In this document: in pieces, positions 1 through 64,000 of the stretch
How positions within the stretch are numbered: the stretch's first letter is position 1
Layout of the letters: every line of letters begins with the position of its first letter
NCBI GenBank assembly: GCA_018268315.1
Contig: JAFDWU010000003.1
Span: forward strand, 62,001 to 126,000
From: Armatimonadota bacterium
GTDB taxonomy: Bacteria > Armatimonadota > Fimbriimonadia > Fimbriimonadales > Fimbriimonadaceae
DNA length: 64,000 bases
Direction of reading: 5' to 3'
The notes under the pieces: model-generated
Seen by the model: the letters and a program-made list of their open reading frames with translations, nothing else
Databases searched by the model: none
Told to the model about the DNA's origin: nothing
Position numbers and translations under genes: made by a program

Positions 1-429
1 CAGGCGGACCTGTCCCCAAAGAAACTTCGACATGTTCAGCAGTTCGGGTTTCTCGGCGGCGGCGTCGATAAAACGGTCGTGATTCCGCAGCAGTACGCCT
101 AGTCCCGTCCGCACGTGCTTACGCAATTTCTCGCGGTGCCCCGCGTGATTCTGGAGCTCATCGAGGGCGTGCGGCCCAACCACAGGTTGATAGTAGGTTT
201 CCACTCGGACATTACGCGGAGCTCTTGTTTCCCTCACGAGCTTAACCTGCTCCATCTGCCGCAGATGATAATAGAGGCCTTGGGGGCTACGGCCGAGCCG
301 ATTGGCGATTTGTCGTATGGAAAGCGGATGTTCCCTCAATAGCGACGCGAGGATGTCCGTGCGAATGGTGGAAACAAGAACTTCCACCTGTTCCGGCGTC
401 AAGGGTGACTGCTTTGTACGTCGCGGCAT
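1..429 (-). CDS. winged-helix transcriptional regulator (partial, 3' end outside window)
   Basis: Reading the minus strand from ATG at 429 gives an open frame to the window edge (143 codons), so the C-terminus is missing. The N-terminal half resembles an ArsR/MarR-type winged helix: a helix containing TIRTDILASLLREHPLSI, then a helix-turn-helix with IRQIANRLGRSPQGLYYHL, then a strand region QVKLVREAR. The second half is charged and shows no ligand-binding motif I recognise. It is divergent from nothing nearby; birA lies downstream of its start on the same strand, with 41 bases between the birA stop and this start. Probable DNA-binding regulator; target unknown. Confidence 0.72.
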   Translation of the reverse strand, partial: MPRRTKQSPLTPEQVEVLVSTIRTDILASLLREHPLSIRQIANRLGRSPQGLYYHLRQMEQVKLVRETRAPRNVRVETYYQPVVGPHALDELQNHAGHREKLRKHVRTGLGVLLRNHDRFIDAAAEKPELLNMSKFLWGQVRL

Positions 430-470
430 AAGGGTTCCATTAAGCTTTTTGTTTAGAATGCTTAATAGAA

Positions 471-1181
471 TTACGAAGCAGAGGGGAAAATAGCCTCTCC
501 TGCAAGTACTGTGACTTCGCGTGTGCCATTTTTCGCTAGCAAAGAGCCGTCTCCCTGCACTTTGATCGCCTCAACGATGTCGCCGCCTGTCATCTTAAAT
601 CGCTTCCCGGGCGTGGCATCGACGTCTGCCCACGAACCGGCAATATCTGAAAATGTTTTGGGTAAGGGAAGTCTTGCAATGGCCGCGCCGAGGCGTTCTG
701 CCGCCTCATGCGGCGTCAGCCGAATGCCAGTCGCCTGCTCAAGGCTTATTGCACGATCAGCAATTTCTGCAGGGAAGGCCCGTTGCGTGAGGTTAAGCCC
801 GATTCCCACAACCGGTAGGTTTTGCCCTTCTGGCGTTCGCACCATTTCCGCCAGGATTCCGCCTACCTTTCGCCCCTCAAAAACCAGATCGTTCGGCCAC
901 GAAACCTTGAGCCCGAATTCCGAAGCGGCTGCTACCGCAATTGCCATCCCCGCCAAGTAGGGAATAGGATGGTCCGCCCATTCGGGAAGGATCAATGAGA
1001 GACTGAGCGACTCGCCCTTCGGGCTATGCCACGTTCGGCCCATTCGCCCCCTTCCGTCGCTTTGAAATGCCGCCAAAACCGCACTCTCAGGCCGTCCCTC
1101 GGCGATGAGTTGAGACGCGATATCTTGGGTGGATTCCACCTCATCCAAAATCAGTATCCCGCGGGAAAGGGGATTCTGCAT
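471..1181 (-). CDS. birA: biotin--[acetyl-CoA-carboxylase] ligase, catalytic type without HTH
   Basis: Joins biotin to the carrier lysine of biotin-dependent carboxylases through biotinyl-AMP. The 236-residue product has the ligase motifs: STQD near 17-20, the adenylate loop GRGRMGRTW at 43-51, WPNDLVF at 95-101 and KVGGIL with the conserved lysine at 105-110, then a short SH3-like C-terminal domain. The N-terminal DNA-binding domain of bifunctional BirA is absent, so it should be an enzyme only, not a repressor. Its ATG shares one base with the TAA stop of nadC (TAATG), so the two genes are translationally coupled. Confidence 0.93.
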   Translation of the reverse strand: MQNPLSRGILILDEVESTQDIASQLIAEGRPESAVLAAFQSDGRGRMGRTWHSPKGESLSLSLILPEWADHPIPYLAGMAIAVAAASEFGLKVSWPNDLVFEGRKVGGILAEMVRTPEGQNLPVVGIGLNLTQRAFPAEIADRAISLEQATGIRLTPHEAAERLGAAIARLPLPKTFSDIAGSWADVDATPGKRFKMTGGDIVEAIKVQGDGSLLAKNGTREVTVLAGEAIFPSAS

Positions 1182-2035
1182 TACTCGAATTCAAGGTGGA
1201 ACGGCAGCGCAGGCGCGCTGTGAGTCAGGGCCCCAATCGAAATCAGATGAACACCCGTAAGGGCAACGCCACGAACGGTATCCAACCCGATTCCGCCGCT
1301 TGCCTCAAACAGAACGTCGTCCTTAAACTTCTGCACGGCTTCGCGCATCATGAACGGGTCCATATTGTCGAGCAGAACCACGTCCGCCCCTGCATTGATG
1401 GCTTCTTCAACCTGATCCAAGCTTTCGCACTCCACCTCGATCTTCGTCATGTGGCTGACATATTTCTTCAGCTCGGCGACTGCCTTGCGGATGCTGCCCG
1501 ATGCCGCGATGTGGTTGTCCTTTAACAAGGCGGCGTCGTACAGCCCCATCCGGTGGTTATAGCCGCCGCCGCAGCGCACTGCGTACTTCTGAAGGCTGCG
1601 AATGCAGGGAATCGTCTTGCGGGTATCGATGATTTTGGCTTCCGTCCCCTCGACGCGGATGACGAACTGATTCGTGAGTGTGGCCACCCCGCTCATATGC
1701 ATCACGAAGTTCAAAATCGTCCGCTCGCTCATCAGGATGCGACGGGTCAGATGCTTGCCTTCGGCAATCACGTCGCCCCTTCGAATCTTGTCACCATCGT
1801 TCTTGCGGATTTCGATGGAAGATGTCTCGGGATCACTCGCGTAGGGGCCAAGCAGGTGCTCAATGATGCCGGCGCCGCTTAAGATGCCATCATCCTGAGC
1901 CTCAATAAACCAATCGCTTACCTGGTCGGCAGGAATGCACCCTCCGGTGATGTCTCCATGGCCGATATCTTCGGTCATTGCTTGTTCAACGAGGACCCAC
2001 CATTCGTGTGGTTCGGGCTGCAGCCAAATGCTCAC
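1181..2035 (-). CDS. nadC: nicotinate-nucleotide pyrophosphorylase (quinolinate phosphoribosyltransferase)
   Basis: Converts quinolinate and PRPP to nicotinate mononucleotide in de novo NAD synthesis. The 284-residue protein begins with the typical EDIGHGDIT segment and carries the phosphoribosyl-binding signature DTRKT, followed by the GGGYNHRMGLYD and LLKDNH motifs; VECESLDQ and LLDNM near the barrel end, and EASGGI, complete the family pattern. Length is normal. It is the first gene of a nadC-birA pair and is transcribed away from trmFO; only about 50 bases separate the two starts, so divergent promoters must lie there. GGGGTGAG upstream of the ATG can serve as ribosome binding site. Confidence 0.95.
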   Translation of the reverse strand: MSIWLQPEPHEWWVLVEQAMTEDIGHGDITGGCIPADQVSDWFIEAQDDGILSGAGIIEHLLGPYASDPETSSIEIRKNDGDKIRRGDVIAEGKHLTRRILMSERTILNFVMHMSGVATLTNQFVIRVEGTEAKIIDTRKTIPCIRSLQKYAVRCGGGYNHRMGLYDAALLKDNHIAASGSIRKAVAELKKYVSHMTKIEVECESLDQVEEAINAGADVVLLDNMDPFMMREAVQKFKDDVLFEASGGIGLDTVRGVALTGVHLISIGALTHSAPALPFHLEFE

Positions 2036-2087
2036 CCCAGCCTTTTACCCCATCGGACAGCCGTTGCAGACAAGTAGACTCCTCAAC

Positions 2088-3440
2088 GTGATTACGGTTG
2101 TTGGGGGAGGGTTTGCCGGGGTTGAAGCTGCCTGGGCGGTCGCGCAGCGCGGCGCAAAGGTACGGCTTTACGAAATGCGCCCGGTAAGGATGACTCCCGC
2201 CCACCAAACCGATGCTCTTGCCGAGTTGGTTTGCTCCAATTCCTTCAAATCGAACTCGCCTGATTCCCCTGCAGGCCTGCTTAAGCAGGAGATGATTGCC
2301 CTCGGTTCGGTGGTCATTCCGGCGGCTTTAGATCATCGGGTGCCGGGAGGTGAGGCGCTAGCCGTCGACCGCGTGAATTTCGCCGCCGCCGTGACCGCGC
2401 AGATCGATGGGCATCCTAACATCGAAGTCGTGCGTCAGCCTTTCGAGCCGAACGACATTGAAGCGGCTCTTGCTCAGGGTCCCGTCATCCTTGCTACAGG
2501 ACCCTTAACGACGCCGGAAATTGCCAAGTGGCTATCCGCCGTCACAGGGTCTGAACGGCTTTACTTTTACGATGCGGTCAGTCCGGTGGTAACCGCGGAG
2601 AGCCTCGATCGTTCGATCATCTTTGCCCAGAGCCGCTACGACAAAGGGGAAGGGGACGACTACCTGAACTGTCCCTTCAACAAAGAGGAATACGAAGCTT
2701 TCGTGCGTGAGTTGGTGAGCGCGGAGAGAGCGCCAATTCACAACTTTGAAGCCGAAGGCGAGACAGACCTGGTTGAGAAGGCAAAGTACTTCGCTGGATG
2801 CATGCCCATCGAGGTTATCGCGGAAAGGGGAGCCCGCAGCCTTGCCTTCGGCAACTTCAAGCCGGTGGGACTGACTGATCCGCGGACGGGACGACGGCCT
2901 TGGGCGGCTTTGCAGCTACGACCGGAGAACCGAGAGAAGACGCTCTACTCGCTGGTGGCGTGCCAGACGCGCCTGAAGTGGGGCGAGCAGAAGCGGGTGT
3001 TCAACATGGTGCCGGGCCTGGCGAATGCGGATTTCGTCCGCCTTGGCGTAATCCACCGCAACACTTACGTTGAAGCCCCCAAGGTGCTTAAGCCCAATCT
3101 TGAGCTTGACGCCCTAGACGGCCTGTTTCTGGCGGGCCAGATAACGGGCGTGGAAGGTTATTTGGAGTCCGCGGCGGTAGGTATTTTAGCGGGAATTTGG
3201 GCGCTTGCCAAAGAGCGCGGTGAGCAGCCGGTGCAGCCCCCGCGTGAGACGGCGCTCGGGTCGCTCCTCTCCCATCTGCAAGATCAAACTGAGCGTGAAT
3301 TCGCCCCAATGAACATCAACTGGGGCCTTCTGCCCGACCCTGAAGAGCCGACTCGCGACAAAGGAGTGAAGAAGCAGCGCAAGCTTGAAGCCGCTAGAAA
3401 GGCGTTTGAAATTTGGATGTTTTCAAATTTAACCCCGTAA
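2088..3440 (+). CDS. trmFO: methylenetetrahydrofolate--tRNA-(uracil-5-)-methyltransferase
   Basis: Folate- and FAD-dependent enzyme that makes m5U54 in the tRNA T-loop. The N-terminus has the FAD dinucleotide-binding GGGFAGVEAAW, then YEMRPVRMTPAH and LVCSNSFKS; the family motifs YLNCPFNKEEY, GCMPIEVIAERG and GQITGVEGYLESAA follow. The reading frame is open upstream to 1935, but the flavin-binding strand begins exactly at a GTG at 2088, giving 450 residues, the usual length; the upstream extension would run into the divergent nadC gene. No clear Shine-Dalgarno precedes the GTG. This folate-type enzyme is common in Gram-positive bacteria and several deep phyla. Confidence 0.94.
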   Translation: MITVVGGGFAGVEAAWAVAQRGAKVRLYEMRPVRMTPAHQTDALAELVCSNSFKSNSPDSPAGLLKQEMIALGSVVIPAALDHRVPGGEALAVDRVNFAAAVTAQIDGHPNIEVVRQPFEPNDIEAALAQGPVILATGPLTTPEIAKWLSAVTGSERLYFYDAVSPVVTAESLDRSIIFAQSRYDKGEGDDYLNCPFNKEEYEAFVRELVSAERAPIHNFEAEGETDLVEKAKYFAGCMPIEVIAERGARSLAFGNFKPVGLTDPRTGRRPWAALQLRPENREKTLYSLVACQTRLKWGEQKRVFNMVPGLANADFVRLGVIHRNTYVEAPKVLKPNLELDALDGLFLAGQITGVEGYLESAAVGILAGIWALAKERGEQPVQPPRETALGSLLSHLQDQTEREFAPMNINWGLLPDPEEPTRDKGVKKQRKLEAARKAFEIWMFSNLTP

Positions 3441-3456
3441 CCTTTATTATCGAAGA

Positions 3457-3476
3457 GCGTCGAATCCAATGAAGCG
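3457..3476 (+). repeat. duplicated leader element, copy 1
   Basis: A 20-base segment matching GCGTCRAATCCAATRRAGCG lies 34-53 bases before the start of the first short secretin-domain gene. It recurs at 4245-4264 before the second gene with 18 of 20 bases identical, showing that the duplication included the 5' leader. It could be a regulatory site or just duplicated sequence. Confidence 0.6.
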
Positions 3477-3509
3477 GAGTCAATGACTTCCGCAAAAAAG
3501 GAGAAACGC

Positions 3510-4103
3510 ATGAAGAAAGATATCGGAAGGCTGTGGAAGGTGGGGACTTTAGCCACCTTGCTCACCGCCTCCATGCCGTTACTTGCGCAGAACACCGATG
3601 TTTCCAATACGAATATTCCCGCGCTTGATTTTGATCAGGCCGATATTCGCGATGCCGTACGGGCTCTGTTTAAGAACGCAGGTGATCTTAGCTTTACGAT
3701 CGCGCCGGATGTTCAGGGTCAAATCACGATGAGTATCAAGAACAAGCCGTTCGCTACAGTTCTTGAGAGCATCCTGAGCCAAGCCGATGCAACCTATCGC
3801 ATTGAAGGCTCAACCTACGTGATCATTCACCGACCGCAGCAAACGCAAATCGTGGGTGAATCAAACTCTGGCGGCGTGCCAACGAACTCGAAGGTGTATG
3901 CCTCAATCAAGATTCAGCATGCTGATCCGCTCTACATCTTCACCATTCTCTCCGGCTCGCCGGGGCGCGCATTGCCAATCACTCAAATCCAGCTGAAGCC
4001 GGAGCCGATGATCAGCGGCGGCGGTATCGCCGGAGGTGGCGGATTCAGTGGCACCGGATCTTCCCGAGGCAATTCCGGTTCGAACAATTCCGGTCCTCCG
4101 TAG
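3510..4103 (+). CDS. exported protein with a secretin/TonB short N-terminal (STN-like) domain, copy 1
   Basis: Start chosen at ATG 3510 because AAGGAG lies just upstream at 3498-3503 and because a normal signal peptide follows: KK, hydrophobic TLATLLTASMPLL, cleavage near AQN. The mature 170 or so residues contain a region like the N-terminal domain of secretins (DFDQADIRDAVRALFKNAG ... VQGQITMSIKNKPFATVLESIL, then YRIEGSTYVI), and a second small strand-rich part with KVYASIKIQHADPLYIF. The tail is Gly/Ser/Asn-rich. There is no channel-forming secretin domain. Its neighbour at 4295 is a close paralogue. Possible role: periplasmic partner or regulator of the secretin machinery at 28213; this is inference. 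Confidence 0.75.
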   Translation: MKKDIGRLWKVGTLATLLTASMPLLAQNTDVSNTNIPALDFDQADIRDAVRALFKNAGDLSFTIAPDVQGQITMSIKNKPFATVLESILSQADATYRIEGSTYVIIHRPQQTQIVGESNSGGVPTNSKVYASIKIQHADPLYIFTILSGSPGRALPITQIQLKPEPMISGGGIAGGGGFSGTGSSRGNSGSNNSGPP

Positions 4104-4190
4104 TTGAGACTCTTCCCACTAGTCCAGGGAGAGAGTCGCACGGGGCTTGGCCCGCTTGCGTAAAGCCAGCACGCTGAGCCCCAATTCATT

Positions 4191-4240
4191 AGGGCTTCCC
4201 AGCCCTGTCATTAGTTTTCCCTACGTAGGGTTCTTTGTTT
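4191..4240 (+). terminator. weak hairpins and T-rich stretch between the two STN-domain genes
   Basis: AGGGCT-TCCC-AGCCCT (4191-4206) is a six-pair hairpin, and the palindrome CCCTACGTAGGG (4219-4230) is followed by TTCTTTGTTT. Together they could end transcription of the first gene. No other gene is seen in 4104-4294. Confidence 0.35.
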
Positions 4241-4244
4241 GAAT

Positions 4245-4264
4245 GCGTCAAATCCAATAGAGCG
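4245..4264 (+). repeat. duplicated leader element, copy 2
   Basis: Second copy of the 20-base leader segment described at 3457, here 31-50 bases before the second gene. Confidence 0.6.
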
Positions 4265-4294
4265 CAGTGCGCCTAAGAGATTGGAGTTTTTAGC

Positions 4295-4873
4295 ATGAAG
4301 AAGAATCGCGGATCGCTGTGGAGAATTGGGGCCCTGGCCCTGCTGCTTACGGTATCGGCGCCCATTTATGGGCAGAACACCGATATCTCAAGGCTCACCG
4401 TGCCATCGCTTGACCTTGATCAGGCGGATGTGCGCGATGCTATCCGCGCCCTTTTCAAGAACGCAGGGAACCTAAGCTACACGGTAGCGCCCGATGTCCA
4501 GGGGCAGGTCACGATGAGTATCAAGAACAAGCCGTTTACGAACGTGCTTGAGAGCATTCTCAGCCAGGCAGATGCCACCTACCGAGTCGAGGGGTCGACC
4601 TACGTGATTATTCGACGTCCCCAACAAACTCAAATCGTCGGCGAAACGAACACCGGCAGCATTCAAGGCAGTTCCAAGGTCTATGCCTCAATCAAGATCG
4701 TGCATGCGGATCCGCTCTATATCTTCACAATCCTGACCGGCTCGCCGGGCCGAGGTTTGCCGCTTGCGCAAATTCAGTTGAAGCCGGAGCCGATGATCGG
4801 CGGCGGCGGCGCTGGTGGCGGCGGCGGTTTTAGCGGGAACCGTGGTACCGGCCGCGGGACTCCTCCCCCATAG
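4295..4873 (+). CDS. exported protein with a secretin/TonB short N-terminal (STN-like) domain, copy 2
   Basis: A 192-residue paralogue of the preceding gene; long blocks are identical, for example QGQ-TMSIKNKPF, VLESILSQADATYR and QIQLKPEPMI. It has its own signal peptide (MKKNRGSLWRIGALALLLT, cleavage near YGQ) and the same order: STN-like domain, small second domain, then a Gly-rich tail ending in PPP. The ATG follows TTGGAG. Strong constraint in the folded part with drift in the signal peptide and tail suggests both copies are maintained by selection. As in copy 1, a secretin pore domain is lacking. Likely periplasmic; partner unknown. Confidence 0.75.
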   Translation: MKKNRGSLWRIGALALLLTVSAPIYGQNTDISRLTVPSLDLDQADVRDAIRALFKNAGNLSYTVAPDVQGQVTMSIKNKPFTNVLESILSQADATYRVEGSTYVIIRRPQQTQIVGETNTGSIQGSSKVYASIKIVHADPLYIFTILTGSPGRGLPLAQIQLKPEPMIGGGGAGGGGGFSGNRGTGRGTPPP

Positions 4874-4899
4874 TCGCGACTTCAATGGCTTAGCTTGTG

Positions 4900-4905
4900 T
4901 ATACT
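4900..4905 (+). promoter_or_regulatory. -10 element of tRNA-Arg(GCG)
   Basis: TATACT lies 12 bases before the first base of the tRNA, the distance expected for a start a few bases upstream of the mature 5' end. No clear -35 hexamer was found. Confidence 0.35.
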
Positions 4906-4917
4906 TCGTGATCCTGC

Positions 4918-4993
4918 GCGCTCGTAGCTCAGTGGATAGAGCATCAGCTTGCGGAGCTGGGGGTCGGAGGTTCGAGTCCTCTCGAGCGCGCCA
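4918..4993 (+). tRNA. tRNA-Arg, anticodon GCG
   Basis: Folded by hand: acceptor GCGCTCG/CGAGCGC, D stem GCTC/GAGC with G18 G19 A20, anticodon stem TCAGC/GCTGG around the loop TTGCGGA (anticodon GCG at 4951-4953), five-base variable loop, T arm GGAGG-TTCGAGT-CCTCT, discriminator G and encoded CCA. A20 fits arginine identity. The anticodon reads CGC (and possibly CGU) without needing an A34 inosine; most bacteria use ACG instead. Confidence 0.95.
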
Positions 4994-4995
4994 TT

Positions 4996-5331
4996 CTACT
5001 CTTCTAAAACTTCCACACGAATGCCGATCGTGCCGATGATTCCGGCAGCGCGGCGGCATTCCTGCTCCTCGCCGTGGTGAACCACGCTGGAACCCAGATG
5101 GTCGATCTCCCAAGTCTCTAGGTAAGCCTCATCGGTATCGCAGTGGGTGGCCACCATCAAAATGTTCATCACCTCATCGTAGGTGTTGTGCTCGTTGTTG
5201 TAAACCCGAACGATCCAGCCATGATGAACGCTGACGTCTTCCTGTAGATCTTCCTGCGGACGCTCGATAACTTGCGGGCCGGCCGTAACTGCGTATTCCT
5301 CCGGCAACCAATTTGGGCGCGTTAAATCCAT
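4996..5331 (-). CDS. ClpS-like Clp protease adaptor, paralogue B
   Basis: A 111-residue ClpS-like protein: after a variable N-terminus comes VRVYNNEHNTYDEVMNILM (the ClpS N-D-x-T motif), then the ETWEIDHLGSSVV segment (matching the conserved M-x-x-H-x-x-G-x-A-V) and ECRRAAGIIG. ClpS binds N-degron substrates and the ClpA/ClpC N-domain. Start set at the ATG at 5331, preceded by GGAAGGACTGA that also carries the stop of the upstream paralogue (TGAgcATG); an in-frame ATG at 5346 would overlap it. Here the substrate-pocket aspartate position reads EH rather than ND, so N-end binding may be altered. Confidence 0.78.
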   Translation of the reverse strand: MDLTRPNWLPEEYAVTAGPQVIERPQEDLQEDVSVHHGWIVRVYNNEHNTYDEVMNILMVATHCDTDEAYLETWEIDHLGSSVVHHGEEQECRRAAGIIGTIGIRVEVLEE

Positions 5332-5333
5332 GC

Positions 5334-5621
5334 TCAGTCCTTCCACTCAGGGTCAACAGAGGTCGCCACGCCAATCGTGGAGATCTTCAATGCAATTTTT
5401 TCGCACTCTTGGCGGGAGGCGAAATGAACAGGCGCCTTGCCAAAATGATGCGCTTCCCACGTCTCCATCGCAGCCTCTTGCTGCGAGCAACGTGTAGCCT
5501 CCATGAGGATGCCAACAACTTCCTCAATGGAATTATCATCGTTGTTGAAGATGGTTACCATATAGCGGCCGGATGTCTTCGGGGTCGCTATGACTTCGGG
5601 TTCAAGCCAAGTCGTACTCAT
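5334..5621 (-). CDS. clpS: ClpS-like Clp protease adaptor, paralogue A
   Basis: A 95-residue protein with the ClpS core: VTIFNNDDNSIEEVVGILM (pocket motif NDD), ATRCSQQEAAMETWEAHHFGKAPVHFA and ECEKIALKISTIGV. It is the first of two adjacent ClpS-like genes, ending two bases before the start of the second, so they are co-transcribed and probably coupled. It keeps the canonical ND pair of the N-degron pocket and so is the better candidate for the classic adaptor; clpA/clpC is not in this window. Confidence 0.82.
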   Translation of the reverse strand: MSTTWLEPEVIATPKTSGRYMVTIFNNDDNSIEEVVGILMEATRCSQQEAAMETWEAHHFGKAPVHFASRQECEKIALKISTIGVATSVDPEWKD

Positions 5622-5698
5622 AAAGAATTCGGTAGATAACCAAGTTATACAACTTCCTTGACGAGACGTGCCAATAAAACGGCTCCTTTACCGGAATT

Positions 5699-7918
5699 CT
5701 AGGCTTTCGCCAGGAATCCTGTAGTGAATAGCAGGATAAGGCCCAGCAGTCCCAAAGCGAGAAAGCCCTGCATTCCTGGCGGAGTGTAGCGAAACTCGAC
5801 AACGTGCTGACCATCGGGAATTTGCACTTCGTGCCAGAAGTCGCCGGTGTCTTCAGTTGGCTTTCCATCGATGAAGGTGCTCCACCCCTTGACGAGGCGG
5901 TCTCTTACCGTCAGCTTGCCGGGACCGGTTACGTTCAGACGAATGAAATCGCTGCCATCGGTGATGTCGGTCACCTCCTTCGACGTCTTGCCGGACTCAA
6001 GAACCGCGCGGCCGGGGCCGCCAATGTTGTAGACAAAGAAGCCGCGCGGATCGCGAGTTGGCTTGCCCAGCCCTTCAATCTCTTGCAGGCTCCAAACCGT
6101 CTTCACACCCGATTGCTGGAGCTTCGGCACGTTGAACCGCGGCTTGAGGAACATCATATTGCCGTTTAGGGCGGGGGCGGGGTCGAAACCTTCGCCCACG
6201 CTCTTCAGAAAACTGACTGTGTCCTTGGAGATTAGCGAGTCGTAGCCCGCAATCTCGTGGATGCCGCTTTGAGCGGCAAGGTTTGGGGCGAGGAGGCTGT
6301 GGGGAACGGCGTCCAGCCGCCACTCCTTGTTCACGATGCCAACCCTTTCCCCGTTCGGCGGACCCTGAACGGGCGCCAGCGGCGAACCGGTAAGAAGCAG
6401 GGAAGCGGACCAGACGGCGGCGGTTGCCGCCGCTACTGCGGGGGCGATCCATGCTTTGCCCTTAACGGCAAAGTACAGCGCGGCAGCCCCAAGGGCAGCG
6501 AAAACGAATGCCGGGCCCGCTTGCTGAATTCCAGTGCGGCTGATGAGGGTGGTCAGCGATTCGTTCGCGCCCGTGACCGTGCGCAGCAAGGCGATTGAGA
6601 GAATGGGAAGCAGCAGCGGCAGCAAGGGAAGATATTTCTTGCTGGCTAGGTCGGGAAGGCGCGCCATTGCAACCCCGGCAAGCACCGCCGCCATGAGGAC
6701 AAACAGGGCCTCTATGCGCGCGGGAGAGCCGGTAGACGACCACCCGGGGATCCAGAAGTAGAACAGCGCATTAAGCGGAGTGCCAAGCGCGAGCAGCAGC
6801 GCCACCAAGCCGATGGCGGCGGCGGGCCATACTCGTCGGTTTCGCCACGGGCAGAGGAGCAGCAGCGCCGCGACAAGCGGGCCGATGGTGATGGCGGACT
6901 CCGCCAGATTTGCCCCGCTCTTCACCGCGGGAACCCAGTAGTTGGAGAACTGGGCGCTGCCTGGGTCGAGCCGCTCGCGCGGGTTTCCGTTGAACATCGG
7001 GGTGGTGAGCAGCGAAAGCTCGTACGGCTTCAGCGCGCTTGCCACGTAAGCCTGATACCCTTCGCCGGTCGGCGTGTTTCGGCGGTGGGATTGGCTTCCA
7101 TAGGCCAGGACGGGACCAAGCTGCGGCATTGCCAGCAGTCCACCCGCGACCAGCGCCAGCAGGGCAAGCGCGATGCGCTTGGCATGCGGAGTTTGCACGG
7201 CGCGAACAACGCCCCAGATTCCCAAGGCAAGGAAGCCGTAGAACACGAACTGCAGATGCCCGGCCAGGATCATCATCGTAAGGCAAAGGCCCAGCGCAAC
7301 CGCGCAGAACCTTGGTTTCCGCGGGCTCTCGGGGTCGAGAAGATGATCGAGGAAATAGAGGCACCAGGGGAGCCATGCGAGGGTGCTGATAACGCTTGCC
7401 AGCCCCGCCCACAGAATGAAGAAGGGCGAAAGGGCGAACGTAACGCCGGCGAGCGCTGCGCCTTCTCTCGGCGCGCCGAGGCGGCGACTTAGCGCGTAAG
7501 CGCCTAACCCGGCTATGGCGAGGTGCAAGTAAGCGAGCAGGGTGATGGCGAAGGCGGTGGGAAGATGAAGGATGCCGACGAGGATGTGGGGCGGGTAGAA
7601 ACCGCCGGATTGCGAGTTGGCGAGTAGCGGCGTGCCGCAAAACTCGTAGGGGTTCCAGTAGGGCATGTGGCCGCTGCCCCACGCCTTGAAGACCATGTCC
7701 CGCCAGCCGAAGAACTGGAGCACGGCGTCGGCTTGTAGGATGTCCCACGGGGTCTCGGGAACGGGGGCGTTCCAGGGCGCGGTCGCGCGGAGCTGGTCAA
7801 ACGGGCCGGCGGCTTGGCCGGTGAGCAGGGGCTTTCCGAGGGGGATGAGGGGGAGAATGAGGAGAAGGAGCCAGGGCCATCGCCTCCGCAGCCAGTCTGC
7901 AATCCCTCCTTCGCGCAC
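5699..7918 (-). CDS. large multi-pass membrane protein, YfhO-like
   Basis: A 739-residue integral membrane protein. It starts with a hydrophobic segment (WPWLLLLILPLIPLG), has a long first loop with QFFGWRDMVFKAW and WNPYEFCGTPLLANSQSG, motifs typical of the YfhO/GT-C-like glycosylation proteins, and then about a dozen membrane spans. A C-terminal extracytoplasmic beta domain (residues about 560-710) precedes a last span. YfhO relatives are implicated in glycosylating lipoteichoic acid or envelope polymers; the substrate here is unknown. The GTG start follows TACCGT by only five bases and has no Shine-Dalgarno, suggesting a near-leaderless message. Confidence 0.82.
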   Translation of the reverse strand: MREGGIADWLRRRWPWLLLLILPLIPLGKPLLTGQAAGPFDQLRATAPWNAPVPETPWDILQADAVLQFFGWRDMVFKAWGSGHMPYWNPYEFCGTPLLANSQSGGFYPPHILVGILHLPTAFAITLLAYLHLAIAGLGAYALSRRLGAPREGAALAGVTFALSPFFILWAGLASVISTLAWLPWCLYFLDHLLDPESPRKPRFCAVALGLCLTMMILAGHLQFVFYGFLALGIWGVVRAVQTPHAKRIALALLALVAGGLLAMPQLGPVLAYGSQSHRRNTPTGEGYQAYVASALKPYELSLLTTPMFNGNPRERLDPGSAQFSNYWVPAVKSGANLAESAITIGPLVAALLLLCPWRNRRVWPAAAIGLVALLLALGTPLNALFYFWIPGWSSTGSPARIEALFVLMAAVLAGVAMARLPDLASKKYLPLLPLLLPILSIALLRTVTGANESLTTLISRTGIQQAGPAFVFAALGAAALYFAVKGKAWIAPAVAAATAAVWSASLLLTGSPLAPVQGPPNGERVGIVNKEWRLDAVPHSLLAPNLAAQSGIHEIAGYDSLISKDTVSFLKSVGEGFDPAPALNGNMMFLKPRFNVPKLQQSGVKTVWSLQEIEGLGKPTRDPRGFFVYNIGGPGRAVLESGKTSKEVTDITDGSDFIRLNVTGPGKLTVRDRLVKGWSTFIDGKPTEDTGDFWHEVQIPDGQHVVEFRYTPPGMQGFLALGLLGLILLFTTGFLAKA

Positions 7919-7945
7919 GTCTTACGGTACCCGGATTGCGGTGTT

Positions 7946-8536
7946 CTAGCCTTTGATGAACGCGATGAGTAGTGCGAAGTCATGACCGTCGGCAGCCCGG
8001 AGCGCGGTGATGTAGGCAGCTCTAGCTTCGCCAGGCTGCACGAGGTCGCTGGAGCCCCACGCGGATAGTGGCCAACCCTGTTGCTCACACAAGAGGTCGG
8101 TGGCTAGGCGTGCAAATCGTCCGTTGCCGTTGACGAACGGATGAATCCAGACCAGGCGATGGTGGAACCGTGCCTTGATTTCATCCGGTGAGTAGGTTTG
8201 CAGTTGTAGCCACGTTTTAGCATCCTCTTCGAGGGTCTTCATCATCGTTGGAATCTGCCAACTCTCACAGCCGATGTTCTTCTGCGTTTGACGGTATTTG
8301 CCCGCCCACTTCCAAGTTCTCCCAAACATTCTTGCGTGAAGCAACCTCAGAGTCGATTGGTCGAGAAGAGACTGCTTGATCTTGCGGCTGCTCTCAGCCC
8401 AGATGATGGCCTCGAGGATGTTACGGGCTTCAAATTCGTTGAGTTCCGCTTGCGTCGTAATCGAAGGAATGAGTCCTGCCAAGTCTTCAGGATCGATGGG
8501 GGTTGCGCCATCGGGCCAACTGAAGTCTATGCCCAT
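7946..8536 (-). CDS. Fic-domain 'mobile mystery protein B'
   Basis: A 196-residue Fic protein with the complete AMP-transfer motif HPFVNGNGRFARL near residue 135-147 and the N-terminal features of the mobile mystery protein B family (DEF-like PIDPEDLAGLIP, then HARMFGRTWKWAGKYR). Fic enzymes usually transfer AMP from ATP to target hydroxyls. It overlaps the HTH partner gene by ten bases, the stop of which lies inside its first codons. The pair behaves like a toxin-antitoxin unit in its organisation, though the physiological role of this family is not established. Confidence 0.88.
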   Translation of the reverse strand: MGIDFSWPDGATPIDPEDLAGLIPSITTQAELNEFEARNILEAIIWAESSRKIKQSLLDQSTLRLLHARMFGRTWKWAGKYRQTQKNIGCESWQIPTMMKTLEEDAKTWLQLQTYSPDEIKARFHHRLVWIHPFVNGNGRFARLATDLLCEQQGWPLSAWGSSDLVQPGEARAAYITALRAADGHDFALLIAFIKG

Positions 8537-8985
8537 AACCTGGAATCTCCCCGTCTGATTATCTCCTCGGCGGTTTCCTCGATCAACTGGTCGAGGGCGG
8601 CTTGTGATATCGCCTGATCCTCCATCGCCATGGAGTGCCCTAATCGCTTCACTTGCGCCCGCGCAAGCTCAATCGCTCGAAGACGAACCATATCTTCGAG
8701 CGGTTGTCTTGGTCGTAGGTAGAAAACGAGGTCGCAGTTCAGCGCCTCGGCGGCTGTACGCAGTCGTTTTAGGGTGATTGATCCATCGACCTCAGCCCGC
8801 TCAATTCTGCTTGCTCCTTGGCGAGTCATACCGAGGCGCGAGCCGAGCGCATCAAGACTCATGGCTAGGGCTTCTCGGACAGTTTGTAACCAGCCGTCCT
8901 GCGGATAGACCGGCGCATGAACGCTTTCAACCGCCAGTTGTCGATCCAGTTGCTGTCTTCTCAGTTTCGCCCGTCGGAAGTCCAT
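8527..8985 (-). CDS. HTH 'mobile mystery protein A'
   Basis: A 152-residue partner of the Fic protein. An XRE-like helix-turn-helix occupies residues about 35-80 (TVREALAMSLDALGSRLGM, then TRQGASRIERAE, LKRLRTAAEALNCDLVFYL), with a C-terminal helical tail. The protein family is known for occurring in pairs with the Fic protein in mobile regions and probably represses its own operon. The start codon lies exactly six bases after a TAGAAT -10 hexamer, so the main transcript may be leaderless. Confidence 0.88.
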   Translation of the reverse strand: MDFRRAKLRRQQLDRQLAVESVHAPVYPQDGWLQTVREALAMSLDALGSRLGMTRQGASRIERAEVDGSITLKRLRTAAEALNCDLVFYLRPRQPLEDMVRLRAIELARAQVKRLGHSMAMEDQAISQAALDQLIEETAEEIIRRGDSRLWA

Positions 8986-8991
8986 ATCACT

Positions 8992-9020
8992 ATTCTAGGT
9001 CAAATAGACTGTTTTGTCAA
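8992..9020 (-). promoter_or_regulatory. proximal promoter of the mobile mystery A/B operon
   Basis: On the minus strand: TTGACA (9020-9015), 17-base spacer, TAGAAT (8997-8992). The predicted start falls on or next to the ATG at 8985. Confidence 0.7.
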
Positions 9021-9024
9021 CAGA

Positions 9025-9053
9025 ATTATTTACATCTATAAATAAATTGTCAA
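9025..9053 (-). promoter_or_regulatory. distal promoter of the mobile mystery A/B operon
   Basis: A second TTGACA (9053-9048), 17-base spacer, AATAAT (9030-9025). TTGTCAA (forward) appears twice, 33 bases apart, so the two -35 regions could also be repressor sites. The surrounding 8986-9140 is AT-rich and otherwise empty. Confidence 0.6.
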
Positions 9054-9140
9054 GATATACGTTGCCTATCGCCTCGGTCTTCCCATCTGCCCGTAGGGCG
9101 ACAACCGCGTAGATGCTTGAAGCCATCGTAAACTCTTACT

Positions 9141-9611
9141 ATGAAGCGGCGGATTGCGGCCCGGGTTGGGGCGAGTTTAGTTGGCTTGCTCGCGCTGGGC
9201 TACTTCCTCACGAGTGTGCAGGTCTACAGAGCCGTCGGGTTCATGGACGAGAACACGGGGTCTTCTTACGGCTACCATCTTTGGCCGGGAAGATTTAAGA
9301 CTGATTCTTGGAGCCGGAAGTCGAGGCTAGAGACCTATCTCGAATCCGCGCATCTTGGACGCCCGATCGAGCATCGCTGGAGCCGCGCTGCTGACACGGG
9401 GAGAACCGCTCTTGGGTGGAGCATCTCGTTTTCCAACTTCGGCCCGCGAGGAATGATGTATTTGCACAACGACGAGGATATGAAGGCATGGATGAACCAT
9501 CACTCGCGAGAGGAGATCATCGGGCTATACGACTTCATGCGTACTCATTCGCGCGCAGAAGGTGTGGATCGCGGGTTCGAGATTTGGCGAGAGGTGTATA
9601 GCTACCGCTGA
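9141..9611 (+). CDS. unknown membrane-anchored protein
   Basis: A 156-residue protein not recognised. It has a short basic N-terminus (MKRRIAARVG) and one hydrophobic stretch (ASLVGLLALGYFLTSVQVY), so it is likely anchored with the bulk outside or is exported. The rest is rich in Trp, Tyr, Arg and His, including SYGYHLWPGRF, SWSISFSNFGPRG and an acidic/helix-rich end (EEIIGLYDFMRTHSR). It lies between the Fic/HTH pair and the SEFIR gene and is divergent from the former, convergent with the latter. No motif indicates enzymatic function. Confidence 0.6.
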   Translation: MKRRIAARVGASLVGLLALGYFLTSVQVYRAVGFMDENTGSSYGYHLWPGRFKTDSWSRKSRLETYLESAHLGRPIEHRWSRAADTGRTALGWSISFSNFGPRGMMYLHNDEDMKAWMNHHSREEIIGLYDFMRTHSRAEGVDRGFEIWREVYSYR

Positions 9612-9690
9612 GGCTTGTCCTATCGGTCATACATCCTCCGAGCCGGCTGCCGATACCGATTCTTATTGGGTTCAACCCCCCTACATTCTA

Positions 9691-11139
9691 TTAGGGAATG
9701 GTTGCAACTTTGTCGAAATCGATTATTCGGCTTACTGGTGTCACATTGTGCCCATACCTAAGATTGCCATAAAACAAGGTTGCCCGTTCGCTCGCATTGC
9801 TCATAAGCAGCTTTAGCTCATCTAAGGTGTCTACTCCGAATAGGCACTTCACTCGCTCGAAATATGCCTTAGATATCATCTTAGTAACCACCGGGACCGT
9901 CCTAGAGTACTTCGCATATACTGAAAGACGCGGAAACCATATGACCGGTCCACCATTCAGGACTGATGCGTAATGCACGAGCAAATCTGCATCAATTAGT
10001 TCATCAAATTCCAGACCGCTCCCTTCACACCGCTGCTTAATGAAATCTGCCGTAATGCTTATTCGCTTCGATCCCATGCGTCTGTTGTGCAAACTGTCCA
10101 GCGACTCGACATACTCGTTAAAAACATTGACTCCATCCGGGTGTAGGTCTCCATGCTCGTAGCGGTAAAAATATGTAGAAGATAGAATCTTGCCTAGTTC
10201 GCTGTAACGACCGCGCCTAACAAATACTGCAACGAGGCATATGAATACCTCGTATACGAAAAACTTGAATTGGTCCAGCGAAAGTGCATACCTAAGCTTG
10301 CTTGTTGGATCATGGAATTGTAATTGTGCAAGCCGTTCCAAGTTGTCATGCAAAGCATCTACGTCATTGCTAGACAGAGGTTGACCAGCTAGAGTTGTAG
10401 CGAAGGAGATAAATCCGTCGCGTAGCGGCCGCATCTGTTCTATAAGCAGCATTACTTCTGAATCCACGTCATCGGCACCAGGGCTCTTCATTCGAAATGT
10501 TTCCAAGTCAATCAAGAGTTGGTCGAAGTAGTCGCCGATAAGAAGGGCACTGTCCCTTCCATCGAACGTAGAACGCTTTGTCGCAAGAAGTAAAGCCGAC
10601 TTAGGCTGAACAGAGACGCCGTCTGTAAGATATGCAGGGATTGGACCTAGAGGCGGTCGCATCTTTTCAGGCTTATCATATATCGTGCGCAGGAGCTTGT
10701 CATATTCAGCTTCGTATTCCCCATCATCAGACAGGTCACAATACATCCGAGAGGCCATGAAAGTGGGTAGATAAGGCTGTCCAACCTCGTCTGTTTCCGA
10801 CAGAATTGGAATGAATTTACTTTGCTCAACACTTTCGTAAACTTTCGCCGAGATTAGTTGCGATTCAGTGCCGACACCGCCGGTTCTTGCGTCTGCCTTA
10901 TCCCTATATGCTTTATCGCATATGACTAGAACCTTGGAAATCTGCGGGTCTTTGACCATCTTCTCCATAAAGGCATATTTGTCATGGCCATGCTTTAGAT
11001 CCCATATGTCCATCACCACAAGGACGCCGTTGCTCATTAGCCGCTCCGCAAGAGCGACTACCCACTGTTTATGGGACTCATTTGACCAACTATAGGATAT
11101 GAATACTTGTACGTTTGAGGCACCGTTCACCACCGACAT
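9691..11139 (-). CDS. SEFIR (TIR-like) domain protein
   Basis: A 482-residue protein. Residues about 10-140 form a SEFIR domain: VFISYSWSNESHKQWVVALAERL, then VVMDIWDLKHGHDKYAFME, KVLVICDKAYRDKAD and GGVGTESQLI, ending KFIPIL. SEFIR domains are relatives of TIR domains; in bacteria they occur in defence or signalling proteins. The remaining 330 residues are mostly helical and unrecognised, a possible sensor. Start set at ATG 11139; the frame continues upstream only through the tRNA-Arg gene. Base composition is clearly more AT-rich than neighbours and codon use less biased, consistent with recent acquisition. Single-gene anti-phage candidate; unproven. Confidence 0.8.
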   Translation of the reverse strand: MSVVNGASNVQVFISYSWSNESHKQWVVALAERLMSNGVLVVMDIWDLKHGHDKYAFMEKMVKDPQISKVLVICDKAYRDKADARTGGVGTESQLISAKVYESVEQSKFIPILSETDEVGQPYLPTFMASRMYCDLSDDGEYEAEYDKLLRTIYDKPEKMRPPLGPIPAYLTDGVSVQPKSALLLATKRSTFDGRDSALLIGDYFDQLLIDLETFRMKSPGADDVDSEVMLLIEQMRPLRDGFISFATTLAGQPLSSNDVDALHDNLERLAQLQFHDPTSKLRYALSLDQFKFFVYEVFICLVAVFVRRGRYSELGKILSSTYFYRYEHGDLHPDGVNVFNEYVESLDSLHNRRMGSKRISITADFIKQRCEGSGLEFDELIDADLLVHYASVLNGGPVIWFPRLSVYAKYSRTVPVVTKMISKAYFERVKCLFGVDTLDELKLLMSNASERATLFYGNLRYGHNVTPVSRIIDFDKVATIP

Positions 11140-11173
11140 TATAACCTGCTGAGTGAGCCGGATGGACGTTGAT

Positions 11174-11249
11174 TGGCACGGCTGAAGGGACTCGAACCCT
11201 TGGCCTCTTCCTCCGGAGGGAAGCGCTCTATCCACTGAGCTACAGCCGC
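11174..11249 (-). tRNA. tRNA-Arg, anticodon CCG
   Basis: Minus-strand cloverleaf: acceptor GCGGCTG/CAGCCGT, D stem GCTC/GAGC with the loop AGTGGATA, anticodon stem CTTCC/GGAAG around CTCCGGA (anticodon CCG, reads CGG), T arm AAGGG-TTCGAGT-CCCTT, discriminator G, encoded CCA. A TAGAAT lies upstream as possible -10. Confidence 0.95.
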
Positions 11250-11278
11250 GCGACTGATCTCATTCTATCCAAACAAAG

Positions 11279-11312
11279 CAAAACCGGCTGACCCTAATGG
11301 ACCAGCCGGCTT
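11279..11312 (-). terminator. terminator of the metalloprotease gene
   Basis: On the minus strand CCGGCTG pairs with CAGCCGG across a short loop, followed by TTTTGCTTTG. It lies between the stop at 11326 and the downstream tRNA. Confidence 0.65.
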
Positions 11313-11325
11313 AAAGGAAGTGAGC

Positions 11326-13947
11326 TTAGAAACCGCCGTAGACTGCCTTCATCTCTTCAGGCGTCAGCTTCAGTTTCGAAACCGTAATAAACCCGAACTC
11401 CGCCTTCACGATATCCCGCGAGGCTTGGTCGTTCCAGCACCCATCTACCATCGGCCGAATGCCGAACAGCAGGGAGAGCAGGTTTCCGCCGCCCGCCGGG
11501 GCAGGGTTCTTCACGCCCTTCAGAATGCTCTCGATCCGCTTGCGCGAGGCCGAAAGATATTCCGCAGTGTGGGTGTCCGAATGCGGGATGGCGGCGTCGA
11601 TGTTGTGGGCCAGACGGCGCAGCGCCACCGGAGCGGTCCATGCAAGGTCCGTCTTCGATTCAAACGGTCCGTTCAGCTTCTGATCCATCGTGTCCAGATA
11701 GGTCATCTGCAGCGACCGTCGGGTTGCGCCGATCGAAAGCGGCTTCTTCGAACCGGACATCAGCTCGCGCCAGACGCCGTTCGTCACGTCGTCGGTCAGG
11801 TCCGAGACCGTGTAAGCCTCGCCGCCTCGCGCTTCGGCGTCCATCAGGGTTCGCAGCTTGGTTTCGCTGAACAGCCGGCCAAGCACGAACTTCGGTCCGA
11901 AATTGCCAACCGCCAAGCTGCCGCCGGATCCCAGCGTGTAAAGCAGTTTCGGATCAAGCAGGCTCTTCGGCATTTCCGCCTCTGGGCTTAGCAGGAACCG
12001 AACCGCGCGCTGCTGAACTGCCTTCGGCACCGGAATGTTGGTGTTTCCACCTCGGCCAACGTGAAGGTTGGTCGTCACTACGCCGCCGACTTCTCGGGTT
12101 ACGTGGAAAAGCTCCAAGATGTACTGAAGCGCGGTCATCGAGAACACGTCCTGCGCCAGGTCGTAGTTATCGCCGAACTTGCCGGTTGCCGGCAAGATCA
12201 TATTGCCCACGCGCTGCAGGTTCTTCAGGCCAAGCCGCGCGGCGGCAACGGTGTCGCTGCCAACGCGCTCCATCTCTTCCGTCGGGTCGAGAGGGTTATT
12301 GTAGTTGCCAAAGCGCAGATACGGGTTCGTTGCCTGGCGACCGGCGATGGAATCCAAAGTCGAGACTTCTTCCTCCGGCGTCCGCGCACCTGTAATCGGC
12401 TTATAGCCCCACTCGATTGCGAACTTGTCGTAATCGCCGATGTGGCGCGCAAGCGGCACTCCGTCACCCGGCTGGGCAACGTAGTTGAAGCGCGCGTAGT
12501 CCATGATCGAGTTCGTGATGCCGTATCGGGCAACGAACTTCGGATCTCGAAGCTGATTTACCGTGAAGTAGGAGTTCGCCTTGAAGTTATGCTCAAGGCC
12601 AAGCGTGTGGCCGACTTCGTGGCAGACGGTGTATTCAAGGCCTTGGTTAATCGCCTCATCCGAGAACGGCATCTTGCTGAACTTGGGATCAAGCGGCCCA
12701 ATCTGGGTGAATGCCCAATCTTCAACGAGCTGGGTCATGCCATGGAACATGATCACGTGGGCGTTGATAACCTCGCCGCTGCGCGGATCGACCACGTGAG
12801 GGCCGTAGGCGTTTTCAATATCCAGCGGCGTCCAGCGGATGACGTTGTAGCGCGCATCCTCCGGGCTCCAGTTCGGATCTTCCTTCTCGGTCGGCGCATC
12901 CTTGCAGATGATCGCGTTCTTGAATCCTGCCTGTTCGAAGGCTGGGTTCCATCCTTCTACACCGCGCTTCAGCGCGGCTCGATACTTCTCCGGCACCTCG
13001 CGGCTAAGGTAGAAAACGATCGGCTTAACCGGCTCGCTAACAGCGGCATTAGGATCCTTCTTTTCCAGCCGGAAACGGTGGATAACATCCTTATAAGTAG
13101 CGCGCTGGCTCTTGCCGCCATAAATGGCGACGGTATTCGCGAAGAAACCCACGCGGTCATCGCGGTAACGCTGCATCATCGGCTTCTCCGGAAGGAGGTT
13201 CAAGCTGAAGTGGACCTTGAATGTGCTGGTTTCGGGTGGGCCCGCTTGGGCGGCGAACGGGTTCGAGGCCATCGAAGCGCCCGTCATCACAACACTGGAT
13301 TCGATGTTCTGCGGAAATGCGGTTACGCGGTCCAAATAGCTTCGGCTCGGGTCCATGTTCATCCGCAGGGCAGCTCGGCTCGCGCCTTCGATTCCGCCTC
13401 CCATCAGGAGGCCGGTCGCATCTACAACTACCGACTTTTCGCCTTCAGAATCAATTCCGAGGGTCCCCAAAATGGGCGCCACGTTGTTGATGGCGATGCC
13501 ATCGGCGATCGCGCCGGTAGCCTGGCTCTCAACCGAGTAATCCATCGAGCGGATAAAGATGCGGTTCTCGCGTCGCTCAAATCTTATTAGGCGATCATAA
13601 AGATGCGCGCCTGGCCACGCGGTGCCGCCGGAGACTTCCGAAAGCTCCGCGCTCCACAGCATGTCTCGGCCGAGCATGTTATCAGGGATTTCCCAGTAGA
13701 CCTTGTCGTCCTTGCGGTGGACCTTGAACAGCCCCTCTTGGGTCTTGAAATCCGCCGTGATGAGGTCCTTGTACGGCCGATACTTGCTCTCCTTCTTCGG
13801 CGTTGGCTGCTGCGCTGGTTGCGTTGGAGCGGATTTAGAGTCTCCGGTCTTCGGCGGCTCCGGCGTAGTTTGGGCGAACGCGAAGCCCGTGCAGACGAGC
13901 AGAAGGGCAGTGGCTCTTAGCTTGGAGAATTTGGGCATTATTTGCAT
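11326..13947 (-). CDS. exported metzincin-like zinc metalloprotease (DUF5117/DUF4953 type)
   Basis: An 873-residue secreted protein. The signal peptide is LRATALLLVCTGFAFA, followed by a Pro/Lys-rich linker. A long N-terminal domain (about 50-350) matches the DUF5117/5118 class with SMDYSVES and FHFSLNLLPE-like segments; the protease core has HEVGHTLGLEH, the HExxHxxGxxH zinc motif, followed by a Met-turn-like SIMDYARF. The C-terminal half is helical. Start at ATG 13947 (AGGACAAG before it); an ATG nine bases downstream is possible. These proteases are widespread in Bacteroidota and related groups; substrates are unknown, probably peptides or proteins in the envelope or outside. Confidence 0.88.
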   Translation of the reverse strand: MQIMPKFSKLRATALLLVCTGFAFAQTTPEPPKTGDSKSAPTQPAQQPTPKKESKYRPYKDLITADFKTQEGLFKVHRKDDKVYWEIPDNMLGRDMLWSAELSEVSGGTAWPGAHLYDRLIRFERRENRIFIRSMDYSVESQATGAIADGIAINNVAPILGTLGIDSEGEKSVVVDATGLLMGGGIEGASRAALRMNMDPSRSYLDRVTAFPQNIESSVVMTGASMASNPFAAQAGPPETSTFKVHFSLNLLPEKPMMQRYRDDRVGFFANTVAIYGGKSQRATYKDVIHRFRLEKKDPNAAVSEPVKPIVFYLSREVPEKYRAALKRGVEGWNPAFEQAGFKNAIICKDAPTEKEDPNWSPEDARYNVIRWTPLDIENAYGPHVVDPRSGEVINAHVIMFHGMTQLVEDWAFTQIGPLDPKFSKMPFSDEAINQGLEYTVCHEVGHTLGLEHNFKANSYFTVNQLRDPKFVARYGITNSIMDYARFNYVAQPGDGVPLARHIGDYDKFAIEWGYKPITGARTPEEEVSTLDSIAGRQATNPYLRFGNYNNPLDPTEEMERVGSDTVAAARLGLKNLQRVGNMILPATGKFGDNYDLAQDVFSMTALQYILELFHVTREVGGVVTTNLHVGRGGNTNIPVPKAVQQRAVRFLLSPEAEMPKSLLDPKLLYTLGSGGSLAVGNFGPKFVLGRLFSETKLRTLMDAEARGGEAYTVSDLTDDVTNGVWRELMSGSKKPLSIGATRRSLQMTYLDTMDQKLNGPFESKTDLAWTAPVALRRLAHNIDAAIPHSDTHTAEYLSASRKRIESILKGVKNPAPAGGGNLLSLLFGIRPMVDGCWNDQASRDIVKAEFGFITVSKLKLTPEEMKAVYGGF

Positions 13948-14041
13948 CTTGTCCTGTTGTCTCGGGAACGATGGGTCGATGTCCCTAAAAGTTCAATACT
14001 CGCAAATGCTGGGGGACGATTCTAGAAGACCGCTTTAGGAC

Positions 14042-14407
14042 CTAATTTCGTTCCCTAATTAGGACACATTCCACTCCCGCCGCTGAAACGGTGAAGGGAA
14101 TTGGAGGCGGAACCTTCAAAAGGCGGACTCTGATTTCGCTTATTCGCGGCTCATCGCTGAGGATTTTCGCGGCGATGTCGTGGGCAACCTTCTCAACCGT
14201 GCGCCATTTTTCACCGGTTGCGGTTTGGATCGCCTCGCGGGCGAGCCAACCGTAGTCAACGGTGTCCTTGACGCGGTCGCTTTCCGGCACTCGGCCCTCA
14301 ATCGAGGCTTCGATGTCCAAACGGTATCGCGTCCCGACTTTCTGCTCTTCGTCAGAAACGCCGTGAAAGGCATAAAACTCCAACCCTTCCACTAGAACCT
14401 TATACAT
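14042..14407 (-). CDS. folB: dihydroneopterin aldolase
   Basis: Cleaves 7,8-dihydroneopterin to 6-hydroxymethyl-dihydropterin in folate synthesis. The 121-residue product has FYAFHGVSDEEQKVGTRYRLDI with the catalytic region (Glu in the E-x-x-x-G-x motif), DTVDYGWLAREAI and VEKVAHDIAAKIL, with the conserved lysine in LKVPPPIP. Its ATG overlaps the stop of mrp by one base (TAATG). Pairing with an Fe-S carrier is not functionally obvious. Confidence 0.93.
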   Translation of the reverse strand: MYKVLVEGLEFYAFHGVSDEEQKVGTRYRLDIEASIEGRVPESDRVKDTVDYGWLAREAIQTATGEKWRTVEKVAHDIAAKILSDEPRISEIRVRLLKVPPPIPFTVSAAGVECVLIRERN

Positions 14408-15477
14408 TAGATGCGGGTGAGGTCCTTGCGGGCATAGTTCATGATCGACGCCTGCTGGGCGAGTTTGCCGGCGATCAGCTTGAAAGAATCCGCCTGCGGG
14501 CGGTCAGGGTTGGCGATGAGCGCGGGCTCGCCGTTATCGCCGCTGGAGCTGATGACGGGGTCGAGAGGGATTGATCCAAGAAATGGCACATTAAGTCGCT
14601 TCGAAAGCTCCTCGCCGCCGAGGCCGGTGAAGATTTCGTTGGTGGCGCCGCAGTTCGTGCAGATGTATCCCGCCATGTTCTCAACCACCCCGAGAATGTG
14701 GGTGTCCAACTTGCGGAACATCAGCACCGCTTTGCCCGCGATGTTAGCCGCCACGTGCTGAGGCGTGGCGACAATAACGACTCCGGTTAACGGGGCCAAC
14801 TGGGCAAGCGACATCGGCGCGTCGCCGGTTCCGGGAGGAAGATCAATCAGTAGGTAGTCGAGTTCGCCCCACTGCACGTCTTGCAGAAGCTGCTTTACCG
14901 TTCCTGCGACCATGGGGCCACGCCACATCACCGCCTGATCCGGCTCGATGAGAAAGCCGAGCGACATCATCTTCAGCCCGTACTTCTCAATGGGCAAAAT
15001 CTTTTGATCCTGCGTGTAGGGCCTTTCGTTGGCGCATCCCATCATCAGCGGGATTGAGGGGCCATACACGTCGGCATCCAGCAAACCCACTTTCGCGCCA
15101 GTCTGCGCGAGGGCAATGGCGAGGTTAACGGTGACGGTGCTTTTGCCAACTCCGCCCTTGCCGCTTGCGATGGCGATGGCGTGGCGAACGCCGGGGATGA
15201 GGTCTTGCGGCTCTGAGGAACGTTCTCGCACGCGGGCGGTCATTTCGATGTTCACCCCGCCGACACCGGGCAAGGCTTCAACAAGCTCGATCGCCTGCTC
15301 GTGCATCTGGTCCTTAACGGGGCAGGCGGGGGTGGTGAGCTCAATCTTTAAAGAGACATCACCCTTGTCTGAGATGACAAGGTCTTTGACGAAGCCAAGG
15401 GAAACGATATCTTTCCGAAGGTCGGGGTCCACAACTTGCGCAAGGGCAGAAAGGACGTCGTTTTCGCTGATGGCCAT
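14407..15477 (-). CDS. mrp: Mrp/ApbC-type iron-sulfur cluster carrier ATPase
   Basis: A 356-residue P-loop ATPase that carries Fe-S clusters to apo-proteins. N-terminal DUF59/MIP18-like domain at 1-90 (SALAQVVDPDLRKDIVSLGFVKDL, TTPACPVKD), deviant Walker A GKGGVGKST near 113-121, DADVYGPSIP, LIDLPPGTGD, and the CxxC pair in YICTNCGATNEIF used to hold the cluster at a dimer interface. A TACCTT hexamer ends six bases before the ATG, and no Shine-Dalgarno is present, so this may be a leaderless transcript. Shares a 54-base divergent promoter region with tilS. Confidence 0.93.
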   Translation of the reverse strand: MAISENDVLSALAQVVDPDLRKDIVSLGFVKDLVISDKGDVSLKIELTTPACPVKDQMHEQAIELVEALPGVGGVNIEMTARVRERSSEPQDLIPGVRHAIAIASGKGGVGKSTVTVNLAIALAQTGAKVGLLDADVYGPSIPLMMGCANERPYTQDQKILPIEKYGLKMMSLGFLIEPDQAVMWRGPMVAGTVKQLLQDVQWGELDYLLIDLPPGTGDAPMSLAQLAPLTGVVIVATPQHVAANIAGKAVLMFRKLDTHILGVVENMAGYICTNCGATNEIFTGLGGEELSKRLNVPFLGSIPLDPVISSSGDNGEPALIANPDRPQADSFKLIAGKLAQQASIMNYARKDLTRI

Positions 15478-15483
15478 GAATTG

Positions 15484-15489
15484 AAGGTA
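15484..15489 (-). promoter_or_regulatory. -10-like hexamer directly before mrp
   Basis: TACCTT, ending exactly six bases before the mrp ATG, the spacing that puts transcription start on the start codon. No -35 element is visible. Confidence 0.4.
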
Positions 15490-15519
15490 CCTAAATGGGG
15501 AACTGCCGGGCTTGCACAG

Positions 15520-15525
15520 TAATAT
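15520..15525 (+). promoter_or_regulatory. -10-like hexamer directly before tilS
   Basis: TAATAT, ending six bases before the GTG of tilS. No -35 element and no Shine-Dalgarno. Confidence 0.45.
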
Positions 15526-15531
15526 TGCGGA

Positions 15532-16947
15532 GTGCTTGAAGCCTTCAAATCCCGCTTGGCAGAGCGCCGGTTGATACCGGAAGGTACGCGTGTGCTGGTT
15601 GGCTTCAGCGGCGGGCGCGATTCAACTTGCCTTGTGCACTTGATGAAGCATGCGGGCATTGATATGGTGGTGGCCCACCTGCACCACGGTCAGCGCCCGG
15701 AAGCCGAGCGGGAAATGCAGCTCTGCGAAGCGTTCTGTAAAGAGCTAGACGTGCCGTTCCTTTCTGGCCGCGCCGACGTGCCTCGAATTGCCGCTGAGCG
15801 CAAAATGGGCTTGGAAGAGGCGGGCAGGGAAGCCCGCTACGCGTTCTTCGAGCAAGCCGCCCATTCGATGCAGTGCGGCCTCATCGCCACCGCTCACACC
15901 TCGACCGACCACGTGGAGACGGTGCTGTTGTTCCTTGCTCGCGGGGCGGGGCTCTCGGGGTTATCGGGCATCGCAAGGAAGCGCGGCAATATCATCCGGC
16001 CACTGCTTGATTTCTCACGGGCAGACACCTTGGAATACTGCAGGGAGCACGGGCTGTGGTTTCACGATGACCCGGCAAACGAGGATATTTCGTTTACTCG
16101 CGCGCGGATTCGCCATCGCATCCTGCCCGAGTTCGAGTCGATTAACCCGGGTTTTGGCCGCGCGGTGATGCGCCTTTCGGAGCTGGTGAGGGAAGAAGAT
16201 GAATTCCTGGATGCCAGCGCCACCCACCTGCTTTCGCGTGCGGAAATTCCTTTAAACGGCGATTTGCGCTTCCTCACCATCAATTTGGAAGCGGCTTTTG
16301 ATTCGCACGTCCTGCGCTCGTCGGCGTCACTGCTGGTTCGCCGGGCATTGCGGCTGCTGGCGGAAGCGCTTGGCGCAAATCTGACTTTTGATCAAAGCCA
16401 ATCGATCATTGAGCGGCTTATGGCGGGCGAGAAGGGAAGCATCACTACGGAGGGCGGCGAAGTGGTTTTCGAGTGGGACGTGAGCCAGCTTCACGCACGA
16501 ACCGTCAGGGTTGAGGAAATCCTTCCAACCCGGCTCCCTTTACCGGGCGAGATTAGCAGCGAGGTTTTCGGCTGGCGTATCAATTTGATTCAAGGCGCCG
16601 GCAAGAAGCCAGGACCGCAGCGCGCTTCGCTAGAAGCGGTCATCGATCGCGAATTATTGCGCGGTCACTTGAGGGTGCGAAGCTGGAGCGCGGGCGATCA
16701 AATTCAGCCGCTTGGCTTCAATGGAACTAGAAAAGTCGCTGATTTGCTTTCCGAAGCGAAGCTCACGGAGGCTGCGCGCAAGCGGCTGCCGATACTTTGC
16801 GACGATGAGGGTCCTATCTGGGTCCCGAACATATGTCTCTCCCAGCGCGTTACAAGTAGTGAAGGCGGCGAAAGCTGGTTTACTGCTCAACTTCTGCCGA
16901 TTAACGGGCTGACTGGGCATAATATGGAAACCGCTGCCGATTATTAA
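15532..16947 (+). CDS. tilS: tRNA(Ile)-lysidine synthase
   Basis: Converts C34 of tRNA-Ile(CAU) to lysidine, so it reads AUA. The 471-residue product has the PP-loop SGGRDST near 29-35, HLHHGQRPEAERE, GLIATAHTSTDHVETVL, and RPLLDFSRADTLEYCREHGLWFHDDPANEDISFTRARIR split across the catalytic face, then a C-terminal domain with the typical RxxGDxxxPLGxxGxxKVxDL pattern (SWSAGDQIQPLGFNGTRKVADL). GTG start, possibly leaderless. Essential in most bacteria. Confidence 0.95.
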   Translation: MLEAFKSRLAERRLIPEGTRVLVGFSGGRDSTCLVHLMKHAGIDMVVAHLHHGQRPEAEREMQLCEAFCKELDVPFLSGRADVPRIAAERKMGLEEAGREARYAFFEQAAHSMQCGLIATAHTSTDHVETVLLFLARGAGLSGLSGIARKRGNIIRPLLDFSRADTLEYCREHGLWFHDDPANEDISFTRARIRHRILPEFESINPGFGRAVMRLSELVREEDEFLDASATHLLSRAEIPLNGDLRFLTINLEAAFDSHVLRSSASLLVRRALRLLAEALGANLTFDQSQSIIERLMAGEKGSITTEGGEVVFEWDVSQLHARTVRVEEILPTRLPLPGEISSEVFGWRINLIQGAGKKPGPQRASLEAVIDRELLRGHLRVRSWSAGDQIQPLGFNGTRKVADLLSEAKLTEAARKRLPILCDDEGPIWVPNICLSQRVTSSEGGESWFTAQLLPINGLTGHNMETAADY

Positions 16948-16999
16948 GCGTACCGATTCTTAGCGCTAGCGAGAATCGCGTAGGCTAGAGAGATAACGT

Positions 17000-18931
17000 T
17001 TGAGCAAGACCATCCGAACACTACTGCTATTTGTCACGATCATCGTGGCTTGCCTTGGGCTCATCACCCTCATCGGACCTTCGGGCCCGCTCTCGCAGGG
17101 AAGACCCAAGCAGCTCGCCGTTTCCGAAATCTATCAGCGAGTCGATTCCAATTCGATTGCTGAAGCGACCTGGTCCGGTACGACCCTTGAGGGCGAACTT
17201 AGGGATCACACCAAATTTGTTGCCGAGGTACCTGACGCCAATTCCAGCGCGGGCCAAGATCTTAGCCAGAAGCTGCGAGCCGGTGGGGTCAAGGTAACGC
17301 TGAAATCGCAAGGAATGGGCCCGAACCTGCCATCGATCATTTCGATGCTGGCGTTCCCGATCATCTTCTTCGTCATCTTCTACTTCTTCTTCCTGCGACC
17401 ACAAATGATGGGCGGCAACCAGGCTTTGAACTTCGGGCGCAGCCGCGCAAAGCGGGCGGGCGAGACGAATATCAAAGTCACCTTTGACGACGTCGCCGGT
17501 ATTGAGGAAGCCAAGCAAGAACTTTTCGAGATCGTCGACTTCCTGAAGAACACCAAGAAGTACACCGCGCTTGGCGCGAAGATTCCCAAGGGAATCCTTC
17601 TGACCGGCCCTCCCGGCGTTGGTAAGACTCATCTTGCAAGGGCGATTGCCGGCGAAGCGGGCGTACCGTTCTTCCACATCTCCGGTTCGGACTTCGTTGA
17701 AATGTTCGTCGGCGTTGGCGCGGCCCGTGTAAGAGATTTGTTCGAAACCGCCAAAGCTCATCGCCCAAGCCTTATCTTTATCGATGAAATCGACGCGGTC
17801 GGCCGCCAGCGTGGCGCAGGCCTCGGCGGCGGTCACGATGAGCGCGAGCAGACGCTTAACCAGCTTCTGGTTGAGATGGACGGCTTCGACCCCAACAGCG
17901 GCGTTATTCTCATCGCCGCAACGAACCGCCCCGACGTACTCGATCCGGCGATTCTTCGACCTGGCCGATTCGACCGCCAAATCGTAGTCGATCCGCCTGA
18001 CGCCGAGGGTCGAGAGCAGATTCTTCGCATTCACGCAAAGAACAAGCCGCTTGACGCGAGCATCGATCTTGGCGTGCTCGGCCGCAGGACTCCGGGATTC
18101 ACCGGCGCGGACCTTGCCAACATGCTGAACGAAGGCGCGCTACTTGCCGCCCGACGAGGTCACAGCCGAATTTCGCAGGATGATCTCGATGAAGCGCTCG
18201 ATCGCGTAATCGCAGGGCCGCAGAAGCGAAGCCGCGTTATCGACGAGCGTGAGCGAGAGCAGATTGCTTATCACGAGGCTGGCCACGCGGTGGTTGGAGA
18301 GTTGCTTACGAAAACGGATCGCGTCCACAAGGTCACTATCTTGCCGCGCGGACGTTCGCTTGGCGCAACCTGGCAGCTTCCGGATAAGGATAAGTATCTG
18401 GTGTCCAAAGATGAACTTTTGGAAGACATCACGGCGCTTCTTGGCGGAAGAGTTGCCGAAGAACTGGCCTACAACGACATGACGACCGGCGCGAGCAACG
18501 ACCTCGAGCGCGTTACCGCGATCGCCAGGGCAATGGTTTGCAACTACGGCATGAGCGAGAAGCTTGGAACGTTGGCGCTTGGTAGAAGCTCTCACAATCC
18601 GTTCCTTGGCAGAGATTTCAACGAAGAGCGTAATTACTCGGAGGACATCGCCCGGCAGATCGACGAAGAGATTCGCAGCATCGTCGATACCTGCTATCGC
18701 GATTGCAAGGAAATCCTGATCCAGAATCGCGAGAAGCTTGACGCGGTGGTCAAGGCCCTGCTTGAGCGTGAAACGCTCGGTAGGGAAGAGTTCCTTGCCG
18801 TTCTGAACGGAGAGCCAATGCCTGAGGCCAAGGTGAAAGCTGATTTCCCGAGCCCGGTTGCGGAGCCGCGTGAGACCGAATCGCAGTCGAAGCCGATTGT
18901 GCCACCTCGGTTCGAACCCGGCCCTGCATAA
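17000..18931 (+). CDS. ftsH: ATP-dependent membrane zinc metalloprotease FtsH
   Basis: Degrades misfolded membrane proteins and short-lived regulators. 643 residues: first span at 6-27, extracytoplasmic domain, second span at about 111-131 ([13 protein letters not shown]), AAA+ module with [22 protein letters not shown] and the pore-loop region [17 protein letters not shown], then the M41 protease with HEAGH at 425-429 and the third ligand in NDLERVT. TTG start at 17000; no clear ribosome binding site. Downstream of tilS as in many genomes (tilS-hpt-ftsH), here without hpt between. Confidence 0.96.
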
Positions 18932-19003
18932 AGCAAGAATCTTGTATCGTATCTGAACCTTCCCATATTCCGAAAAGGTCATCTATATGTCGGGTATTCG
19001 TTT

Positions 19004-19378
19004 ATGATACAATCCGCGCCAGGCATGCAAAGCTCCGCAGTAGAGGAGGCCTATCAGAAGGGCTTTGAGCTACGCCACGAAGGCAAATATCGGGAAGCAA
19101 AGGCGTTCTTTCAGCAGGCGCTCACCAGCGATCCGGGCCATTGGCAGTCTAAGTGGCAGTTAGGGCTAATACAGGGTTTCGAAGGCGACTTCGATGGCTC
19201 CCTTGAGTCATTGGGCAACCTCGCCAGCCAGTATCCACACAACACGCAAATTCTCTACGATTTGGCGATGACCCAGATGATGCTGGGTTACAACGATGAG
19301 GCCTGCGCGAACTTCCAGAGGATATTAGAACTCGAGCCCGGTCACGAGAACGCCCAGCGCCAACTCAAGTTTTTCTAG
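19004..19378 (+). CDS. tetratricopeptide repeat protein
   Basis: A 124-residue protein consisting of about three TPR motifs: EEAYQKGFELRHEGKYREA, WQSKWQLGLIQGFEGDFDGS and TQILYDLAMTQMMLGYNDEA. Such repeats mediate protein-protein contacts; partner unknown. The start at 19004 overlaps a TATGAT hexamer; an in-frame ATG at 19025 (MQSSAVEEAYQ), preceded by CCAGG, may be the real start. The stop overlaps the stop of the convergent thioesterase gene by four bases. Confidence 0.8.
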   Translation: MIQSAPGMQSSAVEEAYQKGFELRHEGKYREAKAFFQQALTSDPGHWQSKWQLGLIQGFEGDFDGSLESLGNLASQYPHNTQILYDLAMTQMMLGYNDEACANFQRILELEPGHENAQRQLKFF

Positions 19379-19920
19379 AGCAGGGAAGTCTGCTCAATCA
19401 GCGCATCCAGTCGGCTTTCATCCGCCTGCCGAATATCCGCCGCATGCTTTTCAAATTCTTGCCGCTGCACTCCGCGTAGCTCGCGACGCAGCTTGCCTTC
19501 GAGGAATCGAACCTTATCTTCCCGAGTTTCGCAAATCAGCCTCGGCACTTCGGTGGGCTTGCCGTCTTTATCAACTGCCACCATCGTGACCCGCGCCGTG
19601 TTCGTGTGCTGGCGGGTGCGCTTCAGCACGTCCTCCGCATAAACCTCGACGGTCACCTCCACGCTCGTGCGGCCCACGTAGGTGATGAGGCCGATGCATG
19701 TGACCAGGTTGCCCACATTCACCGCTTGGTGAAAGTCAACACGGTCGAAACTTGCGGTAACGCATATGGTTCCGGCGAAGCGAGACGACGTGGCGTAAGC
19801 GACAAGATCGAGCAGGGCAAGGATGCGACCGCCAAAAACGTTGCCAAGGAAGTTGGCATCATTGGGCGTCATCACCTCAGACATTTCGAGGCGTGTTTGG
19901 CTAACAGGTATGGCTTTCAT
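19375..19920 (-). CDS. acyl-CoA thioesterase, YciA/BFIT-like hotdog fold
   Basis: A 181-residue hot-dog protein. The core has EVMTPNDANFLGNVFGGRILALLDLVAYATS (catalytic N/D region), FDRVDFHQAVNVGNLVTC and VEVTVEVYAEDV, typical of the cytosolic acyl-CoA thioesterase family that includes YciA. The C-terminal 40 residues are charged and helical. It hydrolyses acyl-CoA to free acid and CoA; chain-length preference cannot be told. The ATG overlaps the stop of tpiA by four bases, so it belongs to the osmC-like/tpiA operon. Confidence 0.88.
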   Translation of the reverse strand: MKAIPVSQTRLEMSEVMTPNDANFLGNVFGGRILALLDLVAYATSSRFAGTICVTASFDRVDFHQAVNVGNLVTCIGLITYVGRTSVEVTVEVYAEDVLKRTRQHTNTARVTMVAVDKDGKPTEVPRLICETREDKVRFLEGKLRRELRGVQRQEFEKHAADIRQADESRLDALIEQTSLL

Positions 19921-20663
19921 GCCGACTCAATAATGCGCGCAAACTCGTCGGGAACAAGGCTGGCCCCGCCAACTAATCCGCCATCAATGCCGTCCTGAGC
20001 AAACAATTCAGCGGCGTTGCTTGCCTTTACGCTGCCGCCGTACAAGACCGCTTTCACCTGAGGCACCTCACTGCGGATGAATCGGCATACCCGCCCGGCT
20101 TCGTCAGAAGCGCAAGTGTTGCCGGTGCCGATCGCCCAGACAGGTTCATAGGCGACAACAACTTTGCTGGTATCGATGCCCGCTAACCCTTCCTTCAGCT
20201 GCTTGGCAATCGTGGCCTCCGTTGCGCCCGATTCTCGCTCGGCAAGTGTTTCGCCAACGCAGAGAATGGGCGTGATGCCGTTTGCCAGAAGCGCTTCCAT
20301 CTTCAGGCGGCAAGTCTCGTTCGTTTCCGAGAAGTAAGGAAGCTGCGAAGCCTCGATTTCCAGCTTGCCGAAGCGGCCCCTGGTTTCGCTGTGGCCAACG
20401 ATGCAGTACTCCACGCCAACTGCCGCAAGCATCGGAGCGCTTACTGACCCCGTAAAGGCGCCCGAGGGCTTCCAGAAGACGTCTTGCGCGCCAAGGCGTA
20501 TGTTTCTCGCCCCCGCTGCTTCTCGGAGCGGAGCGAGGCTTACAAACGAAGGGAAGAGGGCAACGGTCACGTCTTGGCGAGATACGTTGCCCAAAGCTGA
20601 CAGGAACGCCAACCCCTCTTCGGGGGTTAGGTTCATCTTCCAGTTGCCGGCAATGAGCTTCAA
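19917..20663 (-). CDS. tpiA: triosephosphate isomerase
   Basis: Interconverts dihydroxyacetone phosphate and glyceraldehyde 3-phosphate. 248 residues with all catalytic landmarks: GNWKMN at 6-11 (Asn/Lys), YCIVGHSETR with the electrophilic His, VAYEPVWAIGTG with the catalytic Glu, and phosphate-binding YGGSVK. It sits between osmC-like (two-base gap) and the thioesterase; the usual partners gapA and pgk are absent from the window. Confidence 0.96.
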   Translation of the reverse strand: MKLIAGNWKMNLTPEEGLAFLSALGNVSRQDVTVALFPSFVSLAPLREAAGARNIRLGAQDVFWKPSGAFTGSVSAPMLAAVGVEYCIVGHSETRGRFGKLEIEASQLPYFSETNETCRLKMEALLANGITPILCVGETLAERESGATEATIAKQLKEGLAGIDTSKVVVAYEPVWAIGTGNTCASDEAGRVCRFIRSEVPQVKAVLYGGSVKASNAAELFAQDGIDGGLVGGASLVPDEFARIIESA

Positions 20664-20665
20664 AG

Positions 20666-21124
20666 CTATGCCTTGGTGATCGTGGGTTCGACGACGACCT
20701 CAACCTTGCCGCGCACCGCGTTCGTGACGATGCAGTACAGGTCCGCCTTGTGGGCCATGTCTTCCGCTATCTTCAACTGCTCGTCGGTAGCGCTGGATTC
20801 AAGAACGATGCGAGGGGACAACGTCACCTTGGTGTACGTGAAGGAGGCGCCATTTTGTTCGACTTCGCCGGTGACCTCTGTGTTGATCTCCTGAACAGGA
20901 ATCTTTCGGTTTGAGGCGATGATTCCGAAGGTGATGGTGTAGCAGGCGCCGATTGCGCTTGTCAGTAATTCCTCTGGATTTGTAGCGCCGCCTTTGCCTT
21001 CAAATTCCGGCGGAACCGCGATGGGAATAGTGACTCCGCTATGGTGCGGGCGTAGGTTCCCGTCACCTTGGCGGCCACCCTGCCAGGATACGGTAACTGG
21101 ATAAGCGTGTGTCGTGATTGGCAT
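20666..21124 (-). CDS. OsmC/Ohr-family peroxiredoxin-like protein
   Basis: A 152-residue OsmC-fold protein; it keeps both family cysteines, C61 in SAIGACYTITF and C131 in KADLYCIVTNAV, used to reduce organic hydroperoxides. The N-terminus contains GVTIPIAVPPEFEGKGG, closer to the OsmC branch. The second motif reads YCIV rather than CPVS. First gene of the operon with tpiA and the thioesterase; its start lies close to the divergent hypothetical gene. Confidence 0.88.
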   Translation of the reverse strand: MPITTHAYPVTVSWQGGRQGDGNLRPHHSGVTIPIAVPPEFEGKGGATNPEELLTSAIGACYTITFGIIASNRKIPVQEINTEVTGEVEQNGASFTYTKVTLSPRIVLESSATDEQLKIAEDMAHKADLYCIVTNAVRGKVEVVVEPTITKA

Positions 21125-21204
21125 GCTTGAACTATATCCCGGGGAGGCTCTTGCCCGCTGTCAGAAGTGAGCAGGATCAAGAGGGGATCAGGGAAAATGC
21201 AAAC

Positions 21205-21507
21205 ATGATGACTCTGCATGGAGTGGACATCTATCTTTGGACTCCAACCATTCCCGAATTGCCCAAGACGTTTGGGCCCTTTACCCTCACCTTCATCTCG
21301 AACCGCGGAACGCGCGTAACCACGCCGCCATCGCCGCGAGTTGAGGTTCTTGACTGGCCGCAATGCCGCTTCCTTTCCGACGCGGAAGTCACCGACAAGG
21401 ACGTTGACGCTTTGATGAACCATCTGACTGGCCTCGGCTGGCGCTGGACCATGTGTCAGAAACTTTTCCGCAAGGAAGGAGCCGACCAGTTTTCGCAGCC
21501 TTATTAG
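21205..21507 (+). CDS. unknown small conserved-looking protein
   Basis: Not recognised. Start set at ATG 21205 (MMTLHGVDIYLWTP), because the longer frame from 21118 runs back over the divergent osmC-like start and has no coding character; the second ATG (21208) is equally possible. The 100-residue product has no signal peptide or membrane span; it contains GPFTLTFISNRGTRV and a C-terminal Trp/Cys pattern GLGWRWTMCQKLF. It precedes the isocitrate dehydrogenase-like gene by 31 bases and may share its message. Confidence 0.6.
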   Translation: MMTLHGVDIYLWTPTIPELPKTFGPFTLTFISNRGTRVTTPPSPRVEVLDWPQCRFLSDAEVTDKDVDALMNHLTGLGWRWTMCQKLFRKEGADQFSQPY

Positions 21508-21538
21508 GGCTCGCTCACAGATTTAGACAGGAATAAAA

Positions 21539-22540
21539 ATGGCACACAAAGTTTGTTTGATTCGAGGGGATGGAACCGGTCCCGAGCTAGTTTCCGCGGT
21601 TGAAACGATTCTGAATGCCGCCAAGGTGAACATCGACTGGATTGAGGTCGAAGCGGGTCTGAAGTGCGTCGAGGCGGGTAAGCCGATCGTTCCCGACGAG
21701 ACCATCGCAAAGATTGCTGAGGTTGGCGTCGGCCTGAAAGCGCCCATGACCACCCCGATTGGCAAGGGTTCGGTTTCGCCAAACGTCACTCTGCGCAAGA
21801 GGCTCGAGCTTTACGCATGCGTCCGCCCCGTGTTTTCACTGCCCGGCGTTGAGACCCCGTTCAAGAACTTGGACATCGTGATTTTCCGCGAGAACACCGA
21901 GGACCTTTACGCGCAGATCGAATACATGTGCACGGAAAAGGTGGCCCACAGCGTCAAGGTGATTTCCGAATCCGGAAGCGAGCGCATTATCCGCGCCGCT
22001 TTCGAGTACGCGAGGAAGAACGGCCGCAAGAAGGTGGTTGGCGTTCACAAAGCCAACATCATGAAGGTTGCCGACGGCATGTTCCTTCGTGTTTTCAAGA
22101 AGGTTGCTGAGGAGTATCCCGACATCGAGTCGTGGGACAACATCGTTGACAACCAGTGCATGCAGCTTGTCACTCGCTGGTCGATCTACGACATGCTGGT
22201 CACGCTGAACCTTTACGGCGACATCATGTCCGACCTCGCTGCCGGCATGATGGGCGGACTCGGCGTCGCGCCGGGCGCTAACTACGGCAAGGATTGCGCC
22301 TTGTTCGAAGCTGTGCATGGCTCCGCGCCGAAGTACACCGGCATGAACAAGGTCAACCCGACCGCGCTTCTGCTGAGCGCTACGATGATGCTTGAGCATC
22401 TGGGTGAGCACGATGCGAAGGCGAATGTCGAAGGCGCGCTGAAGGCAACGCTCATGAAGGGCGTCAAGACGTACGATCTTGGCGGCTCCGCCACGACGAG
22501 CGGCTTTGCTGAGGCAGTCGCCTCAGAAATGAAGGGCTAA
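21539..22540 (+). CDS. NAD-dependent isocitrate dehydrogenase / isopropylmalate dehydrogenase family
   Basis: A 333-residue beta-decarboxylating dehydrogenase. N-terminal GDGTGPE, substrate-binding SPNVTLRKRLELYACVRP, FRENTEDLYAQIE, the catalytic lysine/Tyr region and the metal-binding NLYGDIMSDLAAGMMGGLGVAPGAN, then FEAVHGSAPKYTG. The SPNVTLRK loop and RENTEDLYA favour isocitrate (NAD-IDH, Idh3-like) over isopropylmalate; homoisocitrate cannot be excluded. AGGAA precedes the ATG. It is not next to leucine or TCA genes. Confidence 0.88.
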   Translation: MAHKVCLIRGDGTGPELVSAVETILNAAKVNIDWIEVEAGLKCVEAGKPIVPDETIAKIAEVGVGLKAPMTTPIGKGSVSPNVTLRKRLELYACVRPVFSLPGVETPFKNLDIVIFRENTEDLYAQIEYMCTEKVAHSVKVISESGSERIIRAAFEYARKNGRKKVVGVHKANIMKVADGMFLRVFKKVAEEYPDIESWDNIVDNQCMQLVTRWSIYDMLVTLNLYGDIMSDLAAGMMGGLGVAPGANYGKDCALFEAVHGSAPKYTGMNKVNPTALLLSATMMLEHLGEHDAKANVEGALKATLMKGVKTYDLGGSATTSGFAEAVASEMKG

Positions 22541-22548
22541 GTTATCTC

Positions 22549-22573
22549 GAGTTTGCGCTTTGCGCGCAAACTC
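22549..22573 (+). terminator. hairpin after the dehydrogenase gene, terminator or operator
   Basis: GAGTTTGCG and CGCAAACTC form a nine-pair hairpin with a seven-base loop just past the stop. No U-tract follows directly, so it could equally be a binding site in front of the toxin-antitoxin genes. Confidence 0.45.
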
Positions 22574-22623
22574 GCTCATTTTCAACGTAGCATGGAATAA
22601 AATGATTATTACGTGCGGAGAAG

Positions 22624-22908
22624 ATGATGATTAAGGCGACCGGTATCGATTCGTTGACCAACTTCCAGAAGAACGCAAAGGCGTTCATTGCGGGTCTGGA
22701 GAAAACCAAGGAGCCAATGGTGCTCACCGTTAACGGCAAAGCGAAGCTCGTGGTTCAGGATGCAGAGGCGTATCAAGCAATGCTGGATGAGCTTGAGAGG
22801 AACCGCTTCCTTGATGCGGTGAGGCAGGGCTTGAAGGAATCCGATCAGGGCCTTGGTCGGCCGGCTAACGCCGTGTACGAGGAAATGAAAGCGAAATATG
22901 GCCTATGA
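22624..22908 (+). CDS. Phd/YefM-type antitoxin
   Basis: A 94-residue antitoxin-like protein: N-terminal Phd/YefM DNA-binding region (SLTNFQKNAKAFIAGLEKTKEPMVLTVNGKAKLVVQDAEAYQ) in which MVLTVNGKA and VVQDAEAYQ are diagnostic, followed by a helical C-terminal tail that should wrap the toxin. GGAG lies three bases before ATG 22624 and six before ATG 22627; the second is better spaced. It overlaps the toxin gene by 11 bases, the usual antitoxin-first order. Confidence 0.88.
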   Translation: MMIKATGIDSLTNFQKNAKAFIAGLEKTKEPMVLTVNGKAKLVVQDAEAYQAMLDELERNRFLDAVRQGLKESDQGLGRPANAVYEEMKAKYGL

Positions 22909-23212
22909 GGTCGTGGTCATGCCCTCGGCGGAGGCTGACCTGCTTGAGTATGCGGACTTCATCGCCGCGGATTCGCGGCAACAGGCCGCCAAGTGGCTTT
23001 CGAGAGCTTGGGAGATCATCTTTTCGCTGTCAGATAACCCCAGGAAGTTCGCTCTAATCGAGGAGGCGGAGGAACTGGGCGCCGAAATCAGGGATGTTCT
23101 TCATTACTCCCATCGGATTGTCTATCGGGTCAGAGAGGATGAACAAGTGGTGGAGATTCTGCGCGTCTATCACGGCGCGCGTAAACCAATTTCAAATCGT
23201 GATCTGCACTGA
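22898..23212 (+). CDS. RelE/ParE-family toxin
   Basis: A 104-residue toxin-like protein of the ParE/RelE fold: YEVVVMPSAEADLLEYADFIA, a helical middle, and the C-terminal HRIVYRVREDEQVVEILRVYHGARKP, the family strand pair ending in the H-x-R element. It is either a gyrase inhibitor (ParE) or a ribosome-dependent mRNA interferase (RelE); the sequence alone does not decide. Co-transcribed with the Phd-like antitoxin just upstream of the str operon. Confidence 0.88.
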   Translation: MAYEVVVMPSAEADLLEYADFIAADSRQQAAKWLSRAWEIIFSLSDNPRKFALIEEAEELGAEIRDVLHYSHRIVYRVREDEQVVEILRVYHGARKPISNRDLH

Positions 23213-23293
23213 CCATTGGCTGGCTGCGGCCCCAAACGAGAAAGCTCGAGCGGGAGTAGAACAGAGTAAGTTGCGGGAAGGTTCACCGAGGCA

Positions 23294-23323
23294 TTGACAA
23301 TCTACGGTGATCTATTCCATACT
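23294..23323 (+). promoter_or_regulatory. str-operon promoter
   Basis: Consensus TTGACA (23294-23299), 18-base spacer, CATACT (23318-23323). It would give a 5' leader of about 210 bases before rpsL. The 23213-23541 gap contains this promoter and the structured leader, no gene. Confidence 0.65.
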
Positions 23324-23428
23324 TTCTAGTCGCCAGGACGTGTCTTGGCAACTAGCACGCATAAGGGAGGTTCCGACTTTCACGACGGATATTCAGGTAT
23401 CGAAAACCGAGTCCAGGTGACATTTACG

Positions 23429-23460
23429 GCCCTCTTGCGATGCGCGCAAGTTGGGGCTTT
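23429..23460 (+). promoter_or_regulatory. structured leader of the str operon (possible attenuator)
   Basis: CTTGCG (23434-23439) pairs with CGCAAG (23445-23450) over a five-base loop; flanking GGCCC and GGGGC can extend it. A T-rich stretch (TTTTCTTTTGCTTCTTT) follows from about 23458. This resembles an intrinsic terminator inside the leader, which would allow attenuation or a ribosomal-protein feedback site. Confidence 0.45.
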
Positions 23461-23541
23461 TCTTTTGCTTCTTTGAAGTTCAAAACGAAGCAGGAAAGGG
23501 AAGCGCCGCAAGGAAAACGAAAAAGAATTAAAGAGGAATGA

Positions 23542-23934
23542 ATGCCAACCGTTAATCAATTGGTGCGAAAAGGGCGCAAGACGCCCAAAGTCAAGAGCAA
23601 GTCTCCGGCGTTGAAAGGAAACCCGTTCCGCCGCGGCGTTTGCACCATTGTGCGTACGATGACCCCGAAGAAGCCGAACTCGGCGCTTCGTAAGGTAGCT
23701 CGTGTCCGCTTAACTAGCGGAATCGAAGTTACCGCCTACATTCCCGGCATCGGCCACAACCTGCAGGAGCACTCAGTCGTGCTCGTACGCGGCGGCCGTG
23801 TCAAAGATCTTCCGGGCGTGCGATATCACATCGTTCGCGGAACTCAGCAGACTGTCGGTACCGCCAATCGAATGCAGGGCCGCAGCAAGTACGGCGCGAA
23901 GCGCCCCAAGGCAGCCGCTGGAGGTAAGAAGTAA
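23542..23934 (+). CDS. rpsL: 30S ribosomal protein S12
   Basis: 130 residues; decoding-centre protein. The conserved tracts are present: [34 protein letters not shown] and [28 protein letters not shown]. Lysine at the K-K-P-N position means the usual streptomycin-sensitive form. Strong AGAGGA before the ATG. The stop overlaps the rpsG ATG by one base (TAATG). Confidence 0.98.
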
Positions 23935-24404
23935 TGCCACGAAAAGGTCAAGCTCCTAAGCGCGTCATTCTGCCCGACCCGGTTCACGGCTCGGAGATGA
24001 TGCAGCGTTTCATCAACCGCCTGATGCTGGATGGCAAGAAGGTTAAGGCTGAGCAGATTTTCTACAAGGCTCTTGAGCAGGCCGCAGAGAAGGCCGGCGA
24101 AGCGCCGATCGATTGTTTTGAGAAGGCTCTCATGAACGTCATGCCGCAGGTCGAAGTTCGACCGCGACGTGTCGGTGGCCAGACCTATCAGGTGCCTATG
24201 GACGTTCGGCCGGACCGCAAACGTACGCTTGCGTTGCGGTGGCTCGTCGGCAATTCGCGAAAGCGAAGCGGCAAGAGCATGGTCGATAAGCTCAGCGCCG
24301 AACTGCTCGACGCCTTTAACAACACGGGATCGAGCGTTAAGAAGAAGGAAGACACCCATCGAATGGCGGAAGCTAACAAGGCTTTCGCCCACTATAGATT
24401 TTAA
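23934..24404 (+). CDS. rpsG: 30S ribosomal protein S7
   Basis: 156 residues; binds 16S rRNA at the head of the small subunit and is the autogenous repressor of the str operon in E. coli. Motifs: [22 protein letters not shown]-type [33 protein letters not shown] and [12 protein letters not shown]. Overlaps rpsL by one base. Confidence 0.97.
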
Positions 24405-24423
24405 TTGAATTTGAGAGGACCCC

Positions 24424-26553
24424 ATGCCTAGAAAGACACCCCTTGAGCTAGTACGCAATATCGGTATCGCCGCCCACATTGATGCGGGTAAGACGACGAC
24501 AACCGAGCGCATCCTGTATTACACAGGTAAGCAGCACAAGATGGGCGAAGTCCACGAGGGCGCTGCCACGATGGACTGGATGGAGCAGGAGCAGGAGAGA
24601 GGCATCACCATCACTTCTGCCGCTACCACCTGCTACTGGAAGGGTTCCAACGGCGACAAGCCCGAGCACAAGATCAACATCATCGACACGCCCGGTCACG
24701 TCGACTTCACGGTTGAAGTAGAGCGTTCGCTCCGCGTCCTTGACGGATGCGTCGCGGTGTTCTGCGCGGTTGGCGGCGTTCAGCCTCAGTCGGAAACGGT
24801 TTGGCGACAGGCGACCAAGTACGCGGTTCCTCGCGTGGTCTATGTAAACAAGATGGACCGCCTCGGTGCGGACTTCTTCAACGTTGTCGATAAGATTCGA
24901 GAGCGAATGGGCGCCAACATCGCCCCGATCCAGATTCCGATCGGCGCTGAGTCGAACTATAAGGGATACGTTGACCTCATCACGATGAAGGCGACCCTTT
25001 ACAAGTCGGACGACGGCAAGGTTTATGAGGAAGTCGAAATTCCGGCTGACCTCGTCAGCCAGGCCGCCCAGTGGCGAGAAAAGCTGATTGAAGCAATTTC
25101 TGAGTACGACGATGCGATCATGGAGCGCTTCCTTGAGGGCCAGGAGATCAGCGAAGCTGAGATCCGAGAGGCTATCCGAAAGGGCACGACCAGCCTGAAG
25201 CTTGTTCCTGCGCTTTCCGGTTCTTCATTCAAGAACAAGGGCGTGCAGGCGATGATCGACGCGGTTTGCGATTACCTCCCGTCCCCGATTGAGAAGGGCG
25301 GCGTGAAGGGTGTTGACCCGCATACCGAAGCCGAAGTTGCTCGAAACCCGGACGATAAGGAGCCGTTCACCGCGCTTGCGTTCAAGATCATGAGCGACAA
25401 GTACGTGGGCCGTCTTACGTTCCTGCGAATTTACAGTGGCGTCCTGAAGAAGGGCACCGCCGTATCGATTGCTTACCGCGATCCGCAGACCAACGAGTTC
25501 CGAGTCCGCACGGAGCGAATTGGCCGCGTTCTGGAAATGCACGCGAACCAGCGAAACGACCTTGATGAGTCTTACGCTGGCGACATCGTGGGCGTCATCG
25601 GTCTTGGCGATGTGAACACCGGTCACTCGGTTTGCGCCGAGGATCATCCGGTTGCGCTGGAAAGCATCAAGTTCCCAGAGCCGGTCATCCAGATCGCGAT
25701 TGAGCCGAAGTCGAAGGCTGACCAAGAAAAGCTTGGCCAGAGCCTTCAGCGCCTCGCTCAGGAAGATCCGACTTTCCGCGTGTACACCGACCAAGAGAGC
25801 GGTCAGACGATCATTTCCGGAATGGGTGAGCTTCACCTGGAAATCATCGTGGATCGCCTCAACCGAGAGTTTGGTGTCCAGGCGAATCAGGGTAAGCCGC
25901 AGGTTGCCTACCGCGAAACTGTTCGCGTCAAGGCGAAGGCGGAGGGCCGATTCATTCGACAGTCCGGTGGTTCCGGCCAATACGGCCACTGCTGGATCGA
26001 AATGGAGCCGCTACCCGCAGGTTCAGGTTTTGTGTTCGAGAACAAGGTCACCGGTGGATCGATTCCGAAGGAATACATCCCCGCGTGCGAAAAGGGAATC
26101 CGCGAAGGACTGCTGTCTGGCGTCCTTGCCGGCTACCCAGTCGTCGACCTCAAGGTTGCCCTTACCGAGGGTAGCTACCACGAGGTGGACTCGAACGAAA
26201 ATGCCTTTAAGCAAGCTGGTCTCATTGCCTTCCGTGAGGCAATGAAGAAGTGCCAGCCGCTGCTGAAAGAGCCCATCATGCACGTGGAAGTCACGACTCC
26301 CGAGCAGAACGTGGGTGATGTCGTAGGCGACATTAACAGCCGACGCGGCCGAATGGAAGGTATGGAGCCCGCCCCTGGCGGAGTCACCATTATCAACGCG
26401 CTTGTGCCGCTGGCGGAGATGTTTGGATACGTTACGACCCTAAGGTCTTTGACCCAGGGCCGCGCGACTCCAAACGTAACCCCGTCGCACTACGAAGAGG
26501 TTCCGAACAATATCGCGACGGAAGTAGTCGCGAAGGCCCAAGGCGGCCGATAA
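24424..26553 (+). CDS. fusA: translation elongation factor G
   Basis: 709 residues; GTPase that moves the ribosome by one codon. [19 protein letters not shown] (P-loop), [14 protein letters not shown], the switch region [13 protein letters not shown], and domain IV/V with [11 protein letters not shown] and [26 protein letters not shown] lies before the ATG, 19 bases after rpsG. Only one fusA is present in the window; the loop-rich domain IV tip is intact. Confidence 0.98.
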
Positions 26554-26574
26554 CGCCAAGTTACTAGGAGAGAA

Positions 26575-27786
26575 ATGGCAAGAGCTAAATTCGAACGAAA
26601 GAAGCCGCACGTCAATATCGGCACCATTGGCCACGTTGACCACGGCAAGACGACACTCACCGCCGCCATTACCGGCATTCTCGCCGCGAAGGGGCTTGCT
26701 GAAAAGCGACGATATGATGAAATCGATTCCGCGCCGGAAGAGAAGGCACGCGGAATAACCATCAATATCTCGCACCAGGAGTACGAGACCGATACGCGGC
26801 ACTATGCGCACGTTGACTGTCCGGGTCACGCCGACTTTATCAAGAACATGATTACCGGCGCAGCTCAGATGGACGGCGCGATCCTCGTGGTCGCCGGTAC
26901 CGACGGTCCGATGCAGCAGACTCGTGAGCACATCCTGCTCGCACGTCAGGTTGGCGTTCCTTACATCGTCGTTTACATCAATAAGGTGGACGCGGTCGAT
27001 GATCCGGAACTGCTTGAACTCGTCGAGATGGAAATCCGCGAACTGCTGAGCAAGTACGGTTTTGACGGCGACAACGCCCCGATCATCAAGGGTTCCGCCC
27101 GCAAGGCGCTGGACATGGTTGAGTCGGGCAATATTGATTTCAACGATCAGTACATCAAGTCCATCCTGGACCTCATGGAAGCAGTTGACACCTACATCCC
27201 GACGCCGCAGCGCGATAAGGAAAAGCCGTTCCTGATGGCTGTAGAAGACGTGTTCACCATCACTGGCCGTGGCACGGTTGCTACCGGTCGTGTTGAGCGC
27301 GGTCAGCTGAAGTCGATGGAAGAAGTCGAAATCCTCGGTCTCCGACCGGGCGCAAAGAAGACGGTCTGCACCGGAATCGAAATGTTCCGCAAGACCCTCG
27401 ACTACTGCGAAGCTGGCGACAACGTCGGTCTGCTCCTCCGTGGCGTGGATCGAACCGAAATCGAGCGCGGTATGGTTTGCGCCAAACCGGGCACGATCAA
27501 GCCGCACACGAAGTTTGAGGCTGAAATTTACGTCCTCTCGAAGGATGAAGGTGGTCGACACACCCCGCTCGTAACGGGCTACCGACCGCAGTTCTACTTC
27601 CGAACAACGGACGTAACGGGCACCATTGCCCTGCCGGCTGGAGTCGAAATGGTGATGCCGGGAGACAACGTCTCTATCACCACCGAGCTCATCCAACCCA
27701 TCGCAATGGAGCAAGGCTCCAAGTTCTCCATTCGTGAAGGTGGACGCACGGTCGGCGCCGGCGCAATCACCAAGGTATACGAATAA
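26575..27786 (+). CDS. tuf: translation elongation factor Tu
   Basis: 403 residues; delivers aminoacyl-tRNA. [49 protein letters not shown], and the domain-2/3 motifs [13 protein letters not shown] and [15 protein letters not shown] before the ATG. A strong terminator follows the stop, separating it from rpsJ. Confidence 0.98.
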
Positions 27787-27796
27787 AGAAAACACG

Positions 27797-27829
27797 AAAC
27801 CCCCGAGCAACGACTCGGGGGTTTCTTTT
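27797..27829 (+). terminator. strong intrinsic terminator between tuf and rpsJ
   Basis: AAACCCCCGAG (27797-27807) and CTCGGGGGTTT (27814-27824) form an 11-pair hairpin around CAACGA, followed by TTTCTTTT. It sits 14 bases before the rpsJ start, so rpsJ must rely on readthrough or antitermination, or on a promoter inside tuf. Confidence 0.88.
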
Positions 27830-27842
27830 GAGATAAAGCAGA

Positions 27843-28151
27843 ATGTCAGGAATAAAAGTCAGAATCAGGTTGCGTGCGTTCGATCACCGAGTGATCGACC
27901 AGTCGGCAGAGAAGATCACCGAAACGGCAAAGCGCACGGGAGCAAGGGTTTGTGGGCCTATCCCACTTCCCACGAACATTCGGCGCTTCTGCGTCATTCG
28001 TGGCCCGCACATCGATAAGGAGTCCATGGAGCATTTCGAGCTTCGAACCCATAATCGCCTTATCGATATCTTGGAACCGACCAACAAGACGATCGATGCA
28101 TTGATGCGGCTTGATCTGCCAAGCGGCGTCGATATCGAAATCAAGAGCTAA
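27843..28151 (+). CDS. rpsJ: 30S ribosomal protein S10
   Basis: 102 residues; small-subunit head protein and NusG/NusE partner in transcription antitermination. Motifs [55 protein letters not shown] and GVDIEIK. In most genomes rpsJ follows tuf and opens the S10 operon (rplC, rplD ...); here it is followed by a terminator and an unrelated gene on the other strand. The upstream terminator makes its regulation interesting, as S10 itself is an antitermination factor. Confidence 0.97.
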
Positions 28152-28178
28152 CGCTCCTTCTGCTTTAAGGAATTACTA

Positions 28179-28211
28179 GCCGGAGCCCACAGGGCTTCGG
28201 CTTTTGTTTTT
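28179..28211 (+). terminator. terminator after rpsJ
   Basis: GCCGGAGCCC and GGGCTTCGGC pair (one G-T) around ACA, followed by TTTTGTTTTT. Confidence 0.85.
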
Positions 28212-28212
28212 G

Positions 28213-30558
28213 CTAACCCTTTCCGCCGCCGCCATCAGCCTTCGGCTTCAGCTCCTCACGGTTCTTGATCTTCTCATCGATTGCCGAATGCAGATTCTTG
28301 GAAAGGTCGCGCGATAGGTTCTCCCTGATCTTAGCAAGGTCCGCGCCCGTGCGCACGATGTGGGGGGTTAGGAACACCATCAACTCTGTCTTGATGTCGT
28401 GACCCTCCTTCGACTTGAACAGATTGCCGAGTAGAGGAATATCGCCTAGAATCGGAATCTTGCTCTCGTCAATCGAATGGCTGGTGCGGATGATTCCGCC
28501 AAGAACCACCGTCTCCCCGTCCGGCACGGTGACCGTCGTGGTGGCAGAGCGATTGTTGATGACCGGCGCATTGAACGAGGTAAAGGACTGTAGCTCGTTT
28601 GCAGTCTGCTTCACGTCCATCGAGACTGAATTGTTACTTGATACGCGCGGGGTTACGTCCAGCACAACGCCCACATCGAGGAAGTCATAGGAGAAGGTGG
28701 TCGTAGTGCCGTTATTCTGCTGGTTGGTAATGTAAGGCACCTTCTGGCTTACGTTGATCTCCGATTTCACGTTGTTCGAGGCAAAGATTGAAGGCGTGGA
28801 CAGCACGTGGAATCGCTGGTCGGTCTCCAGTGCGTGCAGGAAGGCTGAGTAGTTTGCGCCCTTCAGCGTGTAGCTAAAGCCCTGTAGCGGCGTTCCGCTG
28901 CCTGGGTTCAAGCCAAAGCTTTGGCTTCCGGATCCGGTAGCGCTTGAGCTGCCAAACGCCTTGTTCTGAAGGAAGCTCCATTCCGCGCCGAGCTTCATAT
29001 CTTTGTCCAGCGTGACCTCGGCGATGATCGTTTCGATCACAACCTGGTCCGTCACCCGGTCAAGCTGCTCGATGACTCTTCGGACGAAGGGCATGTTGCT
29101 CGGCAGGGTGTTGACGAGCAGGCTGTTCGTGTTGGGGTCGGCGGTAATCGTCACCTTGCCCGCAAGATCTCGCACGTTCACCACGTTGCCGCGCTCGTCG
29201 ATGTCCGAAGGCGGCTTCTTGTCCTCGTTTGGGTTGTCGTCAAAAAAGAAGAAGAACGGACTCCTGTTGGTGTTCGGCCGTTGCTTGAACGACTCTTGAA
29301 GAATCGATGCCAAGTCGCTTGCTTTGGCGTTTAACACGGGCACCACAAATACCGAGCCGCTGATCATCGTTGGCGAATCGAGCGAATCCACAAGCTTTTC
29401 AATGACCGCTAGGTTCGCCTTTGTGGCGGTGACGATAATCGAATTGGTTTGGGCGACTCCGATTGCGCTCTGCGCCCCTTTCTGGGTGGTTTCCGGTTGC
29501 CGGAAGAAGGAGAACGTCGGAGTCGCCGGCTGATCTTGCGTAAAGCCACGTCCGAGCGGACTTAAAGACTTCAGAACATCCTTAACCGCTGGCAGAGCTT
29601 CATCCACGGTGACGTGCTTGAGCTGGAAAATCTGAGTCTCAAACTGGTTGTCGGCGGGCTTATCAAGCTCCTTGATCAATGCGGCGACCTTGTCCTGCCG
29701 CTGCGGGGAGGTGAGCACGATGACGTTATTGCCGTAATCGTCCGAGGTTGCCTTCACCGGTGCATTCTCTCCCGGTCCGCCTTGCTGGCCACCGGGACCT
29801 CCTCCGGACATTCCCGCTGGCGCTCCTTGCGGTTGGCCACCCATGGTAACCGGCTGGCCATTGATGATCGTCATGCCGCCTGGCATGCCGCCCGTTGGCG
29901 CGCCTCCGGTTGCGGTAGCGGCGCCAAATACGTCGTTGACGATCTTGGTGACCTGCGCTGCGCTTGCATGCTCAAGTCGGTAGACCTTAGATATTGGCCG
30001 TGTATCCGGTTGCGCCGGGGGCGAAGGCATCGGCGGTATGGGAGGGGGCGGGATGCGCTCAACGAAGAGCAAATCGCCGCGTTTGTGGAATTCATATCCG
30101 CTGAAGTTCAGCACCGAGTTCACGGTGTCGAACGCGGTATCAAGGCTCACTTCTTTGCCCGTAATGACCGTTAGCTTCTGCTTGAAATTGGGGTCCTTCA
30201 GAATCGTGATGCCGGAAGCTTTCGACAGCATTGTGAAAACGGAAACCGGGTTTGCCTCGTTGAAATCCAGATATAGGCGGGTGGTCTTGTTCAGGTGAAA
30301 CTCTCGCCACGCCTTAGTCGGGCCCGCTGGAACTACGGGCTTTTGTGCAGGTTTAGCCTGGCTATCCTTAACTGTGCGAGTATAGGACACAGTCGGAAGT
30401 TGCGTCGATTGAGTCTTTGAAGGGTGATCGGTCGATGACTGCGAGGACTGCGGTCGATCAGCCGGAGGCGCCGCAGGAGCGGCATCTTTTTGCACCACTT
30501 GGGCAACGACAAAGCCGGTGCAGGCAAAGGATAGGGCCATGAGGCGAATGGATTTCAT
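28213..30558 (-). CDS. PilQ/GspD-type outer-membrane secretin
   Basis: A 781-residue secretin forming a gated outer-membrane channel. Signal peptide SIRLMALSFACTGFVVA; a Gln/Pro/Ser/Ala-rich linker; STN-like N0 domain at about 95-165 (LYLDFNEANPVSVFTMLSKA ... VSLDTAFDTVNSVL); N1-N3 repeats with IVNDVFGAAT and VVPVLNAKASDLASIL, separated by a long Gly/Gln-rich low-complexity insert (residues ~235-270); secretin core from about 480 with VETIIAEVTLDKD, then VPDGETVVLGGIIRTS and IPILGDIPLLGNLF. Its N0 domain is distantly like the two short proteins at 3510 and 4295. PilQ versus GspD cannot be decided from sequence. Confidence 0.92.
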   Translation of the reverse strand: MKSIRLMALSFACTGFVVAQVVQKDAAPAAPPADRPQSSQSSTDHPSKTQSTQLPTVSYTRTVKDSQAKPAQKPVVPAGPTKAWREFHLNKTTRLYLDFNEANPVSVFTMLSKASGITILKDPNFKQKLTVITGKEVSLDTAFDTVNSVLNFSGYEFHKRGDLLFVERIPPPPIPPMPSPPAQPDTRPISKVYRLEHASAAQVTKIVNDVFGAATATGGAPTGGMPGGMTIINGQPVTMGGQPQGAPAGMSGGGPGGQQGGPGENAPVKATSDDYGNNVIVLTSPQRQDKVAALIKELDKPADNQFETQIFQLKHVTVDEALPAVKDVLKSLSPLGRGFTQDQPATPTFSFFRQPETTQKGAQSAIGVAQTNSIIVTATKANLAVIEKLVDSLDSPTMISGSVFVVPVLNAKASDLASILQESFKQRPNTNRSPFFFFFDDNPNEDKKPPSDIDERGNVVNVRDLAGKVTITADPNTNSLLVNTLPSNMPFVRRVIEQLDRVTDQVVIETIIAEVTLDKDMKLGAEWSFLQNKAFGSSSATGSGSQSFGLNPGSGTPLQGFSYTLKGANYSAFLHALETDQRFHVLSTPSIFASNNVKSEINVSQKVPYITNQQNNGTTTTFSYDFLDVGVVLDVTPRVSSNNSVSMDVKQTANELQSFTSFNAPVINNRSATTTVTVPDGETVVLGGIIRTSHSIDESKIPILGDIPLLGNLFKSKEGHDIKTELMVFLTPHIVRTGADLAKIRENLSRDLSKNLHSAIDEKIKNREELKPKADGGGGKG

Positions 30559-30567
30559 AGAGGATTC

Positions 30568-31173
30568 CTATGGGTTAGGGGGTGTCGCGGGCATCCCCCC
30601 AGGACCGCCGGGAGCAGCAGGGGCATTCTCGGGGGCGGGTTTTTCTTCTTTTATGCGGGCAACGGTTACATCTTCACCGGCACTGCTTCGCAAAACAACG
30701 TGACCGTCATCGGCTTCGACCAGCGAGGTTCCAAACCAGGTTTCGCCAAGCATCAACAGATGCGTTTGCTGAGTCGCCTGGTTTTCGAATCCAGCTACCA
30801 TCTTGCCGTTGATCTTGCCGAAGTTCACGTAGGCCCAGTTCGCTTCGTTGTTCACGAGGGCTGGCGGCACGTGGTCGTTATCCTTTCTGAGGGCATCGAG
30901 TGATCCTCGCTTCGCGCCGATGACTTGAGGCTGGAAGACGTCGGGTGGTCGGATTTGAAGAGTCGGGAACTTGGCCTCGTAGTCCCGACGACTGAAAGTC
31001 GACGTGGTGGCCGAATCGTGGCGCACGAAGGGCTTTGGCGTTCGGGTGTACTGAGTTTCTGCCTGTAGGCTTCTGTCGACAAGAGCGGCGGCGCCCATTA
31101 CGCCAAGCAGGCCCATAAGCATCGGAAGGCGTTTTGGCGCGGGGCCTTTGTCTTTCATCGCCAGTCTTGCCAT
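30568..31173 (-). CDS. PilP/GspC-like secretin partner
   Basis: A 201-residue protein with one N-terminal hydrophobic segment (LPMLMGLLGVMGAAALV), a linker, RPPDVFQPQVIG (like the RDPF motif of PilP), and a beta domain with INGKMVAGFENQATQQTHLLMLGETWFGTSL, resembling the clamp domain of PilP/GspC. The end is Pro/Ala/Gly-rich. It is the first gene of a two-gene operon with the secretin, ten bases apart. The inner-membrane genes pilM, pilN and pilO are not next to it, groEL being upstream. Confidence 0.65.
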   Translation of the reverse strand: MARLAMKDKGPAPKRLPMLMGLLGVMGAAALVDRSLQAETQYTRTPKPFVRHDSATTSTFSRRDYEAKFPTLQIRPPDVFQPQVIGAKRGSLDALRKDNDHVPPALVNNEANWAYVNFGKINGKMVAGFENQATQQTHLLMLGETWFGTSLVEADDGHVVLRSSAGEDVTVARIKEEKPAPENAPAAPGGPGGMPATPPNP

Positions 31174-31270
31174 TTTGGATTAATCATGAAGTCATATTAG
31201 GACTTTTGGCCCCAATGACAAGCACTACGCAAAATAGACTGCGCAAAGTTCCATAAAGTGCGGTCCTGAA

Positions 31271-31302
31271 ATGAAAAGCGGGCTGCCAAATGGCAGCCCG
31301 CT
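31271..31302 (-). terminator. groEL terminator
   Basis: On the minus strand AGCGGGCTGCCA pairs with TGGCAGCCCGCT (12 pairs, tight loop), followed by TTTCATTTC. Confidence 0.85.
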
Positions 31303-31322
31303 CCTCTAAGTCAATGGACTTC

Positions 31323-32969
<1,647 letters not shown>

Positions 32970-33260
32970 TTAGTTGAGGATCGCGTAGATCTGGTCCTCA
33001 TCAAGAATCGTGTATTCGGCGCCCTCGATGGTCACTTCGTTGCCACCGTACTTCGAAAAGAGCACTCGATCTCCCACCTTAACGGTGAGCTTGTTTCTGG
33101 AGCCATCTTCCAGAACGCGGCCGTCGCCGGTAGCGATGACCTTGCCCTCCTGGGGCTTCTTCTTGGCTGCGTCAGGCAGGTAAATGCCTCCGGCAGTCTT
33201 ATCGTCTGATTCAATTACGCTGACGACGATCTTATCGCCCAGCGGCTTCAACTTTGCCAT
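32970..33260 (-). CDS. groES: co-chaperonin GroES
   Basis: 96 residues; GroEL lid. KLKPLGDKIVVSVIE, TAGGIYLPDAAKKKPQEGKVIATGDG and KVGDRVLFSKYGGNEV (mobile loop and roof). GGAGG lies 13 bases before the ATG. The operon is under a CIRCE-like operator at 33362. Confidence 0.97.
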   Translation of the reverse strand: MAKLKPLGDKIVVSVIESDDKTAGGIYLPDAAKKKPQEGKVIATGDGRVLEDGSRNKLTVKVGDRVLFSKYGGNEVTIEGAEYTILDEDQIYAILN

Positions 33261-33325
33261 GCTTTAAGTTGATTCCTCCGTGTGTATTAGTCTTGGATTA
33301 GCAGTCTAGGACTGCGACTGCTATA

Positions 33326-33355
33326 ATTCTACTCCGGCGGATGCGGAGATGTCCA
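33326..33355 (-). promoter_or_regulatory. groESL promoter
   Basis: On the minus strand TGGACA (33355-33350), 18-base spacer, TAGAAT (33331-33326). The CIRCE-like element lies six bases upstream of the -35. Confidence 0.6.
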
Positions 33356-33361
33356 CTGAAA

Positions 33362-33388
33362 TTAGCAGATTCTTGCGTTGAGTGCTAA
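33362..33388. promoter_or_regulatory. CIRCE-like HrcA operator, one arm degenerate
   Basis: TTAGCAGAT, nine-base spacer, GAGTGCTAA. The consensus is TTAGCACTC-N9-GAGTGCTAA, so the right arm is perfect and the left arm has three changes. Spacing and location upstream of groES fit HrcA control. No hrcA in the window. The rest of 33389-33594 shows nothing I recognise. Confidence 0.75.
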
Positions 33389-33594
33389 CCCGCGCATCGT
33401 GAGGTCCGGGGTTTGCCATTGAACTTGCGTGACCGTCTTCTCCGTCCAGTCGGCACCCCACGCACAATTCTGCTACAAATGCGTGCGTGGTGCCGCCCCA
33501 TTCAAATTGGCCTGCCCTGTAAATAAGACCTAGCCCCCTATGTGGTCCTCTTTTATGGTCGAATGATCGCGTGCAGCAAGAAAATTGAAACAAG

Positions 33595-33624
33595 CCGACA
33601 AACGACCTCCACATTGGTTATACT
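33595..33624 (+). promoter_or_regulatory. promoter of the accessory cassette
   Basis: CCGACA (33595-33600), 18-base spacer, TATACT (33619-33624); transcription start near 33631, consistent with translation from 33683 or 33701, not from the frame's earlier ATG at 33542. Confidence 0.45.
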
Positions 33625-33700
33625 GTTACTTAGGGTAGGGTTCAGAAGTGCTCAGCTTAATGAGACAAAGCCTCTGTACCATATGCCGCATAGGAATCTA

Positions 33701-35641
33701 ATGCCGAACAACAACAACGCAACCCGTTTCGTGACCGATGGCTCTCAGGGCCCTGTCTTGGATTACAACGTCCCAGAGCCAACGACCTATTTTGGAAGCA
33801 TGTACTTCCAAATCAACGTTAAGGATATGGTCGCCAGCAACCAAGTTCTTAAGACGAAGTTCGCAGGCAAATGGAGAGAAGTCTTCAGGGACTTTGTGGC
33901 GCTGCCGTTCACTGGCAAGCAAAATCTCCTCTCCATGCTTGAGCCGGTCAGCCAAAGAGTCGCGGCAGCTCTTACAAGGGTCCTTGAGTATGGTCCAGCC
34001 ACAGCTCCGCCAGCCGCGTTCTCTACATCCGCGGCACGCACCGTGACGACCAAAACGGCGGCAACTGCTGCGCTCCAACATCCGCTCACTGATGAGGAGC
34101 TTTACTACGTTATCTCTAAGCTGGTATTTCTACCCGTCGGCTTTGAAGGATTTGCGAGTATTCGCCGCAAAATGTACGGACTCGGCTCCGCAAATTCAGC
34201 TACGCACGAGGTCACGACGGCGTACACTCTTCCTGGCAATATCGCTATCAAAGATGAGCTTCTCCAGTTCACATACGGACAAGTGCTTAACGGTCTTGAC
34301 TACAACCATTTGGCAGCTAGAATACTTGAAGGTAACTTCCTCGCGTTGATGATGAGGCTTGGCCGTTACTATCACTTTACGGCCATACCAATTCCCAGCG
34401 AAATCACACCAAAAATCGCAATCGTCGAGAAGTATAAGTTATCAAATTTTCTGGGGAATTATGGGGCAGGCCGGACGGTTTCAACGTTTTCCCTTCTTCC
34501 AGGAGAAAAGACAAAGCTGTCTATAAAGACCTTCAAAAAGACGACCCTGGACTCAAAGCAGTCGAGCAGCATATTGGACTCTTATTGTAAGGAGAGCGCC
34601 GATGATTTTGAAGACACAGTTAACAAAGAGCGAGGCGATAAGCACTCGCACCAAGACAAGCTAGACTGGCACGTCAGTGTAAGCGAGGACTTGGACTTTG
34701 GTTTCTCAGACACAAAGATTGATGCTGGCGTCGCTGGAAGCAATGCGAATCAGCGCGAAGATATGTCCAAGACCATTACGAATAGTATCACTAAACACGC
34801 CCAGAAAGCATCGTCCAAGCGTGATGTCAATATCAACAGCACGTACGAGAACAAAGAAGAGTCCGGTACAGAAACCTCGACTGAACGGGAAATCGAAAAC
34901 ATTAATGTGAGCAGAACCCTGAACTTCATCTTCAGGCAGATTAATCAAGAGTATCTCTCATTGCTCCATTTGATTGACGCACGAATTGTCTATACCAACG
35001 GTCTGCCTGGTTCATATGTGGAGTGCTCGGTACAGGACCTGGGGACTCCCGAAAGGATTGGTGACTTTCTCAAGAATATCTTTGTTACGGAAACGGCTTC
35101 AATCGCGGTCATGAAATCAATTTGTAATCACCTCTGTTTCATTAAGGACTACACTGGGGAGTTTCAGTCGTTTCTTGAACGACAAGATGAGGATGTGGCC
35201 AACCCGGTGATACCAGCCGAACCCTTGCACATGAGCTATATTCGACAGCGAAGAGATCTATTCCTGCCTCCCGCAGATTCGACCAAACACTTTCCAAACA
35301 CGTTCATTAGTTCGGATGGTCAATTAGTGAGGACGGTCACCGGTATCATTGTCTCCGCTACAACGACGGTCCTGCGAACAGATGGCCTTATTGTCGAAGC
35401 GCTACTTGGAAGAGGGGACGCCCTGGACACCTACTCCCACGGACTTCAAGATGAGTCGGTAAGGCAAAAGGCACTCGCCAATGACAAAGTTGCGCTTGCT
35501 AACCAAATTATTAGTAGTGGTGAAGCAGATAAGGGAGCACTGTACGCAGAACTGTTTCCCAACTGTCCCATGTCTGTATGTTGTTGCTGTGGCTTAAAGG
35601 ATAAGCCGTCGGATCCGAAGACTGAGGGTGCTCATGGCTGA
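33701..35641 (+). CDS. unrecognised accessory protein with coiled middle and C-terminal Cys cluster
   Basis: Not recognised. Starts at ATG 33701 (AGGA before it; ATG 33683 also possible), about 647 residues, no signal peptide or membrane span. First part: globular, with YFGSMYFQINVKDM and a helical region to about 130; then an Ala/Thr-rich linker (about 110-135). Middle (about 245-400): LLPGEKTKLSIKTFKKTTLDS, a long helical charged stretch rich in Asp/Glu/Lys/Ser/Asn with repeated ESADDFEDTV, SKTITNSITKHAQKASSKRD and ETSTEREIENINVSRTLNF, likely an elongated helical bundle. End: CCCC inside PMSVCCCCGLKDK near the last 20 residues. Composition is poorer in GC than its neighbours. Overlaps the DUF4329-like gene by eight bases. 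Confidence 0.75.
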   Translation: MPNNNNATRFVTDGSQGPVLDYNVPEPTTYFGSMYFQINVKDMVASNQVLKTKFAGKWREVFRDFVALPFTGKQNLLSMLEPVSQRVAAALTRVLEYGPATAPPAAFSTSAARTVTTKTAATAALQHPLTDEELYYVISKLVFLPVGFEGFASIRRKMYGLGSANSATHEVTTAYTLPGNIAIKDELLQFTYGQVLNGLDYNHLAARILEGNFLALMMRLGRYYHFTAIPIPSEITPKIAIVEKYKLSNFLGNYGAGRTVSTFSLLPGEKTKLSIKTFKKTTLDSKQSSSILDSYCKESADDFEDTVNKERGDKHSHQDKLDWHVSVSEDLDFGFSDTKIDAGVAGSNANQREDMSKTITNSITKHAQKASSKRDVNINSTYENKEESGTETSTEREIENINVSRTLNFIFRQINQEYLSLLHLIDARIVYTNGLPGSYVECSVQDLGTPERIGDFLKNIFVTETASIAVMKSICNHLCFIKDYTGEFQSFLERQDEDVANPVIPAEPLHMSYIRQRRDLFLPPADSTKHFPNTFISSDGQLVRTVTGIIVSATTTVLRTDGLIVEALLGRGDALDTYSHGLQDESVRQKALANDKVALANQIISSGEADKGALYAELFPNCPMSVCCCCGLKDKPSDPKTEGAHG

Positions 35642-36179
35642 TAACCAAAATCCTGCGACCCCATCGACACCACTTCGTAATTCCGATCAAGTTCTAACGG
35701 ATGCCAGTCTGCAAAACGTCGTGCCAGAAGTGGTAATAGAAGGTCCTCGGGTCGGCGCTGCCTATGACAGTGCCGACGAGGCAGCCCTTGCCGCGTTGGT
35801 ATTGATCGAGCCCGTCTCGAGAAAAGAAATGAGAGAGTATGCTGGTTGGATCTATTTTAACATCAATACGAGGAAGTACTATTTCACGAAGGCTCGTAGA
35901 GGATCAGCGGACAACTCGGATGCTGGTCAACCGCCTGCTGGATCGGTTCCAATCGGCGTGTACCACACGCACGGCGGGCGTCCAGCAGGCAAGGCGGTTG
36001 CCACAGATGAACAATTCTCAGAAACCGATAAGTTCAAGGCGATTGCCAAGGCCCAGCTTGCTTTTTTGGCCACACCAGGAGGCCAATTTCTTAGGTTTAC
36101 GCCAAAACTTCTGCTGCCAGAAGACGAACAAGCGGCCAACCCCGTTGGACGGGTTTCTTCGCTATTGGTCGATCAGTAA
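35634..36179 (+). CDS. DUF4329-like protein with YHTHG motif
   Basis: 181 residues. Start at ATG 35634, overlapping the end of the previous gene (ATGGCTGA), so translational coupling is likely. After a disordered N-terminal 45 residues comes YDSADEAALAALVLIEPVSRKEMREYAGWIYF, then GVYHTHG and EQFSETDKFKAIAKAQLAFLATPGGQFLRF. This order (start-of-domain Ala-rich helix, YHTHG, F-S-x-x-D, L-x-T-P-x-G) matches DUF4329, which has JAB/deubiquitinase-like and toxin-tail relatives; the His-x-His suggests metal or nucleophile chemistry. Cytoplasmic, no signal. With its partner it could be an effector-carrier pair; not proven. Confidence 0.72.
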   Translation: MADNQNPATPSTPLRNSDQVLTDASLQNVVPEVVIEGPRVGAAYDSADEAALAALVLIEPVSRKEMREYAGWIYFNINTRKYYFTKARRGSADNSDAGQPPAGSVPIGVYHTHGGRPAGKAVATDEQFSETDKFKAIAKAQLAFLATPGGQFLRFTPKLLLPEDEQAANPVGRVSSLLVDQ

Positions 36180-36398
36180 GTTGCTCGCTTCCGAACTCTA
36201 TCGGAGGCTATCTAGCCGGGCCTCGATGCTGGTGTCTAGCCTCAGAACCATACTTCTGGTGTTGATGAGGGTGGACATCTTCCTAATATGGGCCGGGTCG
36301 ATAAGGGAATCTTTCTGGCATAGTCCGAAAAGCGCTGTTCTAGATCCTTGTTAGGGAACTGGCTCGAGCTTACGCACTGCTTACAATTCGGCGAAATC

Positions 36399-37169
36399 TT
36401 AAGAACCCGGTTCCTCTCTGAAGTCCGGATGCTTTTGGCAGAGCCGCAGGAAATCGCAGCTTGCACAAAGCGCCTTTGGACGTGGCTCAAGCTCGAAAAA
36501 CTCCTGCGTAACGATCTCGCCGCCTAACAACTGAATGTCCGCCTCAAGCTCGGCAAGTTGCTCAGCGGAGAGGGAAGCGGTGGCTTCCTCGCCCGTTCGC
36601 AACGCGATGATCGTCGCCCGAATCGGGCGATCTGGATGCAGCTTGGAAAGCAGAAGCTGATACACGCCCATCGCAAGATCATCCCCAACTTCCTCCGAAG
36701 AGATAGAAGACCGTCCGGACTTGTAGTCGATAATCTCCAGACTCCCGTCAGGATGCTCATCCACCCGGTCGAGCTGCCCAATGAGCGTGAAATCGGGGTA
36801 CTCGAACTTCAGCCGCTTCTCGATATAAAGCGGCTTGCCGGGACGGGGCTTTTGCTCAATCTCCTCCGACATCCGCTCCAGTATCTCGCGCCCCTCGCCG
36901 TACGCCTCCGACATCTCCTCCGGCGTCGAAAAGCCGGCGTCCACCCAGCTTTCGTCAAACGCCGCCATCAAAGTCTCGCGCACCGGCGCACCGGTTTGGT
37001 CCTCCGAGTAGAACTTCTCTAGCACCCGGTGCAGGGTCGTGCCGAAGGAGAAGTGGCGCTTGGCGCGAAGGTACAGCCGCCCGCGGCCATCCACGTAGGT
37101 CCAGCGATACCGGACCGGGCAGGCCAGGTAAGTGGACATCTTGCTGGGGCTGATAGTCGGCTTTGGCAC
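36399..37169 (-). CDS. PD-(D/E)XK nuclease with Cys cluster (RecB/Cas4-like)
   Basis: 256 residues, GTG start. The RecB-family nuclease motif set is present: FGTTLHRVLEKF (His of the G-x-x-x-H motif), GQLDRVD, and EIIDYKSGRSS (the E/D-x-K core), followed by the QxxxY helix (GVYQLLLSKL). Cysteines at residue 17 (LACPVRYR) and at the C-terminus (CASCDFLRLC) probably hold a 4Fe-4S cluster, as in Cas4 and AddB. It stands alone with no CRISPR or helicase gene; eight bases downstream of rqcH. The 36180-36398 stretch beyond its stop holds no gene. Confidence 0.88.
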   Translation of the reverse strand: MPKPTISPSKMSTYLACPVRYRWTYVDGRGRLYLRAKRHFSFGTTLHRVLEKFYSEDQTGAPVRETLMAAFDESWVDAGFSTPEEMSEAYGEGREILERMSEEIEQKPRPGKPLYIEKRLKFEYPDFTLIGQLDRVDEHPDGSLEIIDYKSGRSSISSEEVGDDLAMGVYQLLLSKLHPDRPIRATIIALRTGEEATASLSAEQLAELEADIQLLGGEIVTQEFFELEPRPKALCASCDFLRLCQKHPDFREEPGS

Positions 37170-37177
37170 CGCTTTTA

Positions 37178-38770
37178 TTATGGTTTCGGGGCGACGTTCA
37201 GCGTCTTCTCTCGCTCATAAACCACAAAACCAGGCGCCGCTCCGCGAGGCTTTCGAACGTGCTTACGTAGCGTGTAGTCTACCGCCACCAGCGAGGAGTG
37301 CTTTTGCGGGGAGTTCAGAGCGGCAAGCCTTGCTGCGAACTCGAGCACCGGGCGCTGGACGCTTTCCGGCTTGCCGTGGGTGCGAACCAGCACGTGGGCG
37401 CTGACCGCCCCGCGCACGTGCAGCCAGTAGTCGTTCGGTTTGGCAAGCTTCATCGTGAGGTAGTCGTTCGATGTGGCGTTCTCGCCGTAGAAGATTTCGT
37501 ATCCGCTTGGGCCGGTGACTTGGGCGACTCGGTGACCCTCAAACGGACGCTCCTCTTTCGCCTTCGCGGTGCCCGGTTGGCTTAGCCAGCGCGCCTTTCG
37601 CGCGCTGTCCTGCAGGTCTTCGACTTCTCTTTGCGTTGTTGCCGCCTGTAGGCGGGCGAGTATCCCTTCAAGCTGCAAGAGTTCATCGCGGAGGATCGTC
37701 AGGCGCTCGGCGTTCGCGCCAACGCGCTCCTTGGCATGCTTGGCTTTGGCAAACAGCTTCTCGGCGTTCTCGGTTACGGTGAGGCCCTGATCGAGGGCGA
37801 TGGTCAGCGGATTGCCTTCGTAATCGTAGACCTCGGCTTGCTCCGAACCATCTTCGATGGAGGCTTTGAACGCCAGCAGCAGCTCTGCCGCAATCTGATG
37901 TTCGCGAGACCGCTTGCTTTCCCCTTGTGCCTGCTCAAGCTTGCGAATCGCGGCGGAGCGTGCATCGCGGACCTTGGTCAGCTGACCCTGAAGGGTGGCG
38001 ATCGAGGCTGCCAACAGTTGACGCGGCGCCTCAATTTCACGGAACCGCTCGTAAGCGAGGCTAAACGATGGCTCGGCCGTCTCCTTAAGGCCAAGCGCGG
38101 CGGCGGAAATCGGATACGCGCCAAGCCCCTCCACCATCACCGGTGAGAACTGCCCGCTCTCAACAACTTGGCGCACACGCGCAAACATCGAAGGGTCCTT
38201 TTGCAGCAGGGAAACCAGAAATGGAGAAGCGCCTTCGCGCCCATCGAGCGCCTCGCCGGGGGCGGCTTCCAAAACAGAGCCGTTCGCGCTTCGTGGTGGA
38301 AGTAAGTAGGTTGCCCCTCCACTCAGTTCGCGGGTTCCGCTGGTGCGTTTCGCGACCGCCAATATCTTCTCCTGCCCCAGCAGGATGAGATTCGCCCGGT
38401 TCGGAATCAACTCGGCGATCAGCACGAAGACGCCATCGGCGTGTTTGAAGTCCAACCGCAGAATGCGGTCGAAATCCACCTGCTGCGCCGCAACCAGGCG
38501 GGCGCCCGCCATGCGCGCCTTAAGCGCTTGCGCCAGGGTTGGCACGGGTCGAGTTGGTTCCGGCACCACGGTGGTGAAGTACGCCGCCGGCTGCGCGCCG
38601 CAGTCCAGCTTGAAGAGCCCCAGCCCTTCGCGATAAAGCTCCAGCACAAGCTGGTTCGGCGCGGGCATGACCGCCTTCTGCAGCTTTCCGCCGACAAACG
38701 CCTGCAACTCCGCGGTTACTGCGGCAAGGCACAGGCTGTCGAACGGAATGCTGCGAGGGGCGGCGGCCAC
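37178..38770 (-). CDS. rqcH: RqcH/Rqc2-like NFACT protein
   Basis: 530 residues. NFACT-N (PFDSLCLAAVTAELQ, a G-rich turn and KLQKAVMP), two helical middle domains with a coiled-coil (RDARSAAIRKLEQAQGESKR ... about 270-400), and C-terminal NFACT-R with GYEIFYGENATSNDYLTMKLA and DYWLHVRGAVSAHVLV. RqcH binds stalled 50S-tRNA complexes and adds alanine tails. GTG start sits right after the stop of pepF. Second gene of a pepF-rqcH-nuclease operon. Confidence 0.92.
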   Translation of the reverse strand: MAAAPRSIPFDSLCLAAVTAELQAFVGGKLQKAVMPAPNQLVLELYREGLGLFKLDCGAQPAAYFTTVVPEPTRPVPTLAQALKARMAGARLVAAQQVDFDRILRLDFKHADGVFVLIAELIPNRANLILLGQEKILAVAKRTSGTRELSGGATYLLPPRSANGSVLEAAPGEALDGREGASPFLVSLLQKDPSMFARVRQVVESGQFSPVMVEGLGAYPISAAALGLKETAEPSFSLAYERFREIEAPRQLLAASIATLQGQLTKVRDARSAAIRKLEQAQGESKRSREHQIAAELLLAFKASIEDGSEQAEVYDYEGNPLTIALDQGLTVTENAEKLFAKAKHAKERVGANAERLTILRDELLQLEGILARLQAATTQREVEDLQDSARKARWLSQPGTAKAKEERPFEGHRVAQVTGPSGYEIFYGENATSNDYLTMKLAKPNDYWLHVRGAVSAHVLVRTHGKPESVQRPVLEFAARLAALNSPQKHSSLVAVDYTLRKHVRKPRGAAPGFVVYEREKTLNVAPKP

Positions 38771-40543
38771 TTAGGGAACCAGCTTCTCGAACCGCTCGAC
38801 ATCCTCGGTGATTACCGCGAGGCTGCCGCGCCAGAACTCGGGCGTTCGGATTTCGATGCCGAATTCCTTGGCGAGCGTCGATGCGTTCTGCATGCCGGTT
38901 GAGGAAAGCAGCTTGTCGTATCGCGGCAGGAAGGAGTTGCCTTCTTCCTTGTAAACGCGGTACAGGCCAAGCGCGAAGAGCATTCCGAACATGTAAGGGA
39001 AGTTATAGAAGTTGTTGCCCGGGCGGTAATAGTGCGGCTTTGCGGCCCACATGTACGGGTGGCGCAGCTCCGGATCAAGGCCATCGCCGTAGGTTTCATC
39101 TTGCGCCCACAGCATGATCTCGCAGAGCTCACTTGGGCTCAGTTCCGACTTTACACGCCGCTCCATCACCGTCTTCTCGAAGAGGAACCGGCTTGTGATG
39201 TCCACAACGACTTGACCCGCCCTCTGAAGGCTGGCTTCGATGATGGGAAGCTGATCATCTCCGCTCAGCTCGTTCAGCGCGTCCGCCTGCAGAATCGTCT
39301 CGCAGAAAATGCTGGCAGTCTCGGCGAGGCTGCTCGGGGTTTCCTGCTTCTGTAGATAGGTGCGTCCATCCAGGCACAAGTTGTGATAGGCGTGGCCAAG
39401 CTCGTGGGCGTGTACGCTCACCGAGCCAAACGCTGGCTTGAAGTTCAGAAGGATACGAGATTTGGGGCCGCCCGCCTCAATACAATACGCGCCGTCAACC
39501 TTGCCGTCGCGCGGGTCGACATCCACCCAGCGCTCGTTCCTGCTCATGCGGGCAAGGTCGCCCATCTTCTTTGAGTAGGAATCAAAGCTCTTCTCGACGA
39601 TCTTCTCGCCATCTTCATAGTCCCAGGTTCTGCTCTCGCTGCCAACGGGGGCGAAGATATCGAAGAACGCGAGCTGCTTCGTACCCAGATAGCGGGCCTT
39701 GGCTTTGAAGTACCTGCGAAGAGTGGGGAAGGACTCCTTGGCGGCGGTCATCATCGATTCGAGAGTCACTTCGTCCAGATTTTCAGAGAAGAGAGCTTCT
39801 TCGAGCGGCGACTTCCAGCCGCGCTTGGCGCATACGACTACGCTTGCGCCCTTAATGCCGTTGAGGGTCGCGGCGAAGACCTCTTCGCTCTCCTTCCAGG
39901 CCCTCAGCTCGGCTTCGTAGCCTGCTTTGCGGACCTCGCGATCAGGATCGTAGGCCAGGGTGCGCGCCTTGCTCATCGACATCACTTCCGGGCCGGTTGG
40001 CAACTCGACGGTGACCTTTAACTGGCTAGAACCGGTGCTGTGGAGTCGGCCCCATGCGATTTCTCCGCTGGCGGCGAGGTCGCTGGCAAGGGCCTCTTCA
40101 GCGGGCGACATCTGGCGGCTGGCCAGTGTGTGCATTTGCCGGATGTGGAATTCGTGATCCTTCGTGTAGGGGGTCTGGTTAATCAGATCGTCGGGGTTGG
40201 CGTTGCCGATGGCCGCGCACAAGGTCTTCATTGCCTTCTGAAAATCCTGGACGACGAAGGTGAATTCGCTTTGTGCCTTCTTGCCGGCGGCATGGCGGGT
40301 ATCGGTGGTGGTGACCATGTACAGGTAGGCGCGCACCAAGCCCAGTTCCTCGCCGAGGTTGTTGACGGATTCAAGAATGCCTGAAAAGCGCTGGGTGAAT
40401 TCCGCAGGAGAGCCGTTCAGGTCTGCCTCTAGCTTGGCAAGATTCTTCTTGCAGGATTCGACGGCGGCTTGGAATTCTTTCGATTCGACGCTCGGGAAAA
40501 TAGGCGTCAAATCCCAGGTGCGGGAGGTAATAACGGCTGACAT
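38771..40543 (-). CDS. pepF: M3-family oligoendopeptidase F
   Basis: 590 residues. Cytosolic zinc peptidase: the motif VHAHELGHAYHNL (HExxH) is intact; an N-terminal helical shell with LGLVRAYLYMVTTTD and a C-terminal part with GLYRVYKEEGNSFLPRYDKLLSSTG are typical of the M3B branch. It degrades small peptides. Start ATG 40543. First gene in the operon with rqcH. Confidence 0.93.
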   Translation of the reverse strand: MSAVITSRTWDLTPIFPSVESKEFQAAVESCKKNLAKLEADLNGSPAEFTQRFSGILESVNNLGEELGLVRAYLYMVTTTDTRHAAGKKAQSEFTFVVQDFQKAMKTLCAAIGNANPDDLINQTPYTKDHEFHIRQMHTLASRQMSPAEEALASDLAASGEIAWGRLHSTGSSQLKVTVELPTGPEVMSMSKARTLAYDPDREVRKAGYEAELRAWKESEEVFAATLNGIKGASVVVCAKRGWKSPLEEALFSENLDEVTLESMMTAAKESFPTLRRYFKAKARYLGTKQLAFFDIFAPVGSESRTWDYEDGEKIVEKSFDSYSKKMGDLARMSRNERWVDVDPRDGKVDGAYCIEAGGPKSRILLNFKPAFGSVSVHAHELGHAYHNLCLDGRTYLQKQETPSSLAETASIFCETILQADALNELSGDDQLPIIEASLQRAGQVVVDITSRFLFEKTVMERRVKSELSPSELCEIMLWAQDETYGDGLDPELRHPYMWAAKPHYYRPGNNFYNFPYMFGMLFALGLYRVYKEEGNSFLPRYDKLLSSTGMQNASTLAKEFGIEIRTPEFWRGSLAVITEDVERFEKLVP

Positions 40544-40602
40544 AGCACCAGGATACCAACGAACGGTGTTTCAGGGGAGTCCAAGAGCCCACTCCTTGTG
40601 CT

Positions 40603-41028
40603 CTATTGGCGACTCATAGTTCCTGTGTTGTCAAACGCGCAGAATTCCAGCAAATTCTGGTCCGGGTCGTAGAAGTAGATCGAAGTGGCCTTCATCCAAT
40701 CAAGCCGCACCGGGCCGTAAACCTTAACTCCCGCCTCCTCCAGCTTCTTCCCGGCTGGCTCAAGGTCCTGCGGCTGGATTCTGAACGCATAGTGAATCCG
40801 CCCAAATCGCTGCCCCTCGGGCAGCGCCGAGTGCTCCTCGAACAACAGCTTTCCCTTGTGAACCGCGAGATAGGCAGATTTCTCGGGCTCGCCGGTCCAG
40901 AACCAGGCCCAATTCTCGCTTGCCGGATTGACCGGATTGAGCCCAACGATTTCAGAGTAAAACTTGGCCGCCTTCGGCACGTCCTCAACCAGCAGCACAA
41001 TTTCCGATAGGCCTTGCGTCCAATTCAT
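40603..41028 (-). CDS. VOC (glyoxalase/bleomycin-resistance) family protein
   Basis: 141 residues. Paired beta-alpha-beta-beta-beta modules: IVLLVEDVPKAAKFYSEIVGLNP and HYAFRIQPQDLEPAGKKLEEAGV, with a final FYDPDQNLLEF carrying the usual metal Glu. Start at ATG 41028 where the fold begins; the frame is open to 41070 but adds nothing. Substrate unknown. Convergent with nothing; divergent from the hydrolase. Confidence 0.85.
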   Translation of the reverse strand: MNWTQGLSEIVLLVEDVPKAAKFYSEIVGLNPVNPASENWAWFWTGEPEKSAYLAVHKGKLLFEEHSALPEGQRFGRIHYAFRIQPQDLEPAGKKLEEAGVKVYGPVRLDWMKATSIYFYDPDQNLLEFCAFDNTGTMSRQ

Positions 41029-41086
41029 TCTCGTTCCTACGTCCTGAGCTATTGAACCGAATCCGATCATTGTCGTTCAACAAATC

Positions 41087-42022
41087 ATGCTTTCGCTTGC
41101 CGTTCTAATATCGCTGCTTCCAATGACGCAAACCGATTATTCCAACCCCGGAACCTACAACTTTGAGTCGGTCGTCACCGAATTCCAATCGACGAGCGGG
41201 CGCATGGTGCCTGTTCGTATTACCTTTCCGATCAACTGCCCTCACGCGCCGCTGATTGTGTTCAGTCACGGCTATTTAGGTTCGGAAGACGGCTATCGCT
41301 CGCTTACGAAGAACTGGGCATCCTATGGATTTGTCGTCATCCAGCCGCGCCACGCGGACTCCTTGACCGGCAAATCGCCGGAGGAGCGACGCCGGGCCGC
41401 AAGCTTTACTGATCCGACTGCCTTCGGCGACCCTCGCCAGCGGGTTGACGAAGTTCGGGAATGCGTTGATCACGCGGCCGGGTGGGCACGGCAGTACGGG
41501 TTTTCGGCGGACACCGCCCGGCTCGTTGTGGCTGGCCACTCTTACGGCGGACTCACCACTGAACTTGCCGCAGGCGCCAAGCCAAGGCGGCTGCAAGTGC
41601 AGCCTGAGCGACGCGCGCTTGGATACATGGTCTTGTCGGGGCAGGGAATTGGCCGAATGTTCAGCGAGGAGTCGTTTTCCAGCCTGACGAAGCCGATGCT
41701 GGTGGTAAGCGGCGATAACGACACTCTCGGCAAGATCGGCGTGCTGCCGGATCAGAACCCGATCTCGCGCAAAGACCCGTTCCTCCTAAGCCCTGGTGGC
41801 AACAAGTGGCTGCTGTGGCTCAAAGACGCCCACCATGACCTTGGCGGCATGAATGACACTCGCTACTACAAGTCAGGGCCGCATGATGAGGAAATGCTTG
41901 GCGCGCTGAAGGGAACAACCACTGCGTTCTTGCTCTCGCTCCTAAAGTCGGATACTGCCGCCCAACAGGCGATGAGGCGGGGACTAAACCTGCCTAGCCA
42001 GCATCAACTCATCTCGCGCTGA
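41087..42022 (+). CDS. exported alpha/beta-hydrolase (chlorophyllase/PAF-acetylhydrolase-like)
   Basis: 311 residues. N-terminal short hydrophobic stretch (MLSLAVLISLLPM) suggests an export signal. Core: PLIVFSHGYLGSEDGYRSL (oxyanion region), nucleophile elbow GHSYGG, then DNDT and HHDLGG as likely acid and His. The substrate-cap region is short. Probably an esterase/lipase; specificity unknown. Its end overlaps the convergent kdsA by 14 bases. Confidence 0.85.
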   Translation: MLSLAVLISLLPMTQTDYSNPGTYNFESVVTEFQSTSGRMVPVRITFPINCPHAPLIVFSHGYLGSEDGYRSLTKNWASYGFVVIQPRHADSLTGKSPEERRRAASFTDPTAFGDPRQRVDEVRECVDHAAGWARQYGFSADTARLVVAGHSYGGLTTELAAGAKPRRLQVQPERRALGYMVLSGQGIGRMFSEESFSSLTKPMLVVSGDNDTLGKIGVLPDQNPISRKDPFLLSPGGNKWLLWLKDAHHDLGGMNDTRYYKSGPHDEEMLGALKGTTTAFLLSLLKSDTAAQQAMRRGLNLPSQHQLISR

Positions 42023-42824
42023 CGCGGTGAAAGGCTACCGCTTGCTCAAGAAGCTCTCGGGCTTTGGAGAGTGGCCACTGGGTTTCCTTGTCGCTTGCGG
42101 CATTCGCCGGATCGGGATGGATTTCTAGAAAGAGGGCGTCGATGCCCACCGCGCACGCGGCGCGCACCATGGCAGGAATTGATTCCCGAACGCCGCCACT
42201 CGCGGTTCCTGCGCCGCCGGGCCGCTGGGCGGAATGGGTGGCGTCAAAGCACACAGGCGCGCCGTAGCTACGCATCACCTCAAGTCCGGGCATATCGACG
42301 ATCAGCGCGTTATAGCCAAACATCACGCCGCGCTCGGTCAGGATCAGCCCGTTCGCGCCGAACAGCTTCATCTTGTCCACGATGTTCTTAGCGTCGTGCG
42401 GCGCCATGAATTGGCCCTTCTTCACGTTCACTGGCTTGCCGGTTTTGGCGGCGGCCTCCAGAAGGTCGCTTTGGCGAGAAAGGAAGGCAGGGATTTGCAG
42501 AAGGTCAGCGCTTCTCGCAACAACGGCGGCCTGATCTGGCAGGTGGATGTCGGTTGTGGTGGGGACGGAGAACTGCTTGGCAATTTTGCTCAGGATCTCA
42601 AGCCCGGCGTCCATTCCTGCGCCGCGTGTCGAGGCGGCGGAGGTTCGGTTTGCCTTATCGAATGAGGCCTTAAAGATGTAGTTCAGTCCAAGTTCACGGC
42701 ATAGTTCCTGAACTTTGCCGGCAACTTCTTCGCACAGGGTCTGGGACTCGGCAAGGCATGGACCGCCAATAAGAGTGAGGGGGCCAGCGCCTACTTCAAC
42801 CGATCCGACTTTGACAACCGACAT
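42009..42824 (-). CDS. kdsA: 2-dehydro-3-deoxyphosphooctonate aldolase (KDO-8-P synthase)
   Basis: Condenses PEP and arabinose-5-phosphate to KDO-8-phosphate, first step to KDO for lipopolysaccharide inner core, marking a diderm envelope. 271 residues with LIGGPCLAES, FKASFDKANRTS, TTTDIHLPDQ, the PEP-binding VKKGQFMAP and EIHPDPANAASD. Start at ATG 42824, one base after the sdhB stop (TAGcATG); an ATG at 42836 would overlap it. The usual RGPG loop here is TRGAGM, a small variation. Confidence 0.92.
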   Translation of the reverse strand: MSVVKVGSVEVGAGPLTLIGGPCLAESQTLCEEVAGKVQELCRELGLNYIFKASFDKANRTSAASTRGAGMDAGLEILSKIAKQFSVPTTTDIHLPDQAAVVARSADLLQIPAFLSRQSDLLEAAAKTGKPVNVKKGQFMAPHDAKNIVDKMKLFGANGLILTERGVMFGYNALIVDMPGLEVMRSYGAPVCFDATHSAQRPGGAGTASGGVRESIPAMVRAACAVGIDALFLEIHPDPANAASDKETQWPLSKARELLEQAVAFHRVSAR

Positions 42825-42825
42825 G

Positions 42826-43599
42826 CTACGAGCCAACGAGCCCGATCCACTTTCGGACCTTGTAAGCCGTGGTGTCGCGGTTAAGCTGCGCGATCGCGCG
42901 GGTTAGCGGAACGTCCTTTGGGCACGCCTTCACACAGTTCTGAGCGTTGCCGCAGCCGGAGATGCCTTCCTCGGTGGTGAGAAACTCCATGCGCTCATTC
43001 TCAAGTGATTTGCCAACCGGGTGCATGTTGAAAAGCAGGGATTGTGCGAGTGTAGCCGGACCCACGAACGGCGATTTCTCGTTGACCTGCGGGCAGGCTT
43101 CAAGGCAGCAGCCGCACGTCATGCAGCGGGAAAGCGCATAGCGGAATTGGCGGACGTGGTCGTCTTGCGGCGGGGCCATGCCGAGATCGTAAGAGCCATC
43201 GATTGGCACCCAAGCGTTGGCCTTCTTCAAGTTCTGGAACATCTTCGAGCGGTCGACGATGAGATCGCGGATGAGCGGGAATTTGCTCATCGGTTCAAGG
43301 GTCACTTCGTAGGTATCGCCTCTCAACACACCAACATCTTCAATCAAAGCGGTGCAGGATTGGCGCACATGCCCGTTCACAAGCATCGTGCAGCTTCCGC
43401 AAACTTCTTCTAGACATGCGGCCTCCCAAGCCGGCGGCTCAACATTTTGGCCGTCGATGGTGGTGGGATTCTTGCGCACGTCCATGAGCGCGGAAATGAC
43501 ATTGAGCTTTTCGCGAAACGGGATATCGAAAGTCTCGAAGTGGCTTTCCGCACCGGCGGAAGCCTGTCGCTTGATTTTCAGCCTGACCGTGGTTGCCAT
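42826..43599 (-). CDS. sdhB: succinate dehydrogenase/fumarate reductase iron-sulfur subunit
   Basis: 257 residues. N-terminal 2Fe-2S domain with CLEEVCGSCTMLVNG and the fourth Cys in RQSC, then 4Fe-4S/3Fe-4S motifs CMTCGCCLEACP and CGNAQNCVKACP. Electrons go from the flavoprotein SdhA to quinone through these clusters. sdhA and typical sdhC/D are not next to it; the gene upstream is a 98-residue membrane protein. Confidence 0.94.
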   Translation of the reverse strand: MATTVRLKIKRQASAGAESHFETFDIPFREKLNVISALMDVRKNPTTIDGQNVEPPAWEAACLEEVCGSCTMLVNGHVRQSCTALIEDVGVLRGDTYEVTLEPMSKFPLIRDLIVDRSKMFQNLKKANAWVPIDGSYDLGMAPPQDDHVRQFRYALSRCMTCGCCLEACPQVNEKSPFVGPATLAQSLLFNMHPVGKSLENERMEFLTTEEGISGCGNAQNCVKACPKDVPLTRAIAQLNRDTTAYKVRKWIGLVGS

Positions 43600-43643
43600 T
43601 TGTTACCTTGACGATACTCGTTCGAAGCCATTTATTGCATGGG

Positions 43644-43940
43644 CTACTTGTGCAGCGGGCTCAAGAAGCCTTCTTCAAACAAGTATTCCATCCCGTAATA
43701 GGTTACGTTGATGATGATGCTTGCGAAGAGCAGGTTCATTAGGAAGGTAATCAGCTTCAAACCGTGCTTAGATGCCCACCGGTTTTGGGCCTTGAAGTGC
43801 TCCCAGGATTTCTCCCGCCTTTCAACCGGCACGCGCTCATAAAACGCGAACCGCTGCCAACGCCGGATGAGCGGGCGTCGGATGAACCAAAGCATCCCCC
43901 ACCAAATCCTCCTTGCTAGAAAAGCAGATAGCGCCGACAT
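43644..43940 (-). CDS. small membrane protein upstream of sdhB
   Basis: 98 residues, unrecognised. Basic N-terminal half (RRIWWGMLWFIRRPLIRRWQRF), one strong span LITFLMNLLFASIIINVTYYG, and a short tail. 44 bases separate it from sdhB on the same strand, so it might be an accessory or anchor subunit, but no heme-ligating His pattern of SdhC/D is visible. Confidence 0.6.
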   Translation of the reverse strand: MSALSAFLARRIWWGMLWFIRRPLIRRWQRFAFYERVPVERREKSWEHFKAQNRWASKHGLKLITFLMNLLFASIIINVTYYGMEYLFEEGFLSPLHK

Positions 43941-43995
43941 CGAGTTCTTAAAGTCCTTTGGTTAGCGCCGAGTTCCGCGCAAGGCATAATGAGCC

Positions 43996-44571
43996 GTGCG
44001 GCAACTTGACGTTAGGATTTTCTACGACGTTAATGGTTGGCCCGAAGCGCTCCGCCCCTTCTTCGTTTTCTTAAGCGAGGGCATTCGGGATTGGCCGCTT
44101 CGCCTTGCTTTTACGATTCTCGTACTTGCGATGATCTGGCGAGGAGGCAGGGCGCGCCCAGCAGTAATCCTCGCGCTGCTCAGTTGGCCGTTGGCCAACT
44201 TCATCACGGACCAGTTGAAGAATTCTCTACGGGTTCCTCGGCCGAACGTAGAGCTTGCCCACGTGGCCCTGCGGACCGACTACCTGACGAGTTTCGGCAC
44301 TGCCTCCGCCCACAGCGCGAATATGGCAGCGGTGGCGACCGTGTTTTGCTGGCGGTTAGGCTATTGGGGGCTTCCGTGGGTCCTGCTGGCGTTCTTAACC
44401 GGGCTTTCGCGCATTTACGTTGGCGTGCACTATCCCTCGCAAGTGCTGTTTGGATGGCTCTGCGGGGTGTTCGCCGCCTCACTGATCCTAACGATAGAAG
44501 ACCTTTTTCAGCGCCGCCGTCAATCCCCACCCACCCACGATGCGCCGTCTGAGACGGCGCATCTCCCCTGA
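43996..44571 (+). CDS. PAP2-family membrane phosphatase
   Basis: 191 residues, GTG start, about five to six spans. The three phosphatase motifs are present: KNSLRVPRP, SAHSANMA (P-S-G-H variant) and SRIYVGVHYPSQVLFGW. Likely dephosphorylates lipid phosphates such as undecaprenyl pyrophosphate or phosphatidate. A proline/histidine-rich tail follows. Ends 20 bases before the SDR gene. Confidence 0.9.
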   Translation: MRQLDVRIFYDVNGWPEALRPFFVFLSEGIRDWPLRLAFTILVLAMIWRGGRARPAVILALLSWPLANFITDQLKNSLRVPRPNVELAHVALRTDYLTSFGTASAHSANMAAVATVFCWRLGYWGLPWVLLAFLTGLSRIYVGVHYPSQVLFGWLCGVFAASLILTIEDLFQRRRQSPPTHDAPSETAHLP

Positions 44572-44591
44572 CGGCGGCGTAGGAACCAGCC

Positions 44592-45335
44592 GTGGCAAAC
44601 GAAAAGCGTGTCGCCCTTGTGACCGGGGCATACCGAGGATTGGGTCTTGAAATCGTCCGTCAGCTTGCGCAGCAGGGAATCCGCGTGTACTTGGGCGCCC
44701 GATCCGCCGATAAGGCCGAATCAGCCGCAAAGAGCCTGCAAGCTGAAGGCCTGGATGTTCTTCCGATCACCCTGGACGTCACCAAGACCGCCGACATCCA
44801 AGCCGCCGCCAAGTTGCTTGAGAGCAAAGAAGGGAAGCTGGATATCCTCGTGAACAACGCGGGAGTAAAGCTGGATAAGGGCGACTGGGGCGGTCCAACC
44901 GCTTCCACGATCCCGCCCGAAGACCTGCGCCACACCTTCGACGCAAACTTTTTTGGCCTCGTGGAGCTTACGCAAGTCCTGCTGCCCCTCATAAGAAAGT
45001 CGGACGCCGGGCGGATTGTAAACCACAGCAGCATTCTCGGCAGCCTTCAGTATCGCGCCGATCCTAACTCTCCGATTTACGGCTCCAAGCTCTTCGGCTA
45101 CAACTCCAGTAAAACGGCGGTCAACGCCTTCACTCTTCACTTGGCCCAGGAGCTTAAGGACACCCCGATTAAAGTGAATAGCGCTCATCCGGGTTGGGTA
45201 AAGACTGACCTCGGCGGCGACGACGCCCCGCTCGACACCGTGGAAGGTGCGAAGACTGCGGTGGGCCTCGCGCTCATCGGGCCGGATGGGCCAACCGGCG
45301 GATACTTCCACGCAGGGAAGCCGATCCCGCTATAA
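44592..45335 (+). CDS. short-chain dehydrogenase/reductase
   Basis: 247 residues. Rossmann start ALVTGAYRGLGLEIVRQL (TGxxxGxG), LVNNAGVKL (NNAG), catalytic Ser in NHSSILGSL, and YNSSKTAVNAF with the YxxxK catalytic pair. The order matches carbonyl-reductase-like SDRs. NADP preference likely (basic residue after the second Gly region). Substrate unknown. Confidence 0.9.
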   Translation: MANEKRVALVTGAYRGLGLEIVRQLAQQGIRVYLGARSADKAESAAKSLQAEGLDVLPITLDVTKTADIQAAAKLLESKEGKLDILVNNAGVKLDKGDWGGPTASTIPPEDLRHTFDANFFGLVELTQVLLPLIRKSDAGRIVNHSSILGSLQYRADPNSPIYGSKLFGYNSSKTAVNAFTLHLAQELKDTPIKVNSAHPGWVKTDLGGDDAPLDTVEGAKTAVGLALIGPDGPTGGYFHAGKPIPL

Positions 45336-45339
45336 GGCG

Positions 45340-45345
45340 TATAAT
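45340..45345 (+). promoter_or_regulatory. -10 element of the riboswitch transcript
   Basis: Perfect TATAAT eighteen bases before the riboswitch. No convincing -35 hexamer. Confidence 0.45.
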
Positions 45346-45362
45346 ACGTTAAGGATTTCGCC

Positions 45363-45450
45363 CGCGAAGGGGAGCCGAAAGGCTGAGAGTTTGCTGAAAA
45401 AAGCAAAGACCCTGGAACCTGATGCGGTTAATACCGCCGTAGGAATCGCG
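45363..45450 (+). ncRNA. TPP riboswitch (thi box)
   Basis: All conserved TPP-aptamer parts appear in order: P1 (CGCGA 45363-45367 with TCGCG 45446-45450), the GGGG side of P2, GAGCCGAAAGGCTGAGA with the invariant CTGAGA (45383-45388), a variable P3 (TTGCT/AGCAA), ACCCTGGAACCTGAT and the P4/P5 part GCGGTTAATACCGCCGTAGGAA. The nearest downstream gene is a prepilin, not a thiamine gene. Confidence 0.93.
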
Positions 45451-45468
45451 CTGACGGCTTGGCTCTGT

Positions 45469-45515
45469 CCAATCCGCCTCCGCCGATCAAATCGTGGAGG
45501 CGAAGGCCATTGGAG
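45469..45515 (+). promoter_or_regulatory. hairpin covering the prepilin ribosome binding site
   Basis: CCAAT (45469-45473) can pair with ATTGG (45509-45513) and CGCCTCC (45475-45481) with GGAGGCG (45496-45502); this buries TGGAG (45511-45515) that precedes ATG 45521. TTGG (45459-45462) can pair with CCAA instead, releasing it. Likely translational expression platform; inferred by eye. Confidence 0.5.
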
Positions 45516-45520
45516 TCAAC

Positions 45521-46282
45521 ATGAAAACCGCATTCACGCTTATCGAGCTTCTCGTCGTCATCGCGATTATTGCGATCCTCTCCGCCATCCTTTTCCCCGT
45601 GTTCGCCCGCGCTAAGCAAAGCGCAAAATCGACCTCCGACCTCAGCAACGCCAAGCAGGTAGGCACTGCCGTGAAGATGTATCTGAACGACAACGACGAT
45701 CAAATGCCGATCTTCTACGCCTACAACTCAATCCCGCCTGCCGGGCAGCCGGGCCACAAGGGAGTTGAGGTTTTGCTCGCCCCGTACTGCAAGAACACCG
45801 CCGTCTTCAAGAGCCCATTCGATGATGGGGGTCCGTTCACTGCCATCGACGTTCCCGGCTCGACCAGCTATTGGAATGCCTACGGCAGCTCTTATCGATT
45901 CACAAGCTGCATGTACACGGTGGTGGCGGGGGAATCGACCAGCAACAACGTGCCGCTAACTTCCAGCCACGACGTCACAGATACCGAAGTCGAATTCCCG
46001 TCTGAAACCCGCATCATGCGGCTGGAGATGTATCCATTCTTCGATAAGTCTCAGGATGTCGGCTGCGCGAAGTACGGCTACGACTGCGCTCCGCCTTACA
46101 ACTACTACCAAACGTGGGACTCAAGCGGCGGGCCGTTGATCTTCGCTGACAGCCACGCCAAGCACATCAGCAACTCCACCCAGTTCGATCAGTCCCGCGT
46201 TGACCCTCAAGGGCACATGTCGGGCGAGGCGACGACAAACCCGTCGTCATTCGACGGCCTCTGGTATGGAATTTGTGATTAA
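45521..46282 (+). CDS. prepilin-type N-terminal cleavage/methylation protein (type IV pilin/pseudopilin-like)
   Basis: 253 residues. The start at 45521 (TGGAG before it) gives a textbook prepilin: short KTA leader, then FTLIELLVVIAIIAILSAIL with the conserved Glu five residues after the processed Phe. The mature part contains an aromatic/Cys-containing globular domain with SSYRFTSCMYTVV, GWCAK-like DVGCAKYGYDCAPP and a C-terminal FADSHAKHI, as in the H-x9-DG pseudopilin class of Armatimonadota and Planctomycetota. Two CX7C-like pairs may form disulfides. It is preceded by a TPP riboswitch, an unexpected pairing. Confidence 0.9.
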   Translation: MKTAFTLIELLVVIAIIAILSAILFPVFARAKQSAKSTSDLSNAKQVGTAVKMYLNDNDDQMPIFYAYNSIPPAGQPGHKGVEVLLAPYCKNTAVFKSPFDDGGPFTAIDVPGSTSYWNAYGSSYRFTSCMYTVVAGESTSNNVPLTSSHDVTDTEVEFPSETRIMRLEMYPFFDKSQDVGCAKYGYDCAPPYNYYQTWDSSGGPLIFADSHAKHISNSTQFDQSRVDPQGHMSGEATTNPSSFDGLWYGICD

Positions 46283-46345
46283 TTCCGGGAACAAGGTTCA
46301 AAACCGCAAAGTCTAATCCCCAATAGTTTCTCATTTGGGGCAATT

Positions 46346-46912
46346 TTGTTAGCCGATTATTGGCTTTGGGTTGGATTGGGGAGCGCTCTGATACTTTTCG
46401 GGGCGGCCCAGGTGCTGCAGCTTTTGACGATGCGGCGCGAGAAGATGCGCGTGCTGGCCAAGTGGGCTCCCGTCGCCAACATCCTTTCCAAGCGCCACGA
46501 CCTCACGCCGAAGCTCGCGCGGATGATGATTCGCTACTACAATCACGAGCACCTCCTCAGCAATCGTCTGCGCGGCGCATTACGAACGGCGAGCCAGATT
46601 AGCCAGCGCACGCCGATGAAGTTTGAATCCGAAACCCGGCTCTCCGAAGCCATCAACAGCTCATTTAGAGCGATTGAGGCATTTCCGAGTTCACAGAGAG
46701 ACAATGAATTTGGGCGTCTTCAAATGGAGTTCGTCCTGATGGACCAGGCCCTGATGCACGCGGTCCACGAATACAACGTTGCCGTTAATTCCTTTAATGC
46801 CCAAAGAAGGGCTTTGCTGTGCCGTCTGGCTTGCTTCGTTAATGGTTGCAAGCCGGAAGGCTATCTTGACTTGCAAGAACTCGAATCTCACTACGAGCTG
46901 GCCGTCAGCTAA
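46346..46912 (+). CDS. LemA-like membrane-anchored protein
   Basis: 188 residues, TTG start at 46346 (no ATG nearby). N-terminal span WVGLGSALILFGAAQVLQLL, then a LemA-like helical domain: ARMMIRYYNHEHLLSNRLRGAL, ISQRTPMKFESETRLSEAI, and the telling VLMDQALMHAVHEYNVAVNSFNAQ, like the E-x-x-I-x-x-x-R-x-x-Y-N-x-x-V-x-x-Y-N pattern. C-terminal RLACFVNGCKPEGYLDL. LemA proteins are membrane proteins of unclear role. Confidence 0.65.
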   Translation: MLADYWLWVGLGSALILFGAAQVLQLLTMRREKMRVLAKWAPVANILSKRHDLTPKLARMMIRYYNHEHLLSNRLRGALRTASQISQRTPMKFESETRLSEAINSSFRAIEAFPSSQRDNEFGRLQMEFVLMDQALMHAVHEYNVAVNSFNAQRRALLCRLACFVNGCKPEGYLDLQELESHYELAVS

Positions 46913-46968
46913 CTGCTCCCGCAAGACTGTACTGCCACTGTGCTGGGGACACGCTTCATACTTTCCGC

Positions 46969-47424
46969 ATGAAGGCGTACTACTATCTCTTTGCCGGTCT
47001 CGAGCGATCTATCCCCACTTTTGAGCGAATAGTTGCAAGCGTTCCTGCAGAGAAGCTGAATACGCAAACCGATCCCGATCGATTCACCCTTCACGAAGCG
47101 ATTTGCCATATCGCGGATTGGGAAACGATCATGCGGGGCCGACTTGAGGACATGGTTCGGACTTCCGGCGCGACTCTCGTGGGCATGGATGAAGGGCAGC
47201 GCGCCATTGATCAGAATTACGGCAGCTGGAATCTGAAAGACGCCTTCGCCAAGTGGAAAGAAGAGCGCGCCAAAACCGTTGCTTTCTTAAAGGGCCTCAC
47301 TGAAGAGCAGTGGGATCATAAGGGCGTTCACACGGAAATCGGACCGGTAACGGTTCGGCAGTACGCCACTGCGATGCTGGGTCACGACATGTACCACCTC
47401 GAGCACGTCAGCCAGTACCTGTAA
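46969..47424 (+). CDS. DinB-family protein
   Basis: 151 residues. Four-helix DinB/YfiT fold: start LFAGLERSIPTFERIVASVPAEKL, the first ligand His in HEAICHIADWE, and C-terminal GHDMYHLEHVSQYL with two more His. Metal-dependent transferase or hydrolase; DinB relatives include bacillithiol and mycothiol transferases. Substrate unknown. Confidence 0.88.
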   Translation: MKAYYYLFAGLERSIPTFERIVASVPAEKLNTQTDPDRFTLHEAICHIADWETIMRGRLEDMVRTSGATLVGMDEGQRAIDQNYGSWNLKDAFAKWKEERAKTVAFLKGLTEEQWDHKGVHTEIGPVTVRQYATAMLGHDMYHLEHVSQYL

Positions 47425-47444
47425 CCGCCGGTATACTTTTGGGC

Positions 47445-47924
47445 ATGCTGGATCGGCCGAGTTGGGACGCCTATTTCATGGATATCGCCCAATTGGTGAA
47501 GAGCCGAGCCACGTGCCCTCGGCGTCAAGTTGGCGCGCTTATCGTGAAGGATAAGCACGTCCTTGCAACCGGCTATAACGGCGCTCCATCCGGTTTGCCA
47601 CACTGCCCGGCCAACGGCCCAGAGCACGATTGGCCGATTGGCTGCATGCGCGCGGGGCACTGCATCCGCAGCCTGCACGCGGAGCAAAACGCAATCCTTC
47701 AGGCGGCGAAATTTGGAGTCTCCTGCGCGGGCGCGACGATGTACGTAACATGCCAACCCTGCAATACCTGCGCAAAAATGATTATCAACGCGGGGATCAC
47801 GCGCGTCATATATGAAGGAGAGTATCCGGACGAGTTCAGCAAAGAGCTTTTCCGCGATGCCAAGACGCAAGTGTTCATTTATGATGAAGGCCACTTGAGA
47901 AATCTCGAACTCAGCCTGGCATGA
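47445..47924 (+). CDS. dCMP/deoxycytidylate deaminase (ComEB-like)
   Basis: 159 residues. Zinc deaminase with SLHAEQNAIL (His ligand, catalytic Glu) and CQPCNTCAKMI (two Cys ligands), plus a CP..GCMRAGHC insertion typical of dCMP deaminases. Makes dUMP for dTMP synthesis. Start at ATG 47445; a TTG six bases earlier is in frame. TATACT ends seven bases before the ATG, so the message may be almost leaderless. Stop overlaps the wecA-like ATG by four bases. Confidence 0.92.
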   Translation: MLDRPSWDAYFMDIAQLVKSRATCPRRQVGALIVKDKHVLATGYNGAPSGLPHCPANGPEHDWPIGCMRAGHCIRSLHAEQNAILQAAKFGVSCAGATMYVTCQPCNTCAKMIINAGITRVIYEGEYPDEFSKELFRDAKTQVFIYDEGHLRNLELSLA

Positions 47925-48943
47925 GCATCCTTTTCGCAGCCGCCGACCCCAAGCTTCTCAGCGGATTTAGAGCCCCCATCGCAGGGGGTGTCCTTGCGCT
48001 TGTCATCGCCTGGCTGTTGACCCCGTTCGTAGTGAAGTTCGCTACCAAGTACGGCGCCGTGGACGACCCCACTCGCGATGACCGCCGGGTGCACACCGAG
48101 CCAACTCCCCGCTGGGGCGGATTGGCGATTTACGCCGGAATCTTGATCGCGCTTGCGGTCATCTTGCCGATTGCCTACCCCCACGAAAGCTTTCCGCCAT
48201 ACCTAATTGGTTTGCTGCTGCTCGGCGCTTTCCTCACCATCATGGGCGCGGTGGATGACAAGGTTTCGCTGTCCGCCAGCAAGCAGCTTTTGGTGCTGAT
48301 GATCGCCGGGGTTGGAATCCAATTCTTCGGGCAAGCGCCTAACCGGGTGCAAGTCGGCAGCCTGGGCATTCCGTTCACGCACGATTTCATTCGCCTGGGG
48401 CTATGGAGCATTCCGCTCACCGCGTTCTACATCTTTGTGGTCGCCAAGACCACCGACACGATTGATGGCATCGATGGTCTTACCGCCGGCATTGCCGCGA
48501 TTTCTAGCGCGACGCTTACCGTGATCGCCGTCTATTCAGGCCAGCCGCGAGTTGCGATAGTCACCGGAACCGTTTGCGGCGCTTCGCTTGGCTTCTTGCG
48601 CCACAACTACAATCCGGCGCGGATATTCATGGGCACCGGGGGCGCACAGTTGCTGGGATTCATGCTCGCCAGTCTTAGCGTCATTGGCGCAATGAAGACG
48701 GCGGCGGCGTTTGCGGTGCTCGTGCCGATGCTGGCGTTTGGCGTACCGATTTTCGATGCCGCCTTTGTGGTTATCAAGCGCCTGCGAAGCGGCGTCCCGA
48801 TCACCCAGGCCGATAAGCGCCACCTGCACCACACCCTGTTGGGTCATGGCCTCACTCAGCGTCAGGCCGTCCTCGTTCTTTACACCCTTGCTGCCACCCT
48901 TTGCGCGGTTCTTCTGTTTGTGATCGTCGGGCGGCATGGATAA
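47921..48943 (+). CDS. undecaprenyl-phosphate GlcNAc-1-phosphate transferase (WecA/TagO/MraY family)
   Basis: 340 residues, about eleven spans. DDPTRDDRRVHTEPTPRWGGLAIYAG, DDKVSL, DTIDGIDGLTAG and FLRHNYNPARIFMGTGGAQLLGF, then DKRHLHHTLLGHGL are the WecA/TagO signatures. Transfers GlcNAc-1-P from UDP-GlcNAc to undecaprenyl phosphate, starting polysaccharide or teichoic-acid-type chains. Start ATG overlaps the previous stop (ATGA). Confidence 0.9.
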   Translation: MSILFAAADPKLLSGFRAPIAGGVLALVIAWLLTPFVVKFATKYGAVDDPTRDDRRVHTEPTPRWGGLAIYAGILIALAVILPIAYPHESFPPYLIGLLLLGAFLTIMGAVDDKVSLSASKQLLVLMIAGVGIQFFGQAPNRVQVGSLGIPFTHDFIRLGLWSIPLTAFYIFVVAKTTDTIDGIDGLTAGIAAISSATLTVIAVYSGQPRVAIVTGTVCGASLGFLRHNYNPARIFMGTGGAQLLGFMLASLSVIGAMKTAAAFAVLVPMLAFGVPIFDAAFVVIKRLRSGVPITQADKRHLHHTLLGHGLTQRQAVLVLYTLAATLCAVLLFVIVGRHG

Positions 48944-50066
48944 ACCACGGCTTGGCTTCATCGTAGGGACCCGTCCCGAGGCGATTAAGGTTGCGCCCGT
49001 GGTGCTGGAGTTCCGCAAGTTCGATTCCGTTGAGACTCTCCTGATCTCAAGCGGACAGCACCGCGAAATGCTAGATCAATCTCTCGCTGTGTTTGGGCTG
49101 AAGCCGGATATCGATCTTGGAATCATGACCGCGGGCCAAACCCTGACTGAAGTGACTTCACGAGCGCTCGAAGGGCTTACCAAGACGTTCAAAGAACGCG
49201 GCATCGCGCGGGTATTCGCCCAAGGCGATACCACCACCACCTTCTGCGCGGCCTTGGCCGCTTTTTATTTGCAAATTCCTTTTGACCACATCGAGGCGGG
49301 CCTTCGCACCGATTCGATCAGCACCCCATTTCCCGAGGAGTTCAACCGGCGCGCGGCGGGTTTGGTGGCAAGCCTTCACTATCCGCCCACAAAGTGGGCG
49401 GCGGAAAACCTGCTCAAGGAAGGGAAGGATCCGAAGACGATCCATGTGACTGGCAACACCGGCATCGATGCCGTGAATCTGATTGTGAAAACTTCTAGTC
49501 AGGACTGGTTCCCAGAGCATCCGGGCCGCGTGATCCTGCTTACCACCCATCGGCGCGAAAATCTGGGTGAGCCGATGTCCCGAATTGCTACCGCGGCAAG
49601 GGAAGTGCTAGAGAAAACGCCGGATGCGCTGCTGGTGGTGCCGATGCACCGCAACCCGCAGGTCAGGGAAGTCCTCATGAAGATTCTCGGCGATCATGAG
49701 CGCGTCCGCCTCATCGAGCCGCCTGATTACGAGGCCTTTGTTCCCCTGATGAAACGCGCGGCGTTGATACTGACCGACTCCGGTGGGGTACAAGAGGAAG
49801 CTCCGGCGCTAGGGCGACCGGTGCTGGTACTGCGGGATACTACCGAGCGGCCCGAAGGGGTGGAAGCTGGCGCGGCCAAGCTTGTAGGTACCGATCAGAA
49901 GAAAATCACGGGGGAAGCTTTGAATTTACTAAACGACAAGGAAGCCTATCACCGAATGCAGCAGGTGGTTTCGCCTTACGGCGACGGCATGGCTTCGCAG
50001 CGGGTGCGATATTGGTCGCTGAAGAACCTTGGCATCGATAGCCCGGGGGTGACTCCTTGGGGTTAG
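48936..50066 (+). CDS. wecB: UDP-N-acetylglucosamine 2-epimerase (non-hydrolysing)
   Basis: 376 residues. GTRPEAIKVAPV, QGDTTTTFCAA, HIEAGLRTDSISTPFPEEFNRR, TTHRRENLGEP, HRNPQVRE and DSGGVQEEAPALGRPVLVLRDTTERPEG. Makes UDP-ManNAc for envelope polymers. It overlaps the wecA-like gene by eight bases and the uppP start by ten, so the three are coupled around undecaprenyl-linked synthesis. Confidence 0.95.
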   Translation: MDKPRLGFIVGTRPEAIKVAPVVLEFRKFDSVETLLISSGQHREMLDQSLAVFGLKPDIDLGIMTAGQTLTEVTSRALEGLTKTFKERGIARVFAQGDTTTTFCAALAAFYLQIPFDHIEAGLRTDSISTPFPEEFNRRAAGLVASLHYPPTKWAAENLLKEGKDPKTIHVTGNTGIDAVNLIVKTSSQDWFPEHPGRVILLTTHRRENLGEPMSRIATAAREVLEKTPDALLVVPMHRNPQVREVLMKILGDHERVRLIEPPDYEAFVPLMKRAALILTDSGGVQEEAPALGRPVLVLRDTTERPEGVEAGAAKLVGTDQKKITGEALNLLNDKEAYHRMQQVVSPYGDGMASQRVRYWSLKNLGIDSPGVTPWG

Positions 50067-50932
50067 TTCAAGCGATAATCATGGGAATTGTGCAGGGATT
50101 GAGCGAATTCTTGCCGATATCCAGCAGCGCTCACCTGCGTCTTGCACCGGTGGTGTTGGGCATTACCGATCCCGGTACGGCGTTCACGGCGGTCATCCAG
50201 ATTGGCACGGTTGCCGCGGTCCTCATCTACTTTTGGAAGGATCTCGTCATCGCGTTCGGCGGTTGGTTCCGCTCGCTTAGCGACCCAACTAAGCGAGACA
50301 CCATTGAGGCCCGCATGGGATGGGCGGTGTTTTGGGCAACGATTCCGGTCATTGTCATCGGCGTCGCGCTAAAGAAGCTTATTGAGGGCGATACCTTTCG
50401 TTCCCTGTGGATTACCGCCGGCTCGATGGTTGGCATGGCGCTTATCATGTACGCGGCCGAGCTTTTCGGCTCCAAGAACCGATCAATTGAAGACGTGCAG
50501 CCTAAGGACGGGTGGCTGCCTGGCTTGTTACAATGTCTTGCCCTGATTCCTGGCATGAGCCGAAGCGGCAGCACCCTCACGGGCGCGTTTCTTATTGGCC
50601 TTGACCGCAAAGCGGCGGTTCGTTTCTCATTCCTGATGTCAGTGCCTTCGGTGCTCGGCGCGGGCCTGTTCGAGCTTTACAGTCAGCGTCACAAACTCAG
50701 CGAGGCCGGCCTCACCAACACTCTTGTCGCTACTCTGGTGGCGGGAGTCGTGGGATACGCCGTGATTGCCTGGCTGCTGACATGGGTGGCCAAGCACGGA
50801 ACCAAGGTGTTTGTGGTTTACCGCCTCATTCTCGGCGGCATCCTTATCTTCCTGCTAGCGAAGGGAACCCTTTCGCCGATGGCGGGAGAAGAAGGGCATG
50901 ATCAGAAGCCGGCTCCGGTAGCCTCGCCGTAA
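50057..50932 (+). CDS. uppP: undecaprenyl-diphosphatase
   Basis: 291 residues, about eight spans. TTG start at 50057 gives LVQAIIMGIVQGLSEFLPISSSAHL, the family N-terminus; the usual SSSGHL here reads SSSAHL. PGMSRSGSTLTGAFLIGLDRKAAVRFSFLMSVP is the second motif. Recycles undecaprenyl pyrophosphate to the phosphate carrier used by the enzyme encoded two genes earlier; BacA-type bacitracin resistance. Confidence 0.95.
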   Translation: MGLVQAIIMGIVQGLSEFLPISSSAHLRLAPVVLGITDPGTAFTAVIQIGTVAAVLIYFWKDLVIAFGGWFRSLSDPTKRDTIEARMGWAVFWATIPVIVIGVALKKLIEGDTFRSLWITAGSMVGMALIMYAAELFGSKNRSIEDVQPKDGWLPGLLQCLALIPGMSRSGSTLTGAFLIGLDRKAAVRFSFLMSVPSVLGAGLFELYSQRHKLSEAGLTNTLVATLVAGVVGYAVIAWLLTWVAKHGTKVFVVYRLILGGILIFLLAKGTLSPMAGEEGHDQKPAPVASP

Positions 50933-50936
50933 AGCG

Positions 50937-51542
50937 ATGTTTCGAAAGCGACCCGTTGCGCCGACTGAACCGCCTCAGTGGCTGATTGTGGGCCTGGGAA
51001 ATCCTGGCCCCGAGTATCGTGGCACCCGCCATAACGTGGGCTTTGACGCCATTGATGAAATTGCCGAAGAGAACCGCATCAAGCTGGACAAGGCGAAGCA
51101 TTCGGCGCGGTTAGGTTTTGGCACGATCAGCGGCGTGTCGGTAGCGCTGGCTAAGCCGTTGACCTTCATGAATCTCAGCGGCCGCTCAGTAGTGCCCTTA
51201 GTGCAGTCCTTCGGGCTCAAGCCGGAGCAGGTGTTGGTCATCGCGGACGACCTCGACCTTGCCCTTGGCAAGGTGAGAATGCGACCAAAGGGCGGCTCGG
51301 GCGGGCATAACGGCCATAAGTCGATCAGCGCCATGATGAAGACGGAGAACTATCCTCGCATCCGGATCGGCATCGGAAGGGGCGATGACGAGACCATCGA
51401 CCATGTCCTTAGCACCTTCAAGCCCGAGGAGCGAACCGATATCAACGCGGCTCTCCGGCATGTTGCCAAGACTTGCCAGGTTCTTTGCGAATCGGGGTTA
51501 GAAATGGCGATCACCTTTGCGAACAAGCCGGACGGGGCGTAA
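50937..51542 (+). CDS. pth: peptidyl-tRNA hydrolase
   Basis: 201 residues. Releases peptides from stray peptidyl-tRNA. LIVGLGNPGPEYRGTRHNVGFDAID (Asn and His of the active site), KPLTFMNLSGRSV, ADDLDLALGKVRMRPKGGSGGHNGHKSI, all conserved. Extra eight to ten residues before the first strand. ATG four bases after the uppP stop. Confidence 0.96.
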   Translation: MFRKRPVAPTEPPQWLIVGLGNPGPEYRGTRHNVGFDAIDEIAEENRIKLDKAKHSARLGFGTISGVSVALAKPLTFMNLSGRSVVPLVQSFGLKPEQVLVIADDLDLALGKVRMRPKGGSGGHNGHKSISAMMKTENYPRIRIGIGRGDDETIDHVLSTFKPEERTDINAALRHVAKTCQVLCESGLEMAITFANKPDGA

Positions 51543-51564
51543 ACCGTAGTAGAATCTAAAATCG

Positions 51565-52013
51565 ATGGCCAAGGGGAAGACCGACGACTGGTTTTGGCAC
51601 TTGGGGGCCGACCTCCAGCGATTGAGCGAAGAGCTTATGCGCGCCCGTCCATCTATCGCGGTCCACACCGGATGGCAACCCCGATGCGACGTTCTAGAGG
51701 ATAACGACAAGATCGAAGTGAGAGCAGAGATTGCCGGCGTTCGTGGTGAGGAAATTGTCCTGCGCTATAGCCCCTCGCGCCACCGCCTCGTGATTACCGG
51801 CGTAAGACGAGAAGAGGACTATGACGGCCAGCCTTCTAGTTGGAGCCAGCTTGAGATACCGTACGGCCCGTTTTCGCGTGAGCTTGATCTGCCCCCGCGG
51901 GATATCGATCCAGGGGATGTACGGGCCTCTTACAGTAATGGAATCCTTACCGTCTGGTTACCGAAGAAGAACGAAACGGTCTTAACCACCATCATTGTTT
52001 CCACTGATTTGTA

Positions 52014-52014
<1 letters not shown>
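51565..52014 (+). CDS. Hsp20/alpha-crystallin small heat-shock protein
   Basis: 149 residues. Alpha-crystallin core: WQPRCDVLEDNDKIEVRAEIAGVRGEEIVLRYSP, LVITGVRREEDYD, FSRELDLPPRDIDPGDVRASYSNGILTVWLPKK with the conserved A-x-x-x-N-G-x-L and a short tail lacking an I-x-I but ending TTIIVSTDL. Binds unfolding proteins without ATP. Its stop overlaps the lon start by one base, coupling a holdase to a protease. Confidence 0.92.
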
Positions 52015-54439
<2,425 letters not shown>

Positions 54440-54443
<4 letters not shown>

Positions 54444-55681
54444 TTCGTCTTTGACTTGATGACGTCCAGCGCGCGCTGGAGCACAGGATCCTTGCTCGGG
54501 TTGCCAAATTCCACGACTAGGTCAGGATCGACGTTCACCTTGAAATCTGGCTCGATGCCGCCAGAAATGAAGCGCCCATCTTCATCGACCTTACGGCCGA
54601 TATCGGGTGTCGACGGAAGCAGGTACTTCGCAATCGTGATCTTGGCGGTGCTGCCGTCCTTCAGAGGGAACACGTCTTGGACTTCATTCTTGCCATAGGT
54701 GTGTTCACCCACAAGCGTGGCGATATGGTAGTCCTTCAGGTTCCCGGCAAAGATTTCCGCCGCGCTGGCGGTTTCGGAATCAACAAGAAGCACAATCGGA
54801 ACCTTGATGTTTCGAAGGCTGCCGGAGTAACCGGTGGCAATCTCTTCCTTGCCTCCGAACGACTTCATTCGCAGCACGAGCTTGTCTTCAACAAACCTCG
54901 AAATAAGATCGATAGCCGTCTCAAGATATCCGCCCGGGTCGCCGCGTAGATCAATGACGAGTCCGCGAACCGGCTTCGCCATCACTCTGTCCAGCGCCTT
55001 GTCAAATTGGCTCGCGGTTGGCGCCGAGAAGGTGGCGATCTGTACATAAGCAACCTGCGGACCATCGAGGTAAGCATCCGTTACGGTAGGCGCAATGATT
55101 TCGCGTCGCTTAAGAGTGAGGTTGATGACCTTCTTATTGTCTCGCAGGATACGAACCTTGACCTTCGTTCCTTCTTTGCCACGGATGCGATCAACCACTT
55201 CGTCAACCGTCTTTCCGGCGGTGGCCACGCCATCAACTGCGGTGATGACATCACCAGGGATAATGCCTGCCTCTTGAGCGGGCGAGTTAGGGAAGATGGT
55301 TACGAATCTGCCGCCAAGTGAATTTGATTCCACCCTCGCCCCAATGCCGACAAAGCTGGCGTGGGTCTGGACGTCGAATTCACGCGCTATCGGCGGGGGA
55401 AGGAAATTGGTGTGAGGATCGCCGAGCGAAGCAAACATGCCCTGGTAACCCGCGTATTGCAAATCGCGCGTGTTAACCGGCTTGTAGTAGTTCGCCTCGA
55501 TCCGATTGTAATTTTCCTTGAAGACGCGATCCGCCGTTGCGCTGGAGTCTTCTTGCTTGGCGAGCAGCAGAATCTGCGAGAGGCTTACCGGGCGTCCTGA
55601 GCGGAAGTCCTTGTGTACAAAGCCAGCCGTGAACAGAATGGCGAAGGCGAAGGTCCAGAGAAGGGCGCGAAGGGTTTTCAT
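54440..55681 (-). CDS. S41 carboxy-terminal processing protease (CtpA-like)
   Basis: 413 residues. Signal anchor LRALLWTFAFAILFTAGFV, helical start, PDZ domain about 95-185 (FVTIFPNSPAQEAGIIPGDVITAVDGV), core with LVIDLRGDPGGYLETAIDLI, catalytic Ser in SETASAAEIFAGNL and Lys in TYGKNEVQDVF. An active periplasmic tail-specific protease. Its ATG overlaps the stop of the upstream S41-like paralogue by one base. Confidence 0.93.
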
Positions 55682-56916
55682 TAGCGGCCCTCCCGATACA
55701 AAGCAGTTGCAAGCGTGTAGCCTGCGCCCTGCGGCAAATTGAATGATTTCACAACGGGGACATCTTCCTTAGGCATCGAGCCGGCGATAGAGTTGCCGGG
55801 ACACTGTGCCAGCGCTTTGGCGAAGATCTCTGCCGGTCCCTTAGTTGTGGAGTCCACGATGACCTTAACCGTTGGGTGGTGGGCATCGGGGGATTTGATG
55901 TCGAAGACGGATGTCCCTCCGCCGCGACCGACAAGCGACCCGTACACGCCGCTGGGCGCTAGAACAGCCAGGCAATTCTTCATCTCAACGTAGTCGCCTA
56001 CAACGTTGTTTCGCAAGTCGATCGTAACTTGGGGCTTGCCTTCAATTGCCTTTCGCAGGAGCTGGACTGTGGTTGGGCCAAATACGATGTGCTTCACAAG
56101 GCCGTTTGAAGCATCTACGACGGGCGTTTGCAGGTCGGCCTTATTTACCGTAAAACTCTTGGTCTCGCCATTTCGGTTGACCACGAGTTGAATTGCACCG
56201 GTGGTGCCCGACGTTAATCGATCTACCGCCCTGCCGGGCGTGATTCCGTCATCGGATTCTAAGCGGAGGCGCTTGCGAAGGCGCGTGAGTTCATCAAGAG
56301 ACGCCTTGTCGGTGGGGTTCTTTCGTGCAAGGCGCTGGTAAGCGCGAATTTCTGCGGTGTCGATGATCCAGTGGCCATCAATCGAAACAACGTGATCGCC
56401 GGCAAGGAGCCCTGCCCGCTGAGCAGCACTGCCTTCGAGCACCGCCCCAATGACCACCTTTGGGTATCGGAAGCCGTATACGTTCTCATTAAGCTTCTCG
56501 TCCGGGGTTAGCTCTCCCTTATCGGGTTCGTAGTAAGTCTCAACACCGATACCCGCAAATTCCCCTTTTAGCTGGTTCTGATAGGTTTGGAATTGATTCT
56601 GGTCCATGTAGACCGAGTTCACATCGCCTAGGCTTCCGACCATGCCGCGGACGGCGCCATTTGCGAGTTTGGTCTCGTCGTTAACCGGGTCCACGTAATG
56701 GTCCTTCAGTAGATCTGCAAGTTCATGGAAGTACTCGGTCTCGTTGAGGTCCATGGCGCCCTTCGACCGGCTTGCCAGCAATCGATCGCTGTTAGAAATG
56801 AGCGCGGTTTGCGGGTTGCCAAGTCGGTCTCGCACGACTGAGCCTGCGTAGGCAGAAAGGGCTGCGCCACAAACTAGGAGCGCGCGAACATAAGAGCGAT
56901 CGGAGTAATTCTTCAT
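55681..56916 (-). CDS. S41-like protease paralogue, predicted inactive
   Basis: 411 residues. N-terminal signal/anchor VRALLVCGAALSAYAG, S41 helical part YFHELADLLKDHYVDP, PDZ-like YPKVVIGAVLEGSAAQRAGLLAGDHVVSIDG, and the S41 core up to VTIDLRNNVVGDYVEM. Aligning it with the next gene, the nucleophile motif TASAAEIF reads TKGPAEIF: the catalytic Ser becomes Gly, while a Lys position is kept in SMPKEDV. Start at ATG 56916, because the frame upstream would overlap rpiB. Likely a non-catalytic partner or decoy for the CtpA-like protease. Confidence 0.8.
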   Translation of the reverse strand: MKNYSDRSYVRALLVCGAALSAYAGSVVRDRLGNPQTALISNSDRLLASRSKGAMDLNETEYFHELADLLKDHYVDPVNDETKLANGAVRGMVGSLGDVNSVYMDQNQFQTYQNQLKGEFAGIGVETYYEPDKGELTPDEKLNENVYGFRYPKVVIGAVLEGSAAQRAGLLAGDHVVSIDGHWIIDTAEIRAYQRLARKNPTDKASLDELTRLRKRLRLESDDGITPGRAVDRLTSGTTGAIQLVVNRNGETKSFTVNKADLQTPVVDASNGLVKHIVFGPTTVQLLRKAIEGKPQVTIDLRNNVVGDYVEMKNCLAVLAPSGVYGSLVGRGGGTSVFDIKSPDAHHPTVKVIVDSTTKGPAEIFAKALAQCPGNSIAGSMPKEDVPVVKSFNLPQGAGYTLATALYREGR

Positions 56917-56923
56917 CAAATCA

Positions 56924-57367
56924 CTAGCAGACGAGAGGGCTGTCAAGCTCCTCAATTCTACGCACATGTCGAGCCTCTTCACTAGGCTCTGTTTCTATGA
57001 ACGCCTGAAGGATGCCCCATGCTTCATTTTCGGTGGTAAGTCGCCCACCGAGGCACAGCACATTTGCGTGGTTATGCATACGGGCAAGCTGAGCCATTGT
57101 CTCAGAGGTGCAAAGGGCCGCGCGAACGTGCGAATATCGGTTTGCGCGGATGCTGATGCCGATTCCACTCCCGCAGATCAGAATGCCGAAATCAAAATCG
57201 AGCAACTTGGCCACAAGTTCATCGGCGGCTACCGGGTAGTCGTAGGAATCCTCGCTCTGCGCGCCAACCTCTTCAACCTGGTTGCCTTCGGCTTTCAGCC
57301 GGTCGGCCAGCCACCTTCGAAGTGGGTATCCAGCGTGATCTGAACCAAGGATGATTTTTTGCGCCAT
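56924..57367 (-). CDS. rpiB: ribose-5-phosphate isomerase B
   Basis: 147 residues. Interconverts ribose-5-P and ribulose-5-P. IILGSDHAGYPLRRWL near the N-terminus, the Cys-containing ILICGSGIGISIRANR, and HNHANVLCLGGRL with the catalytic His. Start at ATG 57367 fits the usual short N-terminus; the in-frame ATG at 57379 adds four residues and cannot be excluded. Confidence 0.94.
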   Translation of the reverse strand: MAQKIILGSDHAGYPLRRWLADRLKAEGNQVEEVGAQSEDSYDYPVAADELVAKLLDFDFGILICGSGIGISIRANRYSHVRAALCTSETMAQLARMHNHANVLCLGGRLTTENEAWGILQAFIETEPSEEARHVRRIEELDSPLVC

Positions 57368-57409
57368 GCGTACCGCCATTTTAGCAGTCCAAACTAGGAA
57401 GCAAGACGG

Positions 57410-59725
57410 CTATTTGCCTGATAAGGTTCTATACGCCGCCTGGACACGCGGATCGGGGTCTTTTGCAATCTTTTCGAGATCAATTTGACTACGATCCTTC
57501 AGATCCTTGATGTGGTTAACCGCCTCGGCTCTTACTATCGGGGAGTCGTCATCCACCAGAATCTTCACAACCGCGGGGAAGGCAGCATAGTCGGCGGAAA
57601 GGCTCTTCAGCAAGTTGATTCGAACCCACGAACTCTCGTCCTTTGCCATCCTCAGCACGTCGCGCTGATAATCCCCATCCTTCGCCCGGCTAAGCTGAAG
57701 CCCGGCTTCAAGCCGGACGGGGTCGCTGGGGTCGTTGACGGCCATAAACTGCAGCCGAGCGACCGCGCCTTCGGTTTCCAGTTTTAAGGAATGAACAACG
57801 AGGAGGCGGACATCGGCATTCAAGTCTTGGCTGAAGCCAAGCAGAGCGGCTTGCGCTTCCGGGTTCGTCATGTCCGCCAGGCATTCGGCGGCTCGGAAGC
57901 GGGTTTGCCACGCCCTTGCGCCAGCGAGGCCTGCGATTGCGGCGGAGATTTCGGGAGTGTTAATCGGGTAGATCGCGTCGGCGGCAGCGCACTTGGAAGT
58001 CTCGGTGGGTCCTAATTCAATGATTCGCCGCAGCGTCTCGAGAACGGCCGGCTCCTTGAATGAAGCCGCATCGCGGATTGCAACCTGGGCGACACGCGGG
58101 TTGATGCTAAAAGCATTGCGAAGCATTGCGTCGACGGCTTCTACAACCTGGGCCTTGGCAAGAACGTCCATCGCGTTAATCCGCACCTGGTCGTTTGAAT
58201 CCTCGACAAGCTTGATGATCGCGCGGACTTGGCTCTTGTCCTGCGTCTTAGACCATTCTCGAAGCGCAAGGCAGATCTCTGCCGGATTTGAAGATGTCAT
58301 CGACGGCGTGAATTTAGCCGACTGGGTAGCGGATGTTCCATCGGGGAGGGAATCAACCAGTTTGAAGTCCGCGAAATCGTATTCCATCGCCTTGAGCGTT
58401 GGACGGTCGCTGTGCAGCTCGTTGGCCGAGGGTCCGATATTGAAGTTCTTGTAATCCGGGGCGACGGGGACGATGACGTCGTGCCACGCGCCATCGGCGG
58501 GCACGTCAAGCACGGTGGCGTGATCGCTGCCGGAAACTAGCCAGGAGCCTTTACCCTGTGCGTATCCGTATTGCATGCCGCTTTCGGCTTTGGAACCTAC
58601 CGTAATGGGCCATGAGCCTTTCCCAAGGGAGAAATAGACTGGCCCGCCTGCGGAATCGAAGCGCAGCGACACCGGCTCAGGAGAAGAGGTGCGGTACCTA
58701 AACGTTAGGTAGGCAGGCTGTTGCCGACTAGGCAGCTCAGGGGCGGCCACGCCGCCATGCCTTACGGTTCCGCCTTCGCTCACGCGAAGATACGAACCCG
58801 CTTTCGGATCAGTCAGGACCGCCGCGCGGTAGTTCGTGCTTCGCCAAGATGCTGAAGCCAACTGCGGGGAGCTGGGCAACGGTTTAAGGCGGTGCTTTTC
58901 GCGGTCCGCAAGGGAAGCGGTGCTGAGATTGACCTCCGCCATGAGCTTGGCCACGGCTTGCCAGTCTTCGCTTGGGCTGGCGGTGCTCGACGTCGCAAAC
59001 TGTTGGGCGCGGGCAAGGAACCGCCAAATTAGATCCGATTCCAGCATTTCGGGCGTTCGCACCGCGACGGCTTCGAGCGCTCCCGTTCTCAAAGGGATAT
59101 TGCTCAGCTGGCCATCGTCTAGGCTGGGGAATATGAGATAGTTCAGCGTGAACGGGCCGCGATAAACGCGGTCATCGGCATCAAACTTGTCCCCGTTCGG
59201 GCCCACCGACATCGTTTCACCAATGTGGGAGACGACGCCATCCGGCGTCGCAGGCGAATAATTCCACTGAAGCGGCTCGCGGTAGGACTCGATGGTCGGC
59301 TTGAGAACTGCAGTTCCGCCGGATGACCATACCACCCACTTTTCGAAGCGAAGAATCGCCTTCAGAACCTCTTCGTAGTCGGCTTCGGTCCAGCCGTATC
59401 GACGCGCCCATAAGATGCCGCCCTCATTCTCAAGGGAGTGCTCGTGGCGATAGATGAGAAATCGGACAGGAATCTCTACCGCATCCGCATTTGGCTTTGC
59501 CCCGAGGATAGCCGACCAGTCATCGGGTGTCCCAAACAGTTTAGGGAACACGCGCTTACCGGACGCATAACCCCAGCCACTCCAGTTCGCGACTTCGTCT
59601 TCCGGAAGTGGAGGGACCGTTGTGGGCTGTGTAAGGGCAACTTCACGGCCGGCAATGCTTACCGTTTGAAGCGGCGCGGCTTGTTGTTGCAGAGCGGAAA
59701 GAAGGAGTGATACAGAAACCAGCAT
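57410..59725 (-). CDS. exported HEAT-repeat protein of unknown function
   Basis: 771 residues. Signal peptide LVSVSLLLSALQQQAAP. Middle: large beta-rich globular region (about 50-480) with WSGWGYASGKRVFPKLFG and YLTFRYRTSSPEPVSLRFDS, perhaps a binding domain; not recognised. C-terminal 480-771: about eight helical HEAT-like repeats such as VRAIIKLVEDSNDQVRINAMDVLAKAQ, LETLRRIIELGPTETSKCAAADAIY and FQDLNADVRLLVVHSL, giving a protein-binding solenoid. Three bases after mtnP, same strand. Extracytoplasmic scaffold is inferred. Confidence 0.7.
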   Translation of the reverse strand: MLVSVSLLLSALQQQAAPLQTVSIAGREVALTQPTTVPPLPEDEVANWSGWGYASGKRVFPKLFGTPDDWSAILGAKPNADAVEIPVRFLIYRHEHSLENEGGILWARRYGWTEADYEEVLKAILRFEKWVVWSSGGTAVLKPTIESYREPLQWNYSPATPDGVVSHIGETMSVGPNGDKFDADDRVYRGPFTLNYLIFPSLDDGQLSNIPLRTGALEAVAVRTPEMLESDLIWRFLARAQQFATSSTASPSEDWQAVAKLMAEVNLSTASLADREKHRLKPLPSSPQLASASWRSTNYRAAVLTDPKAGSYLRVSEGGTVRHGGVAAPELPSRQQPAYLTFRYRTSSPEPVSLRFDSAGGPVYFSLGKGSWPITVGSKAESGMQYGYAQGKGSWLVSGSDHATVLDVPADGAWHDVIVPVAPDYKNFNIGPSANELHSDRPTLKAMEYDFADFKLVDSLPDGTSATQSAKFTPSMTSSNPAEICLALREWSKTQDKSQVRAIIKLVEDSNDQVRINAMDVLAKAQVVEAVDAMLRNAFSINPRVAQVAIRDAASFKEPAVLETLRRIIELGPTETSKCAAADAIYPINTPEISAAIAGLAGARAWQTRFRAAECLADMTNPEAQAALLGFSQDLNADVRLLVVHSLKLETEGAVARLQFMAVNDPSDPVRLEAGLQLSRAKDGDYQRDVLRMAKDESSWVRINLLKSLSADYAAFPAVVKILVDDDSPIVRAEAVNHIKDLKDRSQIDLEKIAKDPDPRVQAAYRTLSGK

Positions 59726-59728
59726 GGT

Positions 59729-60583
59729 TTAGCCCAAGATATCGTAAAGACGGATATCTTGGGGCGAAGTAGCATGCCCGTCACCGCGACTCCATTGAAG
59801 AGCCTCTTTTGGCTGGAATTGAGACAAATCCTTGGGCAATTTGCCGATGAGGTCCAGCACGACTTTCTTAATGCGCTCGCTGTTCTTCTGGAAAACCTGC
59901 AGCACGTCGGTAGCGTTCACTGCCTCCGTTCCTGCGTGCACACCCGAGTCATAATCCGTGATAAGCGAGATGTTCACCACGCCCATTCCGATTTCGTAGC
60001 ATAGCCATGCTTCCGGATATTGGGTCATGTTGATTACTTCCCATCCAGCATCGTGGAACCACTTGCTTTCGGACTTCGAGCTGAATCTCGGACCCTGGAT
60101 GACAACAACCGTTCCTTTAGCATGGGCCGTAATCCCGTTTTCCTTGATCGATTCCACCGCAAGCCTTCTTAGCTCCGGGTGGTAAATGTCGGCGGCGGAG
60201 ATGTGGGTCACGATCGGCCCATCGTAAAACGTGTCGGCGCGGCCGTTTGTGCGATCAACGAACTGATCGCAAACCACGAAATGCTCCGGCTCAACATCTT
60301 TCTGCAGCGAGCCAGCCGCGCAGGGGCTGATGATGACCTTGCAGCCAAGCGAGCGCATGGCCCACACGTTTGCACGATAGTTAATCTTGTGAGGCGGAAG
60401 CGTATGGCGTCGGCCGTGGCGGGGAAGGAAGGCGACTTTGCGGCCACTTACGTCGGCAAGGAATACCGAGTCGCTTGGCGCGCCGTAAGGCGTGTCCACC
60501 TTGACCTCGCGAACATTCTCAAGCAGGGAATAAAACCCTGAACCGCCGAAAACGCCAATTTCTGCTCTTACTTCCAAACTCAT
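59729..60583 (-). CDS. mtnP: S-methyl-5'-thioadenosine phosphorylase
   Basis: 284 residues. Cleaves methylthioadenosine to adenine and methylthioribose-1-P in methionine salvage. IGVFGGSGFYSLLENVREV, HGRRHTLPPHKINYRANVWA, SPCAAGSLQKDVEPEHFVVCDQFVDRT, IQGPRFSSKSESKWF and NMTQYPEAWLCYEIGMG are family signatures. Starts four bases inside the end of the binding-protein gene (ATGA overlap). Confidence 0.94.
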   Translation of the reverse strand: MSLEVRAEIGVFGGSGFYSLLENVREVKVDTPYGAPSDSVFLADVSGRKVAFLPRHGRRHTLPPHKINYRANVWAMRSLGCKVIISPCAAGSLQKDVEPEHFVVCDQFVDRTNGRADTFYDGPIVTHISAADIYHPELRRLAVESIKENGITAHAKGTVVVIQGPRFSSKSESKWFHDAGWEVINMTQYPEAWLCYEIGMGVVNISLITDYDSGVHAGTEAVNATDVLQVFQKNSERIKKVVLDLIGKLPKDLSQFQPKEALQWSRGDGHATSPQDIRLYDILG

Positions 60584-61446
60584 TTCTTTACCACTACCTG
60601 CCCGCTGATGATTTTGCGAACGCTTTGAAGGAGGTACACAACGCGTGCTCCCACCCGCAAAGCGATCTCGTCGTTGATGCCGTACACGTGCTGGTTCTTT
60701 ACGGCTTTCAAGACGGCGAATCGAGAATCCTTCACGATGGGATCGGGCGAGCCCGCCGTGATGATGTAATCGGGATCGTCTTTGATTAGGGATTCCGCGT
60801 TCAGCGTTACAAACTTGTTTGCGCTTGGCCCAACCAGTTTGCCGCCCATCTTATTAACCGCGTCGGCCCAGAAACTGCTTGTGCCCGCAATCATGTGCAT
60901 CCCATTGGTGTCGGGAATCATGTAGGCAACGGTTGGAGTCGGCGATAGCGGATTTGCCGACGCATTCATCTCCTCATCCTCGATCTCATCAATCGACTTG
61001 CTGGCAACTGTCTCGTTATGCATCATCGAAGATAGCTCTCGGATGTGCAGCTTTAGCTGCGCAAGCGTGTCTGAATGGATATCGTAGAGCTCGGCATTTG
61101 TCTTCTTCAGCGGCTCAACATCGCTCTCACTGAAGAGGCTGCTGTCGTAAACGATGAGATCTGGCTTCAGCTTGACAATCTTCTCGTAGTCCGGCTTGAC
61201 ATCAACAACCACCGGCTTGGTTTCTACTTTTGAAGGATAGTTGTCCGATTTGCTGCGGCCGACGATGGCGGGCACCATTTGGAAGGTTCCGGCAATGATT
61301 TCGGTCGCCCCCGGGTTCATGCAGATCATTCGGAAATACTCTTTGGGGCGATCCTTGCCTCCGACGAGTTCCTTTTCCTGCTTGCTGCAGCCTGCAAGCA
61401 ATGAAAGCAGGGCTAACATACAAAGAAAGGCGCGACGCACGTTCAT
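60580..61446 (-). CDS. ABC-type periplasmic binding lipoprotein (BtuF/FhuD/cobalamin-iron type)
   Basis: 288 residues. Lipoprotein signal LCMLALLSLLAGC (LxxC lipobox) puts the mature protein at the membrane. TroA/BtuF fold: MNPGATEIIAGTFQMVPAIVGRSKS, YEKIVKLKPDLIVY, then a long connecting helix and IAGTSSFWADAVNKMGGKLV, PDYIITAGSPDPIVKDSRF. Start at ATG 61446. No permease or ATPase is next to it, so the substrate (cobalamin, siderophore, metal) is unknown. Confidence 0.85.
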   Translation of the reverse strand: MNVRRAFLCMLALLSLLAGCSKQEKELVGGKDRPKEYFRMICMNPGATEIIAGTFQMVPAIVGRSKSDNYPSKVETKPVVVDVKPDYEKIVKLKPDLIVYDSSLFSESDVEPLKKTNAELYDIHSDTLAQLKLHIRELSSMMHNETVASKSIDEIEDEEMNASANPLSPTPTVAYMIPDTNGMHMIAGTSSFWADAVNKMGGKLVGPSANKFVTLNAESLIKDDPDYIITAGSPDPIVKDSRFAVLKAVKNQHVYGINDEIALRVGARVVYLLQSVRKIISGQVVVKK

Positions 61447-61534
61447 AGACTGACTATTCTGGCTTAAACGGGCGCTGCGGCGCGCGTCTTGCGTCCAACA
61501 TTTCACCGTAGCAATTGGCCCGTTCCTTGCTTGG

Positions 61535-61540
61535 TATAAT
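61535..61540 (+). promoter_or_regulatory. -10 element of tRNA-Trp
   Basis: Perfect TATAAT 12 bases before the tRNA; no good -35. Confidence 0.4.
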
Positions 61541-61552
61541 GAAGCGCCCTGC

Positions 61553-61628
61553 AGGGGTATAGCTCAGCTGGTAGAGCGACGGTCTCCAAAACCGTAGGTC
61601 GCGGGTTCGAGCCCTGCTGCCCCTGCCA
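61553..61628 (+). tRNA. tRNA-Trp, anticodon CCA
   Basis: Acceptor AGGGGTA/TGCCCCT, D stem GCTC/GAGC, anticodon stem ACGGT/ACCGT around CTCCAAA (anticodon CCA at 61586-61588), T arm GCGGG-TTCGAGC-CCTGC, discriminator G, encoded CCA. Confidence 0.95.
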
Positions 61629-61640
61629 AATCTCTCCTCC

Positions 61641-61685
61641 TTACACGTTGGCGGGAATTTGCGTCTTGATGCCGGTGGCGACAGG
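61641..61685 (-). repeat. duplicated 3' end of the rhodanese gene
   Basis: 39 of 45 bases match the last 45 bases of the rhodanese gene at 63183-63227. On the minus strand it reads PVATGIKTQIPANV-stop, compared with PVATGAEAQSPANV-stop there. Upstream of this short match the sequences diverge, so it is a relic or a duplication product. Confidence 0.7.
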
Positions 61686-61774
61686 GGTCCATGGGCAGTC
61701 ACGCGAACGGCTTGGTGGACCAGAGAATGCGAGTAGAGTCCGCTCAGATCGACCAAGCGGACCCTTCACACTTA

Positions 61775-62986
61775 CTAACCTTGAGCTTTCCTCCGCCTTC
61801 TGATCGCGGCGGCAACGCCGAGTCCTAACGCAACCATGGACGTGGGCTCAGGCACGGGGTAGAGGAAATGAGCGGTGTACGTCACCGTGCTCTGTCCGAA
61901 CCGACGGGCTGCCGTGTTTGGCGTCCAGAGGACCGCGTAGGCGCCGCTATATTCATAGTTGCCGAAGTCGTAATTGGCCACGCCGAGTACGTTGCCCGCG
62001 TCGTCAATCGAATAGGCGGTCGAAGAGTAATAGTTCGCCGGCAGGAACTGCTGAAGATCCGTTGCATGGCCGGATGTATCCCAGACCATGGCGTCAAAAC
62101 GGTAGGAGTCATATGCATCTCCAACGACTTCGCCTGCTGTGTTGATTCCCTGGGCTTCCGCATCGGTAAATCCAAGACCGTAGGGAGTGAGATCGGTGTA
62201 GTTGTTGGCCGAGCCTTTCCACTCCATGGCGTGAAGGTTGGATCCATCGAAGGCGTTCCCAACCGCAACCCCGCCGTCAGGCGTCAACGTCGACGACGGC
62301 TGTACGTCCCATGCGGCCGAATACTGGAATCCGTCGGGATTAAGGTCGACACTCGTATTGCTGCCATCGCTGTTAAATCGCCAAAGGTAGGCGTGCTGGT
62401 CGCCAAATTGAGCCCAGCCGGCGATTTCCATATCCTTTCCCTGATTGGCGTCCACAACTTTGTAGGCATAGGATGATGTTGCCGTGTCAGGGTTGATTGA
62501 GACCTGTCCGCTTTGTCCCGGAGTCCAAAGTTCGGCGTCCCAAACATTGTTCTTCGTTGAGTAGCCGGAGGCATGAAGGCCATCGTTCGTTATTCCTTCA
62601 ATAATGCTTGCATTCGCCCAGGCGGGCGGCGTGTAAAGAGTCGCGCTTGCCGCGCTGCCTTGCCAAATGGCTCCATAGTAGGTGCCGTTTATCCGGGCGT
62701 CGCCAGTCTGATATTGGCCGTTTCGGGAAATGCCAAGCACCTTGGAATAGTCTGCGTTTGCAGGATTCAGATCGACGTTGCTGGCGTTGTCTCCATGCCA
62801 GATATAAGCATGAGCGTTGTACTTGGAGACCGTGTCGTCCGAGATATAGCCACCTTGGATGCCATCTCCCGACGCGCGCGCATAGCTGTTCGTGAAAATG
62901 GTCGATGCGCCATTAGCTGCAATGACACAACTTAAGGCTGTTAGGGCGAATGTACGAGCAAAGCGAGAATGAAATGAAAGATTCAT
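61775..62986 (-). CDS. PEP-CTERM sorting-domain protein with HAF-like repeats
   Basis: 403 residues. Start at ATG 62986 with AGGGG before it. Signal peptide FARTFALTALSCVIAANGAS. Seven repeat-like blocks of about 45-50 residues, each ending in an A-x-x-W element (AHAYIWHG, YGAIWQG, DAELWTPG, QHAYLWRF, LHAMEWKG, FDAMVWDT, AYAVLWTP), suggesting a beta-propeller-like secreted domain. C-terminus: VPEPTSM, hydrophobic stretch, then RRRRK, the PEP-CTERM anchor cut by an exosortase. Surface or exopolymer role; not in operon. Confidence 0.88.
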   Translation of the reverse strand: MNLSFHSRFARTFALTALSCVIAANGASTIFTNSYARASGDGIQGGYISDDTVSKYNAHAYIWHGDNASNVDLNPANADYSKVLGISRNGQYQTGDARINGTYYGAIWQGSAASATLYTPPAWANASIIEGITNDGLHASGYSTKNNVWDAELWTPGQSGQVSINPDTATSSYAYKVVDANQGKDMEIAGWAQFGDQHAYLWRFNSDGSNTSVDLNPDGFQYSAAWDVQPSSTLTPDGGVAVGNAFDGSNLHAMEWKGSANNYTDLTPYGLGFTDAEAQGINTAGEVVGDAYDSYRFDAMVWDTSGHATDLQQFLPANYYSSTAYSIDDAGNVLGVANYDFGNYEYSGAYAVLWTPNTAARRFGQSTVTYTAHFLYPVPEPTSMVALGLGVAAAIRRRRKAQG

Positions 62987-63182
62987 GGAACCCCTTTGTG
63001 GTTGGAAACCTAGGAAGGCCAACGTGTTAGCCATCCGAGTGACTTACCCGTAGATTGTAACATGGATTTTTGCCGTTACCAGTTCGATTCGGCTAATACA
63101 TCTCATACCCGGCACAAATACGTGCCGCGCCGCAAATGCCCCAGCCTCTGGGTTCTACTGAACTCAATATACAAAGGGGAGG

Positions 63183-63227
63183 TTACACGTTGGCGGGACT
63201 TTGCGCCTCGGCGCCGGTGGCAACAGG
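63183..63227 (-). repeat. intact copy of the duplicated rhodanese 3' end
   Basis: Last 45 bases of the rhodanese frame including its stop; partner of the copy at 61641-61685. The 62987-63182 stretch between this stop and the PEP-CTERM gene has no gene; a small GGCAC/GTGCC inverted repeat lies near 63110-63125. Confidence 0.7.
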
Positions 63228-64000
63228 AAGCCCAAGCTGGTTGTATTCCCAGAACCCATCCGTCATGTTGATGAGGTTCTTGTGGCCAAGCTTTCGCAGC
63301 ACCGTCATGCCGGTTAGCGAGCGCACACCGCCCTGGCAATGCACTACCAAGGGCCTATCCTCGCTAAGTTCCTTATGTCGCGACGGCAGCGTTCCGAGAT
63401 GGATGTTGCGCGCGCCGGGGATATGCGCTTCGCTGTATTCGCCCGCGCCGCGCACGTCCACGATCTCGACTTCCTTCGACTTGAATTTCGCGGCCGCCGT
63501 CGCGGCGTCGATCTGCTTCATATTCTCAAGCTGACCACCGGAGGCGGTGAAAGCGGCGATGGCTCCTGGCCCAAACCAGCCGCCAACTTTATCGAGGCCA
63601 ATCATGGCAAGCCTCTTGACCGCTTGCTTCGCGCTCTCTTCATCCGGCGATAGGAAGTAGAGCGGCTCGTCGTAAGAGCAGAACCAGCCCGCCCAAGTAG
63701 TGAAACTGCCGACCAGCGGGATATGGATGACGCCAGGGATGAAGCCCTTTACGACTTCCTCCGAGGGGCGAATGTCGATAATCATCTTGCCCTCTTTCAA
63801 AAGGTCAAGGATTGCTTTGTCTTCCAGATGCTTCGGCGTTGCGAAGCCGCCCAAAATGGGCGGGCCCATCTTGTTCAGATACTTCATCATCTTGAAGTAG
63901 ACCGGCGGTTCCGGCTGGCCGGCAAGCACTTCGTTCACGAATTCAGATTCCGTGCCCGCCTTAAGCGCCCAGTTGGAGCCCTTCTCGTAGCCCAGCGTGG
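63183..64000 (-). CDS. MBL-fold/rhodanese hydrolase (partial, N-terminus outside window)
   Basis: The frame is open to the window edge, so only the C-terminal 272 residues are seen. It begins in the end of a metallo-beta-lactamase region (LGYEKGSNWAL ... QPEPPVYF) and continues with two rhodanese domains. The first (DIRPSEEVVKGFIPGVIHIPL) has no catalytic Cys; the second (VEIVDVRGAGEYSEAHIPGA, then VVHCQGGVRSL) has one. Probably a persulfide-handling enzyme of the ETHE1-like/MBL-rhodanese type. Confidence 0.85.
   Translation of the reverse strand, partial: TLGYEKGSNWALKAGTESEFVNEVLAGQPEPPVYFKMMKYLNKMGPPILGGFATPKHLEDKAILDLLKEGKMIIDIRPSEEVVKGFIPGVIHIPLVGSFTTWAGWFCSYDEPLYFLSPDEESAKQAVKRLAMIGLDKVGGWFGPGAIAAFTASGGQLENMKQIDAATAAAKFKSKEVEIVDVRGAGEYSEAHIPGARNIHLGTLPSRHKELSEDRPLVVHCQGGVRSLTGMTVLRKLGHKNLINMTDGFWEYNQLGLPVATGAEAQSPANV

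What the first reader, a model, noticed from the sequence alone, without database searches (positions are those of the whole stretch)
7946..11250. Small island with SEFIR protein and Fic 'mobile mystery' pair ending at tRNA-Arg
A Fic/HTH pair, an orphan membrane-anchored protein and a SEFIR protein lie between core genes, next to tRNA-Arg(CCG). SEFIR is a TIR relative used in immune-type signalling; the SEFIR gene is visibly AT-richer than its surroundings. The C-terminal 330 residues are unrecognised and could be a sensor.
Basis: partly seen in the sequence, partly recalled or inferred. Interest (0 to 1): 0.6.

Follow-up and report, generated by a model that had tools for sequence, protein, structure and literature searches.

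The report
SEFIR anti-phage gene beside a tRNA
A bacterial chromosome carries a horizontally acquired copy of a known one-gene anti-phage defence (bSEFIR, a suspected NAD+-destroying suicide enzyme) just behind a tRNA gene, and relatives show that its supposed 'sensor' half is also fused to other kinds of enzyme domain.

Summary
The SEFIR gene (9691-11139, -) encodes a full-length bSEFIR protein, a known single-gene anti-phage family (PADLOC bSEFIR E 5e-102; PHROG 11745 E 7e-127). Its C-terminal 300 residues are therefore not 'unrecognised'; they match full-length homologs across many phyla and in P2-like prophages. Only this gene is compositionally foreign (GC 46.6% against 57.4 +/- 2.6%). 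The Fic/HTH pair is the common 'mobile mystery A/B' cassette with near-host composition and no association with SEFIR. No integrase or duplicated tRNA end was found, and the surroundings are rearranged relative to relatives. The most interesting new point: profile searches find the C-terminal half fused to non-SEFIR N-termini in three other genomes of the phylum (two CAP12/TIR-like, one DUF4062-like), while SEFIR domains elsewhere carry TPR, HEAT or NB-ARC partners. That two-way shuffling supports an effector (N) plus portable sensor (C) reading. Papers read here say SEFIR depletes NAD+ and senses major capsid protein. Verdict: a new member of a known kind; modest interest.

The parts
9691..11139 (-). 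bSEFIR gene (482 aa)
   Evidence: PADLOC bSEFIR E 5.1e-102 over residues 9-480; PHROG 11745 E 7.3e-127; PF08357 E 4.5e-17
10669..11115 (-). SEFIR (TIR-like) effector domain, residues 9-157
   Evidence: Pfam SEFIR/TIR_2; PDB 5y8e E 7.8e-35; AF2 model against 5y8e Z 20.4, 144 residues, rmsd 2.1
10864..10866 (-). codon of Glu92 in the GVGTE motif, candidate catalytic glutamate (inferred)
   Evidence: invariant in all 16 aligned full-length homologs; GVGxE motif seen in many more loci
9694..10599 (-). all-helical C-terminal module, residues 181-482, proposed infection sensor
   Evidence: AF2 model of this half alone, pTM 0.86; found fused to other N-terminal domains in L010, L014, L016
11174..11249 (-). 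tRNA-Arg(CCG); its 3' end lies 34 nt before the SEFIR start codon
   Evidence: ARAGORN
7946..8536 (-). Fic protein, mobile mystery protein B (separate cassette)
   Evidence: TIGR02613 247 bits; PADLOC candidate PDC-S04 E 1.8e-24; motif HPFVNGNGRFAR
8527..8985 (-). HTH protein, mobile mystery protein A (partner of the Fic gene)
   Evidence: TIGR02612 145 bits
9141..9611 (+). 156-aa orphan with hydrophobic N-terminus, convergent to SEFIR; no shown link to it
   Evidence: no Pfam/NCBIfam/PHROG/PADLOC hit; one 30% homolog in 291 genomes of the phylum
7919..7945 (.). 27-nt junction between yfhO-like gene and Fic gene; rearrangement boundary
   Evidence: five relatives have ftsH upstream of yfhO here

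Best explanation
The finding is a horizontally acquired bSEFIR gene: a single-protein abortive-infection system with an N-terminal SEFIR domain (TIR-like NADase) and a C-terminal helical sensor. Proposed mechanism: the C-terminal half binds a phage component made during infection (probably a structural protein such as the major capsid protein). The SEFIR domains then assemble and cleave NAD+ at a site that includes Glu92, and the cell stops growing or dies before phage release. Shown here: family membership over the full length, the domain layout, invariant Glu92, foreign composition, patchy cross-phylum distribution, presence of homologs in prophages and beside CBASS, and independent shuffling of the two halves. 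Inferred: NADase activity, the trigger, the assembly step, expression by read-through from the tRNA promoter, and that this copy works. The Fic/HTH pair and the orphan are unrelated neighbours.
For: Full-length profile matches. 15 full-length homologs from many phyla, 30-36% identical in that alignment, with FISYSW, D44, GxDK and GVGxE invariant or nearly so. SEFIR fold match to 5y8e Z 20, IL-17RA/ACT1 assembly Z 14, SPARTA TIR Z 13, SARM1 TIR Z 12. Homologs sit between replication and portal genes of P2-like phages and in a record with P2-type capsid genes, on plasmids and beside CBASS cyclase, E1-E2 and SAVED nuclease genes in L154. Module shuffling. Foreign composition. Tree discordance. 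Literature: SEFIR listed as NAD+ depletion with an abortive phenotype (PMC12322248; PMC12774641; PMC12926258); SEFIR listed as sensing the major capsid protein (PMC10884400; PMC11364771).
Against: No experiment on this protein. Identity to any homolog is at most 37% and its branch is long, so specificity or even activity may differ. The original bSEFIR papers (Millman 2022; Stokar-Avihail 2023) were not read (the first is not held), so mechanism is quoted second hand. Expression is inferred only: no promoter-like site between the tRNA and the start codon.
Confidence: 0.8

Rival explanations
1. The four genes form one functional defence island or one multigene system, with the Fic/HTH pair or the membrane protein regulating or executing the SEFIR response.
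For: Physical adjacency; both Fic (PDC-S04) and SEFIR have PADLOC models.
Against: The Fic pair and orphan have host-like GC while SEFIR does not. No SEFIR homolog locus searched carries relatives of P0002-P0004 (tblastn over 136 loci). Of 12 genomes with mobile mystery B over cut-off, only this one has full-length bSEFIR. Mobile mystery A/B pairs stand alone on plasmids. Orphan and SEFIR are convergent.
Confidence: 0.06
2. A site-specific integrative element entered at the 3' end of tRNA-Arg(CCG) and has since decayed, leaving SEFIR (with or without the other genes) as remnant cargo.
For: The SEFIR start codon is 34 nt from the tRNA 3' end, and the composition break coincides with it.
Against: No integrase, no direct repeat of the tRNA 3' end, no other mobile genes. 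In four relatives the tRNA sits behind a nuoF-like gene; here it does not, so the tRNA itself lies in a rearranged context. Nothing SEFIR-like lies at this tRNA in 12 relatives.
Confidence: 0.2
3. The SEFIR protein is a decayed or repurposed relative, for example a signalling adaptor without NADase activity.
For: Long branch and low identity. Eukaryotic SEFIR domains act as adaptors (general knowledge).
Against: Reading frame intact and full length; Glu92 and all other invariant SEFIR motifs kept.
Confidence: 0.1

Closest known systems
bSEFIR anti-phage system (PADLOC PDLC03957; named in Millman et al. 2022)
   Same: Same single-gene layout: SEFIR domain plus ~300-residue C-terminal half, matched over 9-480
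   Different: At most 37% identical to any homolog found here; behind a tRNA with no prophage genes seen nearby; activity untested
Prokaryotic SEFIR domain structure 5y8e/5y8f
   Same: SEFIR domain, phmmer E 7.8e-35, model Z 20
   Different: The solved chains hold only the SEFIR domain; no solved relative of the C-terminal half was found by sequence
TIR NADase immune effectors (SPARTA TIR-APAZ, SARM1, CAP12/Pycsar TIR)
   Same: Related fold of the N-terminal domain; probably the same NAD+ chemistry (works-like)
   Different: Belong to other families; regulated by other partner domains
Mobile mystery protein A/B pair (TIGR02612/TIGR02613)
   Same: Both genes over curated cut-offs, usual order A then B overlapping by a few bases
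   Different: Nothing unusual; the Fic motif has Asn at the usual Asp/Glu position, as in three plasmid members checked

Membership tests
bSEFIR | N-terminal SEFIR domain | tested here: met
   PF08357 63.2 bits, cut-off 23; fold match Z 20
bSEFIR | Full-length match including the C-terminal half | tested here: met
   PADLOC bSEFIR residues 9-480, E 5.1e-102; C-terminal half aligned with 13 homologs
bSEFIR | Single-gene system without an obligate conserved partner | tested here: met
   Different neighbours in the annotated homolog loci; no gene of the alleged island recurs
bSEFIR | Conserved candidate catalytic glutamate | tested here: met
   Glu92 invariant in 16 of 16; its catalytic role is inferred
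bSEFIR | NAD+ depletion and abortive phage defence | not testable with these tools
   Needs bench work
bSEFIR | Activation by phage major capsid protein | not testable with these tools
   Reported for SEFIR in PMC10884400 and PMC11364771, not for this protein
Mobile mystery A/B | Both models over curated cut-off in adjacent genes | tested here: met
   145/122.6 and 247/124.4 bits
Canonical AMPylating Fic toxin-antitoxin | HPFx[D/E]GN[G/K]R active-site motif (as given in the abstract of PMC7479194) | tested here: not met
   Motif here is HPFVNGNGR: Asn at the Asp/Glu position; the same Asn in three plasmid members
Canonical AMPylating Fic toxin-antitoxin | [S/T]xxxE[G/N] inhibitory motif in toxin or partner (recalled from general knowledge) | tested here: not met
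   No match in P0002 or P0003
tRNA-borne genomic island | Integrase gene next to the tRNA | tested here: not met
   None among the genes annotated by Pfam between 4 and 22.5 kb
tRNA-borne genomic island | Direct repeat of the tRNA 3' end at the far boundary | tested here: not met
   No convincing copy between 4 and 11.2 kb
tRNA-borne genomic island | Occupied site here, empty site in relatives | tested here: inconclusive
   No gene of the alleged island at 36 relative loci, but gene order around the tRNA is not conserved and all relatives are of other genera

The most novel reading that the evidence does not exclude
The C-terminal half of bSEFIR is a portable phage-sensing module that defines a wider family of anti-phage proteins. 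The same sensor is plugged onto SEFIR, CAP12/Pycsar-TIR-like and DUF4062-like N-terminal domains, so proteins now filed apart (bSEFIR, PDC-S60-like, TIR effectors) share one trigger, perhaps the major capsid protein.
Probability: 0.4. Interest if true: 0.6.

Novelty: new member of a known kind. Interest (0 to 1): 0.38.

Why it matters
As a gene it adds one divergent bSEFIR to a known defence family in a lineage where it is rare. The part that could matter more is the shuffling of its two halves. It turns 'what does the uncharacterised half of bSEFIR do?' into a direct experiment: if a CAP12/TIR-like or DUF4062-like protein carrying this half is triggered by the same phage proteins, the half is a transferable sensor. 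The case also warns that a tRNA neighbour plus AT-richness need not mean a tRNA-integrated island.

Tried and rejected
Duplicate of the tRNA 3' end as attachment repeat: none convincing. Integrase nearby: none. Association of SEFIR with the Fic pair or the orphan in other genomes: none. Close relatives of P0001 in IMG/VR by single-sequence search: none; the C-terminal profile found two. Fold of the C-terminal half: modelled alone (pTM 0.86). Foldseek gave no PDB match with E at or below 0.001, and VIA-align only Z at or below 8 to helical-repeat and designed proteins, within the noise stated for helical models; no fold name is claimed. Viral structure library with the full model: nothing at E 0.001. 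DUF4062 and TIR-like relatives of L010 and L014 on plasmids: tblastn hits covered almost only the N-terminal part, and one viral scan with L010 found nothing, so how widespread the alternative fusions are is not known. The original bSEFIR paper is not held.
Full report
What is there. Between a yfhO-like membrane protein gene (5699-7918, -) and a Met-zincin metalloprotease gene (11326-13947, -) lie a Fic gene, an HTH gene, a convergent 156-aa orphan, a SEFIR gene and tRNA-Arg(CCG). The SEFIR reading frame opens at ATG 11139, 34 nt after the tRNA. The longer mechanical ORF overlaps the tRNA and is not credible.

Composition. I compared the four genes with 35 other genes of the window. SEFIR stands out: GC 0.466 (about 4 sd low), GC3 0.484 (about 3.7 sd low), and a codon score of -0.136 against 0.130 +/- 0.074. 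The Fic, HTH and orphan genes have normal GC (0.552-0.569) and only mildly low codon scores. The AT-rich stretch is therefore one gene long, not a four-gene island.

Identity of the SEFIR protein. It matches PADLOC bSEFIR over residues 9-480 (E 5.1e-102) and PHROG 11745 over 10-475 (E 7.3e-127). NCBIfam has no model that matches. Solved structures match only the SEFIR domain (5y8e, 5y8f). Fourteen relatives came from the species collection, from Planctomycetota, Myxococcota, Bacteroidota, Chloroflexota, Omnitrophota, Nitrospirota, Chlorobiota, Pseudomonadota and Kiritimatiellota (phyla as printed). In an alignment of 16 full-length proteins the invariant residues include F13, S15-W18, D44, G51, D53, G88-G90 and E92. 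By analogy with TIR NADases, E92 in GVGTE is the candidate catalytic residue; this is inference.

Where homologs live. Homologs lie between replication and portal genes in P2-like phages (Klebsiella phage ST15-OXA48phi14.1; Escherichia phage 500465-1, where only the first third aligns well) and in a Pseudomonas luteola record with P2-type capsid genes. Others are on plasmids. One IMG/VR contig has a full-length homolog beside CBASS cyclase, E1-E2 and SAVED nuclease genes (L154). Another has one beside a SIR2-domain gene and a phage Rha gene (L155).

Descent. In a tree of 23 full-length proteins the window copy joins a Planctomycetota copy (93/97), while the copy from the window's own family (G166) joins the P. 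luteola plasmid copy (96/94). Branches are long, so the exact sister is unsure, but the mix of phyla at short distances elsewhere in the tree shows transfer. In the window's phylum 14 of 291 genomes have any match, and only G000, G166 and G080 were found with both halves.

Two separable halves. AlphaFold gives a SEFIR domain at 9-157 and an all-helical remainder (mean pLDDT 75.5, pTM 0.59). The SEFIR part matches 5y8e (Z 20.4), the IL-17RA/ACT1 assembly (Z 14.3), SPARTA TIR (Z 13) and SARM1 TIR (Z 12). The C-terminal half folds well alone (pTM 0.86) but no clear structural relative turned up. Searching the phylum with the C-terminal profile gave six genomes. Three are bSEFIR. The other three (L010, E 3.6e-29; L014, E 1.0e-20; L016, E 3.0e-19) show no SEFIR domain by profile even with filters off. 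L014 and L016 begin with a CAP12/Pycsar-TIR-like domain (E 4.9e-5 and 1e-3, just under Pfam's cut-off) and L010 with a DUF4062-like domain (E 2e-4, also just under; PADLOC PDC-S60 E 1.9e-30). Conversely, SEFIR domains without this half carry TPR (L002), HEAT (L015) or weak NB-ARC (L007) partners. This two-way exchange is what one expects if the N-terminus is the effector and the C-terminus the sensor. L014 lies next to a PifA-like KAP NTPase gene.

Mechanism. Papers read here list SEFIR as NAD+-depleting with an abortive phenotype (PMC12322248, PMC12774641, PMC12926258) and as recognising the phage major capsid protein (PMC10884400, PMC11364771). I take the window protein to work the same way: sensing by the C-terminal half, assembly of SEFIR domains, NAD+ cleavage, abortive infection. 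None of these steps is shown for this copy.

The Fic pair. These are mobile mystery proteins A and B, over cut-off, with two promoter-like sites just upstream. The same pair stands alone on plasmids. Only 12 of 291 genomes of the phylum exceed the B cut-off, and none but this one has a full-length bSEFIR. The Fic motif is HPFVNGNGR, with Asn where canonical AMPylating Fic proteins have Asp or Glu; three plasmid members share it. It is a separate cassette.

Is it an island at a tRNA? There is no integrase and no convincing repeat of the tRNA end. In five relatives (L112, L113, L115, L117, L118) tilS, ftsH, yfhO and clpS follow one another in one orientation. In the window, tilS-ftsH (15532-18931, +) is separated from yfhO-clpS and turned round, so the left edge of the 'island' is a rearrangement junction. 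In four relatives tRNA-Arg(CCG) follows a nuoF-like gene (my identification from sequence); this genome's copy of that gene has no tRNA in the 1.2 kb behind it. None of the four genes appears at 36 loci of relatives around yfhO, the metalloprotease or the tRNA. Acquisition and rearrangement are supported; tRNA-directed integration is not.

Verdict. The point worth following is the portable C-terminal half.

Noticed in passing
L010, L014, L016 (G241, G149, G140): Relatives of the bSEFIR C-terminal half are fused to DUF4062-like or CAP12/TIR-like N-terminal domains instead of SEFIR.
   Followed up: partly
window 5334-7918 and 15532-18931: The tilS-ftsH-yfhO-clpS order of relatives is broken and partly inverted in this genome.
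   Followed up: partly
window 33542-35641: 699-aa ORF with low GC (0.486) and a low codon score; no Pfam or PADLOC match.
   Followed up: partly
window 8992-9053: Two tandem near-consensus sigma-70-like promoters upstream of the mobile mystery A gene, the nearer one ending 6 bases before its start codon.
   Followed up: no
L154: IMG/VR contig with a full-length bSEFIR next to a CBASS operon.
   Followed up: partly
window 9141-9611: Orphan protein with a single 30% homolog (G004) among 291 genomes of the phylum.
   Followed up: partly
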